This document shows, piece after piece, positions 1-64,000 of a DNA stretch of 64,000 nucleotides. Below the pieces are notes generated by a model, which ran no database searches, was not told the DNA's origin, and worked only from the letters and a program-made list of their open reading frames with translations. The DNA is from Alistipes sp. (GTDB lineage Bacteria > Bacteroidota > Bacteroidia > Bacteroidales > Rikenellaceae). The first letter of the stretch is position 1. Each line of letters begins with the position of its first letter. Made by a program: the position numbers and the translations under genes. The stretch is taken from NCBI GenBank assembly GCA_017483225.1, contig JAFULF010000002.1:1-64000 (forward strand), written 5' to 3'.

Positions 1-214
1 ATAGCATTGAAATCGCATGACATCAGTCGGTTGGCAAGCCCTTCTTTTCAGTCTGTCTTGCCGTGGTTCTTCGTAACGAGTTGGTAACGAAACTTTGGCT
101 TCAACGGGCATTTTGTTGGCTTTTCATGGCTTCGCCTTATTCTGCCAATGTTCACAAAATCGCTCGCAGACAACTATTATTCCCCGATTTTCCCTGTCTT
201 TCGATTTTTCTTAC

Positions 215-222
215 TATCTTTG
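215..222 (+). promoter_or_regulatory. -7 box (TATCTTTG) upstream of rpiB
   Basis: TATCTTTG matches the Bacteroidetes -7 consensus TAnnTTTG and lies 27 nt before the rpiB start. No clean TTTG is seen at the -33 position, so only the -7 half is supported. Bases 1-200 upstream hold no gene that I can recognise. Confidence 0.55.
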
Positions 223-248
223 CCCTACAAAGTAACAACACTATCATT

Positions 249-689
249 ATGAGTAAGAAAATAGGTATTGCTGCCGACCACGCAGGCTACGAGATGAAGG
301 AGTTTTTGACCGGCTACCTTGCATCGAAAGGTTTTGAGGTCTTTGATTACGGCTGCTCCTCGGAGGAGAGCTGCGACTACGCCGACTACGCACATCCGCT
401 TGCCGAGGCTATTGAGGCCGGCGAGTTCGAGCGAGGCATAGGCATCTGTGGCTCCGGCGAGGGTATGGCAATCACACTCAACAAGCACCAGAGCATCCGT
501 GCCAGCCTCTGCTGGATTCCGGAGATTGCACACATCACACGTCAGCACAACGACTCCAACGTCTTGGTTTTGCCGGCACGATTCATCGACAACGAGATGG
601 CGATTGCCATCCTCGACCAGTGGCTCAGCACGGAGTTTGAGGCAGGAGGTCGTCACACTCGCCGTCTGACAAAGATTGCGGTGCGATAA
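249..689 (+). CDS. rpiB: Ribose-5-phosphate isomerase B
   Basis: RpiB/LacA family sugar-phosphate isomerase, 146 residues, the usual family length. It interconverts ribose 5-phosphate and ribulose 5-phosphate in the cytoplasmic pentose phosphate pathway. The N terminus carries the ADHAGYE phosphate/substrate motif (D10, H11) and the catalytic Cys lies in GICGSGEGM (C67); the C-terminal ARFID segment is also typical. The open frame extends further upstream, but the extra 62 residues are not RpiB-like and contain the -7 promoter box, so the ATG at 249 is chosen. It is followed 8 nt later by the GSCFA gene, suggesting co-transcription. Confidence 0.95.
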   Translation: MSKKIGIAADHAGYEMKEFLTGYLASKGFEVFDYGCSSEESCDYADYAHPLAEAIEAGEFERGIGICGSGEGMAITLNKHQSIRASLCWIPEIAHITRQHNDSNVLVLPARFIDNEMAIAILDQWLSTEFEAGGRHTRRLTKIAVR

Positions 690-697
690 CGGTTCGT

Positions 698-1654
698 ATG
701 ACGTTCCATACCGAGATAGAGATTCCTCGCCTACCGCTGGGCATTGACTACACCACGCAGATACTTGCTATGGGCTCCTGCTTTGCGGAGCGTGTAGCAG
801 AGCGGTTGCGTTGTGCGAAGTTTCGTGCCGAGCTATCCCCTACCGGCATACTCTTCAACCCCGCATCCATAGTCCGAACCCTCACGGCATTTATCGAGGG
901 GGCGGAGCCTGACGGCAGGATGATTGTCGAGCGTGAGGGGCGGTATGTATCGCTTATGGCCCACTCGGCAATTGCCGGCGACAGCCGTGAGCAGGCGGTG
1001 GATGCGCTCTTGAAGGCGTATCGTGAGGGAGGTCAGGCGGTACGAAATGCCGACGTGCTTATCCTCACCTTCGGTACAGCGTGGGTCTATACACTACCGA
1101 GCGGAGAGGTCGTAGCCAACTGCCACAAGCAGCCGCAGCGCAACTTCCTGCGCAGGAGGCTCTCCGTGGCGGAGATTGTCGGGCTGTTCAGGCCACTGCT
1201 TGCGGGCGCATTTCGAGATAAGAGGGTTCTGCTCACGGTGAGTCCCGTGCGACACCTTGGCGACGGCTTGGCCGAGAATGCGCTGAGCAAGGCAACCCTG
1301 AGGGTTGCCGCCGAGGAGTTATGCGCCGAGTTCGATAATGTATGCTACTTCCCTGCCTACGAGTGTATGGTGGATGATTTGAGGGATTACCGCTTCTATG
1401 GTGTCGATATGGTACACCCTTCGGAGCAGGCGGTGGATTACATCTGGGAGAAGTTCACACGTTGCGCCCTCACACCCAAAGCGTTGGAGCTGTTGCCACG
1501 TGTGGCGAAGGTCGTCACAGCGGCAGCGCACCGAGCCTCCAACCCCGACTCTGCCGAGTATGCGGAGTTCTGCCGTCGCAACCTCGACATCATAGAGTCG
1601 ATGCCGGAGGTCGATTTTTCGGAGGAGAAGGCTCTATTTTCGAGCAAAATTTAA
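698..1654 (+). CDS. GSCFA domain-containing protein
   Basis: 318-residue member of the GSCFA family, named for the motif seen here at residues 26-30 (GSCFA). GSCFA proteins resemble SGNH/GDSL-type hydrolases; the GSCFA serine could be the nucleophile and the late DMVHPSEQAVDYIW segment provides an Asp and His in the place where SGNH enzymes keep theirs. The family is common in Bacteroidetes and its substrate is not established. There is no signal peptide, so a cytoplasmic location is inferred. It lies 8 nt downstream of rpiB and its stop codon sits next to a promoter for the following gene. Confidence 0.85.
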   Translation: MTFHTEIEIPRLPLGIDYTTQILAMGSCFAERVAERLRCAKFRAELSPTGILFNPASIVRTLTAFIEGAEPDGRMIVEREGRYVSLMAHSAIAGDSREQAVDALLKAYREGGQAVRNADVLILTFGTAWVYTLPSGEVVANCHKQPQRNFLRRRLSVAEIVGLFRPLLAGAFRDKRVLLTVSPVRHLGDGLAENALSKATLRVAAEELCAEFDNVCYFPAYECMVDDLRDYRFYGVDMVHPSEQAVDYIWEKFTRCALTPKALELLPRVAKVVTAAAHRASNPDSAEYAEFCRRNLDIIESMPEVDFSEEKALFSSKI

Positions 1655-1662
1655 TACCTTTG
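1655..1662 (+). promoter_or_regulatory. -7 box (TACCTTTG) before the phosphodiesterase-like gene
   Basis: TACCTTTG directly abuts the stop codon of the GSCFA gene and is 21 nt upstream of the next start. It fits TAnnTTTG, but the -33 element is not clear. It suggests that the gene at 1683 can be transcribed separately from rpiB. Confidence 0.5.
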
Positions 1663-1682
1663 CGTGCTTTTAACCGAGTAGA

Positions 1683-3374
1683 ATGAAGAGATTTACCAAA
1701 TACATACTCACACTGCTGTTGGCGACGACAAGCCTCGTGGCACAGGGCAGCAAGCCCACTCTGGCCGTGAATATTATCGTCAGCGGTATGCGCAGCGACG
1801 ACCTGACATGCTACGCCGAGAACTTCGGCGAGGAGGGCTTCTCACGCCTTATGGGTGGAGGCGTGGTATTCACGGAGTGCTATGCCGACTTCCTGCCTAC
1901 ATCCTCTGCCGTATCGCTTGCCAGCATAGCCACAGGCACGCAACCTGCCACACACGGCATCAGCACAACACGCTGGTATGAACGCTCAGTGCGCAACACG
2001 CCCGTAGATTTGTGCCGCACGGCGGTCACGAATGACAACCCAGCACCGCAGGGCATCTTGCGAGGCTACACCACAGCGCACTTCAACGCACAGACTCTCG
2101 CCGAGGCGGTAATCGCATCGGGCGAGGAGTCGCACGCTATAAGCCTCGCACACGACCCACTCTCGGCGATGATGCTCTCGGGAGGCAAGGGCGAGTGCTA
2201 CTGGTTAGACGAGGATGGCAACTGGGCAACCGCCGACTGCTACGCAGAGGTTCTGCCCTCGTGGGTAAAGGCTCACAATGACATAGGCTTCAACGCCATA
2301 TATGTTCGAGATAGCTGGCTGGCACGCTTCTCGTCGGCCTCCTACCGCAACAGCCGACACAGCGACCTCCGCATCTACAACCCCGACAGCAAGGGCAGCC
2401 GCCGAGAGAGCTCCAAGCAGAAGGGAGATTCTGCCGAGGCGAAGATGCGTGAGCAGCTGATGCTCACACCGGCGGGCAACAGTGCGATGTTGGAGTTCGC
2501 AAAGAAGGCTCTCAACAGACTCCTTGACCCGAGGTACGACAAGGGGGTAAGAGTGCTCAACATCTGCCTCGACACACCTCGCCACATCGTCGAGAAGTAC
2601 GGCCCCGACTCAATGGAGTGGGAGGATATGCTCTACTGCCTCGACCTCTCGCTGGCGGAGTTTATGACACACCTGCTTGCGCAGGTCAAGAGCGAGCGTG
2701 ACATCGTGGTAACGCTCTGCTCCGACCACGGCACCTCGCCGACATCGCCCCACGCCGAGCGTAGTGCCACGGCAAAGGGTGCAACAGCCAAGAGCGTCAC
2801 GTCGTCCGCTACCGCATCGAAGGGTGCCGAGCGATTCAACGTGCGACAGGCAGAGGTTATCCTGAATGCCTTTTTGAGTGCTCGCCACGGACAGCAGAAC
2901 TGGATTCTGGGGTGTCACGACCGAGGCATATACCTCGACCACGAACTGATATACAAACAAGGGAAGTCGCTGGCACAGATACAGCACGAGGTGGCGACCT
3001 TTGCGCTCCAACTGCGAGGTGTGGCATCGGCAATCACGGCGACGACCCTCTGTGGCGGAGCCTTCCCGTCGGGCGTGCAGCACATCGTGCAGAACGGCTT
3101 CTCGCCACGCCGCTCCGGCGACGTGATACTGACCCTGCTGCCTCGCCGCATAGAGAGCGACTCGAAGCGTGTGTCGGCAACCGGCTCGCCGTACAACTAC
3201 GACCGCCACCTGCCACTTATTATATATGGTGGTGGCATAAAGCCCGCAACGGTACGCACTCGCACCGATATCACCTCGTTGGCACCAAGCCTTGCACTGC
3301 TGCTCGGCGTGGAGCGTCCCGACTGCTCGGATGCGCCCGTATTGAAGCAGGTAATAGACACTCTTGAACAATAA
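1683..3374 (+). CDS. Alkaline phosphatase superfamily protein with divergent active site
   Basis: 563 residues with an N-terminal signal peptide (about 1-21), so exported, probably periplasmic. The fold signature of the type I phosphodiesterase / PafA-like phosphatases is visible: N-terminal strand plus MRSDD, a PTSS...ATGTQPATHGI segment (72-93), SDHG (347-350) and YDRHLP (H509). Compared with PafA as I remember it, the Asp of the first metal motif is Ser34, the Thr nucleophile is Ser75, and the N, K and R phosphate-binding residues are not evident; a D297-x3-H301 pair could still provide metal ligands. An insert rich in Ser, Ala and Lys follows SDHG. Activity is therefore uncertain. It precedes sufE by 17 nt. 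Confidence 0.8.
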   Translation: MKRFTKYILTLLLATTSLVAQGSKPTLAVNIIVSGMRSDDLTCYAENFGEEGFSRLMGGGVVFTECYADFLPTSSAVSLASIATGTQPATHGISTTRWYERSVRNTPVDLCRTAVTNDNPAPQGILRGYTTAHFNAQTLAEAVIASGEESHAISLAHDPLSAMMLSGGKGECYWLDEDGNWATADCYAEVLPSWVKAHNDIGFNAIYVRDSWLARFSSASYRNSRHSDLRIYNPDSKGSRRESSKQKGDSAEAKMREQLMLTPAGNSAMLEFAKKALNRLLDPRYDKGVRVLNICLDTPRHIVEKYGPDSMEWEDMLYCLDLSLAEFMTHLLAQVKSERDIVVTLCSDHGTSPTSPHAERSATAKGATAKSVTSSATASKGAERFNVRQAEVILNAFLSARHGQQNWILGCHDRGIYLDHELIYKQGKSLAQIQHEVATFALQLRGVASAITATTLCGGAFPSGVQHIVQNGFSPRRSGDVILTLLPRRIESDSKRVSATGSPYNYDRHLPLIIYGGGIKPATVRTRTDITSLAPSLALLLGVERPDCSDAPVLKQVIDTLEQ

Positions 3375-3391
3375 AAAAGAAGATATAACGT

Positions 3392-3811
3392 ATGAAAGAT
3401 AAGATACAGGAGGAGATTATCGAGGAGTTCTCGATGTTTGACGATTGGCTCGACCGCTACGACTACCTTATCGGGTTGAGCGAGAGCCTGCCACTCATAG
3501 ACCCCGCTCATAAGACCGAGCAGTACATCATCGAGGGGTGCCAATCCCGAGTGTGGGTGGATGCACGTCTGGGCGAGGATGGCAAGGTATATTACTCGGC
3601 AGATAGCGATGCTATCATCGTCAAGGGTATCGTGTCGTTGCTGTGTCGTGCCCTCGGCGGACGTACTCCGCAGGAGATTATCGACCTCGACCTCTACTTC
3701 ATCGAGGCGATAGGCCTCAAAGAGAACCTCTCACCTACACGTGGCAACGGAGTGCTCGCAACGATAAAGCAGATGCGACTCTTCGCCCTCGCCTTCTCCG
3801 CTAAACAGTAA
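3392..3811 (+). CDS. sufE: SufE family Fe-S assembly sulfur acceptor
   Basis: 139 residues, the usual SufE length. SufE takes persulfide sulfur from the SufS desulfurase for Fe-S cluster assembly. The conserved sulfur-accepting Cys is C50 in the loop IIEGCQSRVW, and the C-terminal half (GIVSLLCRALGGRTPQEI) is the typical SufE tail. It is cytoplasmic. The next gene, 6 nt downstream, encodes a SufT-type protein, which supports a small Fe-S maturation pair; sufBCDS are not in the window. Confidence 0.92.
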   Translation: MKDKIQEEIIEEFSMFDDWLDRYDYLIGLSESLPLIDPAHKTEQYIIEGCQSRVWVDARLGEDGKVYYSADSDAIIVKGIVSLLCRALGGRTPQEIIDLDLYFIEAIGLKENLSPTRGNGVLATIKQMRLFALAFSAKQ

Positions 3812-3817
3812 AGAGAT

Positions 3818-4138
3818 ATGACACCGGAAGAGATTTTACAAGTTGAAAAGGATATTGTCCTGACACTCAAAAACATATACGACCCCGAGATTCCCGTAAA
3901 CATCTACGACCTCGGACTTATCTACGAGATAGACTTCGACCCGTCGGGTGAGGCGACGATACGTATGACGCTGACCGCCCCAAACTGCCCTATGGCGGAT
4001 ATGCTCGTCGAGGATGTGAACGTGCAGGTAGGCAAGGTCAAGGGGGTTCGGAGCGTCAATGTGGTGCTGGTCTTTGAGCCTGCTTGGGATAAGAGTATGA
4101 TGAGCGAGGAGGCACTCTTGGAGCTGAATCTGCTATAA
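3818..4138 (+). CDS. SufT/MIP18 (DUF59) family Fe-S maturation protein
   Basis: 106-residue DUF59/MIP18-family protein. Members such as SufT and the N-terminal part of ApbC/Mrp act in Fe-S cluster maturation. The family motifs NIYDLGLIYEI (28-38) and MTLTAPNCPMADML with the conserved Cys57 are clear. It sits 6 nt after sufE, consistent with translation from the same message. A strong hairpin closes the transcript 19 nt after the stop. The role in cluster assembly is inferred from family and neighbour. Confidence 0.9.
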   Translation: MTPEEILQVEKDIVLTLKNIYDPEIPVNIYDLGLIYEIDFDPSGEATIRMTLTAPNCPMADMLVEDVNVQVGKVKGVRSVNVVLVFEPAWDKSMMSEEALLELNLL

Positions 4139-4157
4139 ACGCTCGGCTCGAACCATA

Positions 4158-4201
4158 AAGCATAAGACACGATTACGGTATCGTAATCGTGTCTTATGCT
4201 T
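4158..4201. terminator. Bidirectional hairpin terminator, 20-bp perfect stem
   Basis: Arms 4158-4177 and 4182-4201 are perfect inverted repeats of 20 nt around the loop GTAT. It lies between the stop codons of two convergent genes (DUF59 protein, + and metallophosphoesterase, -), so it can stop transcription from both sides. Flanking T tracts are weak. Confidence 0.8.
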
Positions 4202-4219
4202 GTAATAACGGCAGCTACT

Positions 4220-5800
4220 CTACCACACCTCGCCGACCTCATATGCCGGTGGTGCTGCGAGGGTGTAGTCCGCACCTTCGATAATATCTTTGCAGGTGTA
4301 GCGGCGACCCCTATCGTCGGTGGCAACAACCTCGACCTTTGCCGAAGCATCTTTGAGCGTATAGATATACATATGGTGGTTAGGCGTGCAGTAGTTGCGA
4401 CGGGTACTACCCTTGCGGTGACCACGACCCACAACGCCCGTATGGTAGCCGATAGCCCACCAATCCTTGCTCGACGAGAGGCTTGGGTGCTCGTCACCAC
4501 GGAATGGCGACGGCTTCATCTTCTGCATCTGGCCCGAGAGTTTGCCATTCTCATAGACCTCAATCTTCCAACCCTTCGTAGCATTCCAAACATTGGCAAG
4601 AATCTTATCCTTGCCAAACGGGAGGGTCGGCTGCTCGTGCTTGCCTCCAAAGGCGGCATTACCACGATAGACACGCAGCTGGTAGTCGGCATCGAAGCCT
4701 ACACCTTTATATACATAGTCTGCGATTTGGTTGCCACAAACATCGAAGATGCCGTAGCCATTAGGCGAGCCGTCACCATTGTTGCGTGACCACCACCAGC
4801 AGCCCGATGCTGCCGCCATAATATGCTCGACGATGCCGTTCTTATGGGTGTAGTGGCGCATATAGTGCGTATGACCCGACATAATGCGGCAGTTAGGGAA
4901 CTCCGCCAGCAGGTCAAGCACCCGCTTGTTATTCGCCGACTTACGGAAGTGCTCAACGGGGATATGCACGCAGAAGATAAGTAGCTTATCCTTAGGCACA
5001 TACTGTAAATCCTTACGCAGCCACTCCACCTGCTTATCGGTAAAGTCGCCGTGGTACTTCTTGAAGTTCGTGATATCGTCATAGACGATGTCGTTCATCG
5101 AGACGATATGCACATCGCCACGATTCCACGAGTAGTCGATAGGGCCGAAGGTTGCCTCGAACATACGTTGCAGGCGCACCGTAGGGGTCGTATTGCGGCC
5201 ATTGAGTGCCACAGGCTCGTAGTCGCAGTCGTGGTTTCCGATGGTCTGGAACATAGGCATTCCGAGATTCTCGGCAGCCATCTCGTAGCGAATCATCGGC
5301 ATAAGGTAGTTGGCGTTGCGAGGACCCTCCGAATAGACGATATCGCCCAACGACACCGCATAGCACGGCACCTTCGACCTCTTGGCCGTCTGGCGCATAT
5401 CGGGAGCCGTCTCCGTGCGGAAGCGGTGCACGTGGCGCAGATTCTGGCACTGCGGGTCGGCAACCATTATCAGGCGGAAATTTTTCTCCACCCTCTTCAA
5501 TGGTTTGAGCACGAAGTCATAGACCTTGTCGTCGGTGAGTTTCTTGTAGAAGCAAGGGTGTCCCTGACGCAGTGGCACCTCATACTCTGCGGGCAACGAG
5601 TAATAGACATACGAGGCCTCGGGATGGCGGTCGAAGGCATAGCGACCCTCGGCATCAGTAGCCATAACGGTATAGCCGTCGCTCACGACAACACCCTCAA
5701 CAGGCTCTCCCTGCGTAGTCTTAATGACACCCGAAACATCGTGTGCCATAGCCGTAGCCGCCACTCCGACAGCAAACAGCATCATCAAAAATCTTCTCAT
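4220..5800 (-). CDS. Secreted calcineurin-like metallophosphoesterase
   Basis: 526 residues with signal peptide (MRRFLMMLFAVGVAATAMA). The order is an N-terminal Ig/carboxypeptidase-regulatory-like domain (about 20-100, DVSGVIKTTQGEPVEGVVVSDG), a calcineurin-type phosphoesterase core (about 108-370) with MVADPQ, SLGDIVY, GNHD and SGHTHYMRHY motifs, and a C-terminal beta domain. These are the metal-binding motifs of the metallophosphoesterases (DxH is DPQ here, GDxx, GNHD, GHxH). The substrate is unknown; a periplasmic or surface phosphodiesterase or phosphatase is inferred. It follows typA by 33 nt on the same strand. Confidence 0.88.
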   Translation of the reverse strand: MRRFLMMLFAVGVAATAMAHDVSGVIKTTQGEPVEGVVVSDGYTVMATDAEGRYAFDRHPEASYVYYSLPAEYEVPLRQGHPCFYKKLTDDKVYDFVLKPLKRVEKNFRLIMVADPQCQNLRHVHRFRTETAPDMRQTAKRSKVPCYAVSLGDIVYSEGPRNANYLMPMIRYEMAAENLGMPMFQTIGNHDCDYEPVALNGRNTTPTVRLQRMFEATFGPIDYSWNRGDVHIVSMNDIVYDDITNFKKYHGDFTDKQVEWLRKDLQYVPKDKLLIFCVHIPVEHFRKSANNKRVLDLLAEFPNCRIMSGHTHYMRHYTHKNGIVEHIMAAASGCWWWSRNNGDGSPNGYGIFDVCGNQIADYVYKGVGFDADYQLRVYRGNAAFGGKHEQPTLPFGKDKILANVWNATKGWKIEVYENGKLSGQMQKMKPSPFRGDEHPSLSSSKDWWAIGYHTGVVGRGHRKGSTRRNYCTPNHHMYIYTLKDASAKVEVVATDDRGRRYTCKDIIEGADYTLAAPPAYEVGEVW

Positions 5801-5833
5801 ATAGGTTTTGGTTTTTCGGTTCTCTTACTTGCA

Positions 5834-7633
5834 CTACTTGGAGGCTCGCTTACGGTCAATTTCATTGAGCAGAATCTTGCGCAGGCGCATCGACTTCGGC
5901 GTAATCTCGACATACTCGTCCTCCTTGATGTACTCCAACGCCTCCTCCAACGAGAAGACCTTCGGAGGCACAATCACCGCCTTGTCGTCAGAGCCCGAGG
6001 CACGCATATTGGTCAGCTGCTTCGACTTGGTGACATTTACCGTGATATCGTTGCTACGGGTATGCTCGCCGATAACCTGACCCATATAGACCTCCTCCAT
6101 CGGCGAGATGAAGAAGCGGCCTCTATCCTGCAACTTATCAATCGAGTAGGCATACGCCGTACCCGTCTCCGAGGCGATAATCGAGCCGTTGGTGCGCATC
6201 TCTATCTCGCCCATATATGGCTCAAAGCCCTTCAAGCGGTGTGACATAATAGCCTCGCCGGCGGTCGCCGTGAGCATATTGGAACGCAGGCCTATGATGC
6301 CTCTGGAAGGGATATCGAACTCCAAGCGGGTGCGGCCCGATGACGACTCCATATTCGTAAGCATACCCTTGCGCTTGGTCGAGAGCTCGATGACCGTACC
6401 TGCCACCTCATCAGGGCAGTCGATGGTCATCTCCTCAACAGGCTCGCACTTTACGCCGTCAATCTCCTTGATGATGACCTTCGGCTGGCCGACCTGCAAC
6501 TCGTAACCCTCACGGCGCATAGTCTCCACCAGCACCGAGAGGTGCAATACGCCTCGACCATAGACGATGAAGGAGTCGGCATTCTGCCCCGGCTCGACAC
6601 GCAGGGCAAGGTTGCGCTCCAACTCGCTATCCAGACGCTCCTTGATGTGGCGTGAGGTGACAAACTTGCCATCCTTGCCGAAGAATGGCGAGTTGTTGAT
6701 GGTAAAGAGCATCGACATCGTCGGCTCGTCAATCTTGATTGGTGGCAGCGGCTCCGGATTCTCGGCATCGCAAATCGTATCGCCAATCTCAAAGCCGTCG
6801 ATACCCACCAGAGCACATATCTCGCCGCACTCCACCTGCTCGACCTTCTTCTTGCCGAGGCCGTCGAAGACCATCAACTCCTTGATTTTGGTCTTGACAC
6901 GTGTCACTCCGTCACGCTTTGCAAGGGTCACCCACTCACCGGCACGGAGCGTGCCTCGTGTAAGTTTTCCCACGGCGATACGGCCGATATACGAGGAGTA
7001 TTCGAGCGACGTGATAAGCATCTGCGGCGTACCCTCTACCGTCTGTGGCTCCGGAATCTCGTCGATGATGGCATCCAGCAACGGCTGAATCGAGGCAGTA
7101 GGCTCATTCCACTTGTGGGACATCCACCCCTGCTTGGCCGAGCCGTATATGGTCTTATAGTCGAGTTGCTCCTCCGTGGCATCGAGGGTAAACATCAGGT
7201 CAAAGACCTGCTCGTTCACAACCTCAGGACGGCAGTTCGGCTTATCGACCTTGTTGATAACCACGATAGGCTTCTTGCCGAGCGAGAGTGCCTTCTGCAA
7301 CACGAAGCGGGTCTGCGGCATTGTGCCCTCGAAGGCATCTACCAGCAGCAGCACTCCGTCGCACATATTGAGCACACGCTCCACCTCGCCACCAAAGTCG
7401 GCGTGACCCGGGGTGTCGATGATGTTGATTTTGTAATCTTTGTATATCACAGATACATTTTTCGAGAGGATGGTGATACCTCGCTCACGCTCCAAGTCGT
7501 TGTTATCGAGCACGAGCTCTCCCGTCTTGGAGGCCTCTCGCAGGAGGTTTCCCGCCATAATCATCTTATCCACGAGGGTCGTCTTTCCGTGGTCCACGTG
7601 GGCGATGATGGCAATGTTGCGTAACTTTTGCAT
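5834..7633 (-). CDS. typA: Translational GTPase TypA/BipA
   Basis: 599 residues, full family length. Ribosome-associated translation-factor GTPase involved in 50S assembly and stress adaptation. G motifs: G1 AHVDHGKTT (11-19), G2 RGITI (51-55), G3 DTPGH (73-77), G4 NKVD (127-130). The elongation-factor-like domain II, EF-G-like domains III and V, and the TypA-specific C-terminal domain follow. A -7 box lies upstream on the minus strand at 7668-7675. The phosphoesterase gene downstream may share its transcript. Confidence 0.97.
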
Positions 7634-7667
7634 AGACTAAATAGGGTGTTACATAAATAATATGATG

Positions 7668-7675
7668 CAAAGTTA
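7668..7675 (-). promoter_or_regulatory. -7 box (TAACTTTG) for typA
   Basis: Read on the minus strand, the bases form TAACTTTG, a match to TAnnTTTG 34 nt upstream of the typA start. A TTTG exists further upstream (7700-7703) but at 24 nt spacing, longer than usual, so only the -7 half is counted. Confidence 0.45.
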
Positions 7676-7730
7676 CAAAATTAGTCGGGTTTTATTACCC
7701 AAAGAGCAACGTATTTTACAAAAAAAATAG

Positions 7731-7738
7731 TATTTTTG
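7731..7738 (+). promoter_or_regulatory. -7 box (TATTTTTG) for aroB
   Basis: TATTTTTG fits TAnnTTTG and is 25 nt upstream of the aroB ATG. The -33 element is not evident. With the typA box it forms a divergent promoter region in the 130-nt AT-rich gap. Confidence 0.45.
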
Positions 7739-7763
7739 GCACTGCAAACCAACAGACCGAGTT

Positions 7764-8798
7764 ATGAAACAGACAATCGAGATAGAGAGTCACAGCCGTA
7801 TTGTGATTGGCGATGCCGTGCAGGTGCTCCCTGCGCTGCTGCCCGACAAGCGTATCATCGTGATAACAGACAGCAACGTGGACCGTCTGCACCACTCGCT
7901 CTTTGCCAAATATGACCACATAATCATCGGTCTTGGCGAGCAATCCAAGAACCTCGCAACCGTCGAGAGGCTCTACGCCGCACTGATGGAAAAGTCGGTT
8001 GAGCGCAACTGCTTCCTGCTTGGCATAGGTGGCGGAATCGTCACCGACATCACGGGATTCGTAGCCTCAACATATATGCGTGGCGTGGAGTTCGGATTCA
8101 TCTCCACTACCCTTCTCGGAGAGGTAGATGCTTCGGTAGGAGGCAAGAACGGAGTCAATGTCGGAGGCTACAAGAATATGGTGGGCACCATCACCCAGCC
8201 ACGCTTTGTCGTATGTGACCCGCACCTGCTAACCACCCTGTCGGACAGAGAGTTCCGTGCCGGACTTGCCGAGGTCGTGAAGTCCGCCATCATCGCCGAC
8301 CCGACACTCTTCTCGCTGCTCGAAGAGAGCAGCTTCGAGGCTCTGCGTCGTGACGAGGAGTTGCTGGGCCGCATCATCGCAGCCACGCTGCGTGTCAAGA
8401 CCTCGATTGTGGAGGCAGACGAGCGTGAGGGAGGCCTGCGCCGAGTGTTGAATTTGGGACATACGCCGGCACACGCCATCGAGAAGTGTTGCCGCAGCCA
8501 CAACCACGGCGAGGCGGTAGCGATAGGGCTCTGTATGGTCGCCGAGGCGGCTGCAAAGGCGGGCATAATGGCGAGCGAGGAGGCGGCACGAGTGAGGGCC
8601 CTGCTCCTCAGACTCGGCTTCGACATCGAGTTGCCGGCACCGCTGCCCGACCTGCTGAAAGCGATGCGCAAGGACAAGAAACGCAACGGCGGAGCTATAC
8701 ACCTGATAATTCCGGAGGCCATCGGCAAGGTACGGGATATGGAGCTGCCGTATGAGGATATGGATAGTTTTTTCACGTCTAACGAACACCAACACTGA
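7764..8798 (+). CDS. aroB: 3-Dehydroquinate synthase
   Basis: 344 residues. Converts DAHP to 3-dehydroquinate in the shikimate pathway, using NAD+ and a divalent metal, in the cytoplasm. The NAD-binding GGGIVTD motif is at 89-95, STTLLGEVDASVGGKNGVN follows, and the metal ligands are E170 (AEVVK), H233 (NLGHTPAHA) and H248 (NHGE). It ends in TGA, which shows that TGA is a normal stop in this genome. The HAD phosphatase starts 5 nt later. Confidence 0.96.
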   Translation: MKQTIEIESHSRIVIGDAVQVLPALLPDKRIIVITDSNVDRLHHSLFAKYDHIIIGLGEQSKNLATVERLYAALMEKSVERNCFLLGIGGGIVTDITGFVASTYMRGVEFGFISTTLLGEVDASVGGKNGVNVGGYKNMVGTITQPRFVVCDPHLLTTLSDREFRAGLAEVVKSAIIADPTLFSLLEESSFEALRRDEELLGRIIAATLRVKTSIVEADEREGGLRRVLNLGHTPAHAIEKCCRSHNHGEAVAIGLCMVAEAAAKAGIMASEEAARVRALLLRLGFDIELPAPLPDLLKAMRKDKKRNGGAIHLIIPEAIGKVRDMELPYEDMDSFFTSNEHQH

Positions 8799-8803
8799 CC
8801 AAT

Positions 8804-9463
8804 ATGATAAAGGGACTTATCTTTGATATGGATGGTACGCTGGTGCAGAATATGCCCTACCATCTTAAAGCATTCAACGAAACAGCACGTCGTCACGGCT
8901 TCAAGATTGTAGAGCCCGTGACCTCCCGATTCTTCGGAATGCGCAACAACGACATTATGCCGCAGGTGTTTGCGCCGGGGTCACTCGACGGCTATGACCT
9001 GGACCAACTCTCCGACGAGAAGGAGGCTATATACCGAGAACTGTACGCAGGAAATGTACGCCTGACAGAGGGCTTGGATGCCCTTCTTGACGATGCTGTA
9101 CAGTGTGGCATCAAGTGCGCCATAGGCTCTGCCGGCTCGATTGAGAATATCGAGTTCATCACCCGTGAGGGAGGCATCACCGACCGCATAGACGTAATCG
9201 TGTGCAATACCGACGTAGTGAACTGCAAGCCCGACCCCGAAATCTTCATCAAGTGCTGCGAGCGTCTGGGATTCGACCCTTCGGAGTGCGTAGTGTTTGA
9301 GGATGCCGTGGGCGGAGTGCAGGCTGCCGTTGCCGCAGGGTGTCCGTGCGTTGCGCTGACCTCTACGCTCGATGCAGAGGCGTTGAGTGGAGCCGGTGCC
9401 AACCTCGTTGTCAACGACTTCAAGGGGATAAACATCGCCCGCTTGCAGGAACTTTTCGGATAA
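8804..9463 (+). CDS. HAD-superfamily phosphatase (beta-phosphoglucomutase-like)
   Basis: 219 residues. HAD subfamily IA enzyme: motif I DMDGT with nucleophile D8 and acid/base D10, a helical cap (about 15-90), motif II GSAGS, motif III Lys in NCKPDPEIF and motif IV FEDAVGGVQAA. These are most like sugar-phosphate phosphatases or phosphoglucomutases; the substrate cannot be read from sequence. It is probably co-transcribed with aroB (5-nt gap). The transcript ends in a hairpin that overlaps the secA promoter. Confidence 0.88.
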   Translation: MIKGLIFDMDGTLVQNMPYHLKAFNETARRHGFKIVEPVTSRFFGMRNNDIMPQVFAPGSLDGYDLDQLSDEKEAIYRELYAGNVRLTEGLDALLDDAVQCGIKCAIGSAGSIENIEFITREGGITDRIDVIVCNTDVVNCKPDPEIFIKCCERLGFDPSECVVFEDAVGGVQAAVAAGCPCVALTSTLDAEALSGAGANLVVNDFKGINIARLQELFG

Positions 9464-9493
9464 AGGCTGTTCAAAAGCGATTTTTTCATATAT

Positions 9494-9543
9494 AAGATGG
9501 TGGAAAACGAAGTTTTAACTTTGTTTTTTGCCATCTTTTTTGT
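9494..9543 (+). terminator. Terminator of the aroB-HAD transcript
   Basis: Outer arms AAGATGG (9494-9500) and CCATCTT (9531-9537) pair. An inner AAAAC (9504-9508) / GTTTT (9512-9516) stem sits inside, and a T run follows to 9543. The -33 element of the secA promoter lies in the hairpin. Confidence 0.6.
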
Positions 9544-9550
9544 ATCTTTG
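9520..9550 (+). promoter_or_regulatory. secA promoter, TTTG-N19-TATCTTTG
   Basis: TTTG at 9520-9523, then 19 nt, then TATCTTTG at 9543-9550: a full Bacteroidetes sigma-ABfr-type promoter. The secA ATG is 43 nt past the -7 box. Confidence 0.8.
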
Positions 9551-9593
9551 TGCGCATTGTGCGAATACTAAATTTAAGACAATTAAAAAAGTT

Positions 9594-12500
9594 ATGGATA
9601 TTTTATCAAGCGTAATCAAACTGCTGTTCGGCAGCAAGGCCGACAAAGACCGCAAGGAGGTAGAGCCTTACTTGCTCAAAATTAAGAATATATACCCATC
9701 TATCGCCGCTCTGTCGAATGACGAGCTGCGAGCACGCTCGGCCGCTTTGAAGCGCAAGATTGCCGACTTCATCGCCGAAGATGAGGCGCACATCGTAGCG
9801 CAGAAGGAGCGTTTGGAGAGTGCCGACATCTCCCTCTCGGAGAAGGAGAAGATATCGAAGGATATAGATACGACCATAAAGCGTATAGACGACAAAATCG
9901 AGAAGGTGCTCGACGAGATTCTTCCGGAGGCATTTGCTATTATGAAGGATACGGCACGCCGATTTGCCGAGAACGACACCGTAGAGGTTACCGCAAACGA
10001 TTTCGACCGCAACCTCGCCGCCGAGAAGGATTTCATAAACATTGAGGGCGACAAGGCGATATACTCCACTCACTGGACCGCCGGAGGTAACGACATCAAG
10101 TGGGATATGGTTCACTACGACGTGCAGTTGTTCGGTGGTGTAGTCCTGCACAAGGGTAAGATTGCCGAGATGGCTACGGGAGAGGGTAAGACACTCGTTG
10201 CTACCCTGCCGGTATTCCTCAACGCATTGGCAGGCAAGGGTGTACATATGGTCACTGTGAACGACTACCTCGCAAAGCGTGATGCCGAGTGGATGGGCCC
10301 TATGTACCAGTTCCACGGTCTGTCGGTGGATTGCATCGACTCCCACCAGCCGAACTCTGCGGCTCGTCGCAATGCCTACTTGGCCGACATCACTTTCGGT
10401 ACCAACAACGAGTACGGCTTCGACTACCTGCGTGACAATATGGCATCGTCGCCGGCCGACCTCGTACAGCGCAAGCACCACTTCGCCATCGTCGATGAGG
10501 TGGACTCCGTGCTCATCGACGATGCACGTACTCCGCTCATCATCTCCGGCCCCGTGCCAAAGGGCGAAGACCAGATGTTCGAGCAGTATTGCCCTGCCAT
10601 TCAGCACCTCTACGGCTTGCAGAAGGACTTTGTAACCAAGTTGGTTGCCGACTCCCGCACTCTGGCTGCCGAGGGCAAGATGGATGAGGCCGGTATCCTG
10701 ATGTACCGTGCCTACAAGGGTCTGCCGAAGTACAAGCCTCTGATTAAGTTTCTCTCGGAGCAGGGCATCAAGGTTCAGATGCAGAAGACCGAGAATATCT
10801 ATATGGCGGATAACAACCGCCGTATGCCGGAGATTACCGACGACCTCTTCTTCGTGATTGACGAGAAGATGAACTCGGTGGAGCTCACCGACAAGGGCCA
10901 CGAGGTACTCTCCCGCTACTTCAAGGAGGACGGCTTCTTCGTACTCCCCGATATCGGTGCCGAGATTGCCGAGTTGGAGAATCAGGGTCTCACCTTGGAG
11001 GAGAAGGCGCAGAAGAAGGATGAACTCATCCACGATTACTCCATCAAGTCGGAGCGTGTGCATACGGTCAACCAGTTGCTCAAAGCCTACTCTATGTTCG
11101 AGAAGGATGTCGAGTATGTGGTTATGGACAACAAGGTCAAGATTGTCGATGAGCAGACGGGTCGTATTCTCGACGGCCGCCGCTACTCGGACGGCCTGCA
11201 TCAGGCCATTGAGGCGAAGGAGCGTGTGAAGGTCGAGGCTGCAACGCAGACCTTTGCAACCATCACCCTCCAAAACTACTTCCGTATGTACCACAAACTC
11301 GGCGGTATGACCGGTACGGCAGAGACCGAGGCATCGGAGTTCTGGAACATCTATAAGCTCGATGTTGTCATCATACCTACCAACCGCCCTGTAATTCGTC
11401 ACGACAAGGACGACGTGATATACAAGACCAAGCGAGAGAAGTACAACGCCGTGATTGCAGAGGTTGCACGCCTCGTAGGCGAGGGTCGCCCCGTGCTGGT
11501 GGGTACTACCTCGGTAGAGGTGTCGGAGTTGCTCAGCCGTATGTTGCAGATTCGTGGTTTGAAGCACAACGTGCTCAACGCAAAGCAGCACCAGCGAGAG
11601 GCGCAGATTGTCGCCGAGGCGGGTCGTCCGGGACAGATTACCATCGCAACCAATATGGCGGGTCGTGGTACCGACATCAAGCTCTCGGAGGAGGTGAAGG
11701 CGGCAGGCGGTCTTGCCATCATCGGCACGGAGCGTCACGAGAGCCGTCGTGTGGACCGTCAGCTGCGAGGTCGAAGCGGCCGTCAGGGAGACCCGGGCTC
11801 TTCGCAGTTCTTCGTATCATTCGAGGATGACCTGATGCGTCTGTTCGGCTCCGACCGCATCGCCTCAATGATGGATAGAATGGGTATCCAGGAGGGCGAG
11901 GCTATTGAGTCCGGAATGATGTCGAAGGCCGTTGAGCGTGCGCAGAAGAAGGTCGAGGAGAACAACTTCGGCATCCGTAAGCGACTGCTCGAATATGATG
12001 ACGTGATGAACTCGCAACGTGAGGTTATCTACACACGCCGCCGTCACGCACTCTATGGCGAGCGCATCGAGATTGACCTCAACAACCTGATGTACGACTA
12101 TGCGGAGGCATTCCTCAACGAGCACGAGGGCGACGACTTCGAGTCGTTCAGCTTCGAGCTTATACGTGAGGTGGGTCTGCAACCTACATTCACAGAGGCG
12201 CAATACGAGAAGGCAAAGCGCAGCGAGATTGTCGAGATGATTGCCGCCGACTTGCAGGCACTCTTCGCTCGCCGTGCGAAGGCGGTGGCCGACACCGTGC
12301 GCCCTGTTATGACACGCATCTACGAGGAGCGCAAGGATAACCTCGAAGGCAATATCTACTTCCCGCTGACTAACGGACACCTCGGCTACAACGTGCCGGT
12401 GAATCTGCAAAAGTGCAAGGAGTCGGATGGCGCCGAGATATACAAGGTATTCTCGAAGGTGGTACTCTTCACGATGATTGACGACGCTTGGCGTGAGCAC

Positions 12501-12881
12501 CTGCGAGAGATGGACGAGTTGCGCCACAGCGTGCAGAATGCATCCTACGAACAGAAAGACCCGCTGCTTATCTATAAGTTCGAGTCGTTCAACCTCTTCG
12601 CCAAGATGTTGGAGAAGATTAACCGTGACGTTCTCGCCGTTCTGAACAAGGCGTATGTGCCTGTGCAGCAGCAGAATCCGGAGGCTATTCAGTCTGCCCG
12701 CCAGCAGAGAGCCAAGGTCGATGTGAATAAGTTGCAGGCATCACGTATGGCAGCAGCCGCAGCGGCAGGTCAGGGCGAGAAGAGCAAGCCTGCCCCTATT
12801 CAGGTAGAGAAGAAGGTGGGCCGCAACGACCCTTGCCCTTGCGGTAGCGGCAAGAAGTACAAGCACTGTCACGGAAAATAG
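9594..12881 (+). CDS. secA: Preprotein translocase ATPase SecA
   Basis: 1095 residues, longer than the E. coli protein as is usual in Bacteroidetes. Motor ATPase that drives preproteins through SecYEG at the inner membrane. Walker A is in [11 protein letters not shown] and the DEAD-like motif in [19 protein letters not shown]; the cross-linking domain, helicase domain 2 ([30 protein letters not shown]), wing and scaffold follow. The C-terminal zinc motif [14 protein letters not shown] (SecB or ribosome binding) ends the protein. The frame is open upstream, but the ATG at 9594 (MDILSS) follows the promoter at the right distance, so it is preferred. Confidence 0.97.
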
Positions 12882-12891
12882 AGATTCAGCT

Positions 12892-13326
12892 ATGGGAGCA
12901 TACGCAACAGAGAAACAGCGACAGCTGGATGTGCGCTATCTGAAAATGGCACGCATCTGGGCTGAAAATTCATATTGTGTCCGCCGTCAGGTTGGTGCGC
13001 TTATTGTTAAGGATAAGATGATTATCTCGGATGGCTACAATGGCACTCCGTCGGGCTTCGAGAATATCTGCGAGGACGAGATGGGCAAGACAAAGTCCTA
13101 CGTTCTGCACGCCGAGGCCAACGCCATAACCAAGGTAGCCAAGAGTGCAAACAACTGCGAGGGAGCAACGCTCTACATAACCGCTTCGCCGTGTCTGGAA
13201 TGTGCCAAACTAATCATTCAGGCAGGCATTCGCCGTGTGGTATATGGAGAAAACTACCGAAGCAACGAGGGTGTCGAGCTGTTGCAACGTGTCGGCATCG
13301 AGTGTTGCTTTGTAGAGGTGGAGTAG
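12892..13326 (+). CDS. dCMP deaminase family protein
   Basis: 144 residues, cytidine/deoxycytidylate deaminase superfamily. The zinc site is complete: HAE at 73-75 (H ligand and catalytic Glu) and PCLEC at 100-104 (two Cys ligands). Family members make dUMP from dCMP for dTTP synthesis; a ComEB-type annotation is also used. It is 10 nt after secA and probably on the same message. Confidence 0.93.
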   Translation: MGAYATEKQRQLDVRYLKMARIWAENSYCVRRQVGALIVKDKMIISDGYNGTPSGFENICEDEMGKTKSYVLHAEANAITKVAKSANNCEGATLYITASPCLECAKLIIQAGIRRVVYGENYRSNEGVELLQRVGIECCFVEVE

Positions 13327-13407
13327 CATCTCCGCCACAACCGATACAGACAACCCAGATTTGGTAACACTGACCTAACAATAAGAAACCTATAAAACCA
13401 GACCCGT

Positions 13408-15342
13408 ATGTCACGTATCAGAACTCTAATAAGGAAGTATCTCTTCGACCGCTATCTCTCCTCATTGGCGATAGCGGCGATAGATATTGCCGTAGCTGTC
13501 GTTTCGATATACCTCGTGCTGACGGCTATGCGCCTCGTTGTGCCCCATCTGGGCATAGACTTCCGCCAGAGTATGTTACTCGCTTCGATATCGGTCATAG
13601 CCTCGGCTATCTCGATATTGGTAGTAAAGACACACCACATCATCATTCGTCATACGACGATGTCCGACGTGCGCCATATCGCCATCGCTGCGCTCTTGAA
13701 GGAGGTACTCTTCGGAACGACGATGTCGCTGGCTCTGTCGATGCATCCGAAGGTTGTCATCACCATTGTCGTTCTCGACTTCTTCGTCCTCTTCTGCGGC
13801 GAGGTCTTCACCCGTATCTTTATGATACTCGTGTATGACCACATCAAGCAATCGACACTGGAAGATGAGGGGCGCAAGCGCATCTTCATCTATGGCACCG
13901 GCGACAAATCTACGGCGTTGAAGATGCGTTTGGAGAACTCGCCACACTACAAGGTGATGGGATTTATCCAGTATGGGGCTGTAACCGACCACACCACATT
14001 GCAGGGGCTGGGGGTCTTCTCCTTCCGAGATATGGACGAGGAGAGCCTGCGTGCCACGTTCAGCAGCTACGGCGTTGCCACGCTGCTCTTCCCGAACTAC
14101 GACACGCTTACCGAGGAGCGAGAGCGACTCGTGACGATATGTACGCATCTGCAAATCAAGATTCTTGTCGTGCCGCCTATCGACGAGGTGCACGAGGGTG
14201 TCCTGCCGCAGAATGCCATCCGTGAGATTCGCATCGAAGACCTGCTGGGCAGGGACGAGATAAAGATTTCGATGAAGGAGATTGTCGAGAACTTCCGCAA
14301 CAAGACGGTGCTCGTGACGGGTGCTGCCGGCTCGATAGGCTCGGAGTTGTGCCGTCAGTTAGGCGAGTTCGGCGTAAGTTCGCTCATTATGGTCGATAAT
14401 GCCGAGACCCCGATGCATAACATCCGCTTGGAGTTGGAGGAGCGGTACAAGGGGCTGGATATCCACCCTATCGTCGGCGATGTGCGCCACATCGAGCGAC
14501 TGCGCTACATCTTCTCCGCCTTCAAGCCGCAGGTGGTGTTCCACGCCGCAGCCTACAAGCACGTGCCTCTGATGGAGGAGAACCCGTGCGAGGCGGTGAT
14601 GGTAAATGTCATAGGCTCTCGCAACGTGGCCGATATGTGCGTAGAGCACAACGTAGATATGATGGTGATGATTTCGACCGATAAGGCCGTAAACCCTACC
14701 AACATAATGGGTTGCACGAAACGCTTGGCCGAGATTTACGTGCAGTCGCTGGGCAAGGCGGTTGCCGATGGAGGCATCGTCGGACACACGAAGTTCGTGA
14801 CCACACGCTTCGGCAACGTACTCGGCAGCAATGGCTCCGTGATACCTCGCTTCCGAGAGCAGATACTCAAAGGCGGGCCTGTGACGGTGACACATCCGGA
14901 GATTACCCGCTTCTTTATGACCATACCGGAGGCGTGCCGCTTGGTTATGGAGGCGGCAACGATGAGCCTCAACAACCGAATCTTCGTCTTCGATATGGGC
15001 CGCTCGATAAAGATTGTGGAGCTGGCCGAGAGGATAATTGAGTTGGCGGGCTTCAAGGTGGGCAGAGATATAAAGATTGAGTTCACGGGACTGCGCCCCG
15101 GCGAGAAGTTGTACGAGGAGGTGCTCTCCAACAAGGAGAACACGGAGGAGACCTCGCACGAGAAGATTCGTATTGCCCGTGTTCGTGAGTACGACCACTC
15201 GGAGGTTACGGATGCCGTAGCCCAACTTGAAGAGCAGGCTCGAAACATAAAGATTATTGATTTAGTAACAAATATGAAGAGAATAGTTCCCGAATTTAAG
15301 AGCAAGAACTCTCCACGATTCGAGGAGCTTGACAAACAATAA
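13408..15342 (+). CDS. CapD-like nucleoside-diphosphate-sugar 4,6-dehydratase/epimerase
   Basis: 644 residues. Four predicted membrane helices fill about residues 18-135, followed by a CoA-binding-like Rossmann region (about 145-270) and then a C-terminal SDR domain with VTGAAGSIGSE (about 301-311), STDKA (about 421-425) and MGCTKR (about 432-437). The last carries Met where the usual SDR Tyr is expected, as in FlaA1/PglF/WbpM-type UDP-GlcNAc 4,6-dehydratases. It is expected to act at the inner membrane in surface-polysaccharide or glycan precursor synthesis. The aminotransferase 12 nt downstream could act on the keto product, but it resembles amino-acid aminotransferases more, so that is unproven. 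Confidence 0.9.
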   Translation: MSRIRTLIRKYLFDRYLSSLAIAAIDIAVAVVSIYLVLTAMRLVVPHLGIDFRQSMLLASISVIASAISILVVKTHHIIIRHTTMSDVRHIAIAALLKEVLFGTTMSLALSMHPKVVITIVVLDFFVLFCGEVFTRIFMILVYDHIKQSTLEDEGRKRIFIYGTGDKSTALKMRLENSPHYKVMGFIQYGAVTDHTTLQGLGVFSFRDMDEESLRATFSSYGVATLLFPNYDTLTEERERLVTICTHLQIKILVVPPIDEVHEGVLPQNAIREIRIEDLLGRDEIKISMKEIVENFRNKTVLVTGAAGSIGSELCRQLGEFGVSSLIMVDNAETPMHNIRLELEERYKGLDIHPIVGDVRHIERLRYIFSAFKPQVVFHAAAYKHVPLMEENPCEAVMVNVIGSRNVADMCVEHNVDMMVMISTDKAVNPTNIMGCTKRLAEIYVQSLGKAVADGGIVGHTKFVTTRFGNVLGSNGSVIPRFREQILKGGPVTVTHPEITRFFMTIPEACRLVMEAATMSLNNRIFVFDMGRSIKIVELAERIIELAGFKVGRDIKIEFTGLRPGEKLYEEVLSNKENTEETSHEKIRIARVREYDHSEVTDAVAQLEEQARNIKIIDLVTNMKRIVPEFKSKNSPRFEELDKQ

Positions 15343-15354
15343 AGAAAGAAGCCT

Positions 15355-16557
15355 ATGCCAAAGATTTCGGAACGTGCGATACTTATGCCGGCATCCCCAA
15401 TCCGCCGACTCGCACCTCTTGCCGAGGAGGCGAAACGCCGAGGCACGAAGATATACCATCTGAATATCGGACAGCCCGACATCGAGTCGCCGCAGGAGGG
15501 TCTGGATGCCCTGAAACATATCGACCGCAAGATTTTGGAGTATAGTCCGAGTGACGGCTTCCTCTCACTGCGAGAGAAGCTGGTGGGCTACTACGACCAA
15601 TACCAGATAAAGCTCTCACCCGAAGATATCATCGTCACATCGGGAGGCTCGGAGGCGGTGCTGTTCGCCTTTATGTCGTGCCTAAACCCCGGCGATGAGA
15701 TTATCGTGCCGGAGCCTGCATACGCCAACTATATGGCCTTTGCAATCTCCGCAGGAGCGGTCATCCGTCCCATAACATCGACCATTGACGACGGCTTTGC
15801 ACTGCCGGAGATAGAGCGATTCGAGGAGCTTATCAACGAGCGCACACGAGGCATCCTGATTTGCAACCCGAACAACCCTACGGGCTACCTCTACACCCGC
15901 AAGGAGATGAATCGCATACGTGACTTGGTGAAGAAGCACGACCTGTTCCTCTTCTCCGACGAGGTATATCGTGAGTTCATCTACACCGGCTCGCCCTACA
16001 TCTCCGCCTGCCACTTGGAGGGCATCGAGGAGAATGTCGTGCTGATAGACTCCGTGTCGAAGCGTTACTCCGAGTGCGGCATCCGCATCGGAGCCCTCAT
16101 AACCAAGAACAGGACCCTGCGCAAGGCGGTGATGAAGTTCTGCCAGGCCCGACTGAGTCCTCCGCTGCTTGGTCAGATTGTTGCCGAGGCATCACTGGAT
16201 GCCCCACGCTCATACGCAATCCACACATACGAGGAGTACATCAACCGCCGCAACTGCCTCATCGACGAGCTGAACAAGATTCCGGGCGTATATTCGCCGA
16301 TACCTATGGGCGCCTTCTACACCGTTGCACGTCTGCCTATCGATGACAGCGAGCGATTCTGCGAGTGGTGCCTTAAAGAGTTCGAGTGGGAGGATTCGAC
16401 CATTATGCTTGCACCCGCCTCCGGATTCTACTCCGACCCCAATATGGGCAACGACGAGGTGCGCATAGCATACGTGTTGGAGCGTGACCAGCTACGCAAG
16501 GCTATACGTGTGCTGGGCAAGGCATTGGAGGCCTATCCGGGCAGAACCTGCAAATAG
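15355..16557 (+). CDS. PLP-dependent class I/II aminotransferase
   Basis: 400 residues, fold-type I. NIGQPDIESP (substrate entry), TSGGSEAV (PLP phosphate), NPNNPTG, FLFSDEVYREF (PLP ring Asp and Tyr), and the Schiff-base Lys236 in SVSKRYSECGIRIG are all seen. Closest in character to aspartate/aromatic aminotransferases. The amino donor and acceptor are not deducible. It lies between a dehydratase gene (12-nt gap) and a nucleotidyltransferase gene (11-nt gap), so a single operon is likely. Confidence 0.9.
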   Translation: MPKISERAILMPASPIRRLAPLAEEAKRRGTKIYHLNIGQPDIESPQEGLDALKHIDRKILEYSPSDGFLSLREKLVGYYDQYQIKLSPEDIIVTSGGSEAVLFAFMSCLNPGDEIIVPEPAYANYMAFAISAGAVIRPITSTIDDGFALPEIERFEELINERTRGILICNPNNPTGYLYTRKEMNRIRDLVKKHDLFLFSDEVYREFIYTGSPYISACHLEGIEENVVLIDSVSKRYSECGIRIGALITKNRTLRKAVMKFCQARLSPPLLGQIVAEASLDAPRSYAIHTYEEYINRRNCLIDELNKIPGVYSPIPMGAFYTVARLPIDDSERFCEWCLKEFEWEDSTIMLAPASGFYSDPNMGNDEVRIAYVLERDQLRKAIRVLGKALEAYPGRTCK

Positions 16558-16568
16558 AGAGGCGGCGA

Positions 16569-17660
16569 ATGAGAAGAGGTGGCGACATAATCTCACGCAT
16601 ACTCCGCTATGCACTATGGGGTGATGACTCGATGCTCGACAGAGAGCTCTTCGCCTCGCTTGGTGCCGAGGAGTGGAACGAGGTGCACTCGCTCGCTCTG
16701 CGTCAAGGTGTGGTCGCCATAGTACTCGACGGAATCATCGGTGCCGACCTGCCCATACCGAGAGGCTCCAAGATGCGCTTCATCTCCTCGACTGACAAGT
16801 TGGAGAAGGGGTATCGTCTGAGGCGCCGTCTGGCCGAGGGGCTGGCAAAGAGTTACCGCTCGGCAGGGATTGAGATGATGATACTCAAAGGCATAGGACT
16901 CTCGCTACTCTACCCCGTGCCGGAGCATCGCCCTTGTAGCGACATCGACATCTACCTGATGGGGAAGCAGCGTGAGGGCGACGACCTCCTGCGCCGGAAG
17001 TATGGCGTAGAGATTAACGAGGGGCACCATCACCACACGGTGTTTCATTTGAAAGGGGTGCTCGTGGAGAACCACTACGACTTTATCGAGGCACACTCAC
17101 GCCGCTCGAAGGCTCGCTTGGAGGAGTACCTCAAAGAGTTGTCTGCCACGGAGCAGCCTCTGCGTGGCAAGCTGCAAGCGGAAGAGTACCTGCAACCGGC
17201 ACCAAATCTCAATGCCCTATTCCTGACCCTCCACTCGGCAGACCACTTTGCCGCCGAGAATATCTCCATACGCCACATCACCGACTGGGCGATGTTTCTG
17301 CGCAGGTACCACTCGGAGGTTGATTGGCAGAGGCTCTACGCCCTTGCCGACGAGTTCGGATTCAGGAGTTTCCTCGACGTGATAAACACCATAGCCATTA
17401 TATATATAGGTATGCCGAAGGAGTATGCCCCATCGACCACCTCCGACACAGCACTTGTGGAGCGGGCGTGGGAGGATTCGTTGCAATACAAACTGACACG
17501 CATACCGAAAAACTTTGTGCTTGGATGGCTCTACCGCCTGCGTCGTCGCTATCGCAACGGCTGGAAGCGTCAAATGATTGCCTCCGACAGCGCAATATCG
17601 GCATTCATCTACTCGATAGTATCGCACGTGGTGCATCCGAAGATATTTCGACATCTCTAA
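16569..17660 (+). CDS. Nucleotidyltransferase-fold protein (PF14907-like)
   Basis: 363 residues resembling the uncharacterised nucleotidyltransferase family PF14907. The motif LKGIGLSLLYP...RPCSDIDIYL (about 100-129) has the paired acidic residues of the nucleotidyltransferase fold (SDIDIY). A long helical region follows. No signal or membrane segment is clear. The biochemical role is unknown; in many bacteria relatives sit in polysaccharide clusters, which fits the CapD-like gene two places upstream. A hairpin terminator lies 4 nt after the stop. Confidence 0.75.
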   Translation: MRRGGDIISRILRYALWGDDSMLDRELFASLGAEEWNEVHSLALRQGVVAIVLDGIIGADLPIPRGSKMRFISSTDKLEKGYRLRRRLAEGLAKSYRSAGIEMMILKGIGLSLLYPVPEHRPCSDIDIYLMGKQREGDDLLRRKYGVEINEGHHHHTVFHLKGVLVENHYDFIEAHSRRSKARLEEYLKELSATEQPLRGKLQAEEYLQPAPNLNALFLTLHSADHFAAENISIRHITDWAMFLRRYHSEVDWQRLYALADEFGFRSFLDVINTIAIIYIGMPKEYAPSTTSDTALVERAWEDSLQYKLTRIPKNFVLGWLYRLRRRYRNGWKRQMIASDSAISAFIYSIVSHVVHPKIFRHL

Positions 17661-17663
17661 AAC

Positions 17664-17702
17664 AGTAGAGTCTGCCTAACGCCCTGTTAGACAGACTCTA
17701 CT
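17664..17702. terminator. Bidirectional hairpin terminator
   Basis: AGTAGAGTCTG (17664-17674) pairs with CAGACTCTACT (17692-17702), continued by CTAAC/GTTAG after one C-A mismatch, around a GCCCT loop. It separates two convergent genes and can serve both. Confidence 0.8.
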
Positions 17703-17720
17703 ACTTTACCCCCGCCAATA

Positions 17721-18218
17721 TTAGAATGGCAGGTCGTCAGGGTCTGATGCCGGTACCGGTGCCACTACGGGAGCAGGCTCCTGCACGGGTGCTGCTGCCG
17801 GTGCGCTCTGGTACTGAGGCTGTTGCGGCTGCTGGAACTGCTGCGCAGGTGCGCTCTGTGGCGCATAACCTCCCTGCTGTGCCCCCTCCGAGCGACGGCC
17901 GAGCAACTTCATCTCATTGGCAACAATCTCCGTAGCGTAGTGCTTCTGATTATTGCTATCGGTCCAATCACGAGTGCGCAACGAGCCCTCTATATAGAGT
18001 TGGCTACCCTTGCGAACATACTTATCCGCAACATCCGCCAAGCCTCGCCACATAGTCACCGTGTGCCACTCGGTCTGCTCGGTGGTCTCATTTGTCTGTC
18101 GGTTGAAGATACGCTCCGTTGTAGCCAAGCGCAGACGTGCCACCTTAACACCCGTCTCCAAAGTACGGATTTCAGGGTCCTGGCCAACATTACCAACCAA
18201 TATTACCTTGTTAATCAT
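17721..18218 (-). CDS. ssb: Single-stranded DNA-binding protein
   Basis: 165 residues. OB-fold domain at about 1-107 (INKVILVGNVGQDPEIR at the start, ERIFNRQTNETTEQTEWHTV, YIEGSLRTRDW), then a Gln/Pro/Ala-rich linker and the acidic tip DPDDLPF that recruits SSB partners. Acts in replication, recombination and repair. The upstream gene, punA-type, ends 4 nt before the start. Confidence 0.96.
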   Translation of the reverse strand: MINKVILVGNVGQDPEIRTLETGVKVARLRLATTERIFNRQTNETTEQTEWHTVTMWRGLADVADKYVRKGSQLYIEGSLRTRDWTDSNNQKHYATEIVANEMKLLGRRSEGAQQGGYAPQSAPAQQFQQPQQPQYQSAPAAAPVQEPAPVVAPVPASDPDDLPF

Positions 18219-18222
18219 ATCG

Positions 18223-19026
18223 TTATAGTGTTTTTATCAATTCAACAAAGAGTCTGCCCATACGCAGCCCCGCCTTACGACCCTGCGCCTGCACATCCTC
18301 GTGGTCGCCCTTCACGTCGCTCAAACCGCAGTTGGTGATGACCGACATACCAAACACCGGGATACCCATATGGCGAGCCACAATAACCTCCGGCACGGTG
18401 GACATACCCACAGCATCGCCACCAATAGCCTTGAAGTAGCGGTACTCGGCCTGCGTCTCGAAGGTTGGGCCCGTAGTGCCGACATAGACTCCATATTGGA
18501 GTTTTATGTTCTCACGCTCGGCAATCGCCGTAGCCTTGGCTCTGACTGCCGAACTATAACAGTCGTGCATATCGGGGAATCGAGGTCCGAACTTATCGAG
18601 GTTCTTGCCGATAAGAGGGTTAGGCAGAAGGTTGATATGGTCGGTGATGACCATCAGGTCGCCAACGCAGAACGAGGTGTTCACACCACCCGCAGCATTC
18701 GACACGAAGAGGTATTTGATGCCGAGCAACGAGAGCACTCGCACCGGAAAGGTCACCTGCTGCATCGTATATCCCTCGTAGTAGTGGAAACGTCCCTGCA
18801 TAGCCACTACTCGGCGACCCTCGATAGTACCGAATATCAGGCGGCCCTTATGCCCCTCGACGGTCGAAACGGGCATATTGGGAATATCCGAGTACTCTAT
18901 AACCTTATAGGGGGTGATATTATCCGCAAAGTCGCCGAGTCCCGTACCGAGAATCACGGCCACCTCCGGCTGAAAATCGGAGGTCGCACTACGCAGATAA
19001 TCAACGGCAGTCAAAATCTTATCCAT
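18223..19026 (-). CDS. Purine-nucleoside phosphorylase
   Basis: 267 residues, low-molecular-mass trimeric PNP family. It splits purine nucleosides with phosphate in salvage. Family motifs: LGTGLGDFAD (phosphate loop), GHKGRLIFG, MQGRFHYYEGY, NAAGGVN, GPTFETQAEYR and GMSTVPEVIVARH. Cytoplasmic. Its ATG overlaps the lpxK stop by one base, and ssb follows 4 nt later, so the three genes form one tight operon with unrelated functions. Confidence 0.93.
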   Translation of the reverse strand: MDKILTAVDYLRSATSDFQPEVAVILGTGLGDFADNITPYKVIEYSDIPNMPVSTVEGHKGRLIFGTIEGRRVVAMQGRFHYYEGYTMQQVTFPVRVLSLLGIKYLFVSNAAGGVNTSFCVGDLMVITDHINLLPNPLIGKNLDKFGPRFPDMHDCYSSAVRAKATAIAERENIKLQYGVYVGTTGPTFETQAEYRYFKAIGGDAVGMSTVPEVIVARHMGIPVFGMSVITNCGLSDVKGDHEDVQAQGRKAGLRMGRLFVELIKTL

Positions 19027-20087
19027 TAGCCTCTAACGTATTTATCGTCCTTAAACTTGTTAATATCTCTATCCAGATTATCGAAGAAATCACGAACCGT
19101 GCCGTCGTTGAAGCTCATCTCCACACGCTCGTAGAAGAGTCGCTCACGCAACTGCGCCGGGAAGCGGGTGCTATTCGACAACTTGACGGCATCCTTCTCC
19201 GTGGTGATAATCACGGCATCCGGATTGCGCTCCAATGCCGCCGTAATCATCTTCAAGTCATTGACACGATAGATATGGTGGTCATCGAAGTCGATGCTAT
19301 CAACCACGTTGTATCGCTTACGCATAGCCTCGTTGAAGGCCTCGCTATTGCCCACGCCCGACATAGTGATAACCTTATCGCCTCGGGAGAGGGTCGCACT
19401 TACGCCCTCAAAGACAGGCACCGCCTCGCCTTGACGCAGGCGGGTGAAGTATATGAGCTGTGAAGGCTTCGAGATAAGCCACTTCTTCCAGAGTCGGGTG
19501 TCGAGGGGTTGCATATCCTCCGGACACTTCGCCACGATGAAGTAGTGCGCACGATGCAACGATGCCACATTGTCACGCAACTGCCCCAGAGGCAACAGAT
19601 GGTCGTGGTTGACCGGACGGGTAGCATCGACCATTATGATATTTATGAACGGCTTGACGTGTCGGTGCTGGAAGCCGTCGTCCATAATCACGAGGTCGGT
19701 ATCGGGGTACTCTGCCAGCAGTCGCTCTATACCATAGATGCGGTTCTCGCACACCACCACCGGAATCTGCGGATATTTGCGCTTGATTTGCAGTGGCTCG
19801 TCGCCCACCGACACGTAGGTATCCTCGATGCTCACCTCACGATAGCCCTTGGTCTTGCGGCCGTAGCCTCTCGAAATCACGGCGACATTGCGGCACAGGC
19901 AGTAGCGGGCAAGAAGGGTCTCGACGGCCGGAGTCTTACCGGTACCTCCGACGGTGATATTTCCTACGCAGATGACAGGCACATCGAATGAGCGAGAGTT
20001 GAGCCAACCCAAGTCAAAGAGAAGATTACGAAGACGGATTGCCGCTCCATATATCAACGATGCTATTTTAAGAAAAAACCACTTCAT
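19026..20087 (-). CDS. lpxK: Tetraacyldisaccharide 4'-kinase
   Basis: 353 residues. Inner-membrane-associated kinase that phosphorylates the lipid A precursor at the 4' position. The N-terminal hydrophobic helix (about 1-20) is followed by the Walker A loop GGTGKT (47-52), VISRGYGR, and DDGFQHR, all LpxK signatures. It shows the Gram-negative nature of the organism. The promoter at 20105-20136 lies directly upstream, giving a short leader. Downstream genes overlap or nearly overlap. Confidence 0.95.
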   Translation of the reverse strand: MKWFFLKIASLIYGAAIRLRNLLFDLGWLNSRSFDVPVICVGNITVGGTGKTPAVETLLARYCLCRNVAVISRGYGRKTKGYREVSIEDTYVSVGDEPLQIKRKYPQIPVVVCENRIYGIERLLAEYPDTDLVIMDDGFQHRHVKPFINIIMVDATRPVNHDHLLPLGQLRDNVASLHRAHYFIVAKCPEDMQPLDTRLWKKWLISKPSQLIYFTRLRQGEAVPVFEGVSATLSRGDKVITMSGVGNSEAFNEAMRKRYNVVDSIDFDDHHIYRVNDLKMITAALERNPDAVIITTEKDAVKLSNSTRFPAQLRERLFYERVEMSFNDGTVRDFFDNLDRDINKFKDDKYVRG

Positions 20088-20104
20088 CTCCGCACGGAAT
20101 TTTT

Positions 20105-20136
20105 CAAAGATAGGCAGATTTTTTCAATCAACCAAA
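20105..20136 (-). promoter_or_regulatory. lpxK promoter, TTTG-N20-TATCTTTG (minus strand)
   Basis: On the minus strand TTTG (20136-20133), 20 nt, and TATCTTTG (20112-20105) form a full Bacteroidetes promoter. The -7 box is 17 nt before the lpxK ATG, so the leader is only about ten nucleotides. Confidence 0.75.
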
Positions 20137-20228
20137 TAAAAACAAGTTTTTATTACTTTCTGCGAAGAAATAACCATTATCGATATATTTTTTTCGCAAT
20201 AGTCGCACCTCTTCTGCTCTTTTTTTTA

Positions 20229-20236
20229 TACCTTTG
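20229..20236 (+). promoter_or_regulatory. -7 box (TACCTTTG) immediately before the M23 gene
   Basis: TACCTTTG ends 7 nt before the ATG at 20244. With a start site 5-8 nt past the -7 box, the message would be leaderless or nearly so. The -33 element is not clear. Confidence 0.5.
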
Positions 20237-20243
20237 TTCCAAT

Positions 20244-21491
20244 ATGAAAAGATTTTGTTTGATAGCCGCCCTACTCGTGGCAGCAATATACACAACAGGA
20301 TGCTCCGGCAGGGGCAAAGAGTGCGAGAAAGAGCCAAACCTGCTCTTCGGAATAGATGCCGACCTCTACAACGTAGAGCGTCATACGGTACAGAAAGGCG
20401 ACACTTGGGGGCGCATACTTGACAGCTGCGGCATAACCCTGCAAAAGATTAACCGCCTCGACCAACTCACACGAGAGATTTGCCCGCTACGCACGATTCG
20501 CATAGGCAAGAACTACACGACATTCTCCCGCCCCGACTCCACGGGCGTAGTGCTCGACTATCTGGTCTATGAGAAGAATCTGATTGACTATGTGGTCTTT
20601 GCATTCGTCGGCGACTCGGTAGCGGTACGAGAGGGTGCACGAGAGGTGGAGTTGCGCCGCACAAAAAGCAGCGCCGTGATAGACTCCTCGCTCTGGGGCG
20701 CAATTATGGATGCCGATATGCCTTATGCGCTGGCGGCAGAGATGGAGGATATATACCAGTGGACGGTCGATTTCTTCGGCATCCAGAAGGGCGATAGCTT
20801 CACCGTGATTTACGACGAGAAGTTCATCGACACGCTCTCGGTAGGCATCGGCCGTGTGTGGGGAGCAAAGTTCAACCACGGCGGCAAGGAGATATACGCC
20901 ATACCTTTCCCGCAGGGCGGAAAGGTGCAGTATTGGGAGGCCGACGGAGGCTCTCTGCGCAAGCAGCTGCTCAAAGCCCCTCTGAAATTCACACGCATAT
21001 CTTCGAAGTTCAGCTACGCTCGTCTGCACCCCGTATTAAAGAAGTACCGCCCTCACACCGGCGTAGATTATGCCGCACCGGCAGGCACTCCGGTACGTGC
21101 CGTGGCAGACGGAACGGTGACATTCAAGGGGTACAAGGGGGCCGGTGGCCACACGATATACATCAAGCACCCGGGCAACCTGAAATCGGGATACCTCCAC
21201 CTGCGAGGATATGCCAAGGGCATTGCCGTAGGCAAGCGTGTGTCGCAGGGACAAGTGATTGGCTACGTGGGTAGCACGGGCCGCTCGACTGGCCCACACC
21301 TCGACTTCCGCCTCTGGAAGGGTGGCACCCCGATAAACCCTCTGAAAGTGCCGCAGAAGCCGGCAGAGCCTATCTCGGAGCAGAACAAGGAGAAGTTCGA
21401 GTGGGTGCGTGAGCGTGTGATGGCGGAGCTGAATGGCGAGGTTGCCGACTCGATGCGCATAACGCAACTCGACTCCATAACCATCAACTAA
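20244..21491 (+). CDS. M23-family metallopeptidase lipoprotein with LysM-like segment
   Basis: 415 residues. The lipoprotein signal ends at the Cys of TTGC (about C20), so it is membrane anchored in the envelope. A LysM/OapA-like segment (about 45-95, HTVQKGDTWGRI) precedes a central domain and the C-terminal LytM domain. The zinc site has H271-x3-D275 (HTGVD), but the usual HxH is H352-L-D354, so one His ligand is replaced by Asp. GPHLDF appears in other Bacteroidetes M23 proteins to my recollection. Expected role: peptidoglycan cross-link cleavage at the cell surface side of the wall. Confidence 0.9.
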   Translation: MKRFCLIAALLVAAIYTTGCSGRGKECEKEPNLLFGIDADLYNVERHTVQKGDTWGRILDSCGITLQKINRLDQLTREICPLRTIRIGKNYTTFSRPDSTGVVLDYLVYEKNLIDYVVFAFVGDSVAVREGAREVELRRTKSSAVIDSSLWGAIMDADMPYALAAEMEDIYQWTVDFFGIQKGDSFTVIYDEKFIDTLSVGIGRVWGAKFNHGGKEIYAIPFPQGGKVQYWEADGGSLRKQLLKAPLKFTRISSKFSYARLHPVLKKYRPHTGVDYAAPAGTPVRAVADGTVTFKGYKGAGGHTIYIKHPGNLKSGYLHLRGYAKGIAVGKRVSQGQVIGYVGSTGRSTGPHLDFRLWKGGTPINPLKVPQKPAEPISEQNKEKFEWVRERVMAELNGEVADSMRITQLDSITIN

Positions 21492-21506
21492 CGCAGGGAG
21501 GGGGCA

Positions 21507-21920
21507 ATGGAGGCTATGGAGGAGCGCATTGTAAAGTTCATCAAGCGACACCACGTTCTCACGTTGGCGACGACGGTGGATGGCACACCCTACTGTGCCG
21601 CCTGCTTCTACGCCTATGATGCGGAGCGCAACCTGCTGATATTCACCTCGGACAACCACACTCGCCACGCTACGGAGATGGCGGCAAATGCACGTGTTGC
21701 CTGCGCCATAACCCTCGAAACACGTATCGTAGGCAGGGTGCAGGGTGTACAGATTTGCGGCACGGCACGTCAGGGCGACGAGCAGGCACGCCGCAGTTAC
21801 ATCAAACGCTTCCCGTATGCGGCGGCGGCACCACTTCAAATATGGGTCGTAGAGCCCAATTTCGTTAAACTTACCGACAATACGCTCGGCTTTGGCAAGA
21901 AGTTGATATGGAGAAAATAA
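21507..21920 (+). CDS. Pyridoxamine 5'-phosphate oxidase-like FMN-binding protein
   Basis: 137 residues, split-barrel PNPOx-like fold. The N-terminal helix and LATTVDGTPYCAACFYAYD, then LLIFTSDNHTRHATEMAANARVACAI, match YhbP-type proteins of this superfamily. It is likely to bind a flavin or be a general reductase-like protein; the substrate is unknown. The ispD ORF starts 13 nt before its stop in another frame, so translational coupling is likely. I cannot tell whether it is related to isoprenoid synthesis. Confidence 0.78.
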   Translation: MEAMEERIVKFIKRHHVLTLATTVDGTPYCAACFYAYDAERNLLIFTSDNHTRHATEMAANARVACAITLETRIVGRVQGVQICGTARQGDEQARRSYIKRFPYAAAAPLQIWVVEPNFVKLTDNTLGFGKKLIWRK

Positions 21921-22639
21921 AGGAGGAGATAACTCGTGGTATAGTCATCGTGGCCGGTGGCATAGGCAGCCGTATGGGGAGCGCAATCCCGAAGCAGTTC
22001 GCCCTCGTAGGGGGTGAGCCGGTGTTGGTGCGCACAATAAACGCCTTCGCCACGACGTTTCCTACGTCGAAGATAGTCGTCGTGCTGCCCGCCTCGCAGA
22101 TAGCCTTCTGGAAGAACCTCTCGGCCCGCTTTACCGTAGCACGCCACTCGGTGGTCGAGGGTGGAGAGCAACGCTTCCACTCCGTGCAGCGTGGCATCGA
22201 GGCATTGAGCGGTGCCGTAGATTATATAGCCATACACGACGGCGTGAGGCCATTCGTGTCACGACAGATGATTAAGCGTGTGGCGGAGTGTGCCGAGCGC
22301 ACGGGTACCGCCGTGCCGGTAGTGCATCCCGTGGACTCGTTCCGCATAGAGAGGGAGGATGGCTCGTCGCAGCAGATTGACCGCTCGCCACTGCGCATCG
22401 TGCAGACACCCCAGATATTTGAGGCGGGTCTGATTCGTGCGGCATACGACACGGAGTACGACAAGGCATTTACCGACGACTCGTCGGTCGTGGAGCGAGT
22501 CTTGGGCTACAAGGTAACTCTCTGTGAAGGAGAGCGTTCCAACATAAAGATTACAACCCCCGAAGACTTGGCATTCGGCGAGGCTATCCTCCGTATGCAG
22601 AGCGACAAGGAGGCAAACGAGGAGGCAGACAGAGAGTAA
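21908..22639 (+). CDS. ispD: 2-C-methyl-D-erythritol 4-phosphate cytidylyltransferase
   Basis: 243 residues. Forms CDP-methylerythritol from MEP and CTP in the non-mevalonate isoprenoid pathway. The nucleotide-binding motif VAGGIGSRMGSAIPKQF and VARHSVVEGGEQRFHSVQRG, IHDGVRPFVS and TDDSSVVE segments are typical. Other MEP genes are outside the window. It overlaps the PNPOx gene by 13 nt and is followed after 2 nt by a small membrane protein. Confidence 0.95.
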   Translation: MEKIKEEITRGIVIVAGGIGSRMGSAIPKQFALVGGEPVLVRTINAFATTFPTSKIVVVLPASQIAFWKNLSARFTVARHSVVEGGEQRFHSVQRGIEALSGAVDYIAIHDGVRPFVSRQMIKRVAECAERTGTAVPVVHPVDSFRIEREDGSSQQIDRSPLRIVQTPQIFEAGLIRAAYDTEYDKAFTDDSSVVERVLGYKVTLCEGERSNIKITTPEDLAFGEAILRMQSDKEANEEADRE

Positions 22640-22641
22640 CG

Positions 22642-23160
22642 ATGCAACAATACAAGTATAAACCCGACGCAAACACGTGGTACTGGACCATAGCGCACTT
22701 TATCGCCTTTGGCTCCATTGCTACGGGTATATTTATGGTATATGACGGAGGGTATATGCTTGCGTGGGTGGTTGCACTCTCCATCGCCATCATAGCCCTG
22801 ATGGCCCTCTCGATACCTCGGCGCATAGTTGCCGATGAGGAGGCGTTGGAGATATACTGCATCAGCGACTTCACCTCCATACCATACGAGAGCATCAGCT
22901 CGGCACGAGAGGTTACCCAGAAGGAGATGCTGCTGATGGTGCCTATATTTGCAGGCGTGGGATTCTTCGGCTACTACGGCTGCTTCCTCAACCTGCGCAA
23001 GTGGGAGTTGGTGAAGATTTACGCCTCACGTTGGAGCAACTTCGTGGAGGTCACGGATAAATGCGAGGAGCGATACTACCTCTCGTGCGACAATCCACAG
23101 GAACTGGTGGCTCTGATAAACACACACATAACATCGAACAATGAACAGAAATCTGCTTAA
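22642..23160 (+). CDS. Small membrane protein with bacterial PH-like domain
   Basis: 172 residues. Two N-terminal membrane helices (about 15-36 and 40-57) lead into a soluble region (about 60-165) with the beta pattern of bacterial PH/DUF304-like domains (EEALEIYCISDFTSIPYESISSA). I do not recognise a named family with confidence. Its last 20 nt overlap the start of the membrane-bound LytTR regulator gene, so the two are likely co-translated; a sensory or anti-regulatory partnership is possible, but only inferred. Confidence 0.65.
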   Translation: MQQYKYKPDANTWYWTIAHFIAFGSIATGIFMVYDGGYMLAWVVALSIAIIALMALSIPRRIVADEEALEIYCISDFTSIPYESISSAREVTQKEMLLMVPIFAGVGFFGYYGCFLNLRKWELVKIYASRWSNFVEVTDKCEERYYLSCDNPQELVALINTHITSNNEQKSA

Positions 23161-24037
23161 TAGGAACGTGCCGGGTCTGATATTCAGTTACAGGCGACAG
23201 CTGGGCATCATCTTCTGGATGATGGTTGCCGCCGTGCTCTTTATCATCATCTTCAAGCCGTTCAACATCTATGAGAAGCTCGACCTGCAACAGATGATGG
23301 AGATGTCGTCGTTCATCACGTCACAGCAGGATGCCTATTGGGTGGCACTGACAACCATCGTAGCCATAGCGGCGGCCGTGGTGACGCTCTCCCGACTGAT
23401 TATGGTGCGCTATAAGCACTACGACAACGCCCTGACCTACCGCTGGTATCTTATGTGGTGCTGCGTGGAGTTCGTCTTCGTTGCACTCTTTATAACGATA
23501 TGCTCGGCACTGATGTTCCACCACGGATACGGCAGCGCACTGCGACTCTTCTTCGACGTGCTGGGTCGAGCAAGCTGCATATTGTCGATACCGTATAGTT
23601 TCTGCATACTATATATTATAATCATAGACAAGTCGTTGCAGTTGAAGGCACTGCGAGAGAGCATCGACAAGGAGGAGGCTACGCTCCAAAAGTCATACGT
23701 GCTCTTCTACGACGACCGTGACGAGATGCGTCTGTCGGTAAAGCGTGAGGATGTGATACTCATCGAGTCGGCCGACAACTACATCTGCGTATGGTATATG
23801 AACAACGACACGGTAAAGAAGTGTATGATTCGCAACACGATGAAGCGACTGACAAAGCAGTTCGAAGAGAGCTGTATCCGCCGTTGCCACCGCTCCTATA
23901 TGATAAATATGGAGCGAGTGAAGGTACTGCGCCGTGACAAGGATGGGGTGTTTATCGAGTTCGGCATCGAGGGTGTCTTCGATGTGCCGATATCCCGCAC
24001 CTACATAAGCGATGTCACCTCTTGGCTTATGAAATAA
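23141..24037 (+). CDS. Membrane-anchored LytTR-domain transcription regulator
   Basis: 298 residues. About four membrane helices (about 20-45, 65-85, 100-125, 133-160) occupy the N-terminal half; the C-terminal 100 residues are a LytTR DNA-binding domain (VKREDVILIESADNYICVWYM, CHRSYMINMERV, ISRTYI). There is no response-regulator receiver domain, so it is not a classical two-component regulator; DNA binding from the membrane is inferred. Its start overlaps the preceding membrane protein gene by 20 nt. Target genes are unknown. Confidence 0.85.
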   Translation: MNRNLLNRNVPGLIFSYRRQLGIIFWMMVAAVLFIIIFKPFNIYEKLDLQQMMEMSSFITSQQDAYWVALTTIVAIAAAVVTLSRLIMVRYKHYDNALTYRWYLMWCCVEFVFVALFITICSALMFHHGYGSALRLFFDVLGRASCILSIPYSFCILYIIIIDKSLQLKALRESIDKEEATLQKSYVLFYDDRDEMRLSVKREDVILIESADNYICVWYMNNDTVKKCMIRNTMKRLTKQFEESCIRRCHRSYMINMERVKVLRRDKDGVFIEFGIEGVFDVPISRTYISDVTSWLMK

Positions 24038-24062
24038 CAACCAAAAAACAACTATCAATAAT

Positions 24063-25700
24063 ATGATTCATTACTTAACACGATTTACAGAGGCCGCACA
24101 AAACAATTGGCACAAGCCTGCCGTGTGCGACTATCGAGGCGACACCTTCCTCTATGCCGACGTTGCGACACATATTGCCAAGCTGCATATCCTCTTTGAG
24201 AACGCAGGCGTTAAGCAGGGCGACAAGGTTGCCATCTGCGCCAACAACACCGCTCGCTGGGCAATATCCTACCTCGCCATTGTATCATATCGTGCCGTGG
24301 CGGTGCCTATCCTTACGGGATTCACACCCGGCAACCTGCAAAAGTTGGTTGCACACTCCGACAGCGTAGTCCTCTTTACCGAGCAGAAGACTTGGGAGGC
24401 TATGGATGTGGAGCAGATGCCGGACCTGCTGGCGACAATCTGCATCGAGAACTTCTCCTGCCCGTGGTCACGCAACGACATCTTGAAGGATGTTGCGCCT
24501 AATATCCAACAACTCTTCCGTGACAAGTATCCGCAAGGAATGAAGCGCACGCTCATCAAGTACGACCTTGGCGAGCCTGACGAGCTCAACACTATCAGCT
24601 ACACCTCCGGAACGACCTCCTCGCCAAAGGGCATTATGCTCTCCAACAAGAACATATCGTCGAACATCACCTTTGGCGTGAATCGTATCCAGATGCCGAG
24701 AGACTCCCGCATCGTGTCGATGCTCCCGCTGGCACACCTCTACGGCCTTGCCTTCGAGTTCATCTACCCTATCTGCTCCGGCGCAACCATCTACTTCCTC
24801 GGCAAGACACCAAGCCCGAGCCTGCTGATGCAGGCCTTTGCCGACGTGCATCCGTATATGCTTATCACGGTGCCGCTCGTGTTGGAGAAGATTATGCGCA
24901 ACAAGGTTATGCCGGCACTCGAAAAGCCTCTGCTCAAAGCGGGCTTGAAGATTCCGGGACTGCGCCAGCTCATCTACTCCAAGATTCGCAATCAGGTGCT
25001 TGGAGCCTTCGGTGGCAATATGAAGCATATCATCATCGGCGGAGCTGCCATAAGCGGCCCTATCGAGGTGTTACTCAAACAGATACGTCTGCCATACACC
25101 GTGGGCTACGGTATGACCGAGTGCGCCCCGCTTATCGGCTATGAGGATTGGTACGACTTTGCCATCCGCTCGTGCGGAAAGCCTGTCGATGGTATGGAGG
25201 TACGTATCGACTCGTCAGACCCGCAGAATGTCGTGGGCGAGATTCAGGTATGTGGCGACAATGTGATGCTCGGCTACTACAAGCAGCCGGAGGCTACTCG
25301 TGCAGCATTCACCGACGACGGATTTATGCGTACCGGCGACCTCGGCGTGATAGACAAGTACGGAAATATCTACATCAAGGGTCGCTCCAAGAATATGATT
25401 CTGACCTCCAACGGACAGAACATCTATCCGGAGGAGATTGAGGAGCAACTCAATATGATGCCTCACGTGCGAGAGTCAATCATCATCGAGCGCAAGAACC
25501 ATATCGTTGCCATCGTCGCCACCGACAACGACGACAGCAACCCTCTCTCGCTCACACAGTTGAAGACGATTATGAAGTCCAACCTCATTATGCTCAACCA
25601 GAAGTTGCCATCCTACTCGCAGGTGGCCGACATCGAGATTTTGGAGGACGACTTCGAGCGCACACCGAAGAACTCAATCAAGCGATTTATGTACAAATAG
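24063..25700 (+). CDS. Acyl-CoA synthetase / AMP-binding protein
   Basis: 545 residues, ANL superfamily. AMP-binding P-loop YTSGTTSSPKGIML, YGMTECAPLIGY (A5), RTGDLG (A7), GRSKNMILTSNGQNIYPEEIE (A8) and C-terminal Lys in TPKNSIKRF (A10) are all in place. Most like long-chain fatty-acid-CoA ligases; it would activate a carboxylate with ATP and join it to CoA. The fatty-acid type is not deducible. A terminator with a T tail follows 22 nt after the stop. Confidence 0.9.
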   Translation: MIHYLTRFTEAAQNNWHKPAVCDYRGDTFLYADVATHIAKLHILFENAGVKQGDKVAICANNTARWAISYLAIVSYRAVAVPILTGFTPGNLQKLVAHSDSVVLFTEQKTWEAMDVEQMPDLLATICIENFSCPWSRNDILKDVAPNIQQLFRDKYPQGMKRTLIKYDLGEPDELNTISYTSGTTSSPKGIMLSNKNISSNITFGVNRIQMPRDSRIVSMLPLAHLYGLAFEFIYPICSGATIYFLGKTPSPSLLMQAFADVHPYMLITVPLVLEKIMRNKVMPALEKPLLKAGLKIPGLRQLIYSKIRNQVLGAFGGNMKHIIIGGAAISGPIEVLLKQIRLPYTVGYGMTECAPLIGYEDWYDFAIRSCGKPVDGMEVRIDSSDPQNVVGEIQVCGDNVMLGYYKQPEATRAAFTDDGFMRTGDLGVIDKYGNIYIKGRSKNMILTSNGQNIYPEEIEEQLNMMPHVRESIIIERKNHIVAIVATDNDDSNPLSLTQLKTIMKSNLIMLNQKLPSYSQVADIEILEDDFERTPKNSIKRFMYK

Positions 25701-25721
25701 TCCATCTGGCGCTGTTACAAA

Positions 25722-25755
25722 AAAAATCCGCAAGCCGTATGACTTGCGGATTTTT
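25722..25755. terminator. Bidirectional hairpin terminator
   Basis: AAAAATCCGCAAG (25722-25734) pairs with CTTGCGGATTTTT (25743-25755) around an 8-nt loop. The A and T tails flank the GC stem, as needed for both convergent genes (acyl-CoA synthetase + and valS -). Confidence 0.85.
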
Positions 25756-25773
25756 CATTATCGCTCTCCCTCG

Positions 25774-28401
25774 CTATTTCAGCGCAGCGAGCTGCTCCTT
25801 GATAGCGGCAATCTTTGCCTCCGCATCCGACTGCTTGGCACGCTCGTTGGCAACCACCTGCGCAGGTGCAGAGTTCACAAATCGCTCATTCGACAACTTC
25901 TTCATCACCGAGGCGAGGAAGCCCTCGTAGTATGCCAAATCCTTTTCGAGCTTGGCAACCTCCTCCTCAACATTCACATTGTCACCCATAGGGATAAAGT
26001 ACTGCGTAGTCTTGACAATGAAGCCGGCATCGGTAGGGTTCTTCTCGGTCACTGTCGTCACGGCCGAGAGGTTACCCATCTTGCGCAGCACAGCCTCGAA
26101 CTCCGAAGGGTAGTTTTCGTCCACCACAACCTTCAACTCTACGGCCTCCTTCTGCGGGAGATTCTTCTGCTTGCGGATGTTACGGATGGCCGACACAGCC
26201 TCCTGCAACAGCGCAAAGCGTGCGAGCAACGCACCATCTGCCTCCTCCGCCTTCGGCATCGAGGCAACCATAATCGACTCGCCCTCCTTACGCTCGGCCA
26301 AATCCTGCCAAATCTCCTCCGTAACAAACGGCATAAACGGATGCAGGACAAGCATCAACTGCTCGAAGAAGTTCTTGGTCTCGGCGATGGTCTGCGCATC
26401 GGCAGGCTGGCCGTATGCAGGCTTCACGATTTCGAGATACCAGCCGCTGAAATCGTCCCAGAAGAGTTTATAAGCCACCATCAGCGCCTCCGAGATGCGG
26501 TACGAACGGAAGTTCTCCTCTATCTCGGCAAGAGCTGCGTTGAGCTTTGCACGGAACCAAGCCACCGCAGCGGCGTTGTTCTCGCTCTGTGCGAGGCTCT
26601 CATCCACATTCCAGCCATTGATAAGGCGGTATGCATTCCAAATCTTGTTACCGAAGTTACGGCCCTGCTCGCAGAGTGCATCGTCGAACATCAGGTCATT
26701 ACCTGCGCTCGAACAGAGCATCATAGCCACACGTACACCGTCGGCACCATACTGCGCAATCAGGTCGAGTGGGTCCGGCGAGTTACCGAGCTGCTTCGAC
26801 ATCTTGCGGCCAATCTTATCACGCACGATACCCGTGAAATATACGTTGCGGAACGGCATCTCGCCACGATACTCATATCCCGCCATAATCATACGTGCCA
26901 CCCAGAAGAAGATGATATCCGGACCGGTCACAAGGTCGTTGGTCGGGTAGTAATACTTAATCTCCTCGTTGTCAGGGTTGCGGATGCCGTCGAAGACCGA
27001 GATAGGCCACAACCAAGATGAGAACCATGTATCCAATACATCCTCATCCTGACGCAGGTCGGCAAGCGTGAGTGACGTATCGCCCGACTTCTGCTGTGCA
27101 AGCAGCAGAGCCTCCTCGGCGGTCTCGGCAACCACGTAGCCACCCTTTGGCAGGTAGTATGCAGGGATACGCTGACCCCACCACAGCTGACGGGAGATAC
27201 ACCAATCCTTGATATTCTCCATCCAGTGGCGATATGTGTTCTTGTACTTCTCAGGCACAAAGCGGATTACGTCCTCCAAGACAGCCTTGGTAGCCGGCTC
27301 GGCAATCTCCTGCATCGACATAAACCACTGCATCGAGAGTTTTGGCTCGATGGCCACGCCGGTACGCTCCGAGTAGCCCACATTGTTGGTGTATGCCTCG
27401 GTCTTTTCGAGCAGGCCGGCAGCCTCCAAATCCCTCTCAATCTGCTTACGGCACTCGAAGCGGTCAACGCCGACGTACATACCCACCTTGTCGTTGATGG
27501 TGCCGTCGTCGTTGAAGATGTCGATGGTCTCCAAGCCGAACTTCTCGCCGAGCATATAGTCGTTGACATCGTGGGCAGGCGTAACCTTCAAGGCTCCCGT
27601 ACCGAACTCTATATCCACGTACTCGTCACGGATAATCGGAATCGAGCGGCCCACCAGAGGCACGATGACACGTGCACCCTCCGGAATGTCGGCATAGCGA
27701 GGGTCGTTAGGATTAAGACATACGGCAGTATCGCCCAAGATGGTCTCGGGGCGGGTTGTAGCAACGATGATATTACGGTCGCTACCCTCCAACTTATAGC
27801 GCAGGTAGTAGAGTTTTCCCTGCGACTCCTTGTATATCACCTCCTCGTCGGAGAGGGCCGTCTTTGCCGACGGGTCCCAGTGCACCATACGCACACCTCG
27901 GTAGATTTTGCCCTTGCTGTAGAGGTCGCAGAACACCTTGATAACGCCCTCGGTGCGAGGCTCATCCATAGTGAAGCAGGTACGCTCCCAGTCGCACGAA
28001 GCACCGAGTTTACGCAGCTGTTTGAGGATGATGCCGCCGTGCTTCTCCTTCCACTCCCAAGCGTGGGCGAGGAACTCGTCACGTGTGAGCGATGCCTTGT
28101 CGATACCCTCGGCTTTGAGCTTCGCTACCACCTTCGCCTCGGTAGCAATCGAGGCGTGGTCGGTACCCGGCACCCAGCAGGCATTCTTGCCAAGCATACG
28201 GGCACGGCGCACCAATACATCCTGCAAGGTGTTGTTGAGCATATGGCCCATATGCAACATACCCGTTACGTTTGGTGGCGGGATTACGATTGTGTATGGC
28301 TCACGCTCATCTGGCTCGGAATGGAAGAGGTTGTGGTCGCTCCAATAGTCGTACCACTTCTGTTCAATCTCCTGCGGAGAGTACTTGTCTGCAATCTGCA
28401 T
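25774..28401 (-). CDS. valS: Valyl-tRNA synthetase
   Basis: 875 residues, class I synthetase. HIGH-type motif is HMGH (50-53, in [13 protein letters not shown]), and the KMSKS loop reads KMSKQ ([14 protein letters not shown]). The editing domain, the anticodon-binding region and a C-terminal coiled coil ([19 protein letters not shown] onward) follow. The frame is open with a GTG 14 residues upstream, but [10 protein letters not shown] at 28401 matches the family start. A full promoter lies about 61 nt upstream. Confidence 0.97.
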
Positions 28402-28461
28402 AGTTTTATCTTTTTTAATCTTTCGAATCGTAGTTTTACGCACACTGTGCGTTTAATCCTA

Positions 28462-28492
28462 CAAAGGTAGGCTATAAAATTAAAAAATCAAA
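28462..28492 (-). promoter_or_regulatory. valS promoter, TTTG-N19-TACCTTTG (minus strand)
   Basis: Minus-strand TTTG (28492-28489), 19 nt and TACCTTTG (28469-28462) fit the Bacteroidetes consensus exactly. The leader to the valS ATG is about 55 nt; no T-box specifier structure was identifiable in it. Confidence 0.8.
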
Positions 28493-28573
28493 ACTTACGC
28501 ACCGCAAAAACATCTTTTGTATATTGATAAACGAATGTGCCGAAAAATATTTTTATTTATAAAATAAAAAGCA

Positions 28574-28581
28574 TAACTTTG
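28574..28581 (+). promoter_or_regulatory. -7 box (TAACTTTG) for the small ORF/surface-protein transcript
   Basis: TAACTTTG fits TAnnTTTG; a T-rich TTTT is at the -33 position (28551-28554), one base off TTTG. It precedes a leader of about 110 nt to the small ORF at 28695 and is the only promoter signal seen for the surface-protein gene. Confidence 0.6.
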
Positions 28582-28694
28582 TGCCGAAAATGCCTCTATG
28601 GCAAGGATGTTGCTCGTAAGGCATTGATAATGTGACGAAAAGAACGAAACAAACACAATATTAACTTAACTAAAATTCATTAAACTCAAACAGT

Positions 28695-28838
28695 ATGCAA
28701 AAAAACAAGCAGGCAGCCTACACGGCTCCAACGATTAGTTTTTGCAACATCTGCCTTGAAGCAGGTTTTGCTTTGAGTCTGCCGTCGAACACTATCGACG
28801 ACTGGACTCGTGACGAAAATGAAGTCAATTTCAACTAA
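28695..28838 (+). CDS. 47-residue small protein upstream of a surface lipoprotein
   Basis: ATG at 28695, stop TAA at 28836. The translation begins MQKNKQAAYTAPTISFCNIC and continues to a patch LEAGFALSLPSNTIDDW and an acidic end. It has no signal peptide. The Y-x-x-P near the start, then E-x-G-F and a following Ser, resemble short proteins that I recall as frequent in Bacteroidales next to fimbrillin-type genes, though I cannot name a family. It has two Cys (17, 20). It is 25 nt upstream of the fimbrillin-like gene and on the same strand, so the two are probably one transcript. Function unknown; a leader or translation-coupled role is possible. Confidence 0.6.
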   Translation: MQKNKQAAYTAPTISFCNICLEAGFALSLPSNTIDDWTRDENEVNFN

Positions 28839-28863
28839 TGTCAAACCCTAAAAACAGAAAAAG

Positions 28864-31671
28864 ATGAAAAAGTCAATTCTCTCTTTGGGTTTGATGCTGG
28901 TGGCATTGACCCTTACAAACTGTACACAGAACGAGGAGTTCGACGCAACTCCTGAACTCGGCGGTGGCGCATTCGAGCTCTACACCGACATCGACGCAAC
29001 CCGTACCGCTAACGACGGCGCACTCGGCACAGACTGGGTATCGGGCGACGCTCTCAACGTATTCCACGTAGAGAAAGACCAGACTGCTTATGTTTCTGAC
29101 GGTCAGTTCAGCATCGCAGAGGCTGACGTGGCAACCGGTCGCTTTACCGGCGAGTTGGGTGCTGCTCTGGATGCAGCGAAGTCTTACGACTGGTTTGCAT
29201 TCTACCCTTACAGCAAGCACATCACTACCCCTGCAAACACCTCCGCAGGCTACTCCTATATTGGCGGTCGTTCCGACAAGGCTCAGACACAGACCGGCAA
29301 CAGCAATATGGAGCACATCGCCGGCACAAACTACCCTCTCTATGGTAGCGCAAAGGGCGTGAACGGAAACAGCGTTCCTGTGTTGAAGATGAAGCACGCT
29401 TCGGCATTGGTTGAGGTTAGAGTTACCAACGGCCTGACCGAGCCTCTGACCGTTACCGGCGTATCGCTGACCACTCCTGAGACTATTCAGGGAGGTTTCT
29501 ACATCGACTTCTCGGGAGAGACTCCACAGTTCGCAGATTACACTTACGTATCTACTACGGCTTCGTTGTCGGTTGCTAACGGCGAGGAGATTGCTGTCGG
29601 CGCAAGCGCAACCTTCTACTTCGCAATTAAGCCTTGCGAGATTGCCGCAGGTGACTCTCTAGACCTCTCCGTATCGGGCTACACCGCAAGCGGTAACGGC
29701 GAGCACGCAGTAAGCCTCGACCTTACCAGCGAGGTTCTCTTCGAGGCAGGTGTTATCAAGACTCTGAACGTAACCTACACCACTCCGGTTGAGGTTGTTG
29801 AGCCTGAGACCTGGTCGCTCGTTTCTCTGGTTTCGGAGATTAAGGAGGGTACTTATGTAATCCTTACCAAGAATGCAGACTCCGGCGCTATCTCTTACCT
29901 GGTTAACACTACAACAAGTGCGGCTCCGCTCCAAGCAACTACATCTGCTTTGGATTGTACAACTGCTACGGTTTCCACAAATCAGGTAACCGACGAGATG
30001 CGTTGGACATTCACCGGCACCGCTGCTGCTATGAAGATTACCAATACCGAGGGTAGCTATCTCTATGCTACGAACACCAACAATGGTATGCGTGTTGGCA
30101 CAACCGAGGACACTTGGGCTATTACTACAAGCAAGGGTAACACCGCAGCATTCGCACTGAAAGATTCGGCACAGAGCCGTTACTTGACTGCTTACCAAAC
30201 CGGCCACTGGCGTTGTTATACCTCCGAATATGGTGCAACATCAAGCCAGAATAGTGAGATTTATCTCTACTATCTCGGCACAATTGAGCGCACCCCTGTT
30301 CTGAGCGTTGAGAACACCGCTATCACAGATGTTCACGCTAACGGCGTTGAGGGCGCAACACTTCCTGTTACCGCTGCAAACCTCACTTCGGAGGTGGCTG
30401 TAACTTACGACCAGACCGTCGTGACATCGGCTACTTACGCTGATGGCAAGGTTACCTATACCGTTGCCGCAAACGAGGGCGACGCTCGTGAGGGTTGGAT
30501 TAAGCTCACTTCCGGCACTTTGGAGGTTACAGTAACCGTTTCGCAGAACAAGGTAATCACTGCCAAGACATTGCCTTACACCGAGCCTTTCGCAACATCT
30601 ATCGGAAGTTTTGATATTAACAACGTAAATCTTGGTTCGTTGAGTAGCATATGGTCGCAGGATTCAAATTATAAATGTATGGTAGCAAGTGGATATGGTG
30701 GTGCTGCTAACAACGAGGCTTGGTTGGTATCTCCTACTATTGACCTCACATCTGCGACAAGTCCTATCCTCTCATTCGATCACGCAATGGGATACACTAC
30801 CGGAAATGACCAGGAATACTGCTCCGTATGGATTAAAGAGGAGGGTGGTGAATATGTTAAGGTATCTATACCGGAAGCATATCCTACAAACTTCTCATTC
30901 GTAACTTCCGGAGACATCTCCCTCAAAGACTATGTAGGAAAGAAGGTTGTAATCGGATTTAAGTACGTCAAGTTAACTGATGAAAGCACCGTTGCCCCTA
31001 AGTGGGAGATCCAAAACTTCGCCGTTGAGGATCGTAAGTTCAACCAGTCTATCTCATTCACAAGCGGCTCATTGGATGCTGTTATGGGCGAGGCTGTTAC
31101 CGGCCTGACCGTTGAGGGTGCAAAGACGTCTGTAACCTATACCTCTTCTAACGAGAGCGTTGCTACCGTAGATTCAGCTACCGGTGCTATCACACTTGTT
31201 GGCGTAGGTAACACTACCATCACCGCAACAGCAGCCGAGAGCGACGAGTACGCATCTGCAACCGCAGAGTACACCCTTGTAGTTGCTGAGGCAGGTACAA
31301 GTAGCACCACCGTTACCCTCAACTTGAGCGAGTATTTGAGTGGCAATGTTGCAGACACAACAAAGCAGTGTGGCGATTTCACACTCTCCTTTAAGAAGGT
31401 TAATAGCAACACTTCTAACTGGAATAGTGGCGGACACCTTCGTCTCTACAAGAGCGACATCATGACTATCGACGGCGGTAGCAAGGTTATCTCGAAGATT
31501 GTAATCGAGACTACCAGTAGCAGCTATACTGGTGGCTTCACTTGCGATTCAGGTAGCGGTAGCTATTCAGGTAATACATACACCTGGATTGGTTCTGCGT
31601 CTTCGGTTGCTTTGACCGCTGCCGGTTCGCAGGCTCGTTTCAGCAGCATCGACATCACTTACACAGAATGA
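28864..31671 (+). CDS. Fimbrillin-like/BACON/Ig-like surface lipoprotein, ends at in-frame TGA before a nuclease
   Basis: 935 residues. Lipoprotein signal with Cys at residue 20 (LTNC), so likely outer-membrane anchored. Regions: fimbrillin-like N terminus (about 21-300, with TRTAN...WVSGDALNVF), a beta region (about 315-475), BACON-like (about 478-565), choice-of-anchor J-like beta sandwich (about 568-728), Big_2-type Ig fold (about 732-810) and a further beta domain (about 815-935). Codons favour T-ending forms more than the neighbours, compatible with high expression. The TGA is followed in the same frame by a Gly/Thr-rich linker and an endonuclease, so the natural product may be longer. 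Role: surface adhesion or substrate contact is inferred from the domains. Confidence 0.82.
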   Translation: MKKSILSLGLMLVALTLTNCTQNEEFDATPELGGGAFELYTDIDATRTANDGALGTDWVSGDALNVFHVEKDQTAYVSDGQFSIAEADVATGRFTGELGAALDAAKSYDWFAFYPYSKHITTPANTSAGYSYIGGRSDKAQTQTGNSNMEHIAGTNYPLYGSAKGVNGNSVPVLKMKHASALVEVRVTNGLTEPLTVTGVSLTTPETIQGGFYIDFSGETPQFADYTYVSTTASLSVANGEEIAVGASATFYFAIKPCEIAAGDSLDLSVSGYTASGNGEHAVSLDLTSEVLFEAGVIKTLNVTYTTPVEVVEPETWSLVSLVSEIKEGTYVILTKNADSGAISYLVNTTTSAAPLQATTSALDCTTATVSTNQVTDEMRWTFTGTAAAMKITNTEGSYLYATNTNNGMRVGTTEDTWAITTSKGNTAAFALKDSAQSRYLTAYQTGHWRCYTSEYGATSSQNSEIYLYYLGTIERTPVLSVENTAITDVHANGVEGATLPVTAANLTSEVAVTYDQTVVTSATYADGKVTYTVAANEGDAREGWIKLTSGTLEVTVTVSQNKVITAKTLPYTEPFATSIGSFDINNVNLGSLSSIWSQDSNYKCMVASGYGGAANNEAWLVSPTIDLTSATSPILSFDHAMGYTTGNDQEYCSVWIKEEGGEYVKVSIPEAYPTNFSFVTSGDISLKDYVGKKVVIGFKYVKLTDESTVAPKWEIQNFAVEDRKFNQSISFTSGSLDAVMGEAVTGLTVEGAKTSVTYTSSNESVATVDSATGAITLVGVGNTTITATAAESDEYASATAEYTLVVAEAGTSSTTVTLNLSEYLSGNVADTTKQCGDFTLSFKKVNSNTSNWNSGGHLRLYKSDIMTIDGGSKVISKIVIETTSSSYTGGFTCDSGSGSYSGNTYTWIGSASSVALTAAGSQARFSSIDITYTE

Positions 31672-31746
31672 GATGCATCCGGTGGTAGCACCGGAGGTGG
31701 AGGTACCACAACCGTAACGGCGGCTCTGCCGAGAACTTGGGCAGAG

Positions 31747-32499
31747 TTGCCGGCTGCAAGAAGTGGCGCAGACTACGAGGTCTGCGCCCACGAGCAGCTC
31801 CCGTCGGATAATACGTTGCGCAACTACTCCTACTGCTACGACAATGCGAATCATTGCGCACGTTGGGTAGCCTATCCGTTACACTCGTGCTACCTCGGCT
31901 CGGCAACACGTTCCGACTCGGAGGTGTGGGAGTACGACCCTTGTTGCATAGATAACAGCAAAGAGCCTATGCTATACAAATCGTACTATCAGCAGGGCGG
32001 AGGCTCGACAAACAGCCACGACCGTGGGCATCAGTTGCCGTTTGCCGACCGCAAGGCATCGGTGGAGGATGGCAAGACCACCTTCTACTTTACCAATATG
32101 ACACCGCAACTCGGTACGCTCAACCAAAACTCTTGGGCGACATTGGAGGGGGAGGTGCGCAATATGATATGCTCCGACACCCTCTACGTAGTTACGGGAG
32201 CGCACTTCGACGGCTCAACGCCTGACTACGCCTACGACGACAGAGGCTACGGCAAGGCGTGCCCCGTACCAACCCACTACTACAAGGTGCTGCTGCGCAC
32301 CAAGAGTGGCAACACGGGCAAGCGGGTGCACAACTGCTCGGCAGAGGAGTTGAAGTGCATAGGCTACTGGGTAAAGCACGACGGCACATCAGCCATCCAG
32401 ACCAAGAGCGTAGCGGAGATAGAGGCATTGACGGGATTTACCTTCTTCGCCAACGTGCCAAATGCTCCAAAGAGCACATACAGCACCTCGGAGTGGTAA
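31747..32499 (+). CDS. DNA/RNA non-specific endonuclease domain, in frame with the preceding surface protein
   Basis: The open frame begins right after the TGA at 31669 and has no ATG; TTG at 31747 is the first start-like codon but lies within conserved sequence, after a linker of Gly, Ser and Thr. Nuclease motif DRGH is present with catalytic H95 (counted from the TTG), followed by LTNM-like FTNMTPQ and LNQNSWATLE (metal-ligand Asn about 126). These are the hallmarks of the NUC (beta-beta-alpha metal) family, which cuts DNA and RNA outside the cell. Five Cys pairs suggest secretion through the upstream signal peptide. Alone it would lack export signals, so it is best read as the C-terminal domain of the preceding protein, now split by a nonsense codon, a readthrough site or a sequencing error. 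Confidence 0.75.
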   Translation: MPAARSGADYEVCAHEQLPSDNTLRNYSYCYDNANHCARWVAYPLHSCYLGSATRSDSEVWEYDPCCIDNSKEPMLYKSYYQQGGGSTNSHDRGHQLPFADRKASVEDGKTTFYFTNMTPQLGTLNQNSWATLEGEVRNMICSDTLYVVTGAHFDGSTPDYAYDDRGYGKACPVPTHYYKVLLRTKSGNTGKRVHNCSAEELKCIGYWVKHDGTSAIQTKSVAEIEALTGFTFFANVPNAPKSTYSTSEW

Positions 32500-32518
32500 A
32501 ATACCTCCAATCAGACAA

Positions 32519-32552
32519 ACACCTCACACAACAACGTGTGGGGTGTTTTTTT
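32519..32552 (+). terminator. Terminator after the nuclease
   Basis: ACACCTCACAC (32519-32529) pairs with GTGTGGGGTGT (32536-32546) with one G-U pair, followed by a T tract to 32552. A run of nine G starts at 32555. Confidence 0.8.
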
Positions 32553-32554
32553 GT

Positions 32555-32563
32555 GGGGGGGGG
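32555..32563 (+). repeat. G9 homopolymer
   Basis: Nine G in a row just after the nuclease terminator and outside any gene. Tracts of this kind are prone to slippage; nothing nearby would be switched by it. Confidence 0.6.
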
Positions 32564-32574
32564 TAAGAAGAGCG

Positions 32575-32769
32575 CAAAAGGAAATTTAAGGAATTTAAGG
32601 AGTTTAAGGAGAATAACCTTGCGCTCTCTAAATTCCCTAATCTCCCTAATCTCCCTAATGTTGCGCCACTTCCTTGCGCCTTTGGAAGGAAAAAATACAA
32701 TAAACCGAAAGCGAATTTTCTGTTTTCGGTCGGAGCGTAGCGACAAAGCCTCCCTTTGACAAAGGGAGG
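32575..32769 (+). repeat. Composite intergenic repeat, copy 1
   Basis: Part of a 387-nt gene-free stretch (32500-32886). It has a purine-rich TTTAAGG tandem array (32581-32613), an opposing CCCTAATCT array (32630-32660), the motif TTGCGCCACTT, CGACAAAGCC and a hairpin with CCTCCCTTTG (32749-32758) and CAAAGGGAGG (32760-32769). The same module order occurs at 55260-55440. No transposase or terminal repeat is attached. Confidence 0.65.
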
Positions 32770-32822
32770 TTTGGAGGGAATGTAAACACTAAAAAAATAC
32801 AATAAACCGAAAGCGAATTTTC
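32691..32822 (+). repeat. 30-bp direct repeat pair before lon
   Basis: The sequence starting AAAAATACAATAAACCG occurs at 32691-32720 and again at 32793-32822, with identical 30-nt copies 102 nt apart. The second copy continues into an inverted half (TTTTCGGTTTATT), making a hairpin just upstream of the lon -7 box. Confidence 0.7.
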
Positions 32823-32841
32823 GTTTTCGGTTTATTTGTAT

Positions 32842-32849
32842 TATCTTTG
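32842..32849 (+). promoter_or_regulatory. lon -7 box (TATCTTTG) and RBS
   Basis: TATCTTTG is 38 nt before the lon ATG; a TTTC near 32819 sits where TTTG is expected. An AAGGAG ribosome site at 32872-32877, unusual in this window, is 9 nt from the ATG and fixes the start at 32887. Confidence 0.6.
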
Positions 32850-32886
32850 TATGATTTATATATATGTATATAAGGAGAACAAAGAT

Positions 32887-35319
32887 ATGGCAAAGAAGAG
32901 TGAAAATGACATTATGATAGATGACCTCGGCTTGTCGCCTGAGGTTTCGGACCGTAAGTATCAGACCATTCCGATAGTTACGAATCTGGATGACGACACC
33001 ATCGAGGAGGTGCAACTGCCTGAGATTCTGCCGATTCTGACATTGCGCAGCTCGGTGCTGTTTCCCGGTGCCATCACCCCTATTACCGTGGGTCGTGAGA
33101 AGAGCATCGCCCTCGTGCGTGCCGTAAATGCCGAGGGAGGATTGCTCGGTGCGGTATTGCAGCGCAACTGCGAGATTGAGACACCGACACCCGACGATAT
33201 GTATCGCATAGGTACGGCGGCACGCATCCTCAAAATTTTGGAGATGCCGAATGGCAACCTGACCGTGATACTCTCGGGGTTGGAGAAGATTGAGATTGGC
33301 GAGTACATCTCGACCGAGCCATTCTTCAAGGCGAAGGTTACGCCGCTGCTCGACACCACGCCCGACAAGAACAACGTAGAGTTTGATGCGCTGGTAGAGT
33401 CGATACGTGACGTTGCGCTCAACATCATCAACATATCCCCTTCCATCCCGAAGGAGGCATCGTTTGCAATCAAGAACATCGACTCGAAGCGTGGCATCGT
33501 GAACTTCATCTGCTCGAACCTCGAATTTTCGGATGACGACCGCCAGTCGTTGCTCGAATCGCCGGGGCTGCTGGCCCGCTCACGCAAGCTGCTCGAAATA
33601 CTGATTCGTGACCAGCAGCTGCTCGAACTCAAACACAGCATACAGGAGAAGGTCAAGACCGAGATAGACAAGCAGCAGCGTGACTACTACCTGCAACAGC
33701 AGATGCGCACCATACAGCAGGAGTTGGGCGAGGGCGAGGATGACGACATAGTACGTCTGCGTGAGGCGGCCAAGAAGAAGAATTGGAGCGAGAGCGTAGC
33801 GCAACTCTTCGAGAAGGAGGTGGCGAAGTTGGAGCGTCTGAATCCTGCCGTGGCGGAGTACTCGGTGCAGATGACCTACCTGCAACTGATGCTCGAACTG
33901 CCGTGGAACGAGGTGACGACGGACAACCTCGACCTCAAATGCGCACGTGAGCAGCTCGATGCCGACCACTTCGGATTGGAGGAGGTCAAGGAGCGCATCT
34001 TGGAGCATCTGGCAGTGATAAAGTTGAAGGGCGACCTCAAATCGCCTATCCTCTGCCTCTATGGCCCTCCGGGAGTGGGTAAGACCTCGCTCGGAAAGTC
34101 GGTAGCGACGGCTCTGGGTCGCAAATTCGGAAGAATTGCGCTCGGAGGTCTGCACGACGAGGCGGAGATTCGAGGACACCGCCGCACATACATCGGCGCA
34201 ATGCCGGGCCGTGTGATTGAGACCATCAAGCGTTGTGGCTCATCCAACCCGGTAATCATCCTCGACGAGGTGGACAAGATGACGGTAAGCAACCACGGCG
34301 ACCCTTCGTCGGCGCTGTTGGAGGTGCTTGACCCTGAGCAGAATACCACATTCCACGACAACTACCTCGACACGGAGTACGACCTGTCGAAGGTGCTCTT
34401 CATAGCCACAGCAAACGACATCGGGGCGATAAACCCTGCGCTGCGTGACCGTATGGAGTTGATAAACATCCCGGGATATATCCTCGAAGACAAGGTTCAG
34501 ATTGCCTCGAAGCACCTGATTGCGAAGCAGTCGGAGGCGCACGGCCTCAAAGAGGGCGATATGACCCTCACGCAGGAGGTGTTGCAGAAGATTATCTCGG
34601 AGTACACCCGTGAGTCGGGCGTGCGTGCGTTAGACAAGCATCTGGCGAAGATTGCCCGTGCACGTGCCAAGAACATCGCCTTTGAGGAGGAGTACACTCC
34701 GGCAATCTCGGCGGCCGACGTGGAGAAGATTCTCGGCAAGCCGAAGTACCTGAACGAGGAGTACGAAATCAAGGATATGGTAGGCGTTGTGACCGGACTG
34801 GCGTGGACTTCCGTGGGTGGCGACATCCTCTACATCGAGTCACTGCTCACGCCGGGCAAGGGCAAGCTGTCGCTGACGGGAAACCTCGGCGACGTGATGA
34901 AGGAGTCGGCAACCATCGCCTACGAGTGGGTGATGGCCCACCATAATGAGCTGGGTATCAATCCGGAGATGTTCGAGAAGAACGACCTGAACATCCACGT
35001 TCCGGAGGGTGCCATTCCGAAGGATGGCCCGTCGGCAGGTATCACGATGATAACATCCATCGTCTCGACATTCACGGGTCGCAAGGTGCGTGAGCGTATC
35101 GCAATGACCGGAGAGACCACGCTGCGTGGCCGTGTGACACCTATTGGTGGCGTCAAGGAGAAGGTCTTGGCGGCGAAGCGTGCGGGCATCCACACAATCC
35201 TCATTCCGGAGGATAACCGCAAAGATGTCGAGGAGATAAAGAAGGAGTATTTGGAGGGGTTGGAGTTCCACTATGTTCGCACGAATGAGCAGGTACTCGA
35301 ACTCGCACTTGAAAAATAG
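32887..35319 (+). CDS. lon: ATP-dependent Lon protease
   Basis: 810 residues. N-terminal substrate-binding domain (about 40-250), coiled coil, AAA+ module with Walker A GPPGVGKTS (about 393-401) and VIILDEVDKM, and the C-terminal protease with the Ser716-Lys757 dyad (PKDGPSAG and GGVKEK). Degrades damaged and regulatory proteins in the cytoplasm. The frame is open 17 residues upstream, but the AAGGAG site at the right distance selects MAKKSEN. A hairpin and direct repeats upstream could affect transcription. kdsB follows after 6 nt. Confidence 0.96.
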   Translation: MAKKSENDIMIDDLGLSPEVSDRKYQTIPIVTNLDDDTIEEVQLPEILPILTLRSSVLFPGAITPITVGREKSIALVRAVNAEGGLLGAVLQRNCEIETPTPDDMYRIGTAARILKILEMPNGNLTVILSGLEKIEIGEYISTEPFFKAKVTPLLDTTPDKNNVEFDALVESIRDVALNIINISPSIPKEASFAIKNIDSKRGIVNFICSNLEFSDDDRQSLLESPGLLARSRKLLEILIRDQQLLELKHSIQEKVKTEIDKQQRDYYLQQQMRTIQQELGEGEDDDIVRLREAAKKKNWSESVAQLFEKEVAKLERLNPAVAEYSVQMTYLQLMLELPWNEVTTDNLDLKCAREQLDADHFGLEEVKERILEHLAVIKLKGDLKSPILCLYGPPGVGKTSLGKSVATALGRKFGRIALGGLHDEAEIRGHRRTYIGAMPGRVIETIKRCGSSNPVIILDEVDKMTVSNHGDPSSALLEVLDPEQNTTFHDNYLDTEYDLSKVLFIATANDIGAINPALRDRMELINIPGYILEDKVQIASKHLIAKQSEAHGLKEGDMTLTQEVLQKIISEYTRESGVRALDKHLAKIARARAKNIAFEEEYTPAISAADVEKILGKPKYLNEEYEIKDMVGVVTGLAWTSVGGDILYIESLLTPGKGKLSLTGNLGDVMKESATIAYEWVMAHHNELGINPEMFEKNDLNIHVPEGAIPKDGPSAGITMITSIVSTFTGRKVRERIAMTGETTLRGRVTPIGGVKEKVLAAKRAGIHTILIPEDNRKDVEEIKKEYLEGLEFHYVRTNEQVLELALEK

Positions 35320-35325
35320 CATACA

Positions 35326-36081
35326 ATGAAGTTTATAGCAATCATTCCTGCCCGTTACGCCAGCACACGCTTTCCGGCAAAGCCTCTGGCGATGCTTGGA
35401 GGCAAGCGTGTCATCGAGCGAGTATATGAGCAGGTGGCAGGCGTTCTGGACGATGCCGTGGTGGCAACAGACGACGAGCGCATATACGATGCGGTACGAG
35501 TCTTCGGAGGCAAGGTCGAGATGACCTCGACGGAGCATCGTAGCGGCACCGACCGCTGCTGGGAGGCATACTGCAAGCAGGGCGGAGAGTTCGACGTGGT
35601 GGTCAATGTGCAGGGCGACGAGCCGTTCATACAGCCGTCGCAGTTGGAGGCGATAAAGCAGTGCTTCGACCGCCCCGACACCGACATTGCGACCCTCGTA
35701 AAGCCGTTCTCGAAGGCTGACGGCATTGCAGCCTTAAAGAACCCCAACTCGCCGAAGGTGGTCATAGACAACCAGATGCGGGCACTGTACTTCTCCCGCT
35801 CGGTGATTCCATACCTGCGTGGCGTGGAGGAGCAGGAGTGGCTCTTGCGCCACACCTACTACAAACACATCGGCATATACGGCTTCCGCACGGAGGTACT
35901 GCGTGCCGTGACAGCTCTGCCACAATCATCGTTGGAGATGGCCGAGTCGTTGGAGCAGCTGCGCTGGTTGGAGAACGGATACAAGATTGGCGTGGGCATC
36001 TCGGAGGTCGAGACCATAGGTATCGACACTCCTGAGGATTTGGCCCGTGCCGAGGAGTTTTTGTCTAATCTAAAAAGGTAG
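35326..36081 (+). CDS. kdsB: CMP-Kdo synthetase (3-deoxy-manno-octulosonate cytidylyltransferase)
   Basis: 251 residues. Activates Kdo as CMP-Kdo for attachment to lipid A. The nucleotide-binding N terminus [30 protein letters not shown] and NVQGDEPFI are family signatures. First of the adjacent Kdo genes kdsB-kdsA-kdsD, with 6-nt gaps on both sides, so one transcription unit downstream of lon. Confidence 0.96.
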
Positions 36082-36087
36082 AGCAAT

Positions 36088-36840
36088 ATGAAACCAATAT
36101 TTATTGCAGGCCCATGTGTAATCGAATCGGCAGAGGTGCTTGATGCCGTTGCCGAGCGCATCGTCGATATCAACAATCGTTTAGGCACAGAGATTATCTT
36201 CAAGGCTTCGTTTGACAAGGCAAACCGCACGTCGCTCTCGTCGTACCGAGGTGTAGGTATGGAGCGGGGGTTGCAGATGCTTGCCGATGTGAAGGCAAAG
36301 CACGGAGTGCAGCTGCTGACCGACATACACGAGGCGTGGCAGGCTGCGCCCGTAGCCGAGGTGGTGGATGTGTTGCAGATACCCGCCTTCCTCTGTCGTC
36401 AGACCGACCTGCTTGTAGCGGCGGCCAAGACCGGAAAGACCGTAAATATCAAGAAGGCGCAGTTCCTCTCCGGCGAGGATATGAAGTACCCATACGAGAA
36501 GGCTGTGGAGTCGGGTGCCGCCCGGGTGTGGCTCACCGAGCGAGGCAACTCCTTCGGCTACAACAACCTTGTGGTCGATTTCCGCAACATACCCGATATG
36601 TTGCGCATAGCACCACGTGTGATTATGGACTGCACGCACTCGGTACAGCGTCCGGGTGCCGCAGGAGGCAAGACGGGCGGCAACCGTGAGTTTGTGCCCG
36701 CAATGGCTCTGGCAGCCAAAGCGTTTGGTGCCACGGGATACTTCTTCGAGGTACACCCAAACCCTGACGAGGCTTTGAGCGACGGCCCTAATATGCTTGC
36801 TCTCGAAAATCTTGAAACCGTAATAAAATCTCTCTTATAA
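36088..36840 (+). CDS. kdsA: 3-Deoxy-8-phosphooctulonate synthase (Kdo-8-phosphate synthase)
   Basis: 250 residues, a little shorter than the E. coli enzyme. Condenses phosphoenolpyruvate with arabinose 5-phosphate. AGPCVIES at the N terminus, FKASFDKANRTSL, and the phosphate-binding TERGNSFGYNNLVVDFRN and CTHSVQRPG segments are in place. The last base of its stop is the first of the kdsD ATG, suggesting translational coupling. Confidence 0.96.
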   Translation: MKPIFIAGPCVIESAEVLDAVAERIVDINNRLGTEIIFKASFDKANRTSLSSYRGVGMERGLQMLADVKAKHGVQLLTDIHEAWQAAPVAEVVDVLQIPAFLCRQTDLLVAAAKTGKTVNIKKAQFLSGEDMKYPYEKAVESGAARVWLTERGNSFGYNNLVVDFRNIPDMLRIAPRVIMDCTHSVQRPGAAGGKTGGNREFVPAMALAAKAFGATGYFFEVHPNPDEALSDGPNMLALENLETVIKSLL

Positions 36841-37805
36841 TGACTTCCGACAAGAGAAAACAGATAATAAGCCTTGCGAGCGAGGCTTTGCAGACAGAGG
36901 CAGATGCTCTGCTTCGCATCAAGCGTGGCCTTGGCGACGACTTCGTGAATGCCGTAGAGGCGATACTTTCGTCAAATGGCAAGGTCATTATGACAGGAAT
37001 GGGCAAATCGGGACTTATCGCCAAGAAGATTGCCGCCACGCTCGCCAGCACCGGCACACCAAGCTTCTACGTACACCCCGGCGAGGCGTTTCACGGCGAC
37101 CTCGGTATGATTTCCAAGGGGGATATCGTCATCGCCCTCTCCTACTCGGGCGAGACCGACGAGGTGCTGAAAATCGTTCCGTTCATCCACGACAACGGCA
37201 ATATGCTTATCTCGATGACGGGCAACCCTCGCTCATCGTTGGCGAAGAACTCCGATATACATCTCGACGTGGCGGTTGAGCACGAGGCATGCATCCTCCA
37301 CCTCGCCCCTACCACATCCACCACAGCACAGCTTGCTATGGGCGATGCGCTGGCAGTGGCGTTGATGAAGATGCGCAACTTTACCTCGATGGACTATGCC
37401 CGCCTGCATCCGGGAGGCAGTCTGGGTCGCCGTCTGCTGATGACCGTGGGTAATGCTATGCGCCGCAACGACCTGCCGATAATTGGCGAGGATTGCTCGG
37501 CTACGGAGATGATTCAGCGTATGTCGCAGGGCGGACTCGGCCTCATCGTTATATGTCGTGGCGAGGAGATTCTGGGCATTGTCACCGACGGCGACGTGCG
37601 CCGAGCGATGGAATCCCGTCAGGCAGAGTTTTTCAGCATTAAGCCTATGGATATCGCCACTCCGCATCCGAAGTGCATACACCCCGACGAGAAACTTATC
37701 GAGGCGGAGAAGTTGATGACGCAGCACAAGGTCAATTCGTTGCTTGTGGTCGATGCGCAGGAGCGACTGCTCGGCGTGATACAGATTTACGACATCAAAC
37801 TCTAA
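36840..37805 (+). CDS. kdsD: D-arabinose-5-phosphate isomerase (KdsD/KpsF family)
   Basis: 321 residues. SIS domain (about 20-190, with MTGMGKSGLIAKKIAATLASTGTPSFYVHP and SYSGETDE) followed by two CBS domains (about 205-320). It makes arabinose 5-phosphate, the KdsA substrate, from ribulose 5-phosphate. The enzyme therefore completes the Kdo branch with kdsA and kdsB. Overlaps kdsA by one base. Confidence 0.95.
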   Translation: MTSDKRKQIISLASEALQTEADALLRIKRGLGDDFVNAVEAILSSNGKVIMTGMGKSGLIAKKIAATLASTGTPSFYVHPGEAFHGDLGMISKGDIVIALSYSGETDEVLKIVPFIHDNGNMLISMTGNPRSSLAKNSDIHLDVAVEHEACILHLAPTTSTTAQLAMGDALAVALMKMRNFTSMDYARLHPGGSLGRRLLMTVGNAMRRNDLPIIGEDCSATEMIQRMSQGGLGLIVICRGEEILGIVTDGDVRRAMESRQAEFFSIKPMDIATPHPKCIHPDEKLIEAEKLMTQHKVNSLLVVDAQERLLGVIQIYDIKL

Positions 37806-37838
37806 ATAGAGGACAACCTAAAAAAACTACAAATACCT

Positions 37839-39281
37839 ATGGCTTTTTTCGATTTTATGGCTCCGCCGGCACATAAGCAACCGCTGCCGGCAGAGAAGAT
37901 TGACAAGGAGTACAAGCAGATGCGATGGAAGGTCTTCATCGGCATCTACCTCGGATACGCCGCCTACTACCTTGTGCGCAAGAATCTCTCCTTCGCAGGT
38001 GCCGATATGGTTTCGCTCGGCTATCTTGACGAGAGCGGCGTTGGCGATGCTATGGCAGGAGTGCCTATCGCCTACGCAGTGAGCAAGTTCCTTATGGGTG
38101 GTCTTTCGGACCGCTCCGATGCCCGCAAGTTTATGACCATAGGTCTTGTGCTCTCGGCTCTGGTGATGATTGTTGCCGGCGTAATCCCCTACTCGCAGAA
38201 CAGTGCCGCAACGACGGCAATACTCTTCGTTCTGATGTGTCTTACGGGATGGTTCTCCGGTATGGGCTGGCCCCCTTGCGGTCGTGTTATGTCGCAGTGG
38301 TTCTCGACCAACGAGCGTTCATTCAAGATGTCCATCTGGAACACGGCCCACAACGTAGGCAGCTCCTCGATGTCGTGGCTGGCAGGTATTGGCGGAGCGA
38401 TACTTATCGCCTGCGGTATCGGTGCCGAGGAGTCGTGGCGAGCAACATTTATCATCCCGTCCATCGTGGCCCTCTTCATTGCGCTGATTTGCTGGTGGTT
38501 CATACGTGATACGCCCGAGTCGTGCGGTCTGCCGCCTATCGAGAAGTATCGCAACGACTACTCCGGTGCCAAGGCCAAGAAGGGCGAGGAGACGAAAATT
38601 CCGTTCAAGACCCTCTTCGTGGACTACATCCTCAAAAACAAGATGCTCTGGTTTATCGGCATTGCCAATATTATGGTTTATCTGGTCAGATATGGTATCT
38701 CCGACTGGCTGCCGATATACTTGCAGAATGTCCACGGCATCACCAAGGCTGTAAGTAAAGACCTCTACGCATACCATATGCTGGCAGCGATTCCGGGAAC
38801 GCTCATTGCCGGATGGCTCTCATCAAAGTTCTTCCAAGGTCGTTGTGCGCCCGTAAATGTGATATGTATGGTCATCACCGCCATCGGCGCCTTCATCTAT
38901 TGGCAGGCAGGAGCCATTGCGGGAGCTCTCGGCATTGAGTACCTGACAGCGATTACCGCAGCCCTCATCATCACTGGCTTCGGCGTATATGGCCCTGTGG
39001 CGATGATATCCATTCAGGCGATTGCCATCGTGCCGAAGAATGCGGCAGGCACGGCAGCCGGATTTATGGGTCTGCTGGGCTACCTGATTGGAGATGCACT
39101 CCTCTCGAAAATCGCCTTCGGCCGTATCGTCGAGAGCGGAGCAGGCGGCTGGGAATTGACTTTCATAGGATTCTTCTTTGCGAGCGTTATCGCCGCCATC
39201 ATCTGCTCCTTGGCTATGGGCAAGGAGAAGAGGATGTTTATGGAGCGTATGGCTGCGGCAAAGAGCGAACAAAACAAGTAG
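37839..39281 (+). CDS. MFS organophosphate:phosphate antiporter family transporter
   Basis: 480 residues, 12 membrane helices, OPA family (GlpT/UhpT/UhpC-like). Seen: the N-terminal WKVFIGIYLGYAAYYLVRKN, SKFLMGGLSDRSDARKFM between helices 2 and 3, and the GMGWPPCGRVMSQWFS region. These match glycerol-3-phosphate or hexose-phosphate antiporters, but the substrate is not deducible. It follows kdsD by 33 nt and could be transcribed with the Kdo genes; a link to sugar phosphates is inferred only. Confidence 0.88.
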   Translation: MAFFDFMAPPAHKQPLPAEKIDKEYKQMRWKVFIGIYLGYAAYYLVRKNLSFAGADMVSLGYLDESGVGDAMAGVPIAYAVSKFLMGGLSDRSDARKFMTIGLVLSALVMIVAGVIPYSQNSAATTAILFVLMCLTGWFSGMGWPPCGRVMSQWFSTNERSFKMSIWNTAHNVGSSSMSWLAGIGGAILIACGIGAEESWRATFIIPSIVALFIALICWWFIRDTPESCGLPPIEKYRNDYSGAKAKKGEETKIPFKTLFVDYILKNKMLWFIGIANIMVYLVRYGISDWLPIYLQNVHGITKAVSKDLYAYHMLAAIPGTLIAGWLSSKFFQGRCAPVNVICMVITAIGAFIYWQAGAIAGALGIEYLTAITAALIITGFGVYGPVAMISIQAIAIVPKNAAGTAAGFMGLLGYLIGDALLSKIAFGRIVESGAGGWELTFIGFFFASVIAAIICSLAMGKEKRMFMERMAAAKSEQNK

Positions 39282-39287
39282 TACGAT

Positions 39288-41120
39288 ATGTATAAATCTC
39301 TCGCAGATTTTATTGAACGATTGGAGAGTGCCGATGAGTTGATTCGCATCGGCACTCCCGTATCTTCCGAGGAGGAGATTGCCGAGATTACCGACCGTAT
39401 GGTTAAGAGCGAGGGCGGAGGCAAGGCTCTGCTCTTCGAGAAGAGCGACCGTGACTTCCCCGTTGTAACCAACCTGATGGGCTCCGAGAGGCGCATTGCG
39501 CTGGCTCTGGGTGTGGAGAGTGTCGATGATATCACCAAGCGCATAGATGGTCTGGTGAAGCAGGTACTCTCGCCAAAGAGTTCGCTCGGCGACAAGCTCA
39601 AAATGCTGCCTCTGCTGGGTGAAGTGGCGAAGTGGTTTCCACGCACAACGTCGGGCCGAGGAGAGTGTCAGCAGGTGGTGCTCGTGGGCGAGGAGGCATC
39701 CTTGGAGCGGCTGCCGATACTCAAAAGCTGGGGCAATGACGGCGGACGATTCGTCACGCTCCCGATGGTAAATACCATAGACCCTGACACGGGAGTTCGC
39801 AACGTGGGAATGTACCGGATGCAGGTATTCGATGCCCACACAACCGGAATGCATTGGCACCGCCACAAGACCGGCGCACGCCACTACGAGGGGTATAAGG
39901 CCCGTGGAGAGCGTATGCCCGTGAGCGTTGCACTGGGTGGCGACCCCGTATATACATATTGTGCGACGGCCCCTATGCCAGACAATATGGATGAGTATCT
40001 GCTGGCGGGACTGCTGCGCCAGAAGCCGGTGAAACTCGTAAAGTGCATAACCAACGATATATACGTGCCGGCAGATTGCGACTTTGTCATCGAGGGATAT
40101 GTCGATACCGCCGAGCCGCTGACCATCGAGGGCGACTTCGGCGACCACACGGGATTCTTCTCCCTCACAGACCTCTATCCGAAGTTCCACGTCACGGCGA
40201 TTACACACCGTCGGGATGCCATATACCCTGCCACCATTGTCGGCATACCGCCGCAGGAGGATGCATACCTTTCACTCGCCTCGGAGCGCATATTTCTCGC
40301 TCCGATACGCCTTGTGATGCAGCCCGAGGTGGAGGACTTCTCGATGCCCGTGGCGGGCACATCCCACAACATCGTGGCAGCCTCGATACATACCCGATAT
40401 ATGGGTCAGGCGACCAAGGTGGCGCAAGGGCTATGGGGTGCCGGACAGATGATGTTCAACAAGTATATGGTGCTGGCCCCAAGTGGTACCGACGTACACA
40501 ACCCGAGCCTACTTGCCTCGCTTGCAAGGCGTTGCAACCCTGCCAAGGCGATTATTCGCAGCGAGGGCATCTACGATGTGCTGGACCACGCAACCGCAAC
40601 GTGCGGCTATGGCGGCAAGATGGCCTTCGATATGACAAGCATCGAGGCGAAGGATTACATCGAGCCGTCGGTGCCATCATCCCCTACCCTGCCTGCGGGC
40701 GTATCCTCACGTGAGGATTTGGTCGAAGCGTGGAGCGTATGGCTGCTCTTCGCCGCACCTGAGGCGGAGGTGGATATGATGCGTATTGCCGCCGAGAATG
40801 GCGTTCAATGCAACTGCATCGCCCTGTTCGATGCACGTGCCGAGCAGATGAATGCCGAGGAGCTGTTGTGGCTGGCGGCCGCAAATACCGACCCCGCACG
40901 AGATGTCTGCGTGGAGGGGCGTATGATGGTGGTTGATGCTCGTCCGAAGCAACCGGGCAGAGAGGGCAACCCACGACGATTCCCTAACGTCGTAACCTCA
41001 CGGCCGGAGATTATCGCCACGGTGGATAGACGCTGGGAGGAGTACGGCATCGGAGAGTTCATCCCTTCGCCATCGCTTCGTTACAGACAGCTGCTGCTCT
41101 CGGAGGGGGCAGAGTGGTAA
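39288..41120 (+). CDS. UbiD-family decarboxylase
   Basis: 610 residues, longer than E. coli UbiD. UbiD family enzymes use prenylated FMN, supplied by a UbiX-type partner not seen here, for reversible decarboxylation of aromatic acids. Conserved segments are MYRMQVFDAHTTGMHWHRHKTGARHY, GGDPVYTYCATAPMP and EGDFGDHTGFFSLTDLYP (E and D residues of the active site). Bacteroidetes copies are often annotated as menaquinone-biosynthesis decarboxylases; that pathway role is inferred. The next gene starts on its last stop base (TAATG). Confidence 0.88.
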   Translation: MYKSLADFIERLESADELIRIGTPVSSEEEIAEITDRMVKSEGGGKALLFEKSDRDFPVVTNLMGSERRIALALGVESVDDITKRIDGLVKQVLSPKSSLGDKLKMLPLLGEVAKWFPRTTSGRGECQQVVLVGEEASLERLPILKSWGNDGGRFVTLPMVNTIDPDTGVRNVGMYRMQVFDAHTTGMHWHRHKTGARHYEGYKARGERMPVSVALGGDPVYTYCATAPMPDNMDEYLLAGLLRQKPVKLVKCITNDIYVPADCDFVIEGYVDTAEPLTIEGDFGDHTGFFSLTDLYPKFHVTAITHRRDAIYPATIVGIPPQEDAYLSLASERIFLAPIRLVMQPEVEDFSMPVAGTSHNIVAASIHTRYMGQATKVAQGLWGAGQMMFNKYMVLAPSGTDVHNPSLLASLARRCNPAKAIIRSEGIYDVLDHATATCGYGGKMAFDMTSIEAKDYIEPSVPSSPTLPAGVSSREDLVEAWSVWLLFAAPEAEVDMMRIAAENGVQCNCIALFDARAEQMNAEELLWLAAANTDPARDVCVEGRMMVVDARPKQPGREGNPRRFPNVVTSRPEIIATVDRRWEEYGIGEFIPSPSLRYRQLLLSEGAEW

Positions 41121-42193
41121 TGCTATCACGCCAAAATATCAGGGGCATAGTCACCATCGTCATTATGGCGGTGGTGATTGTGCTGCTGCTATACATCGGC
41201 AAGCCACGTGTAGAGTACTACATAGCCGAGCGCAATAAGGTGCACACCACCGAACAGAGCCTCAGTGTGGAGCAGAGGAGAGATACACTCTTTGTCTTTG
41301 ACCCCAACACGGTAAGTTACGAGCAGTTGCGACTGCTGGGCCTCGACAAGCGTACCGCCGTAGGCATCATCAAGTACCGCACCGGCGGCAAGGTCTTCTC
41401 CATAGTCGAGGATTTCGCTCTGTGTTATGGCGTGAGTGACTCGATATATGCCCGCCTAAAACCATATATCCGCATCGCCGACAAGTTCAAGCTGCAACCA
41501 CAGCCGAAGAGCCACACTGCCGACACGAAGCGGGAGAGCCGCTTCTCGCCCCGCCCGTTTGAGCCGTTCCGCATAGACACCGTGGGCGTGGAGTATCTGC
41601 GCAAGATTGGCTTCTCGACACGTCAGGCACGCACGCTCATAGAGTATCGTGACCGTAACGCCGAGGGCATCCTCGATATGAACGAGTTGCGAGATTGCTA
41701 CGCCGTCAGCAAGGAGATGGCAGACTCGCTCCAACACTTCATAATATTTCCGGAGCCAAAGCCTTACGGAGGCAAGGTCGAGATAAATAGTGCCGACAGT
41801 GCGGCCCTCCGCTCTGTCGCCGGCATAGGTACAAAGACGGTAGTTGCGATTATGGAGTATCGCAAACTTCTGGGCGGATTCTACTCCATAGAGCAGATTG
41901 CGGAGCTAAAATGCGTGACAAATGAAAATTTCGAGCGAATTTCCAAACAAATTTGCTGTGATAGTTGTGTTATTTCAAAAATTGATATTAACTTTGCAAC
42001 CGCTTCCGAGTTGGAGTATCATCCGTATATGACTCGGCAGTCAATAAACAGAATAGAACAACTACGCAAATCGAAAGGAGGCTGGAAGTCGATTGAAGAG
42101 ATGATGAATGACAAAATATTCTTTAAGGAGCAGGCAGAGGCCATTGCACCTTATCTTCATTTCGGCGATATTCCTTTGGATTTCAGCAAGTAG
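41120..42193 (+). CDS. Helix-hairpin-helix (ComEA-like) membrane-anchored protein
   Basis: 357 residues from the ATG at 41120, which overlaps the UbiD stop. An N-terminal membrane helix (about 8-24) is followed by repeated HhH modules: about 65-100 (VSYEQLRLLGLDKRTAVGII), 150-190 (VEYLRKIGFSTRQARTLI), 220-255 (INSADSAALRSVAGIGTKTVVAIM) and 288-320. ComEA-type HhH domains bind DNA; whether this one takes part in DNA uptake is not shown. The 3' part is AT-richer and contains a promoter-like site for rpsU. Confidence 0.8.
   Translation: MLSRQNIRGIVTIVIMAVVIVLLLYIGKPRVEYYIAERNKVHTTEQSLSVEQRRDTLFVFDPNTVSYEQLRLLGLDKRTAVGIIKYRTGGKVFSIVEDFALCYGVSDSIYARLKPYIRIADKFKLQPQPKSHTADTKRESRFSPRPFEPFRIDTVGVEYLRKIGFSTRQARTLIEYRDRNAEGILDMNELRDCYAVSKEMADSLQHFIIFPEPKPYGGKVEINSADSAALRSVAGIGTKTVVAIMEYRKLLGGFYSIEQIAELKCVTNENFERISKQICCDSCVISKIDINFATASELEYHPYMTRQSINRIEQLRKSKGGWKSIEEMMNDKIFFKEQAEAIAPYLHFGDIPLDFSK
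41989..41996 (+). promoter_or_regulatory. Possible internal promoter (TAACTTTG) within the HhH gene
   Basis: TAACTTTG within the coding sequence, with a TTG at 21 nt spacing upstream. It is about 306 nt before rpsU, whose own 109-nt upstream gap has no TAnnTTTG. It could serve rpsU. Confidence 0.35.
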
Positions 42194-42302
42194 TACTTCG
42201 AAAAGCGTGCGGACGACGTAGAGCGGAGGGGTCGTAAAGACTGCCAACGACAACAGCCCGACAAAACAAACAAGAATAACAACTAAAAAAAAGAATAGAA
42301 CA

Positions 42303-42497
42303 ATGATTATTATGCCGGTAAAAGAGGGCGAAAACATCGAGCGTGCCCTCAAAAAGTTTAAGCGTAAGTATGAGCGTACAGGTGTATTGAAGGAGCTTCG
42401 TGCTCGTCAGTACTTCACAAAGCCTTCTATTGCAAAACGTGAGAAGATGGCTCACGCTATCTACGTTGAGAAGATGCACCGTGAGGATGCAGAGTAG
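42303..42497 (+). CDS. rpsU: 30S ribosomal protein S21
   Basis: 64 residues, typical bS21. Starts MIIMPVKEGENIERALKKFKR and carries the basic Arg/Lys rich tail. Component of the 30S subunit platform near the anti-Shine-Dalgarno region. A terminator follows 27 nt after the stop. No recombinase gene follows, unlike some Bacteroidetes where S21 is near xerC. Confidence 0.97.
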   Translation: MIIMPVKEGENIERALKKFKRKYERTGVLKELRARQYFTKPSIAKREKMAHAIYVEKMHREDAE

Positions 42498-42524
42498 TGA
42501 TAAGACACAATCTCAATAAATGAC

Positions 42525-42558
42525 AGAGCCATCTTTAATAGGTGGCTCTATTTTTTTT
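42525..42558 (+). terminator. Terminator after rpsU
   Basis: AGAGCCA (42525-42531) pairs with TGGCTCT (42543-42549), with added T-G and C-G pairs inside, followed by eight T (42551-42558). A canonical intrinsic terminator for rpsU. Confidence 0.85.
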
Positions 42559-42578
42559 ACCTAAAAATCAAAACAACT

Positions 42579-42968
42579 ATGAAGATGAATCAAACAGCAT
42601 CAACCGTATGGGGATTGGTAGCACTCTCGCTGATTGCTATCGTGGTGATACTCGGCCTGATGTTCGGACTGCCGATGTACAATGTATGGCAGCAGGAGAT
42701 GAGTGGTCGTGCCGAGTTGGCAAAGGCGGAGCAGAATCGCCAAATCAAGATTGAGGAGGCGAAGGCAAACCTCGAAGCCGAGAAGCTCAACGCACAGGCC
42801 GAAATCGAGCGTGCAAAGGGTGCCGCAGAGGCCATCCGTATCGAGAACGGCTCACTGACCTCGACCTACATTCAGTATCTGTGGGTGCGCCAGCAGAACA
42901 ACATTCCGGAGAAGGTAATCTACATCCCTACCGAGGCAAACCTTCCTATCCTCGAAGCGAAGAAGTAG
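42579..42968 (+). CDS. Small membrane-anchored coiled-coil protein (SPFH-tail-like)
   Basis: 129 residues. One membrane helix (about 10-32) leads to a charged Ala/Glu/Lys/Arg helix (about 38-92, AELAKAEQNRQIKIEEAKANLEAEKLNAQAEIERAKGAAEA) like the tail of stomatin/prohibitin proteins, and a C terminus with YLWVRQQNNIPEKVIYIPTEANLPIL, which resembles the end of SPFH proteins. The SPFH domain itself is missing, so it looks like a stand-alone helix-plus-tail. Function unknown. Flanked by terminators on both sides, so an independent gene. I see no nearby promoter of full consensus. Confidence 0.75.
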   Translation: MKMNQTASTVWGLVALSLIAIVVILGLMFGLPMYNVWQQEMSGRAELAKAEQNRQIKIEEAKANLEAEKLNAQAEIERAKGAAEAIRIENGSLTSTYIQYLWVRQQNNIPEKVIYIPTEANLPILEAKK

Positions 42969-42992
42969 GAGGTGCGAATCACGCATCGTAAG

Positions 42993-43030
42993 CAAGAAGC
43001 CCGTGCAGACTCCTCTGCACGGGCTTCTTG
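42993..43030. terminator. Bidirectional hairpin terminator, 17-bp perfect stem
   Basis: Arms 42993-43009 and 43014-43030 are perfect inverted repeats around the loop CTCC. It sits between the convergent coiled-coil protein gene and the transporter gene. Confidence 0.85.
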
Positions 43031-43050
43031 TATCTGTATGGGCCACTACC

Positions 43051-44709
43051 CTAACTCAACGCTATAAGCACGAGCAACTGGGCAGTAAATATTCGCAGGA
43101 ACATCGTCAGCGGATAGACGGTAGCGTATGCCACGGCAGCACGGTCGTTGGAGCCCACAGTGTTGGCATAGGCGAGTGCCGGCGGGTCGGTCATAGCACC
43201 CGACATAAGACCCATAATCGAGAAGTAGTCTATCTTGCAGGCCTTACGAGCAATAACGCCAACGATAAGCAGTGGCAACATCGTGATAATGACACCATAG
43301 AGAATCCACCAATAACCGCCATCAACAATCGAGGCAACGAAACTCTCACCGGCACCAAGGCCCACGGCTGCAAGGAAGAGCGAGATGCCAATCTCTCGAA
43401 TCATCATATTGGCACTATTGGTCGTAAAGGTCACCAGATGGTAGCGGTGGCCATAGCGGGCCATAAGTATCGAGACGATAAGCGGGCCTCCTGCCAGACC
43501 GAGCTTTACCGGCTGTGGAACGCCGGGGAATACGATAGGTATAGAGCCGAGCAGCACGCCGAGGAAGATACCTATAAAGATAGGTACCAGATTCGGGTGG
43601 TCAAGACGGCGCACCGAGTTACCGAGGATAGATGCCACCTCGTCGAGGTCGTTGTTGCGTCCTACAAGCACAACCACGTCGCCCACCTGCAAGCGCAACT
43701 CGTAGGTCGCCACCAGCTCGATACCGGCACGAACAACACGTGTGATATTTACGTTATAGTTCTCTCTGATATGCAGGTCGCCGATGTGCTTGCCGTTGAT
43801 GTCATCTTTCGTCACGAGGATACGACGCTTTTCGAGGTTGGTCGAGGAGGACTTCCAAGCCTTATCGTCAAGTTTGACGCTCTCGCCAACCAGCGACTGC
43901 ACCAGCTCCACATCCGACGAGCTGATAACCACACGCAAGATATCGTCGAGTCGCAGTTTGGTATCTCCGGAGGCGATGCGCTGCTCGTTGTCACGAATCA
44001 TTCGTGCCACGACGAACTTGCTGCGGGTCATAGCGGCAACCTCGGCGATGGTCTTATTCTCGATGCCGTGGTTTGTCACTCGCAAATCGACACGCAGGGT
44101 ACGTGGAGCATTGCTGCGCTCGGCGGCCAACTTCTCACGGTCGAGCTTCACACGGAAGGCATAACGCACAACAAGCATCGAGAGGATGATACCCACAACA
44201 CCCAACGGATATGCCACCGCATAGGCCGTTGCCAGCGAGTTGTCATTCACGCCCGTAATATCGGAGATGGTCTGCTGTGCAGCACCCAGGCCCGGAGTAT
44301 TAGTCACGGCACCCGACAGAACGCCGACCATTGTCGTCAGCTCCTCGTCCGTCAGAAGGTGTATGACGTAGCAGATGACACATCCCAGAACCACAATAAG
44401 CACAGCCAGCAAATTGAGGCGCACGCCACCCTCCTTGAAGGAGGAGAAGAATCCCGGGCCCACCTGCAAGCCGATAGAATAGACGAAGAGGATAAGTCCG
44501 AACTCCTTGATAAAGTTGCAGATGCGAGGGTCTATGCCCAAGCCGAAATGCGACAGCAGAATACCCACAAACAGCACCCACGTAACACCCAGCGACACCG
44601 AGCCGAACTTAATACGGCCGAGCAGCAGACCGAGACTGACCGTAAGGCCGAGAATCAGCACCGAATTAGCGATACTGTTTGAGAAAAACAGATTTTCTAA
44701 CCACTCCAT
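43051..44709 (-). CDS. AspT/YidE/YbjL-family antiporter with two TrkA-C domains
   Basis: 552 residues. About five N-terminal helices (about 12-185, ILGLTVSLGLLLGRIKFGSVSLG), two central cytosolic RCK_C/TrkA-C domains (about 195-370, with RVVRAGIELVATYELRLQVGDVVVLVG), and about five C-terminal helices. Domain order matches the aspartate:alanine exchanger (AspT) family; the substrate is unknown. A -7 box is found upstream on the minus strand at 44790-44797. It converges on the small protein gene across a perfect hairpin. Confidence 0.88.
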   Translation of the reverse strand: MEWLENLFFSNSIANSVLILGLTVSLGLLLGRIKFGSVSLGVTWVLFVGILLSHFGLGIDPRICNFIKEFGLILFVYSIGLQVGPGFFSSFKEGGVRLNLLAVLIVVLGCVICYVIHLLTDEELTTMVGVLSGAVTNTPGLGAAQQTISDITGVNDNSLATAYAVAYPLGVVGIILSMLVVRYAFRVKLDREKLAAERSNAPRTLRVDLRVTNHGIENKTIAEVAAMTRSKFVVARMIRDNEQRIASGDTKLRLDDILRVVISSSDVELVQSLVGESVKLDDKAWKSSSTNLEKRRILVTKDDINGKHIGDLHIRENYNVNITRVVRAGIELVATYELRLQVGDVVVLVGRNNDLDEVASILGNSVRRLDHPNLVPIFIGIFLGVLLGSIPIVFPGVPQPVKLGLAGGPLIVSILMARYGHRYHLVTFTTNSANMMIREIGISLFLAAVGLGAGESFVASIVDGGYWWILYGVIITMLPLLIVGVIARKACKIDYFSIMGLMSGAMTDPPALAYANTVGSNDRAAVAYATVYPLTMFLRIFTAQLLVLIALS

Positions 44710-44789
44710 AATACTTTTTATTATCTCATTAACCTTCTATCGCACGCCGCAACAAGTTCCTTGCACGAAATACGACAGCAAAAACGCCA

Positions 44790-44797
44790 CAAAGATA
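44790..44797 (-). promoter_or_regulatory. -7 box (TATCTTTG) for the antiporter gene
   Basis: Minus-strand TATCTTTG, 80 nt upstream of the start codon. No TTTG at the expected distance. The 168-nt divergent gap to the sulfatase gene has no clear plus-strand box. Confidence 0.45.
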
Positions 44798-44877
44798 GCA
44801 AATAAATCCATTTCTTATTTTCGCTCTCTCAATTTTATTTATTATCTTGTGCAAAATTTACCAAACATACTACTAAT

Positions 44878-46530
44878 ATGAGAAGCAAACACCTACTACC
44901 AATGTTATTGGCGGCACCTCTTGCATCTTGTACCGAGAGTCAGGACGAGCGCCCCAATATCGTTTTCTTTCTGCTGGACGACTTTGGCTGGCTCGATAGT
45001 TCGGTTGCATACGGCGAGGAGCAGTACCCCAACAACCTGCGCTTCGACACGCCGAATATGCAGCGTCTGTCGGAGCAGGGCGTGATTGTGACAAATGCCT
45101 ATGCCTGCCCCGTATCGTCACCAACACGCACCTCGGTAATGACGGGTATGCACGCCGCACACGAGGGCGTCACGATGTTCCTGGCCAACAACAGCAATGT
45201 ACCGACAGATGCTACGGGCGGCACACGTGGCACATTCAAGGTGAATGAGAACGAGGAGGATACCCTTATCCGTCCCGAGTGGAACTACAACGGCATCACC
45301 CCTTACGAGTGCGATATGCCGTATATGATACAGGTTACCCCGATGGCACAGCTGCTCAAAGATGCCGGCTACTTCACCATCCTTGCCGGAAAGGCTCACT
45401 ACGGCTCTATGGGCACAGCCTCCTCGTCGCCGTACAACCTCGGCTTCACGGTGAACCTCTCGGGAAGTTATGCGGGTATGCCTGCAAGCTATCAGGGCGA
45501 GGACAACTACGGCAACAAGCCGGGCGAGTGGAAGCTGCACTCGGTACCGGGATTCTTCGAGTACTGGGGGTCGGACACCCACCTTACGGAGGCCCTGACG
45601 GTCAATGCCTTGAAGTCGCTCGACTACCCTATCGACAACGGCATCCCGTTCTATCTCAACCTTGCGCACTACGCTACACACACGCCTATTCAGCCCGACA
45701 AACGCTACTACGACAAGTATCGTGAGCGTGGTATGGACCACCTGCAAGCCTGCTACGGCTCGATGGTCGAGGGTGCCGACAAGAGCCTTGGCGACCTGCT
45801 CGACTATCTGGATGCGAAGGGCGTGGCAGAGAATACGGTCATCATCTTCTACTCGGACAATGGTGGCCACAGCGTAAACACCTCGAAGGGTGGCGATGCC
45901 CACGTGTACAACCTCCCTCTGCGTGAGGGCAAGGGCTCCTGCTACGAGGGTGGCGTGCGTGTACCTATGATGGTGTATATCCCCGGCAAGACCGCTGCCG
46001 GCACACGTGTAAACACGCCGGTAATGCCGCAAGACCTCTTCCCGACGATTCTCGAACTCGCTGGCGTGGATGACTACCAGACCATACAGGAGGTTGATGG
46101 CGAGAGCCTTGTGCGTCTGTTTACCGACGGTTCACAGTATGTTGCCGAGGCCAAGAGAGCAGGCAAGGTGAATGGACAGAAGGAGGAGAACGCCTTCCGG
46201 ATTCCGGAGTCGGTATCGGGTCTCGACCCTGAGCGCAGCGTCATCTCGCACTTCCCGCACCAGTGGCGTATCGAGGACCAATACGATGTCGATTTCCTGA
46301 GTGCTATCCGTAAGGGCGACTGGAAGCTGGTGTACAGAATGCACGATCTCGACCTTGAACTCTACAACCTGCGTGAGGATTTGGGCGAGCGCAACAATAT
46401 AGCTGCCCAGCATCCGGAGAGGGTCAAGGAGTTGGCCTCGGAGTTGAGCAACACCCTGCGCAAGTGGGATGCGCCGATGCCTACCGTGCGTGCAACGGGC
46501 AAGAAGCTGCCTATGCCTGACGAGTTGTAA
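44878..46530 (+). CDS. S-type sulfatase lipoprotein
   Basis: 550 residues. The signal peptide ends at Cys18 (LASC), indicating a lipoprotein. Sulfatase signature: DD at 34-35 (metal) and S80-S-P-T-R84 TSVMTG, where the formylglycine residue is Ser80. Ser-type enzymes need an anaerobic sulfatase-maturating radical-SAM enzyme, absent from the window. It hydrolyses sulfate esters, presumably on glycans such as mucin or host glycosaminoglycans; the specific sugar is unknown. No SusC/SusD genes or glycosidases are adjacent, so it is outside a normal polysaccharide locus. Confidence 0.9.
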   Translation: MRSKHLLPMLLAAPLASCTESQDERPNIVFFLLDDFGWLDSSVAYGEEQYPNNLRFDTPNMQRLSEQGVIVTNAYACPVSSPTRTSVMTGMHAAHEGVTMFLANNSNVPTDATGGTRGTFKVNENEEDTLIRPEWNYNGITPYECDMPYMIQVTPMAQLLKDAGYFTILAGKAHYGSMGTASSSPYNLGFTVNLSGSYAGMPASYQGEDNYGNKPGEWKLHSVPGFFEYWGSDTHLTEALTVNALKSLDYPIDNGIPFYLNLAHYATHTPIQPDKRYYDKYRERGMDHLQACYGSMVEGADKSLGDLLDYLDAKGVAENTVIIFYSDNGGHSVNTSKGGDAHVYNLPLREGKGSCYEGGVRVPMMVYIPGKTAAGTRVNTPVMPQDLFPTILELAGVDDYQTIQEVDGESLVRLFTDGSQYVAEAKRAGKVNGQKEENAFRIPESVSGLDPERSVISHFPHQWRIEDQYDVDFLSAIRKGDWKLVYRMHDLDLELYNLREDLGERNNIAAQHPERVKELASELSNTLRKWDAPMPTVRATGKKLPMPDEL

Positions 46531-46543
46531 CAAACTAACTAAC

Positions 46544-46589
46544 AAAACAATAGGCAGGATGCTGTTTGTAGCATCCTGCCTATTGTTTT
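46544..46589. terminator. Bidirectional hairpin terminator, 20-bp perfect stem
   Basis: Arms 46544-46563 and 46570-46589 pair perfectly around GTTTGT and have A and T tails, so they can end both the sulfatase and the hom transcripts. Confidence 0.87.
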
Positions 46590-46602
46590 ACCCTTTAACG
46601 GA

Positions 46603-47793
46603 CTAATCTCGTGGATATGCCGCAATAAAGACATTGCGACGACGCAACTCATCCTGCACACGCAGCAACTCGGCAAGCGACACACGACCCACGACATACT
46701 TGTTGTTGTCGGAGATATAGCTCTCGCTAACGGAGTCGAAGTGCACAAGCGCAAGGTCGTCGGCATTTGTGTAGCGATAATATACACGGAACGAGTGGTC
46801 GGTGGTGTAGGTCGGCAACTGCGAGTCGTTGAGTTTCTTATACTCATACTTATAGTCGTAGAGGCAGGCGGTAATATCGCTCAACACAGCCGAGCCCGTA
46901 GGATAGCCTCCTGCGCCACGGCCGAACATAAACTGCTTGTCGTAGAACAGACCCTTGATAACCACGCCATTGAACTCATCCTCAACGCTATAAATATACT
47001 TATTGCGAGAGATAAGCTGCGGCATAACGCTCATAATGAGGCGGTTGCCCTCAATCTTCTCGACGTGAGCCACCAACTTGAAGCGGCGCTCCTTCTCCGA
47101 AGCAAAGCGAATATCGTCGTCGTTCATATTGGAGATACCATAGGTAAAAACCTTCTCCGGAGCCACATAGAGGCCAAAGGCGTGAACGGTGATGATGATG
47201 AGCTTGAAGAGCGAGTCCCAACCATCAATATCGAGCGACGGGTTGCTCTCGGCAAAGCCCAAATCCTGCGCAAGTTTCAGCGCATCCGGATAGGACATCT
47301 TCTCGTTGAAAATCTTGGAGAGGATGAAGTTCGACGAGCCATTCAGGATACCCTTAACCGAGGTGAGCAGGTCGTTGTCGTAGTACTCCTCCAAGTTGCG
47401 GATAACGGGAATCGAGCCACAAGCCGAAGCGTCGTAGAGCAGTGCGGTATCGTACTCACGCTGCAACTCTATCAGCTCCTCCAAGTGTGCAGCCAACATC
47501 TTCTTATTGCCCGACACCACCGGCAGACGCTTGGTGAGAGCCGTCTTAACGATATCGTAAGCGGCATCGGCATCGTCAATCAGCTCGACGATAAAGTTCA
47601 CCTGCTCATCATTGAACACATCCTCCGCCTTATCGGTAAAGGCAGCATCAATAGAGCGTGGCTTCGAGAGGTCACGCACGCAGATACGGCGAATCTCAAC
47701 ATTTGACGAACCGATACGTTCCAGCACATCATAAAGACCCTTGCCGACAGTTCCGAATCCGAAGAGTCCGATTTGTAATTTCTTGTTTCTCAT
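46603..47793 (-). CDS. Homoserine dehydrogenase
   Basis: 396 residues. NAD(P)-binding N terminus GLFGFGTVGKGLYDVL, then substrate domain with the TNKxxL-type region (VSGNKKMLAAHLEEL) and GILNGSSNFILS. Reduces aspartate semialdehyde to homoserine in the Thr/Met branch. Monofunctional here, without an aspartokinase domain. It is the last gene of the minus-strand methionine cluster metY-metX-hom (20 nt from metX). Confidence 0.94.
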   Translation of the reverse strand: MRNKKLQIGLFGFGTVGKGLYDVLERIGSSNVEIRRICVRDLSKPRSIDAAFTDKAEDVFNDEQVNFIVELIDDADAAYDIVKTALTKRLPVVSGNKKMLAAHLEELIELQREYDTALLYDASACGSIPVIRNLEEYYDNDLLTSVKGILNGSSNFILSKIFNEKMSYPDALKLAQDLGFAESNPSLDIDGWDSLFKLIIITVHAFGLYVAPEKVFTYGISNMNDDDIRFASEKERRFKLVAHVEKIEGNRLIMSVMPQLISRNKYIYSVEDEFNGVVIKGLFYDKQFMFGRGAGGYPTGSAVLSDITACLYDYKYEYKKLNDSQLPTYTTDHSFRVYYRYTNADDLALVHFDSVSESYISDNNKYVVGRVSLAELLRVQDELRRRNVFIAAYPRD

Positions 47794-47813
47794 ACGCTTA
47801 TATTTTTTATCTC

Positions 47814-48830
47814 TTATTTTTCCATAAAGTCGGTGATGATTCTGTTCAATCGCTCGTGCTCCACCAGAAATCCGTCGTGACCAAAGACAGAGTCGATGGT
47901 ATGGAACTCCACATTCGGAATATTATCCACCAGCGCATCGTGGTCCTGCGGCGTGAAGAGTATATCCGAGGTGATAGCCACCACAAGGCTCTTGGCACGA
48001 ATCGAGGCAAGCACACCCTCGATACAGCCACGGCCTCGGGCAAGGTTGTGCGAATCAACCGCCTGCGAAAGGCGATAGTAGGAGTAGGCATTGAATCTAC
48101 GGCGCAGTTTCTCCCCCTGATAGCGTTGATAGGACAAGACCCTGCGGGTGAATGATGCCTCGTCGGGGTCGGCATCCTCCTGCGAGATATTATACGCCAT
48201 ACCGCCTCGATAGCTGAGCAGAGCGATGCTGCGTGCCACGGCCATACCGTTCAGTCCCGCCTCCGCACTACGCTCTCCGAAGGTAGGGTCGCACTCGATA
48301 GCCATACGTTGCGACTCGTTGAATCCCGAAGCCCACGCATTCGTGCGAGGTGTCGTAGCGATAAAGGCCGCCTTCTCGGCGAAGTCGGGTTGCATAACAC
48401 ACCACTCCAAGCACTGGAAGCCTCCGATAGAGCTACCTATAAGCAGCTTCACACGCTTGATGCCGAGGTGCTCGGCGAGCAGTTGATGCACTCGCACCAT
48501 ATCTCGCACCGTAACCAGCGGGAAGTCACCATACCACGGCTCGCCTGTCTGCGGATTGACCGACAGAGGGCCCGTGGTGCCATAGTGCGAGCCGAGGAAG
48601 TTGGCGCAGACGACGAAGTATCGCTCCGGGTCAAGGAAACGCCCCTGCTCCACCGTATGCGGCCACCAATCGGCCACATCGGAGTTTGCCGTCAAGGCGT
48701 GGCAGACCCAGATGATATTGCTCGCATCGCCATTCATCTCCCCGTATGTATCGTAGGCGATATCCAGCGAAGGGAAGGTATAGCCCCCCTCGGTGGTAAA
48801 TGGCCCGTTATATCTGAATACCTTACTCAT
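47814..48830 (-). CDS. metX: Homoserine O-acetyltransferase
   Basis: 338 residues, alpha/beta hydrolase. Nucleophile Ser134 in GSSIGGFQCLEW, and Asp and His in FTPQDHD and SVFGHDGFLVE. It acetylates homoserine with acetyl-CoA, giving the substrate of MetY. Whether the acyl donor is acetyl or succinyl cannot be read with certainty; acetyl is the family default. It overlaps the metY gene by 8 nt. Confidence 0.93.
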   Translation of the reverse strand: MSKVFRYNGPFTTEGGYTFPSLDIAYDTYGEMNGDASNIIWVCHALTANSDVADWWPHTVEQGRFLDPERYFVVCANFLGSHYGTTGPLSVNPQTGEPWYGDFPLVTVRDMVRVHQLLAEHLGIKRVKLLIGSSIGGFQCLEWCVMQPDFAEKAAFIATTPRTNAWASGFNESQRMAIECDPTFGERSAEAGLNGMAVARSIALLSYRGGMAYNISQEDADPDEASFTRRVLSYQRYQGEKLRRRFNAYSYYRLSQAVDSHNLARGRGCIEGVLASIRAKSLVVAITSDILFTPQDHDALVDNIPNVEFHTIDSVFGHDGFLVEHERLNRIITDFMEK

Positions 48831-50109
48831 TAACCTTTGTAAAAGCCTGTTCGAAATCCTCTATAATATCCTCGACATTCTCCAAGCCGAGCGAGATACG
48901 CAACAGCGTAGGCGTAACGCCCGCAGCCTTCAAGTCCGACTCGCTCAACTGCTTATGTGTCGTAGATGCAGGGTGCGTAACGACGCTGATGGAGTCGCCA
49001 ATCATCGTCATATTACCCATAAGTTGCAGAGCCTCAACAAACTGCACCGTACTTTCGAGCGTACCTTTCAGCTCGATGTTCATCACTGCCGAGGCACCGA
49101 AGCGGTAGTACTTCTGCGCATTCTTATATCCCGGGTGCTCCTCAAAGCCCACATAACTAACCTTTGCCACCTTTGGATGGTTGCGGCAGTACTCTGCCAA
49201 GCGTCGGCACGACTCCACCTCGTGCTTAACACGCAGCGAGAGTGTCTCCAAGCCGATAAGCATCAGGTAGGCATCGAATGGCGACGGGCAGGTGCCGAAG
49301 TCACGCAGACCATCCACACGGCACTTAACTACGAAGGCCTGATTGCCGAAGGTCTTGTAGAGGTTGAGCCCGTGGTAGCCCTCCGACGGGCCGTCAATCT
49401 GCGGGAACTTACCATTGCCCCAGTCGTAGTTACCGCCATCGACGATGATGCCGCCCATAGCGGTTCCGTGGCCGTTAATCCACTTGGTAGCGGAATCGAC
49501 AACGATATTTGCACCCCAATCGAATGGGTTGCAGAGGTAGCCTGCGGCACCGAAGGTGTTATCCACAACAAACGGCACATCCTTCTGCTTCGCCAATGCT
49601 CCGAGCGCCTCCAAGTCGAGCACATCGCAGGTAGGGTTACCCATACTCTCGCCATAAATCATCTTGGTACGCTCATCGACCAGAGCGGCGAAGTCCTCCA
49701 CCTTATCGCTCTTGGCAATACGCACCTCGATACCGAGCTTGCGCAGCGAGATACGGAACTGGTTGTAGGTACCTCCATAAAGGAATGGTGCGGCCACAAT
49801 GTTATCGCCCGCCTCGGCAAGTGCCGTAACGGTGATAAATATTGCCGACATACCCGACGATACTGCCAACGCCCCCACTGCCCCATACAGCGAAGCGATA
49901 CGCTCCTCGTAAGCCGCCGTGGTAGGGTTATGCAGGCGGGTATAGATGTTTCCCGGCTCGCTCAACTCAAAAAGGTTGGCAGCATAGTCGCACGTCTTGA
50001 AGTGGTACGCTGCGGTAGGATATATTGCTATACCACGTGAGCCTGTGTGGTCAACGTGGTAGCCGCCGTGAATCTGGCGTGTCTCAAATCGTAGTTTCTT
50101 CTCGGACAT
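48823..50109 (-). CDS. metY: O-acetylhomoserine sulfhydrylase
   Basis: 428 residues, PLP enzyme of the Cys/Met metabolism family. Uses sulfide and O-acetylhomoserine to make homocysteine. The PLP Lys is in DSATKWINGHGTAMGG; TRLHNPTTAAYEERIASLYGAVGALAVSSGMSAIF is the N-terminal signature. Only 43 nt separate it from the upstream OstA-like gene, leaving no room for a SAM riboswitch. Translation of metX is probably coupled to it. Confidence 0.94.
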   Translation of the reverse strand: MSEKKLRFETRQIHGGYHVDHTGSRGIAIYPTAAYHFKTCDYAANLFELSEPGNIYTRLHNPTTAAYEERIASLYGAVGALAVSSGMSAIFITVTALAEAGDNIVAAPFLYGGTYNQFRISLRKLGIEVRIAKSDKVEDFAALVDERTKMIYGESMGNPTCDVLDLEALGALAKQKDVPFVVDNTFGAAGYLCNPFDWGANIVVDSATKWINGHGTAMGGIIVDGGNYDWGNGKFPQIDGPSEGYHGLNLYKTFGNQAFVVKCRVDGLRDFGTCPSPFDAYLMLIGLETLSLRVKHEVESCRRLAEYCRNHPKVAKVSYVGFEEHPGYKNAQKYYRFGASAVMNIELKGTLESTVQFVEALQLMGNMTMIGDSISVVTHPASTTHKQLSESDLKAAGVTPTLLRISLGLENVEDIIEDFEQAFTKVNE

Positions 50110-50152
50110 ATCTCTGTTATTTTACAGTTACCTATTTATATTATCTTATTCA

Positions 50153-52798
50153 TTATGGCTCTCGTACCGACTCTACCCACTCGATAGTCTCGTAGGAGAG
50201 GGTGTCGGTGCGTTCTCGCCAACTCTTCAACCTCAGCAGTCGCTCCTTGCGACGCTCCATAGCCGCCGAGACAGGGAAGAGTGGAAGTTTCAGTTCCTCC
50301 TTCTCCTTGCGCAACGACTCTCGTATCGTGCGGGTAAAGACACTATCTCTGGCAGGCCTGCGCTCCGGCTGCCAAACAAAGCCCTGCAACTTGGTCGAAC
50401 GGTCCGCAGGAATCTTATCTATCGGGTAGAACCAATAGGTAGGGTTGGTGCGGTAGGTGATGCTCGACAGCTGCCTATCCTCGATGTAGGAGCTCATATC
50501 GCCCGCCTCGATATACGCCATCATAGTTACCTCCGGCGAGCCATCCTCCTGCATATAGTATATCGTCTGCACGTTGCCATCCACATCGTTGCGATAAATC
50601 GTATTATCTCGGAAGTGGGCAATCATCTGCTTACCCGTAATCTGGTTATAGTGAGCCGTATCTATCTCGGCAATGGTCATCGGCTTACCCTCAAACTCGG
50701 CACGTGTCACCGCTCCGTTTGCCGTATGTATATGCATAATCTCCGAGGTTATCTGGTTCTCCTCATTCCACAACACCGGCGACAGATGCAGGTGAACAAT
50801 GGAGTCGATGGTCGTCGTTGTAAGCGAGTCACACACCATCTGGAAGTCGGTGCGGAACATCTTCACACGGCGGAAGGCCTTTATCTCACGGTATGTCGAG
50901 TCCACGGCCACGGTATCCAACGCAACATCCACGCTATCCTGCTTCGCCTTCGGGTAGTATATCTCAATGAGCGAGTCGAGCGTTCTACGCAGCTGTGCAT
51001 CGTGAGGCACCGAGTCGGCACGGATGACCGAATCGGCCTTAACCAGCAGCGAGTCGTGCACCGGCTCTATATGGATACCCTTACGTGTCAGGCGGTCCAT
51101 CCTCTTTCTCAATCGAGCCTCGGCACGCTGTTTGGCCCTCGCACGGTAGGCGGAGTCCTGACGCTCCAACTTCTTATAGTATGCGGTACGTTTCGCCTGT
51201 CGCTCGGCGGCAATCCTATCGAGTTTTGCCTCCAACGAGTCCGCCTTAATCCTCTTTATCGAGTCACGCACCTGCTTCTGCGCCATCTTTATCGAGTCAC
51301 GTCTCAACGCCTTGCGCTCCTTGTCGGTCAGCGTATCCAGCGGATTCACAAGCGAGTCGGCAGCCAAAGAGTCAACTTTGAGCGAGTCGGTCACGCCGAG
51401 TGAGTCGGCACCACGCAGCGAGTCCGGCGTCATCGTCGCAACACTCTCCTGCTCCGTGGCGGTACTCTTCGACAGGTATGCTTCCTCGGCGCCATTGCGC
51501 TCCTGCGCTATCTTGTTCTTGGCGGCACCATTGGCCTTCGCAGCCTTACGGCGCAGGTCGGCAACACGCTCCTCCATAGACATCTCTCGTGGCTGTTTAG
51601 GCTGCGGAGCACTCTCTTTCGCAGCCACATCATCGCCATCCTGCTGCTCCGTCTTCTCGCCCTTTGCCTTCGTGCGGCTCTGCTTCTCGTCGGCAGGCTT
51701 GGCCGCAGGCTCGGCAGGCTTGGTCGGAAGTTTGGCGAGCGAATCAGCCTTCGCCAACGAGTCGGCACACTGGCGCTCCAAACGCTCACGCACAGGGTCA
51801 CGGGTATAGACATACATCGAGTCAGAACGGATAAAGACGGTATCGCCTTGCTCCTCATCGTAGCTTACCAACGACGGATTACGGGTCATAAAGACATTGC
51901 CCGGCTCCTTCCAATACTCGCCCCAATCGCCAAAGGCCATAAGCTTCTGCGTCTGGTCGTCGAGCTGCACGTTGCTGCGCAGGCGGGCGTAGCCATCGTT
52001 GCTATAATAGTCGAGCGTGTCGCTCCACATCTCCTGCTCCTCGGTCAGAGCGTAGCCGTTGAGTGTCAGCGTATATCTATCCTCATTACTATCAAACGAA
52101 CCTCGGTCGGCATAGAGGTACTCCCCCTTCTCAGGGTTCCAGATGTTGGTATTGGCGAAGAACTCGCCCGTATTGCTCTCCGTATTATAGACCACCGAGT
52201 CGCCCTTCATCTTATAGGTTTCGTTGCGCATCTGCACATTATCGACACATATAACACTCTTGGTATCGGCGTAGTAGTAGCCCCGTATCGACTCCAACTG
52301 CGTATCGCCATCGACGACGACACCGCCACCCTTGAACTCGCCCACGTTGCTCTCCGTGTTGAAGAGGAAGTTGTAGGTATAGAGCGTCGTTCCCCTATCC
52401 ACCACCTTCACAATATCGGAGTAGATGCGGGCCTCGCTCTTCTCGCCGTCATACTCGGCACGGTCGCCGTAGATGTATGTTGTACCCTTGTTTATCAGCA
52501 CGTTGCCGAAGCACTCTATATGGCTGTCGGAGTAGCGCACGGTGGAGTCGCACGTTATCACTGCGCCGTTATGGTGGGCGGCAAAGTTGCCCACGGCGAT
52601 AAGTATCTTCTGCCCGTTACGCTCGGTCTGCTGACCGCCGTCGGACTTCATATCCACATACTTCTTATCCTTGGTCGGCGCCTCGGAGGTTGAGCGCACA
52701 TCGTCCTCGGGCAGTTGCGGCATACCGTGACTGCCGGCAAGCACAATACTCGCCAGAGCCAACAACGAAACCGATATCGCCACTACCCTTCTCTTCAT
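50153..52798 (-). CDS. LptA/OstA-like LPS transport protein
   Basis: 881 residues, with signal peptide (about 1-22). The N-terminal 300 residues follow the OstA/LptA jelly-roll pattern (ILIAVGNFAAHHNGAVITCDSTVRYSDSHIECFGNVLI, YIYGDRAEYDG). After about 330 is a low-complexity charged, Ser/Asp/Leu-rich stretch (about 340-580) with repeats of ADSL type (SLRGADSLGVTDSLKVDSLAAD). The C-terminal 280 residues resume beta-rich sequence. The family in Bacteroidetes is thought to take part in LPS transport across the periplasm. The Asp/Ser-rich linker is unusual in length. It follows the SurA-like gene by 9 nt. Confidence 0.86.
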   Translation of the reverse strand: MKRRVVAISVSLLALASIVLAGSHGMPQLPEDDVRSTSEAPTKDKKYVDMKSDGGQQTERNGQKILIAVGNFAAHHNGAVITCDSTVRYSDSHIECFGNVLINKGTTYIYGDRAEYDGEKSEARIYSDIVKVVDRGTTLYTYNFLFNTESNVGEFKGGGVVVDGDTQLESIRGYYYADTKSVICVDNVQMRNETYKMKGDSVVYNTESNTGEFFANTNIWNPEKGEYLYADRGSFDSNEDRYTLTLNGYALTEEQEMWSDTLDYYSNDGYARLRSNVQLDDQTQKLMAFGDWGEYWKEPGNVFMTRNPSLVSYDEEQGDTVFIRSDSMYVYTRDPVRERLERQCADSLAKADSLAKLPTKPAEPAAKPADEKQSRTKAKGEKTEQQDGDDVAAKESAPQPKQPREMSMEERVADLRRKAAKANGAAKNKIAQERNGAEEAYLSKSTATEQESVATMTPDSLRGADSLGVTDSLKVDSLAADSLVNPLDTLTDKERKALRRDSIKMAQKQVRDSIKRIKADSLEAKLDRIAAERQAKRTAYYKKLERQDSAYRARAKQRAEARLRKRMDRLTRKGIHIEPVHDSLLVKADSVIRADSVPHDAQLRRTLDSLIEIYYPKAKQDSVDVALDTVAVDSTYREIKAFRRVKMFRTDFQMVCDSLTTTTIDSIVHLHLSPVLWNEENQITSEIMHIHTANGAVTRAEFEGKPMTIAEIDTAHYNQITGKQMIAHFRDNTIYRNDVDGNVQTIYYMQEDGSPEVTMMAYIEAGDMSSYIEDRQLSSITYRTNPTYWFYPIDKIPADRSTKLQGFVWQPERRPARDSVFTRTIRESLRKEKEELKLPLFPVSAAMERRKERLLRLKSWRERTDTLSYETIEWVESVREP

Positions 52799-52807
52799 AC
52801 GACTACG

Positions 52808-54220
52808 TTATTTTACCCATTTAGGATTCTCCCACTCGCCCTCACGATACTCCGGGTCGATATAGACATACATGCCGTCAATCTTCTTGCTCAGCCACTC
52901 CTGAAAGTCACGTTGCTGCTTCTCTTGCAGGGCAATCTGCTCCAACTGCAAGTAGTCCTCTTCGAGGGTAGCGTTGTGCGCCGGATATATCTTCACAAGC
53001 TTGATAATCTTGCAGATGTCGTTACCGTTAAGGTCGGTCGTGCGGAATGCCTCCGAGATATCGCCCTCTCGCATATGGCGAATACGGTTGTAGTCGTCGA
53101 TGCTCTTACCACCGCCGACACCGAAGTCCTCTTTGAGGAACTTGGTAGCCGTGAGCTTGGCATCGAATGCCGAGTAGTGCTCCAACATATCGTGGTTGGT
53201 AACCACACCGCCATTCATCTTCGAGTACTTATCGTCGGAGTGTGCCGCAGCAGCAGCCTCGAAGGAGAGCGAGTCCTTGCGTATCAACTTGGCAAGGCTG
53301 TCGAGTTCGAGCATCGGCGCAACGAGCTCCTCGGTGGTATAGGTAGGACGTAGCAGGATGTGACGGCAGTGGTACATCGAGCCATTGCGGTCAATCAGCT
53401 GTATGAGGTGGAAGCCGAACTGCGTCTCCACAACCTCCGACACCTGTCCGGGCTTCAACTCCGAGAGTGCATCTGCAAACGGCTTCACGAAGCCCGCCAG
53501 CTGCGAAGGCTCCAACTCTCCGCCTCGGATGGCGGCACCATCAACCGAGTACATACGTGCCAGCGTGGCGAACTTCGCCTTGCCCGTGACGATACGCTCA
53601 CGCATATCGAGCAGGCGCTCACGAGTGCGGCGCTTGGCAGCATCCATACCCTTCGGGAACTTAGTGATATGCGCATAGGTGTACTGCTCGGCGATGATTG
53701 GCAAGCTGTCCTTGTCGAAGTTGCGGTAGAATCGCTCCACCTCGCCAGGCACTACTCGTGTCTTGCTGATGACCTCCTGCTGCATCGTCGAGGCATAGGT
53801 CTGCTCCTCTATCTGACGGCGCAGCTGCTCTCGCATATGGTATATCGGCATATGGTGCTTGCGCTCCAACTCGGTAACCGAGCCGTTACCCTCGGTATCG
53901 ACCAGAGTCTGGATGCGGCTCTCGACACGCTGCAAGACATCTGCCGTGTTGATACTAACGGAGTCGATGAGGGCCTGATTGTAGAGCAGCTTCTGCATCA
54001 GCAGCTGCTCCAACGCCTCATTCTTCGGGTCACGGTCGGAGGTATATCCCGCCGCACGACGCTGCTCGACAAGTTGCTTCGCCACACGCTCCACATCCGA
54101 GTAGAGCACCGAGGAGTTACCCACTACGGCAACAACCTTATCAAGCATAACAAAACGCTTCTGCGCAACGCCTGCCACAGTGGCAAGCAACGCCAAGAGT
54201 GTTAAAAGTGTTCTCTTCAT
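52808..54220 (-). CDS. SurA-like periplasmic peptidyl-prolyl isomerase
   Basis: 470 residues, signal peptide (about 1-19). N-terminal SurA chaperone part (DKVVAVVGNSSVLYSDVERVAKQL onward, about 22-170), then two parvulin-like regions: about 172-285 (EQYTYAHITKFPKG...GGELEPSQLAGFVKPFADALSELKPGQVSEVVETQFGFHLIQLIDR) and 290-390 (less conserved). Helps fold outer-membrane proteins. It lies between two envelope genes with 9 and 23 nt spacing, in one operon with the OstA-like protein. Confidence 0.9.
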   Translation of the reverse strand: MKRTLLTLLALLATVAGVAQKRFVMLDKVVAVVGNSSVLYSDVERVAKQLVEQRRAAGYTSDRDPKNEALEQLLMQKLLYNQALIDSVSINTADVLQRVESRIQTLVDTEGNGSVTELERKHHMPIYHMREQLRRQIEEQTYASTMQQEVISKTRVVPGEVERFYRNFDKDSLPIIAEQYTYAHITKFPKGMDAAKRRTRERLLDMRERIVTGKAKFATLARMYSVDGAAIRGGELEPSQLAGFVKPFADALSELKPGQVSEVVETQFGFHLIQLIDRNGSMYHCRHILLRPTYTTEELVAPMLELDSLAKLIRKDSLSFEAAAAAHSDDKYSKMNGGVVTNHDMLEHYSAFDAKLTATKFLKEDFGVGGGKSIDDYNRIRHMREGDISEAFRTTDLNGNDICKIIKLVKIYPAHNATLEEDYLQLEQIALQEKQQRDFQEWLSKKIDGMYVYIDPEYREGEWENPKWVK

Positions 54221-54243
54221 ATCTTTTATCTCTATTTTTCGTT

Positions 54244-55098
54244 CTACAAATCCATCGTTGCGTGGCCGTTCTGCACGGCATCCTCCAACATTCGCTGCTC
54301 CTGACGGCGTATAAGTTCGCCCTGGCGACGAGTGGTCAGGATGCGCAGTATATTGTCCCGCACCATAAAGAGCGGCGTTGTATCCCCCACGCCCAGCACA
54401 TCCGTAACACGGAAGTAGTAGTAGGTGTGGTTGTGGTGTATCTGCTGCACCTCTCGCTTGCCGATAAGGGCATCGTACTTCTGCGAGCGCACCAGAGGCA
54501 GATAGCCTACAAAGTCATTGACATCGGTCCACTCCTCAAACTTATTGAGGCGGAAGTTATTCTTCAAACACACCTGCTCCACATCCTTAAATGCCCCCGC
54601 CTTGGTCGAGCGCATCGAGGCGAGCATCCACTCCCTGCGGCGATACTGCTCCGGCACGGCGACAACATACCCCTTGACAACCGGCGATTTGAGTTTGAAC
54701 TCGCCCTTGTGAGCCTTATAGTACCTCTCGACCTCCTCCTCGCTAATCTCTGCGCTCTTGTCGGTGTCGAGGTAGTACTGCTCTATCTTGCGGATAAGCA
54801 ACGACTGGCGATACTCCTCAACCATACGGTCGATATCGGCAGCCGTACTCGAAAACATCAGCTCGGCCTCCTGCAATTTCAGGCGACGAACCACCCACTT
54901 CTCGACATACGCCTCTGCCAACGCCACGGAGTCGGCGGCGGCAACACCCTTCGGCAGGGCGGCGGCAACCTCCTCACGTGTGAGTACGACACGTCCCACT
55001 CTCGCAACAGCATCGCCACTGAATATGGCGGATGTTTCACGACAAGAGAGCATCGCAAAGAGCACAAAGCAGAGCGGTATGATTCTTAACATCTTCAT
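54244..55098 (-). CDS. SurA N-domain-like lipoprotein (PpiC-type)
   Basis: 284 residues from MKMLRI. The lipobox (LSC, about Cys19) marks it as a lipoprotein. The sequence has a SurA-N-like helical region (about 28-125) and a long helix-rich tail; parvulin motifs are weak. It appears to be a periplasmic chaperone-like protein and the first gene of the surA-ostA operon. The frame is open a further 50 residues upstream, but that segment overlaps the promoter and a terminator, and the -7 box is 10 nt before this ATG. Confidence 0.75.
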   Translation of the reverse strand: MKMLRIIPLCFVLFAMLSCRETSAIFSGDAVARVGRVVLTREEVAAALPKGVAAADSVALAEAYVEKWVVRRLKLQEAELMFSSTAADIDRMVEEYRQSLLIRKIEQYYLDTDKSAEISEEEVERYYKAHKGEFKLKSPVVKGYVVAVPEQYRRREWMLASMRSTKAGAFKDVEQVCLKNNFRLNKFEEWTDVNDFVGYLPLVRSQKYDALIGKREVQQIHHNHTYYYFRVTDVLGVGDTTPLFMVRDNILRILTTRRQGELIRRQEQRMLEDAVQNGHATMDL

Positions 55099-55107
55099 AT
55101 AAACGTG

Positions 55108-55115
55108 CAAATATA
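55108..55115 (-). promoter_or_regulatory. -7 box (TATATTTG) for the chaperone operon
   Basis: Minus-strand TATATTTG lies 9 nt before the ATG at 55098; a near TTTA is found at -33. The leader would be a few nucleotides long, which argues for the downstream ATG (55092 or 55098). Confidence 0.45.
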
Positions 55116-55169
55116 CTATTTTTGACGGAATAAAACGTATTACGTAGTAATAATATTGCCACAAAAACA

Positions 55170-55210
55170 AAAAAAAGCGTATCCTACAACTTTTTTGGAC
55201 ACGCTTTTTT
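55170..55210. terminator. Hairpin terminator beyond the epimerase gene
   Basis: AGCGTATCC (55176-55184) pairs with GGACACGCT (55197-55205) with one mismatch, with A and T tracts on either side. It is placed to end the minus-strand epimerase transcript after the repeat region. Confidence 0.65.
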
Positions 55211-55259
55211 GTCAGAAGTGCGAATTTAGCATTGATATTATTGCGCAAAAGTAATGGCT

Positions 55260-55440
55260 GTTAAAGGCAATTAAAGGTGATTAAGGGAAACGCAAACGGT
55301 TTGAGCAAGGCCTTACGAATCAGCAACCTTTCGGCGCAACATTAATAACCTTTAACTACCCTTAACTCCCTTAATACCCCTTAACATTCTGCGCCACCTG
55401 ACTTCGGCACAACGACAAAGCTGCCTTGTCAGACAGCTCC
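55260..55440 (+). repeat. Composite intergenic repeat, copy 2
   Basis: In the 364-nt gene-free region 55099-55462. A TTAAAGG/TTAAGGG array (55260-55289) is followed by the opposing CCTTAAC/CCTTAAT array (55340-55384), the motif CTGCGCCACCT, CGACAAAGCT and a hairpin (55419-55438). The order and orientation match copy 1 at 32575-32769. The arrays are inverted with respect to each other, so a long imperfect stem is possible. Confidence 0.65.
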
Positions 55441-55462
55441 TTCTATCGATATTTGCCTCCGA

Positions 55463-56950
55463 TTATTTGTAATCGGCAGGAGAAGCCTCGCCATAGATGC
55501 GATTCTCGCCACTCGGATTAGGGTGCATACGGTGCCACACCTGCGCCAGAAAGCGGTTCTTTGCGGCCACCTCGTCATACCGCCACGGTGCCGGCATACA
55601 CTCCTCGCACCAATGGCCGCCGAGCAGAATAAGCGCAGGCGAAGCCTTGAAGGTATGGCCACATCCGCAACGCCACTCCAAAGGGGTGCGCATATCGCCC
55701 GTAGCCATACTCTGCGAGAGGCACTCGCCACCTCTGAACTCCGCCGCCGAGCGCATATCTTCGAGCGTGAGCGACGAGAGCGGCTTGCTCTCATCGTAGC
55801 CGTGGTCGAGCCTCTCCGCCTCCGTCTCTCCGGCAAGGCGGATATCCCGCATCTGCTTCCACGTACCGATACTCTCTCGCTCGGCACGAGAGCCGAAGAA
55901 TGCCGAGATACGGGCCTCGTTTCCGTGCTCCAACCAGCCGAGGGTTCCGAAGGTCTTATCCTTGGCAATCAGACGCATAAACGGCTTGATAACAAGGCCC
56001 GGAGCCAGCACTGCGAGCGAGAAGAACCACGGCACCTGACGACTCATCTGTCGGAAGTATTCCCGCACCGGAGTATTGGCCCTGAAATGGAGTATCTCCT
56101 CCAAGCGGTCGGAGTCGAAGTACCACTGACCGTGGAAGTTATGCGTCACAAACCACTTGACATCAAATATCTTCTCCGGGGCAGGGCAATGTATCGCTTC
56201 GAGGAGCAGTTTCTCGAAATCGTAGTTGGTCAATCGGTACTGCTCGCCACTACCAATATTGTAGAATCGGCACCAGAAATCCTCCGGAACATCATCGCCG
56301 CAGACATTTGCCAGCAGGCGACCCGAATCCTCGACCGTAGCCCACTCCAAGACACCCCGAATAGGCACGTGGAACATTATCGGGTCCATATTTTTAAGCA
56401 GTGCGGGATAGAGAATACCCGACTGTCGCAAGCTCACCCAATAGCGCAATTCCGACTCGGCAAAGACTCGCTCGGCACGACACTTCGAGATGGCGTAATA
56501 GTCGAACATTGAGGGCATTATAGGGTCACCGCAACGGCCCCAGTGCAGCGGCTCTCGACGGTCGCCCGTCTGCGCCACGCTGCCGATATACACGACCTTA
56601 ACTCCATCGGGGTTCGGCTGCGCCTTGACGGCCCGCACGATATTTTGCGCCGCCTCCACATTTACCTTCAATGTCCGTGCGGGATAGTAGTCGGCAGCGG
56701 GCGACACCATACCGCCCACGTGCAGCACATAGTCTGCCCCCGTAACAGCCTCCAACACATCCTTATATGAGGTCAAGTCGCCCCACACGACACGGAGCCG
56801 CCCTGCGTACTCCGCCATCTTGCGACGATTCGCCTTGGATGGGCGCACCAACACGGTAACGTCAAACGCCTCACTCCTTGCCAATAACTCCTTCAATCCT
56901 GCCGACCCCATCACGCCCGTAGCGCCGGTCAGCAATACACGTTTCTTCAT
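55463..56950 (-). CDS. NAD-dependent epimerase/dehydratase fused to a zinc-finger-like C terminus
   Basis: 495 residues. N-terminal extended SDR (Rossmann GATGVMGSAGLKELL, about 8-22; YYAISKCRAERVF, Tyr and Lys of the catalytic YxxxK; about 1-330). From about 335 to 395 is a linker of helices. The last 100 residues hold RGGECLSQSM...EWRCGCGHTF...GGHWCEEC, a Cys pattern (CxC and CxxC with H) like the treble-clef zinc finger modules of some nucleic-acid-associated proteins. The substrate of the SDR part is unknown. It follows the CPBP gene by 11 nt and is probably one operon with it. Confidence 0.85.
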   Translation of the reverse strand: MKKRVLLTGATGVMGSAGLKELLARSEAFDVTVLVRPSKANRRKMAEYAGRLRVVWGDLTSYKDVLEAVTGADYVLHVGGMVSPAADYYPARTLKVNVEAAQNIVRAVKAQPNPDGVKVVYIGSVAQTGDRREPLHWGRCGDPIMPSMFDYYAISKCRAERVFAESELRYWVSLRQSGILYPALLKNMDPIMFHVPIRGVLEWATVEDSGRLLANVCGDDVPEDFWCRFYNIGSGEQYRLTNYDFEKLLLEAIHCPAPEKIFDVKWFVTHNFHGQWYFDSDRLEEILHFRANTPVREYFRQMSRQVPWFFSLAVLAPGLVIKPFMRLIAKDKTFGTLGWLEHGNEARISAFFGSRAERESIGTWKQMRDIRLAGETEAERLDHGYDESKPLSSLTLEDMRSAAEFRGGECLSQSMATGDMRTPLEWRCGCGHTFKASPALILLGGHWCEECMPAPWRYDEVAAKNRFLAQVWHRMHPNPSGENRIYGEASPADYK

Positions 56951-56961
56951 ATATTAGGGGT

Positions 56962-57855
56962 CTATTGTTTTCTATATACTTTTCGGTACGACTCCACACC
57001 TATTGCCAGACACACAAACGCCGACACGGCATAGACGCCCCAATATCTGACACCTCCGCCGAAGAGCTCGCCAAACGACATCTCATCAAGACCGAAAGCG
57101 ATGAGTGCGAAGGCGATAGCGTTGTTGAGCGAGTGGAGAATAATCGTCGAGAAGAGCGACTGCGTGCGCAGATATACCGTGCCGAAAATAAGGCCTGCGA
57201 CCAGCGCCGTAATTGCCGTTGCAGGTTGCAGGTGGATGATGGCAAAGAAGAGTGCCGACATAACCACCGACACCCGCTTGCCCCATCTGCGGCGCAAGGT
57301 TTCGAGTATCACACCTCTGCATATCAGCTCCTCGAAGAAGGGGGCAAACAGCACCGCCGTCATCAAGGCCCAGAAGCCTCGTCCCGTGCCTCCATTGCCC
57401 GTGTCGGGCAGCAGTTCGAGCAGCGGCTCCAAGAGAATCTGCGAAGCCACCAGCCATATCAATCCGGAGAGGATGATATTTGGGTTGAAGCCATTGCGGG
57501 AGAAGCGTGCCACAACGCCCTTGCCGTCACGCTTTCGCACGTAGAGCAGCAGCAGTCCGAAGGCGAGCGCCATAGAGAGTGGATATATAACCGCAAATCG
57601 CTCTCCACGAGTGATTTCCACGCCCATATAACTATCCAAATCAACACTTTCGATAACCTGCGACTGCGGCACTCCGACACCCAGAAGCGACGAGACGAGG
57701 GCAACGACGAGCTGCGAGCCGAGGATTATGAGAACCATAACCACCAAATCGCCAAACGCAGGAAAATCGCCGTGCGACTTGCGATGCAAATCCTCCGGGT
57801 CGAGCATCTGCACCGGCTCGTCTATCATCTGTTCATCGAATACCTCTTCTGCCAT
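56962..57855 (-). CDS. CPBP-family intramembrane metalloprotease
   Basis: 297 residues from the ATG at 57855. Six to eight membrane helices. CPBP (Abi/Rce1-like) motifs: EELICRGVILE (EExxxR), FFAIIHLQ and HSLNNAIAFAL. The protein has a hydrophilic N terminus of about 45 residues. The family cleaves or processes membrane peptides; the substrate is unknown. The open frame is longer, but the -7 box at 57875-57882 lies just before MAEEVFDEQ, so that start is chosen. Confidence 0.87.
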   Translation of the reverse strand: MAEEVFDEQMIDEPVQMLDPEDLHRKSHGDFPAFGDLVVMVLIILGSQLVVALVSSLLGVGVPQSQVIESVDLDSYMGVEITRGERFAVIYPLSMALAFGLLLLYVRKRDGKGVVARFSRNGFNPNIILSGLIWLVASQILLEPLLELLPDTGNGGTGRGFWALMTAVLFAPFFEELICRGVILETLRRRWGKRVSVVMSALFFAIIHLQPATAITALVAGLIFGTVYLRTQSLFSTIILHSLNNAIAFALIAFGLDEMSFGELFGGGVRYWGVYAVSAFVCLAIGVESYRKVYRKQ

Positions 57856-57874
57856 AATCGCTGCTTTTTGCCTG

Positions 57875-57882
57875 CAAAGATA
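57875..57882 (-). promoter_or_regulatory. -7 box (TATCTTTG) for the CPBP-epimerase operon
   Basis: Minus-strand TATCTTTG is 19 nt before the CPBP start. A GTTG near the -33 position is close to TTTG. Confidence 0.55.
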
Positions 57883-57945
57883 GGAATTGTTGCGATACAA
57901 CACAACATTTTTTCACGAGCAAGCCTTCATATTTATCACATATTT

Positions 57946-58021
57946 TATATTTGGAACAGCTCAAAATATCGGCATAAAATCATTTTCCGGAGAAATCGGA
58001 GCCACTTTTGGCTTCTTTTTT
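57946..58021 (+). promoter_or_regulatory. Possible promoter plus hairpin in a 211-nt gap
   Basis: TATATTTG at 57946-57953 is followed by a hairpin (AGCCA at 58000-58004, TGGCT at 58009-58013, T run to 58020), before the head-GIN gene at 58067. It might give a short RNA of about 60 nt or act as an attenuator. Support is from sequence pattern only. Confidence 0.3.
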
Positions 58022-58066
58022 AGAAAAAAGTTGTATCTTGCAATCTGAATTAAACTCTTTCGACCT

Positions 58067-58807
58067 ATGATACGATTGATTTTGACACTGATTGCAATGG
58101 TTATAACCTGCTCCGTGCAGGCCCAAAATAGCACTCCACCACAAGCCGGCACCACAGAGCAGGCTGCCGTGTCGGTGCCGAGAACAGACTACCTCGCACC
58201 ATTCGAGAAGATTGCCATAAGTGGCCCTATCGTGGTGAATTTCTGCCGTGTAGAGAGCCCCGACGACATAAAAATCGTCTATGACACGAAGAACAACATC
58301 GCCTCCCGATTCCGTGCGCAGATAGACCGCAACGGCGTGCTGCATCTGACCGACCGCTTCGACACCAAGCAGTTCCCCGTAACCACCGACGTAACGGTGT
58401 ATCACACAGGCTTGAAGAGCATCTCGATAAATCAGGCAACGGCGACCTTCGACTCTCCGCTGGATAGCCGTATTCTCGACCTGTCGGTATCTGGCGGTGC
58501 CGTAGTGACGGCAACGATACACGCCTTGGATACCTTCGTAGAGTGCACGGGCAAGAGCCGCCTGAAACTCGACGGCGACTCCCGATACTTCAAGATAAGC
58601 GTATCGACGGCGAAGGTCGATGCCTTTGACCTGACCACGGTATCGCTCGACGTGAACGCCTCGCACAACGCCGAGGTACGCCTCACGGTGACGGAGCGTT
58701 TGGAGGCGGTGACATCCACCTCGGCGAAGCTGCTCTACAAGGGCCGCCCGGAGATTATCCGCAACCGCAACTCGATGTTTGGCGGCGACATTCTCGCAAT
58801 AGAGTAA
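58067..58807 (+). CDS. Head-GIN (DUF2807) secreted protein
   Basis: 246 residues with signal peptide (about 1-20). The rest is a beta-helix-like DUF2807 auto-transporter adhesin-like domain: FEKIAISGPIVVNF, VYHTGLKSISINQATATFDSPL and a late AKLLYKGRPEI. DUF2807 proteins are frequent in Bacteroidetes, of unknown role; a periplasmic or surface location is inferred. It is followed 18 nt later by the AddB-like gene. Confidence 0.82.
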   Translation: MIRLILTLIAMVITCSVQAQNSTPPQAGTTEQAAVSVPRTDYLAPFEKIAISGPIVVNFCRVESPDDIKIVYDTKNNIASRFRAQIDRNGVLHLTDRFDTKQFPVTTDVTVYHTGLKSISINQATATFDSPLDSRILDLSVSGGAVVTATIHALDTFVECTGKSRLKLDGDSRYFKISVSTAKVDAFDLTTVSLDVNASHNAEVRLTVTERLEAVTSTSAKLLYKGRPEIIRNRNSMFGGDILAIE

Positions 58808-58825
58808 GGGGGCTCGCTGACAACT

Positions 58826-61690
58826 ATGCGCACGTTTTTAGAAGAGGCCGCAGGGCAACTCTACGAGAGATATGGCAACGACTGCTCGTCGCTCGTGGTC
58901 GTCTTTCCGTCACGCCGTGCCCGCATCTTCTTCTCAAACGCTCTGGCAGATATTGCCAACCGCCCGATGTGGGAGCCTGCCTATATGACCATCGACGAGA
59001 TAATGATGCATCTGGCCGACCTCCGCTCGGCAGACCGCATACGTCTGGTGGCAGAGTTATACCGCATCTACTCGAAATACCACAACGAAACATTCGACAA
59101 ATTCTACCATTGGGGCGAGATGCTCATCTCCGACTTCGATATGGTGGATAAATATTGCGTGGATGCATCACGCCTGTTTCGCAATATCTCCGACCTGAAA
59201 GAGTTGGAGGCAGACCTCGACTACCTCTCGCCACGGCAGATGGAGATAGTCAGGGAGTTCTGGGGCACGCTCGACGACTCCACCCCGCTCTCGGAGCAGA
59301 AACGTCGTTTCTTGGAGATTTGGCGCACACTCGGCACCATATATGACGAGTACCGAGAGCATCTGCGCTCGCTCGGCATCGGCTATACGGGAATGATTCA
59401 CCGCACGGCGATAGAGCGGCTGGCAAAGGGGGAGCACGAGCCATTGGAGAGCAGGCGGTACGTCTTCTTGGGATTCAACGCCCTCTCCTCCTGCGAGATG
59501 CAGCTGCTCAAATATATGCAGAACAACCACGACACCTCCTTCTTCTGGGACTACGACGACTACTACACAAACAGCACGGAGCAGGAGGCGGGAATGTTCA
59601 TACGCCGCAACAAGGCGGAGTTAAAGGCGGAGGAGGGCACGACGCACGACAACCTGCGCAAGCCGAAAGAGATAAACGTCATCACAACGGGCACATCGGT
59701 AGGACAGTGCAAGTATGCCGTATCGAGGCTTTTGGAGATTGCCGGCAAAGACAAGCGAGGAGAGATAAACCATCTGGACAAGGATACGGCGGTGGTGCTG
59801 ACCGACGAGAATATGCTGATGCCGCTGCTCTACGCCCTGCCGAAGGAGTTAGGCAGGGTAAATGTCACGATGGGCTACCCGCTGCGTAACACCCTCGCCT
59901 ACTCGTTTGTCGAGCGGCTCTTGGAGTTGCAGAACCACTCCCGCATAAGAGAGGGCGAGCCGACATTCTACCACGTTGACGTGGAGGGCATCCTCTCCCA
60001 CCCATACATCGCCGATACGGCACCGAAGCAGATTGCCCGAATACGCAAGAGAATCGTAGATGAGCGGATATACAACGTCGAGCGCACGGAGCTATGCGCC
60101 ACGGAGTTGCTGGCGCAGATATTCTCGCCGGCGAAGGATAGCGAGCAGCTGCTGACCTACCTGCGCCAATGCGTGGAGCAGGTGACACAATATAAATATA
60201 AGGGCGACGATGCCTCATACCGAGGGGAGTATCTGGCGCAGACGTTGGAGGGTCTGACCAAGCTGCACAACATAATCAACTCCTGCGATATGGAGATGTC
60301 GGTGGCCGTATGCCGCTCGCTGGTGCGTCGTCACTTGCAGAGCATACGCATCCCCTTCCGAGGCGAGCCGCTACAAGGGTTGCAGGTTATGGGTATCTTG
60401 GAGACCCGAAACCTCGACTTCCGCAACGTCATCATACTCTCGATGACGGACAACAACTTCCCCGGCAGCCACACCTCCGACTCGTCGTTCATACCATACA
60501 ACCTGCGCTTTGCCTACGGGCTTCCTACGCCGGAGCACCACGAGGGGGTATATGCCTACTACTTCTACCGCCTTATTCAGCGAGCCGAGCGTGTGGATAT
60601 GATTTACTGCTCACGTGCCGACGAGAAGGGCACGGGAGAGCCGAGCCGCTACATACGTCAGTTGGAGTACGAAACCTCATTCCCGATAAACTACACCAAT
60701 GTTTCGGTCGATGTTACCCCGTTTCTCACCAGCTACATAGAGATTGAAAAGAGCGAGGAGGTGATGCGCTCTCTGGAACGCTTCGTGACCGACGGAGGCT
60801 CCACGCTGTCGCCTACGGCATTCTCACGTTACGTGCAGTGTCCGCTCAAATTCTACTTCGCCTCCGTGGCTCGCCTGCGCCCCGAAGATGCCCTGACCGA
60901 GGATGTTGATAACCAGACCTTTGGCAATATCTTCCACAAGGCTGCGGAGTACCTCTACACGCAGATTAAGGGTGTGGCCAAGCCTGCGGCACTACTCCAA
61001 CGTATGGTCGAGGACGGCACGGTTGAGCAGATGGTCGATAGAGCAATCGCCTCGGAGTATTTCAAGCAGGAGGATACGAAGCGGACACCTCAACTCGAAG
61101 GCGAGATAGAGATTATTCGCAACATTGTGCTCTGCTTCCTGCGGGACAACGTGGCGCAGTACGACATACGCCGTAACGACTTCGCCATCAACGGATTGGA
61201 GTGGAAGGTCAATCTCGAATACCCATTCCACAGCGCAGGCCGTGACCTTACGATGCACTTCGAGGGTTACGCCGACCGTATCGAGAGCCTCGACAACGGC
61301 ACTCTGCGCATCATCGACTACAAGACCGGAACAGAGCACCTGAGCTTCGCATCACTCGAATCGCTCTTCTTCGGCGAGGCACGTGAGCGGCAATCGAACT
61401 TCATAAATACGATGCTCTACGCTATGATGCTCCACCGCAAAATCGGTCTGGAAACGCAGCCTACGCTATACTATATTCGCAAGATGGGCAGCGAGGAGTA
61501 CTCGCCACTCATCACCGACAAATCACGCAAGAGTAGCGGCGACCTATACAGCACCTACGCCGAGGAGTTCGAGGGGTATATCTCGCAAATCCTCGCAGAG
61601 ATGTACGACCCCGTGGTACCATTCACGCAGTGCGAAGACCGCAAGCAGTGCGAGATGTGCGACTTTGCACAGATATGTGCCCGCAAGTAA
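58826..61690 (+). CDS. AddB-like PD-(D/E)XK nuclease/helicase-like protein
   Basis: 954 residues. The N terminus has a degenerate helicase-like fold (VVFPSRRARIFF, VITTGTSVGQCKYAVSRLLEIA). The C-terminal nuclease has CPLKFYFASVARL (about 671) and the catalytic RIIDYKTG (about 828-835). Cys in CPLKF and three at the end (CEDRKQCEMCDFAQIC) can form the AddB-type Fe-S staple. A role in double-strand break end processing, partner of an AddA-like helicase, is expected; no addA is visible in the window. Confidence 0.85.
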   Translation: MRTFLEEAAGQLYERYGNDCSSLVVVFPSRRARIFFSNALADIANRPMWEPAYMTIDEIMMHLADLRSADRIRLVAELYRIYSKYHNETFDKFYHWGEMLISDFDMVDKYCVDASRLFRNISDLKELEADLDYLSPRQMEIVREFWGTLDDSTPLSEQKRRFLEIWRTLGTIYDEYREHLRSLGIGYTGMIHRTAIERLAKGEHEPLESRRYVFLGFNALSSCEMQLLKYMQNNHDTSFFWDYDDYYTNSTEQEAGMFIRRNKAELKAEEGTTHDNLRKPKEINVITTGTSVGQCKYAVSRLLEIAGKDKRGEINHLDKDTAVVLTDENMLMPLLYALPKELGRVNVTMGYPLRNTLAYSFVERLLELQNHSRIREGEPTFYHVDVEGILSHPYIADTAPKQIARIRKRIVDERIYNVERTELCATELLAQIFSPAKDSEQLLTYLRQCVEQVTQYKYKGDDASYRGEYLAQTLEGLTKLHNIINSCDMEMSVAVCRSLVRRHLQSIRIPFRGEPLQGLQVMGILETRNLDFRNVIILSMTDNNFPGSHTSDSSFIPYNLRFAYGLPTPEHHEGVYAYYFYRLIQRAERVDMIYCSRADEKGTGEPSRYIRQLEYETSFPINYTNVSVDVTPFLTSYIEIEKSEEVMRSLERFVTDGGSTLSPTAFSRYVQCPLKFYFASVARLRPEDALTEDVDNQTFGNIFHKAAEYLYTQIKGVAKPAALLQRMVEDGTVEQMVDRAIASEYFKQEDTKRTPQLEGEIEIIRNIVLCFLRDNVAQYDIRRNDFAINGLEWKVNLEYPFHSAGRDLTMHFEGYADRIESLDNGTLRIIDYKTGTEHLSFASLESLFFGEARERQSNFINTMLYAMMLHRKIGLETQPTLYYIRKMGSEEYSPLITDKSRKSSGDLYSTYAEEFEGYISQILAEMYDPVVPFTQCEDRKQCEMCDFAQICARK

Positions 61691-61775
61691 CCTCGCAGGC
61701 AGCGTACAGGTGACAATCGGCAACGTGCACGTAGCGTGCAGGCGGTCTCGCAGACGACCTTGCAGGCAGCGTACA
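61691..61775. repeat. Short direct repeats between the nuclease and CDGSH genes
   Basis: CCTCGCAGGCAGCGTACA (61691-61708) and CCTTGCAGGCAGCGTACA (61758-61775) differ at one base; TGCACG...CGTGCA sits between them. All of it lies in the 86-nt gap between convergent gene ends. No T tract, so not a normal terminator. Confidence 0.6.
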
Positions 61776-61776
61776 A

Positions 61777-62559
61777 TCACTCAACACCCACTGTCTGTGG
61801 CTCCTGCCGTGGAGCCCGCTCCTGCTCCTCCGCATCCAAGCCATCCTGCCACCTCATCGCTGCGTGGGAGCCGTCGCAGTAGGGTTTATTGGCCGACTGA
61901 CCACATCGGCAGAGCACGCTGCGGTTGCGTATCTCGTAGCCTCGGCCATCCTCCCGCTCGATGCTGATTCCGCCTCGCACCCACAACCCTCCGCTTGCCT
62001 GAATTGCAGGGTCCTCGATAAGGCCCAGACTCGGCTCATAGTTCGGCTCATAGGGCTTGTCGGCATCGTTATCCCACGCCATCAGACGACCACTCGGGCA
62101 CATCGAGGCCCCACGCACGGCGAGTGAACGGGCTATCTTATCCCCCGACGCCTCGGCCAGCGCCCAGACACCCGTTGCGGCATCGCAAAAGCGGGCGAAA
62201 ACACAGAACGAAGGGTTGTCCGTGATACTTATCGTCTCACCGGAGGTAATCTCCACATTATCAAGCAATCCCGAGCGGTCGGCAGTCAATCCGGGATTCC
62301 AATCCGTATGGGCGTGAGAGCCATCGCAGTAGGGCTTATTTTTGGAGGCTCCACAGCGGCACAGCGCCGTAGGCTCACGCTCGGTAGCGAAGTGGCGACC
62401 CTCACGGAAGTACCAACTATCGCCCACCTCGTTGGGCATAATAAACTGCATCCGCAACGGCGGACGACCATACACCAGATAAGGACCCTTCTCCTCGACC
62501 ACAATCTTGAACTTCGCATCGGCACGCTTGGAGCCCGCCTCTATTTTTTGTCTTGCCAT
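61777..62559 (-). CDS. Twin-CDGSH iron-sulfur domain protein
   Basis: 260 residues from the ATG at 62559. Two CDGSH zinc-finger-like [2Fe-2S] motifs of the C-x-C...C-x3-H form: C67, C69, C78, H82 (CRCGASKNKPYCDGSH) and again at about 223-238 (CRCGQSANKPYCDGSH). Between them is a region (about 110-200) with FCVFARFC and CPSGRL, which resembles the divergent iron-sulfur domain often found with CDGSH proteins. Likely a redox-active cytoplasmic iron-sulfur protein of unknown partner. The frame is open upstream but only the segment after MARQKIE is conserved-looking. Confidence 0.88.
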   Translation of the reverse strand: MARQKIEAGSKRADAKFKIVVEEKGPYLVYGRPPLRMQFIMPNEVGDSWYFREGRHFATEREPTALCRCGASKNKPYCDGSHAHTDWNPGLTADRSGLLDNVEITSGETISITDNPSFCVFARFCDAATGVWALAEASGDKIARSLAVRGASMCPSGRLMAWDNDADKPYEPNYEPSLGLIEDPAIQASGGLWVRGGISIEREDGRGYEIRNRSVLCRCGQSANKPYCDGSHAAMRWQDGLDAEEQERAPRQEPQTVGVE

Positions 62560-62632
62560 ATACTTTTTACCTCTTTTTTCCGTTGGTTGAGTAACAATTA
62601 TTGTTCCCAAAAACAAAATGAGGAGAAAAGTA

Positions 62633-62663
62633 TTTGAATATTCACGAGTTTTTGGTAAATTTG
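62633..62663 (+). promoter_or_regulatory. Promoter TTTG-N19-TAAATTTG for the last surface lipoprotein
   Basis: TTTG (62633-62636), 19 nt and TAAATTTG (62656-62663) is a full match to the Bacteroidetes consensus. The lipoprotein start codon is 41 nt downstream. Confidence 0.8.
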
Positions 62664-62704
62664 CACGATAAATAGAACTCAAAAAGAAGAAGATTACTAC
62701 ATAT

Positions 62705-64000
62705 ATGAAAATTTTCAAGACACTGCTTTTGGCACTTGCCACGATACTTGTTGCCGCATCTTGCAACAAGGAGGAGAAATTCTCGCTCTCGTTCCGACAG
62801 ATGGGATACTACTTCAAATGGGGTGGCGATGCCGTCAAAGTTACCTACACATCCACAAACGTCATCAAGGTAGAGGTTAAGAAAATCTCCGACAACTGGA
62901 CCTGCGAGGTAAACCACGGAGAGCGCACCCTCACCATCACTCCCCCTGCCGACCCGGGTACCGAGCAGGAGCGTAACGAACTGCGCACAGGCACGCTGAC
63001 CCTCAACGTGACCTCCGAGAAGGGCAACACATCGACCTACGCCCTGACGCTCTACATCATCGGCGACAACGAGGTGATGGTAAACGAGGGGGGCAAGTAC
63101 GCCAACTGCTACGTTGTAACGGAGCCTATTACCGTATATACGATTGATGTGTCGCACGACGGCGGCGGCAACCCGATATCGGGCATAACTGACGTTAAGG
63201 TACTGTGGCAGAGCACAAACAACCCCATCAAGAATGTGGCATACAATGGCGACAATGGCACCGTTTCGTTCTTTGTCGATAACGCCAAGGACGACGACGA
63301 GCAGGATATCTACGAGAACGACAAGATGATTGTGCCGGAGGGCAATGCCGTATTGGCGGCATACAATGCCTCCGAGAATATCCTTTGGAGCTGGCACATC
63401 TGGGTTATCAAGAGCGACGACAACCCACTCGACGACCACACCACATACGCCAACGGCGTGACCTTTATGAACAAGAACCTCGGAGCCTTCGCCAACCACA
63501 ATGGAGAGAGCGAGGATACCGACCTGATACACCGCTCGTATGGCCTCTACTACCAGTGGGGCCGCAAAGACCCATTCCCACGTCCATACTCCTACAACTG
63601 CTCGGGAGGCAATGACGAGCGTATATACAACGCATCGGGCAGTGCCGTATATATCACACCAGAGGAGATGTCGGCGACAAACGGCAATGTGGCATACACC
63701 ATTCAGCACCCGACCACATACATCACCAATGCGGCCAGCGTGGGTGAGGGCGGCGACGGCGTAGGCGACTGGATGAGCACAAGCGACAGCAGCCTCTGGA
63801 ACGATGCCGAGAAGAGCGCATACGACCCGTGTCCTTATGGTTGGAGAGTACCTCGCAGCGGCGCATTCAACGATTTGACTCTGTCGGATGCGGAGGATAG
63901 CCGTGACTTGGAGGAGGCTCGCAAGCGTTACGGCTGGGCCTTGACCGACAAGAACGGCAACACGTACTTCTACCTCGGAGGCGGCTTCCGCTCCTATTAC
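62705..64000 (+). CDS. Surface lipoprotein with FISUMP-like domain, runs off the window end (partial)
   Basis: ATG at 62705; 432 codons remain open to the window end. The signal ends at a lipobox ASC (about Cys20). The following region (about 25-120) is Ig/BACON-like, and GGKYANCYVVTEPITVYTIDV, ILWSWHIWVIKSD, TFMNKNLGA, YGLYYQWGRKDPFPRP and YDPCPYGWRVPRSG are hallmarks of the Fibrobacter-succinogenes-major-paralogous-type domain that Bacteroidetes surface proteins carry. Function: cell-surface adhesion or substrate contact, inferred. No stop is seen, so the 3' end is outside the window. Confidence 0.85.
   Translation, partial: MKIFKTLLLALATILVAASCNKEEKFSLSFRQMGYYFKWGGDAVKVTYTSTNVIKVEVKKISDNWTCEVNHGERTLTITPPADPGTEQERNELRTGTLTLNVTSEKGNTSTYALTLYIIGDNEVMVNEGGKYANCYVVTEPITVYTIDVSHDGGGNPISGITDVKVLWQSTNNPIKNVAYNGDNGTVSFFVDNAKDDDEQDIYENDKMIVPEGNAVLAAYNASENILWSWHIWVIKSDDNPLDDHTTYANGVTFMNKNLGAFANHNGESEDTDLIHRSYGLYYQWGRKDPFPRPYSYNCSGGNDERIYNASGSAVYITPEEMSATNGNVAYTIQHPTTYITNAASVGEGGDGVGDWMSTSDSSLWNDAEKSAYDPCPYGWRVPRSGAFNDLTLSDAEDSRDLEEARKRYGWALTDKNGNTYFYLGGGFRSYY

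Follow-up and report, generated by a model that had tools for sequence, protein, structure and literature searches.

How does a gene for a surface lipoprotein of Alistipes sp. come to end at a TGA when the same reading frame runs on, open, through a nuclease domain? The locus lies in the window, by which we mean the whole 64,000-nucleotide stretch that was analyzed (contig JAFULF010000002.1, positions 1 to 64,000). In the ORF list of the window, the stalk ORF (28864-31671) starts at an ATG, encodes 935 aa, and stops at TGA. Past this codon, the frame opens with DASGGSTGGGGTTT and continues for 275 open codons (31672-32496) up to a TAA at 32497-32499, giving a total span of 1211 codons (935, the stop, and 275); the original prediction had given this same total. 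The first in-frame start-like codon past the TGA in the window is a TTG at 31747. As it falls within WAELP, a conserved motif at the start of the nuclease core, the window has no ATG, GTG, or TTG ahead of that core, which bears out the claim that no ATG or other good start separates the two parts. A consensus scan of the plus strand detected no terminator-like site between stalk and nuclease, and the two are therefore likely to lie on one transcript. The features of the locus are listed in Table 1.

Table 1. Features of the stalk-nuclease locus in the window.
Feature	Position	Strand	Remarks
Stalk: 935-aa lipoprotein, the product if the stop is obeyed	28864..31668	+	Signal peptide, lipobox LTNC, Cys20; Big_2 at residues 749-793
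In-frame TGA at the stalk end, proposed recoding site	31669..31671	+	TGA in 40/40 loci
Gly/Ser/Thr-rich linker, 22 codons, stalk's frame open, without ATG/GTG/TTG	31672..31737	+	
Proximal RNA hairpin, 7 bp, 4-nt loop, 6 nt past the TGA	31678..31695	+	Minimum-free-energy fold (predicted)
Distal RNA hairpin whose 13-bp stem pairs 31718-31730 with 31740-31752	31718..31752	+	Energy strong; p 0.059
Endonuclease_NS domain, motif DRGH (His 32029-32031), then TAA	31738..32499	+	
Intrinsic-terminator-like site, begins 18 nt past the nuclease stop	32517..32548	+	Consensus scan

The piece behind the stop matches the Pfam family Endonuclease_NS (PF01223; E 3.5e-37, residues 48-264), and its DRGH motif is encoded at 32020-32031. 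Residues R118-G119-H120, N142, and E159, positions with a catalytic role, are unchanged across 10 aligned nuclease rows. By profile and RGH motif, the piece is thus a predicted DNA/RNA non-specific endonuclease. A loose regular expression found a lipobox in all 34 uncut upstream ORFs, six further ORFs being cut by contig ends, and signal peptide and lipobox together identify the stalk as a predicted lipoprotein. Big_2 was the sole Pfam domain above the cut-off in the window's stalk, and no fimbrillin Pfam match was obtained in the 11 stalks scanned (the window's and ten others); the label "fimbrillin-like" for the stalk comes from the original prediction. A search for orthologs with both domains joined, proposed there as a check, did find uninterrupted lipoprotein-nuclease relatives (for example, loci L070, L083, L331, and L332), and these, with the lipoboxes, support the predicted architecture of a cell-surface nuclease.

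The same layout is present in at least 40 of 180 Alistipes genomes, where the layout was defined to include a shared frame for stalk and nuclease, and the junction stop is TGA in all 40 loci, from 40 distinct genomes. Since only 102 of 480 ordinary long ORFs from three sampled genomes end in TGA, its retention at the junction exceeds chance. Twelve sequence pairs were tried for dN/dS past the TGA: nine pairs at 68% identity or more gave 0.09-0.21, two more distant pairs gave 0.26 and 0.39, and one was saturated. These ratios indicate that the sequence behind the stop is under purifying selection. The TGA sits where plain stalk relatives end, apparently at the stalk's natural C-terminus. Related lipoproteins without a nuclease terminate in TAA or TAG. 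When 213 loci were scanned for long ORFs followed by a linker-like frame, 21 of the 23 rows (repeats included) were at this locus, all with TGA, and the remaining two were chance rows, one TGA and one TAG. In further stretches, the same scan gave seven rows, three at the locus and four by chance (two TGA, one TAG, and one TAA).

The conserved layout might also reflect complete termination at the TGA, with a separate nuclease made by reinitiation or internal initiation within an operon and the hairpin behind the stop serving as an ordinary ribosome-termination structure. Post-stop hairpins are indeed described as common (PMC7518266), the folds at 41 of 474 ordinary stops are at least as strong as that of the weakest among the first 14 loci, and some in-frame ATG, GTG, or TTG precedes the nuclease core in 20 of the 40 loci. 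However, none of these codons is found in the other 20, the window included, and an in-frame ATG is absent from 34; the six loci that have one all carry an extra domain of about 100 codons. In contrast, each of the other 31 nuclease regions read carries an in-frame ATG upstream of its core. A second nuclease profile, run against 295 Bacteroidales genomes, matched in 11, the window's genome among them, and ten of the other Bacteroidales nuclease loci that were read all had a start of their own (L409 was unscored). A nuclease started behind the TGA would have no visible signal peptide, the linker is of the fusion type, and the junction stop is never TAA or TAG. We consider a separately initiated nuclease improbable, if the best placed of the alternatives to readthrough.

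We next consider the RNA behind the TGA. Defining a strong fold as a 60-nt segment that reaches -27 kcal/mol or lower within the first 120 nt, we found one in 39 of 40 loci, the exception being L333 (-19.4). Compared with codon-preserving shuffles, the folds of the 40 loci had a mean z of -2.39, with p<=0.05 in 26 and above 0.05 in 14; the window's own fold is borderline beyond its codon composition (p 0.059). Over the first 100 nt past the TGA, the mean z in 14 loci was -2.7, and of five control sites inside the nuclease in these 14, four showed no fold signal and the one at +600 showed a weaker signal. The position of the fold tracks the TGA, not the protein motif. Among ordinary stops, 23%, 12%, and 10%, depending on the genome, reach -27, and five ordinary TAG stops are followed by an open frame that also folds strongly; an ATG directly follows two of these, and the frames following the other three lack the linker.

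Twenty loci share a single covarying element 5 nt past the stop. It is 95.6% paired in place and 50-56% paired when slid, and it holds 29 double changes versus 9.2 after shuffling (0 of 500 shuffles reached this number). A model of this element (R1), built without the TGA, gave 21 matches in 180 genomes, all at the stalk-nuclease locus; it had no match in the window and was not found at the stop-free lipoprotein-nuclease loci, and no Rfam family reached threshold at the element. Outside these 20-21 loci, and thus also in the window, the hairpins differ in sequence from R1. Through the hairpin region the frame is open in all 40 loci, and in the 20 aligned its length is 42, 45, or 48, in steps of three.

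This last observation bears on an in-frame bypass, in which the ribosome would leave the UGA undecoded by hopping across it, with or without the hairpin. T4 gene 60 has the same order at its take-off site, a stop and then a hairpin (PMC8211752), but a hairpin region that stays in frame in 40 loci and varies in length by threes behaves as translated sequence does, and we regard such a hop as very unlikely.

Slightly less credit still is due to a dedicated unusual decoding of the UGA, as selenocysteine or as a novel amino acid carried by a tRNA of its own. Bacterial SECIS elements show the same arrangement, with UGA as the only stop and a hairpin a few nucleotides past it. Yet no tRNA-Sec scored over the cut-off in 37 Alistipes genomes or in 20 genomes carrying the locus, and no SelB did in 21 Alistipes genomes, so the pair expected with a selenoprotein gene was not found in the searched genomes. 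None of the 36 tRNAs found in the window's genome, all of them typed, has a UCA anticodon or reads UGA, although this list has gaps, the genome being about 90% complete and the Ala and Ile tRNAs missing.

Nor is UGA reassigned genome-wide, as the original prediction had already held on the grounds that TGA is a normal stop elsewhere. All 25 Alistipes genomes searched, and 38 of 41 genomes overall, have an RF2 that scores over the cut-off, TGA is in use as a stop, and no UCA tRNA was among the 36 typed. We also considered damage to RF2 and rejected it, as the two internal stops reported in prfB of the window's genome lie at the classic frameshift site. The ORF at 7764-8798, called aroB in the original prediction, ends in TGA; within the window, TGA ends only 2 of 37 ORFs judged real, which resembled depletion, but larger samples did not (22 of 165 long ORFs from the window's genome, stalk gene included; 16 of 113 ORFs in one further genome, G030, and 65 of 203 in another, G054). 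All 40 loci have A as the -2 base before the TGA, versus 208 of 480 ordinary ORFs, but seven of seven hand-picked plain stalk relatives share this A, and we rejected it as a recoding signal and take it to be a feature of the stalk. The base after the TGA is C in none of the 40 loci versus 27 of 102 ordinary TGA stops; as the codon that follows is constrained by the protein, we attach no weight to this difference.

Finally, a nonsense mutation, a pseudogene, or an assembly or sequence error, which the raw look of one genome invites and the original prediction had entertained, has next to no chance of being correct given 40 genomes that always carry TGA and purifying selection downstream.

We therefore return to programmed readthrough, which the original prediction had listed among its readings, though it noted neither the RNA element nor the conservation. 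Support comes from conservation of the stop and of the RNA structure 3' of it and from the placement of the stop at the apparent C-terminus of the stalk. A kept in-frame stop, coding selection behind it, and a conserved cis element mark the locus as a candidate readthrough gene. It is highly probable, in our judgment, that the locus is one gene in which programmed UGA readthrough equips a minority of the surface lipoproteins with a nuclease. Most ribosomes would terminate at the UGA and release the complete lipoprotein. The 3' RNA hairpin, located where the mRNA enters the terminating ribosome, would disfavor release, and in a fraction of passages a near-cognate tRNA, by analogy probably tRNA-Trp, may decode the UGA. 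Translation would then proceed via the Gly/Ser/Pro linker into the nucleic-acid endonuclease, leaving a minority of surface lipoproteins with the enzyme at their far end. We infer readthrough itself from the conserved UGA, the frame, selection, and the RNA element, and we likewise infer its level, the tRNA used, display at the surface, and a role that may lie in degrading extracellular DNA or RNA while keeping a risky enzyme at a defined dose. More tentatively, and less probably than not, UGA and structured element could form a dedicated recoding switch that fixes what share of the lipoproteins bear a nuclease and perhaps adjusts this share to growth state or to the supply of release factor; a trans-acting factor may read the element, and stop, hairpin, and linker may be a portable joint, with nucleases having been exchanged on its 3' side and stalk domains on its 5' side.

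A 2007 survey of conserved interrupted frames in 328 complete prokaryotic genomes yielded proteins with selenocysteine or pyrrolysine and, in its words, "almost no novel candidates" (PMC1914089). On present evidence, the Alistipes UGA is neither selenocysteine nor pyrrolysine, and we found no report of such readthrough in the open-licence literature. Judged from sequence, a conserved bacterial chromosomal gene family evidently keeps a UGA in order to be crossed. If true, this would provide a bacterial model for structured readthrough and a case in which termination controls the two isoforms of a surface enzyme. Such genes would be split in two by any gene finder that takes the stop at face value. 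The isolate Alistipes montrealensis strain kh20 carries the locus (L142) and opens it to direct testing.

Among known systems, the A1 protein of phage Qbeta is the product of a leaky UGA of the coat gene. The likeness lies in a bacterial UGA readthrough, proposed for Alistipes, that yields a minor, C-terminally extended surface protein; however, Qbeta is an RNA phage, whereas the Alistipes loci form a family of cellular genes in which a structured 3' element is conserved. The CS3 pili gene of ETEC has an in-frame amber codon and is similar as a bacterial surface-fiber gene with an in-frame stop, but that stop is UAG, and we know of no enzyme extension in CS3. At bacterial selenoprotein UGAs, the SECIS hairpin lies directly behind the codon. 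Alistipes shares the order of UGA and hairpin but differs in having no tRNA-Sec or SelB over the cut-off in the genomes tested and in a UGA that sits between domains; the selenoprotein case is treated in PMC8211752. Murine leukaemia virus gag-pol combines a stop codon, an in-frame extension, and a stimulatory 3' pseudoknot (PMC5009743), and the alphavirus opal stop also has an in-frame extension (PMC13274604). Alistipes has the stop and in-frame extension in common with both, and its RNA element resembles viral readthrough stimulators in place and kind, although these are viruses of eukaryotes with other structures and ribosomes. The ribosome termination structure, a stable hairpin directly after bacterial stops, is presented in PMC7518266 as a reinitiation insulator acting with any stop codon, whereas in Alistipes only UGA is used and the same frame continues under selection. 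The stop-free relatives share the lipoprotein start, the linker, and Endonuclease_NS with the Alistipes locus and differ in that their frame is uninterrupted.

The stalk, the lipoprotein frame upstream of the TGA, carries a lipoprotein signal with the lipobox LTNC at its N-terminus and a Big_2 domain (Pfam). After the TGA, a Gly/Ser/Thr linker of 22 codons leads into an Endonuclease_NS domain (PF01223, E 3.5e-37), whose profile matched solved chains that bear the names nuclease, extracellular endonuclease, endonuclease G, and EXOG. In the window, the stretch from the TGA to the conserved nuclease core is free of ATG, GTG, and TTG; the first start-like codon past the TGA is a TTG at 31747, within the core. 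A scan of the + strand returned no terminator-like site between stalk and nuclease and one 3' of the nuclease, although such sites also arise by chance (4.1 expected versus 7 found).

Features of the stalk and nuclease locus
Feature	Position	Remark
47-residue ORF	28695-28838	directly 5' of the stalk gene, same strand; MQKNKQAAYTAPTISFCNICLEAGFALSLPSNTIDDWTRDENEVNFN
Stalk ORF	28864-31671	935 codons
Closing TGA of the stalk	31669-31671	
Open frame after the TGA	to TAA 32497-32499	further 275 codons in the stalk's frame
Terminator-like site	32517-32548	3' of the nuclease, from the scan

The nuclease piece was used as the query in 101 genomes, two nuclease profiles (A1 and A2) were run against 180 genomes of the genus, and a named collection was searched as well (best 80 of 292 matches). 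At each match, the DNA 5' of the nuclease was inspected for the layout of long upstream frame, in-frame stop, linker, and nuclease. The first set of 80 loci comprised 11 with the layout (10 passed a script filter and one, L133, was recognised by eye), 67 with another arrangement, and 2 cut by a contig end. In the second set of 59 regions, 28 had the layout (2 counted before), and all 31 without it had an in-frame ATG before the nuclease core. The layout was thus found at no fewer than 40 distinct loci in 40 genomes, including the window, L213, and L214. The junction stop is TGA in 40/40 of these loci, which are not independent of one another, compared with 102/480 ordinary long ORFs in three sampled genomes; a nuclease tree of 86 rows gave four changes of state for the 14 layout loci then known. 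The nuclease core has no preceding ATG at 34 of the 40 loci, 20 of which lack any start-like codon, and in the six with an ATG, an additional domain of some 100 codons separates the linker from the nuclease. At many loci of other arrangement (e.g., L070, L083, L331, and L332), a lipoprotein start and the nuclease share a single frame; L083 is a paralogue within the window's own genome. In one genome (contigs G037:C184 and G037:C69), a stalk is truncated by a contig end and a nuclease piece begins close to the end of another contig, probably two parts of one locus split by assembly.

After the TGA, dN/dS was 0.09-0.21 in nine pairs of layout loci (L154/L155/L158 three ways, L153/L154, L163/L171/L168 three ways, L151/L159, and window/L133), 0.26 for window/L151, and 0.39 for L213/L214; saturation precluded its computation for window/L142.

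Stalk relatives without a nuclease (e.g., L035, L039, L040, L041, and L042), some of which have only one domain in common with the stalk, end in TAA or TAG and have no linker, and the short, stop-obeying product therefore looks like a whole protein. A loose lipobox pattern was present in all 34 uncut upstream ORFs, the other 6 being cut by contig ends. Among L154, L155, and L158, the nucleases are 88-94% identical and the stalk N-termini similar, while the stalk C-terminal parts are unalignable in two of the three pairs. For L154 versus L155, with nucleases 94% identical, stalk residues 1 to 311-314 are 65% identical and the remainder gives no alignment; by these comparisons, domains 5' of the stop have been swapped, with the TGA retained. 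The locus adjoins valS both in the window's genome and in G030 (L072), and despite this shared neighbor (valS 91% identical), the nuclease pieces share only 53% identity.

At the first 14 loci, the mean folding z against dinucleotide shuffles drops sharply at the TGA, with no such drop in the 150 nt 5' of it. Relative to shuffles that preserved both the protein and its codon usage, these loci had a mean z of -2.7 over the first 100 nt; control sites at +120 to +480 showed no fold signal beyond such shuffles and the site at +600 a weak one. Across the 40 loci, the same shuffles gave p ≤ 0.05 in 26 (mean z -2.39; the window's own fold, p 0.059), and a 60-nt window of ≤ -27 kcal/mol lay within the first 120 nt in 39, L333 being the exception. 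The fold tracks the TGA rather than WAELP, the protein motif opening the nuclease core: where WAELP is distant (L133, L151, L159, L213, and L214), the hairpin stays by the TGA. Of 69 other nuclease genes, 6 reach -28 kcal/mol and only 2, L180 and L084, have z below -3 at WAELP; both are joined lipoprotein-nuclease genes without a stop. Counting against the readthrough reading, 41/474 ordinary stops match or exceed the fold strength of the weakest of the 14 loci, and -27 kcal/mol is reached at 23%, 12%, and 10% of ordinary stops in genomes G054, G000, and G030.

Twenty loci have one common element, 42, 45, or 48 nt long and beginning 5 nt 3' of the TGA, in which GGGU, a GUGG-type stem, and a GGGAGG-type inner stem are followed by their complements. 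Pairing holds in 95.6% of cells and falls to 50-56% once one arm is slid; both-sided changes occur in 29 cells versus 9.2 in shuffles (0/500), while double-change pairs (5) and further pair types (9) are no higher than in shuffles. R1, a covariance model built from the element without the TGA or spacer, gave 21 matches in 180 genomes, one per genome, under strict filters that can miss weak matches: the 20 seeds and L334 (G210), a new locus with the layout and identical spacing. The other layout loci, the window among them, have hairpins of different sequence.

RF2 scored over the cut-off in 25/25 Alistipes genomes (38/41 genomes overall), and its frameshift site in the window's genome is ordinary. 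A CTTTGA frameshift site is present in prfB at L253 (G000:C24) and L260 (G006:C56). Other Alistipes genomes in the RF2 search match the prfB profile with a single unbroken frame starting at position 1 or 2, suggesting that the frameshift was lost within the genus. No tRNA-Sec over the cut-off was found in 37 Alistipes genomes or in 20 carrying the locus, nor SelB in 21 genomes, and no UCA anticodon occurs among the 36 tRNAs found in the window's genome, which is about 90% complete and whose list lacks Ala and Ile tRNAs. Since RF2 is present and none of these decoders was found, we infer that the likeliest reader of the UGA is a near-cognate tRNA; the usual one is tRNA-Trp.

Programmed UGA readthrough explains why the stop codon is constant and the frame continues, as well as the linker, the selection, and the RNA element. 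Its likely purpose would be to display the nuclease on a minority of surface lipoprotein copies, with feeding on DNA, biofilm, competition, or defence as candidate roles. Searches of the open-licence literature brought up no account of the locus, a scope that leaves aside most subscription journals and all preprints. A 2007 prokaryote survey of conserved interrupted frames recovered genes for selenocysteine and pyrrolysine proteins, with hardly any new finds besides (PMC1914089). Hairpins are described as common after bacterial stops, where they are proposed to counter reinitiation (PMC7518266), and readthrough of stops that have a 3' structure is known in viruses (PMC5009743).
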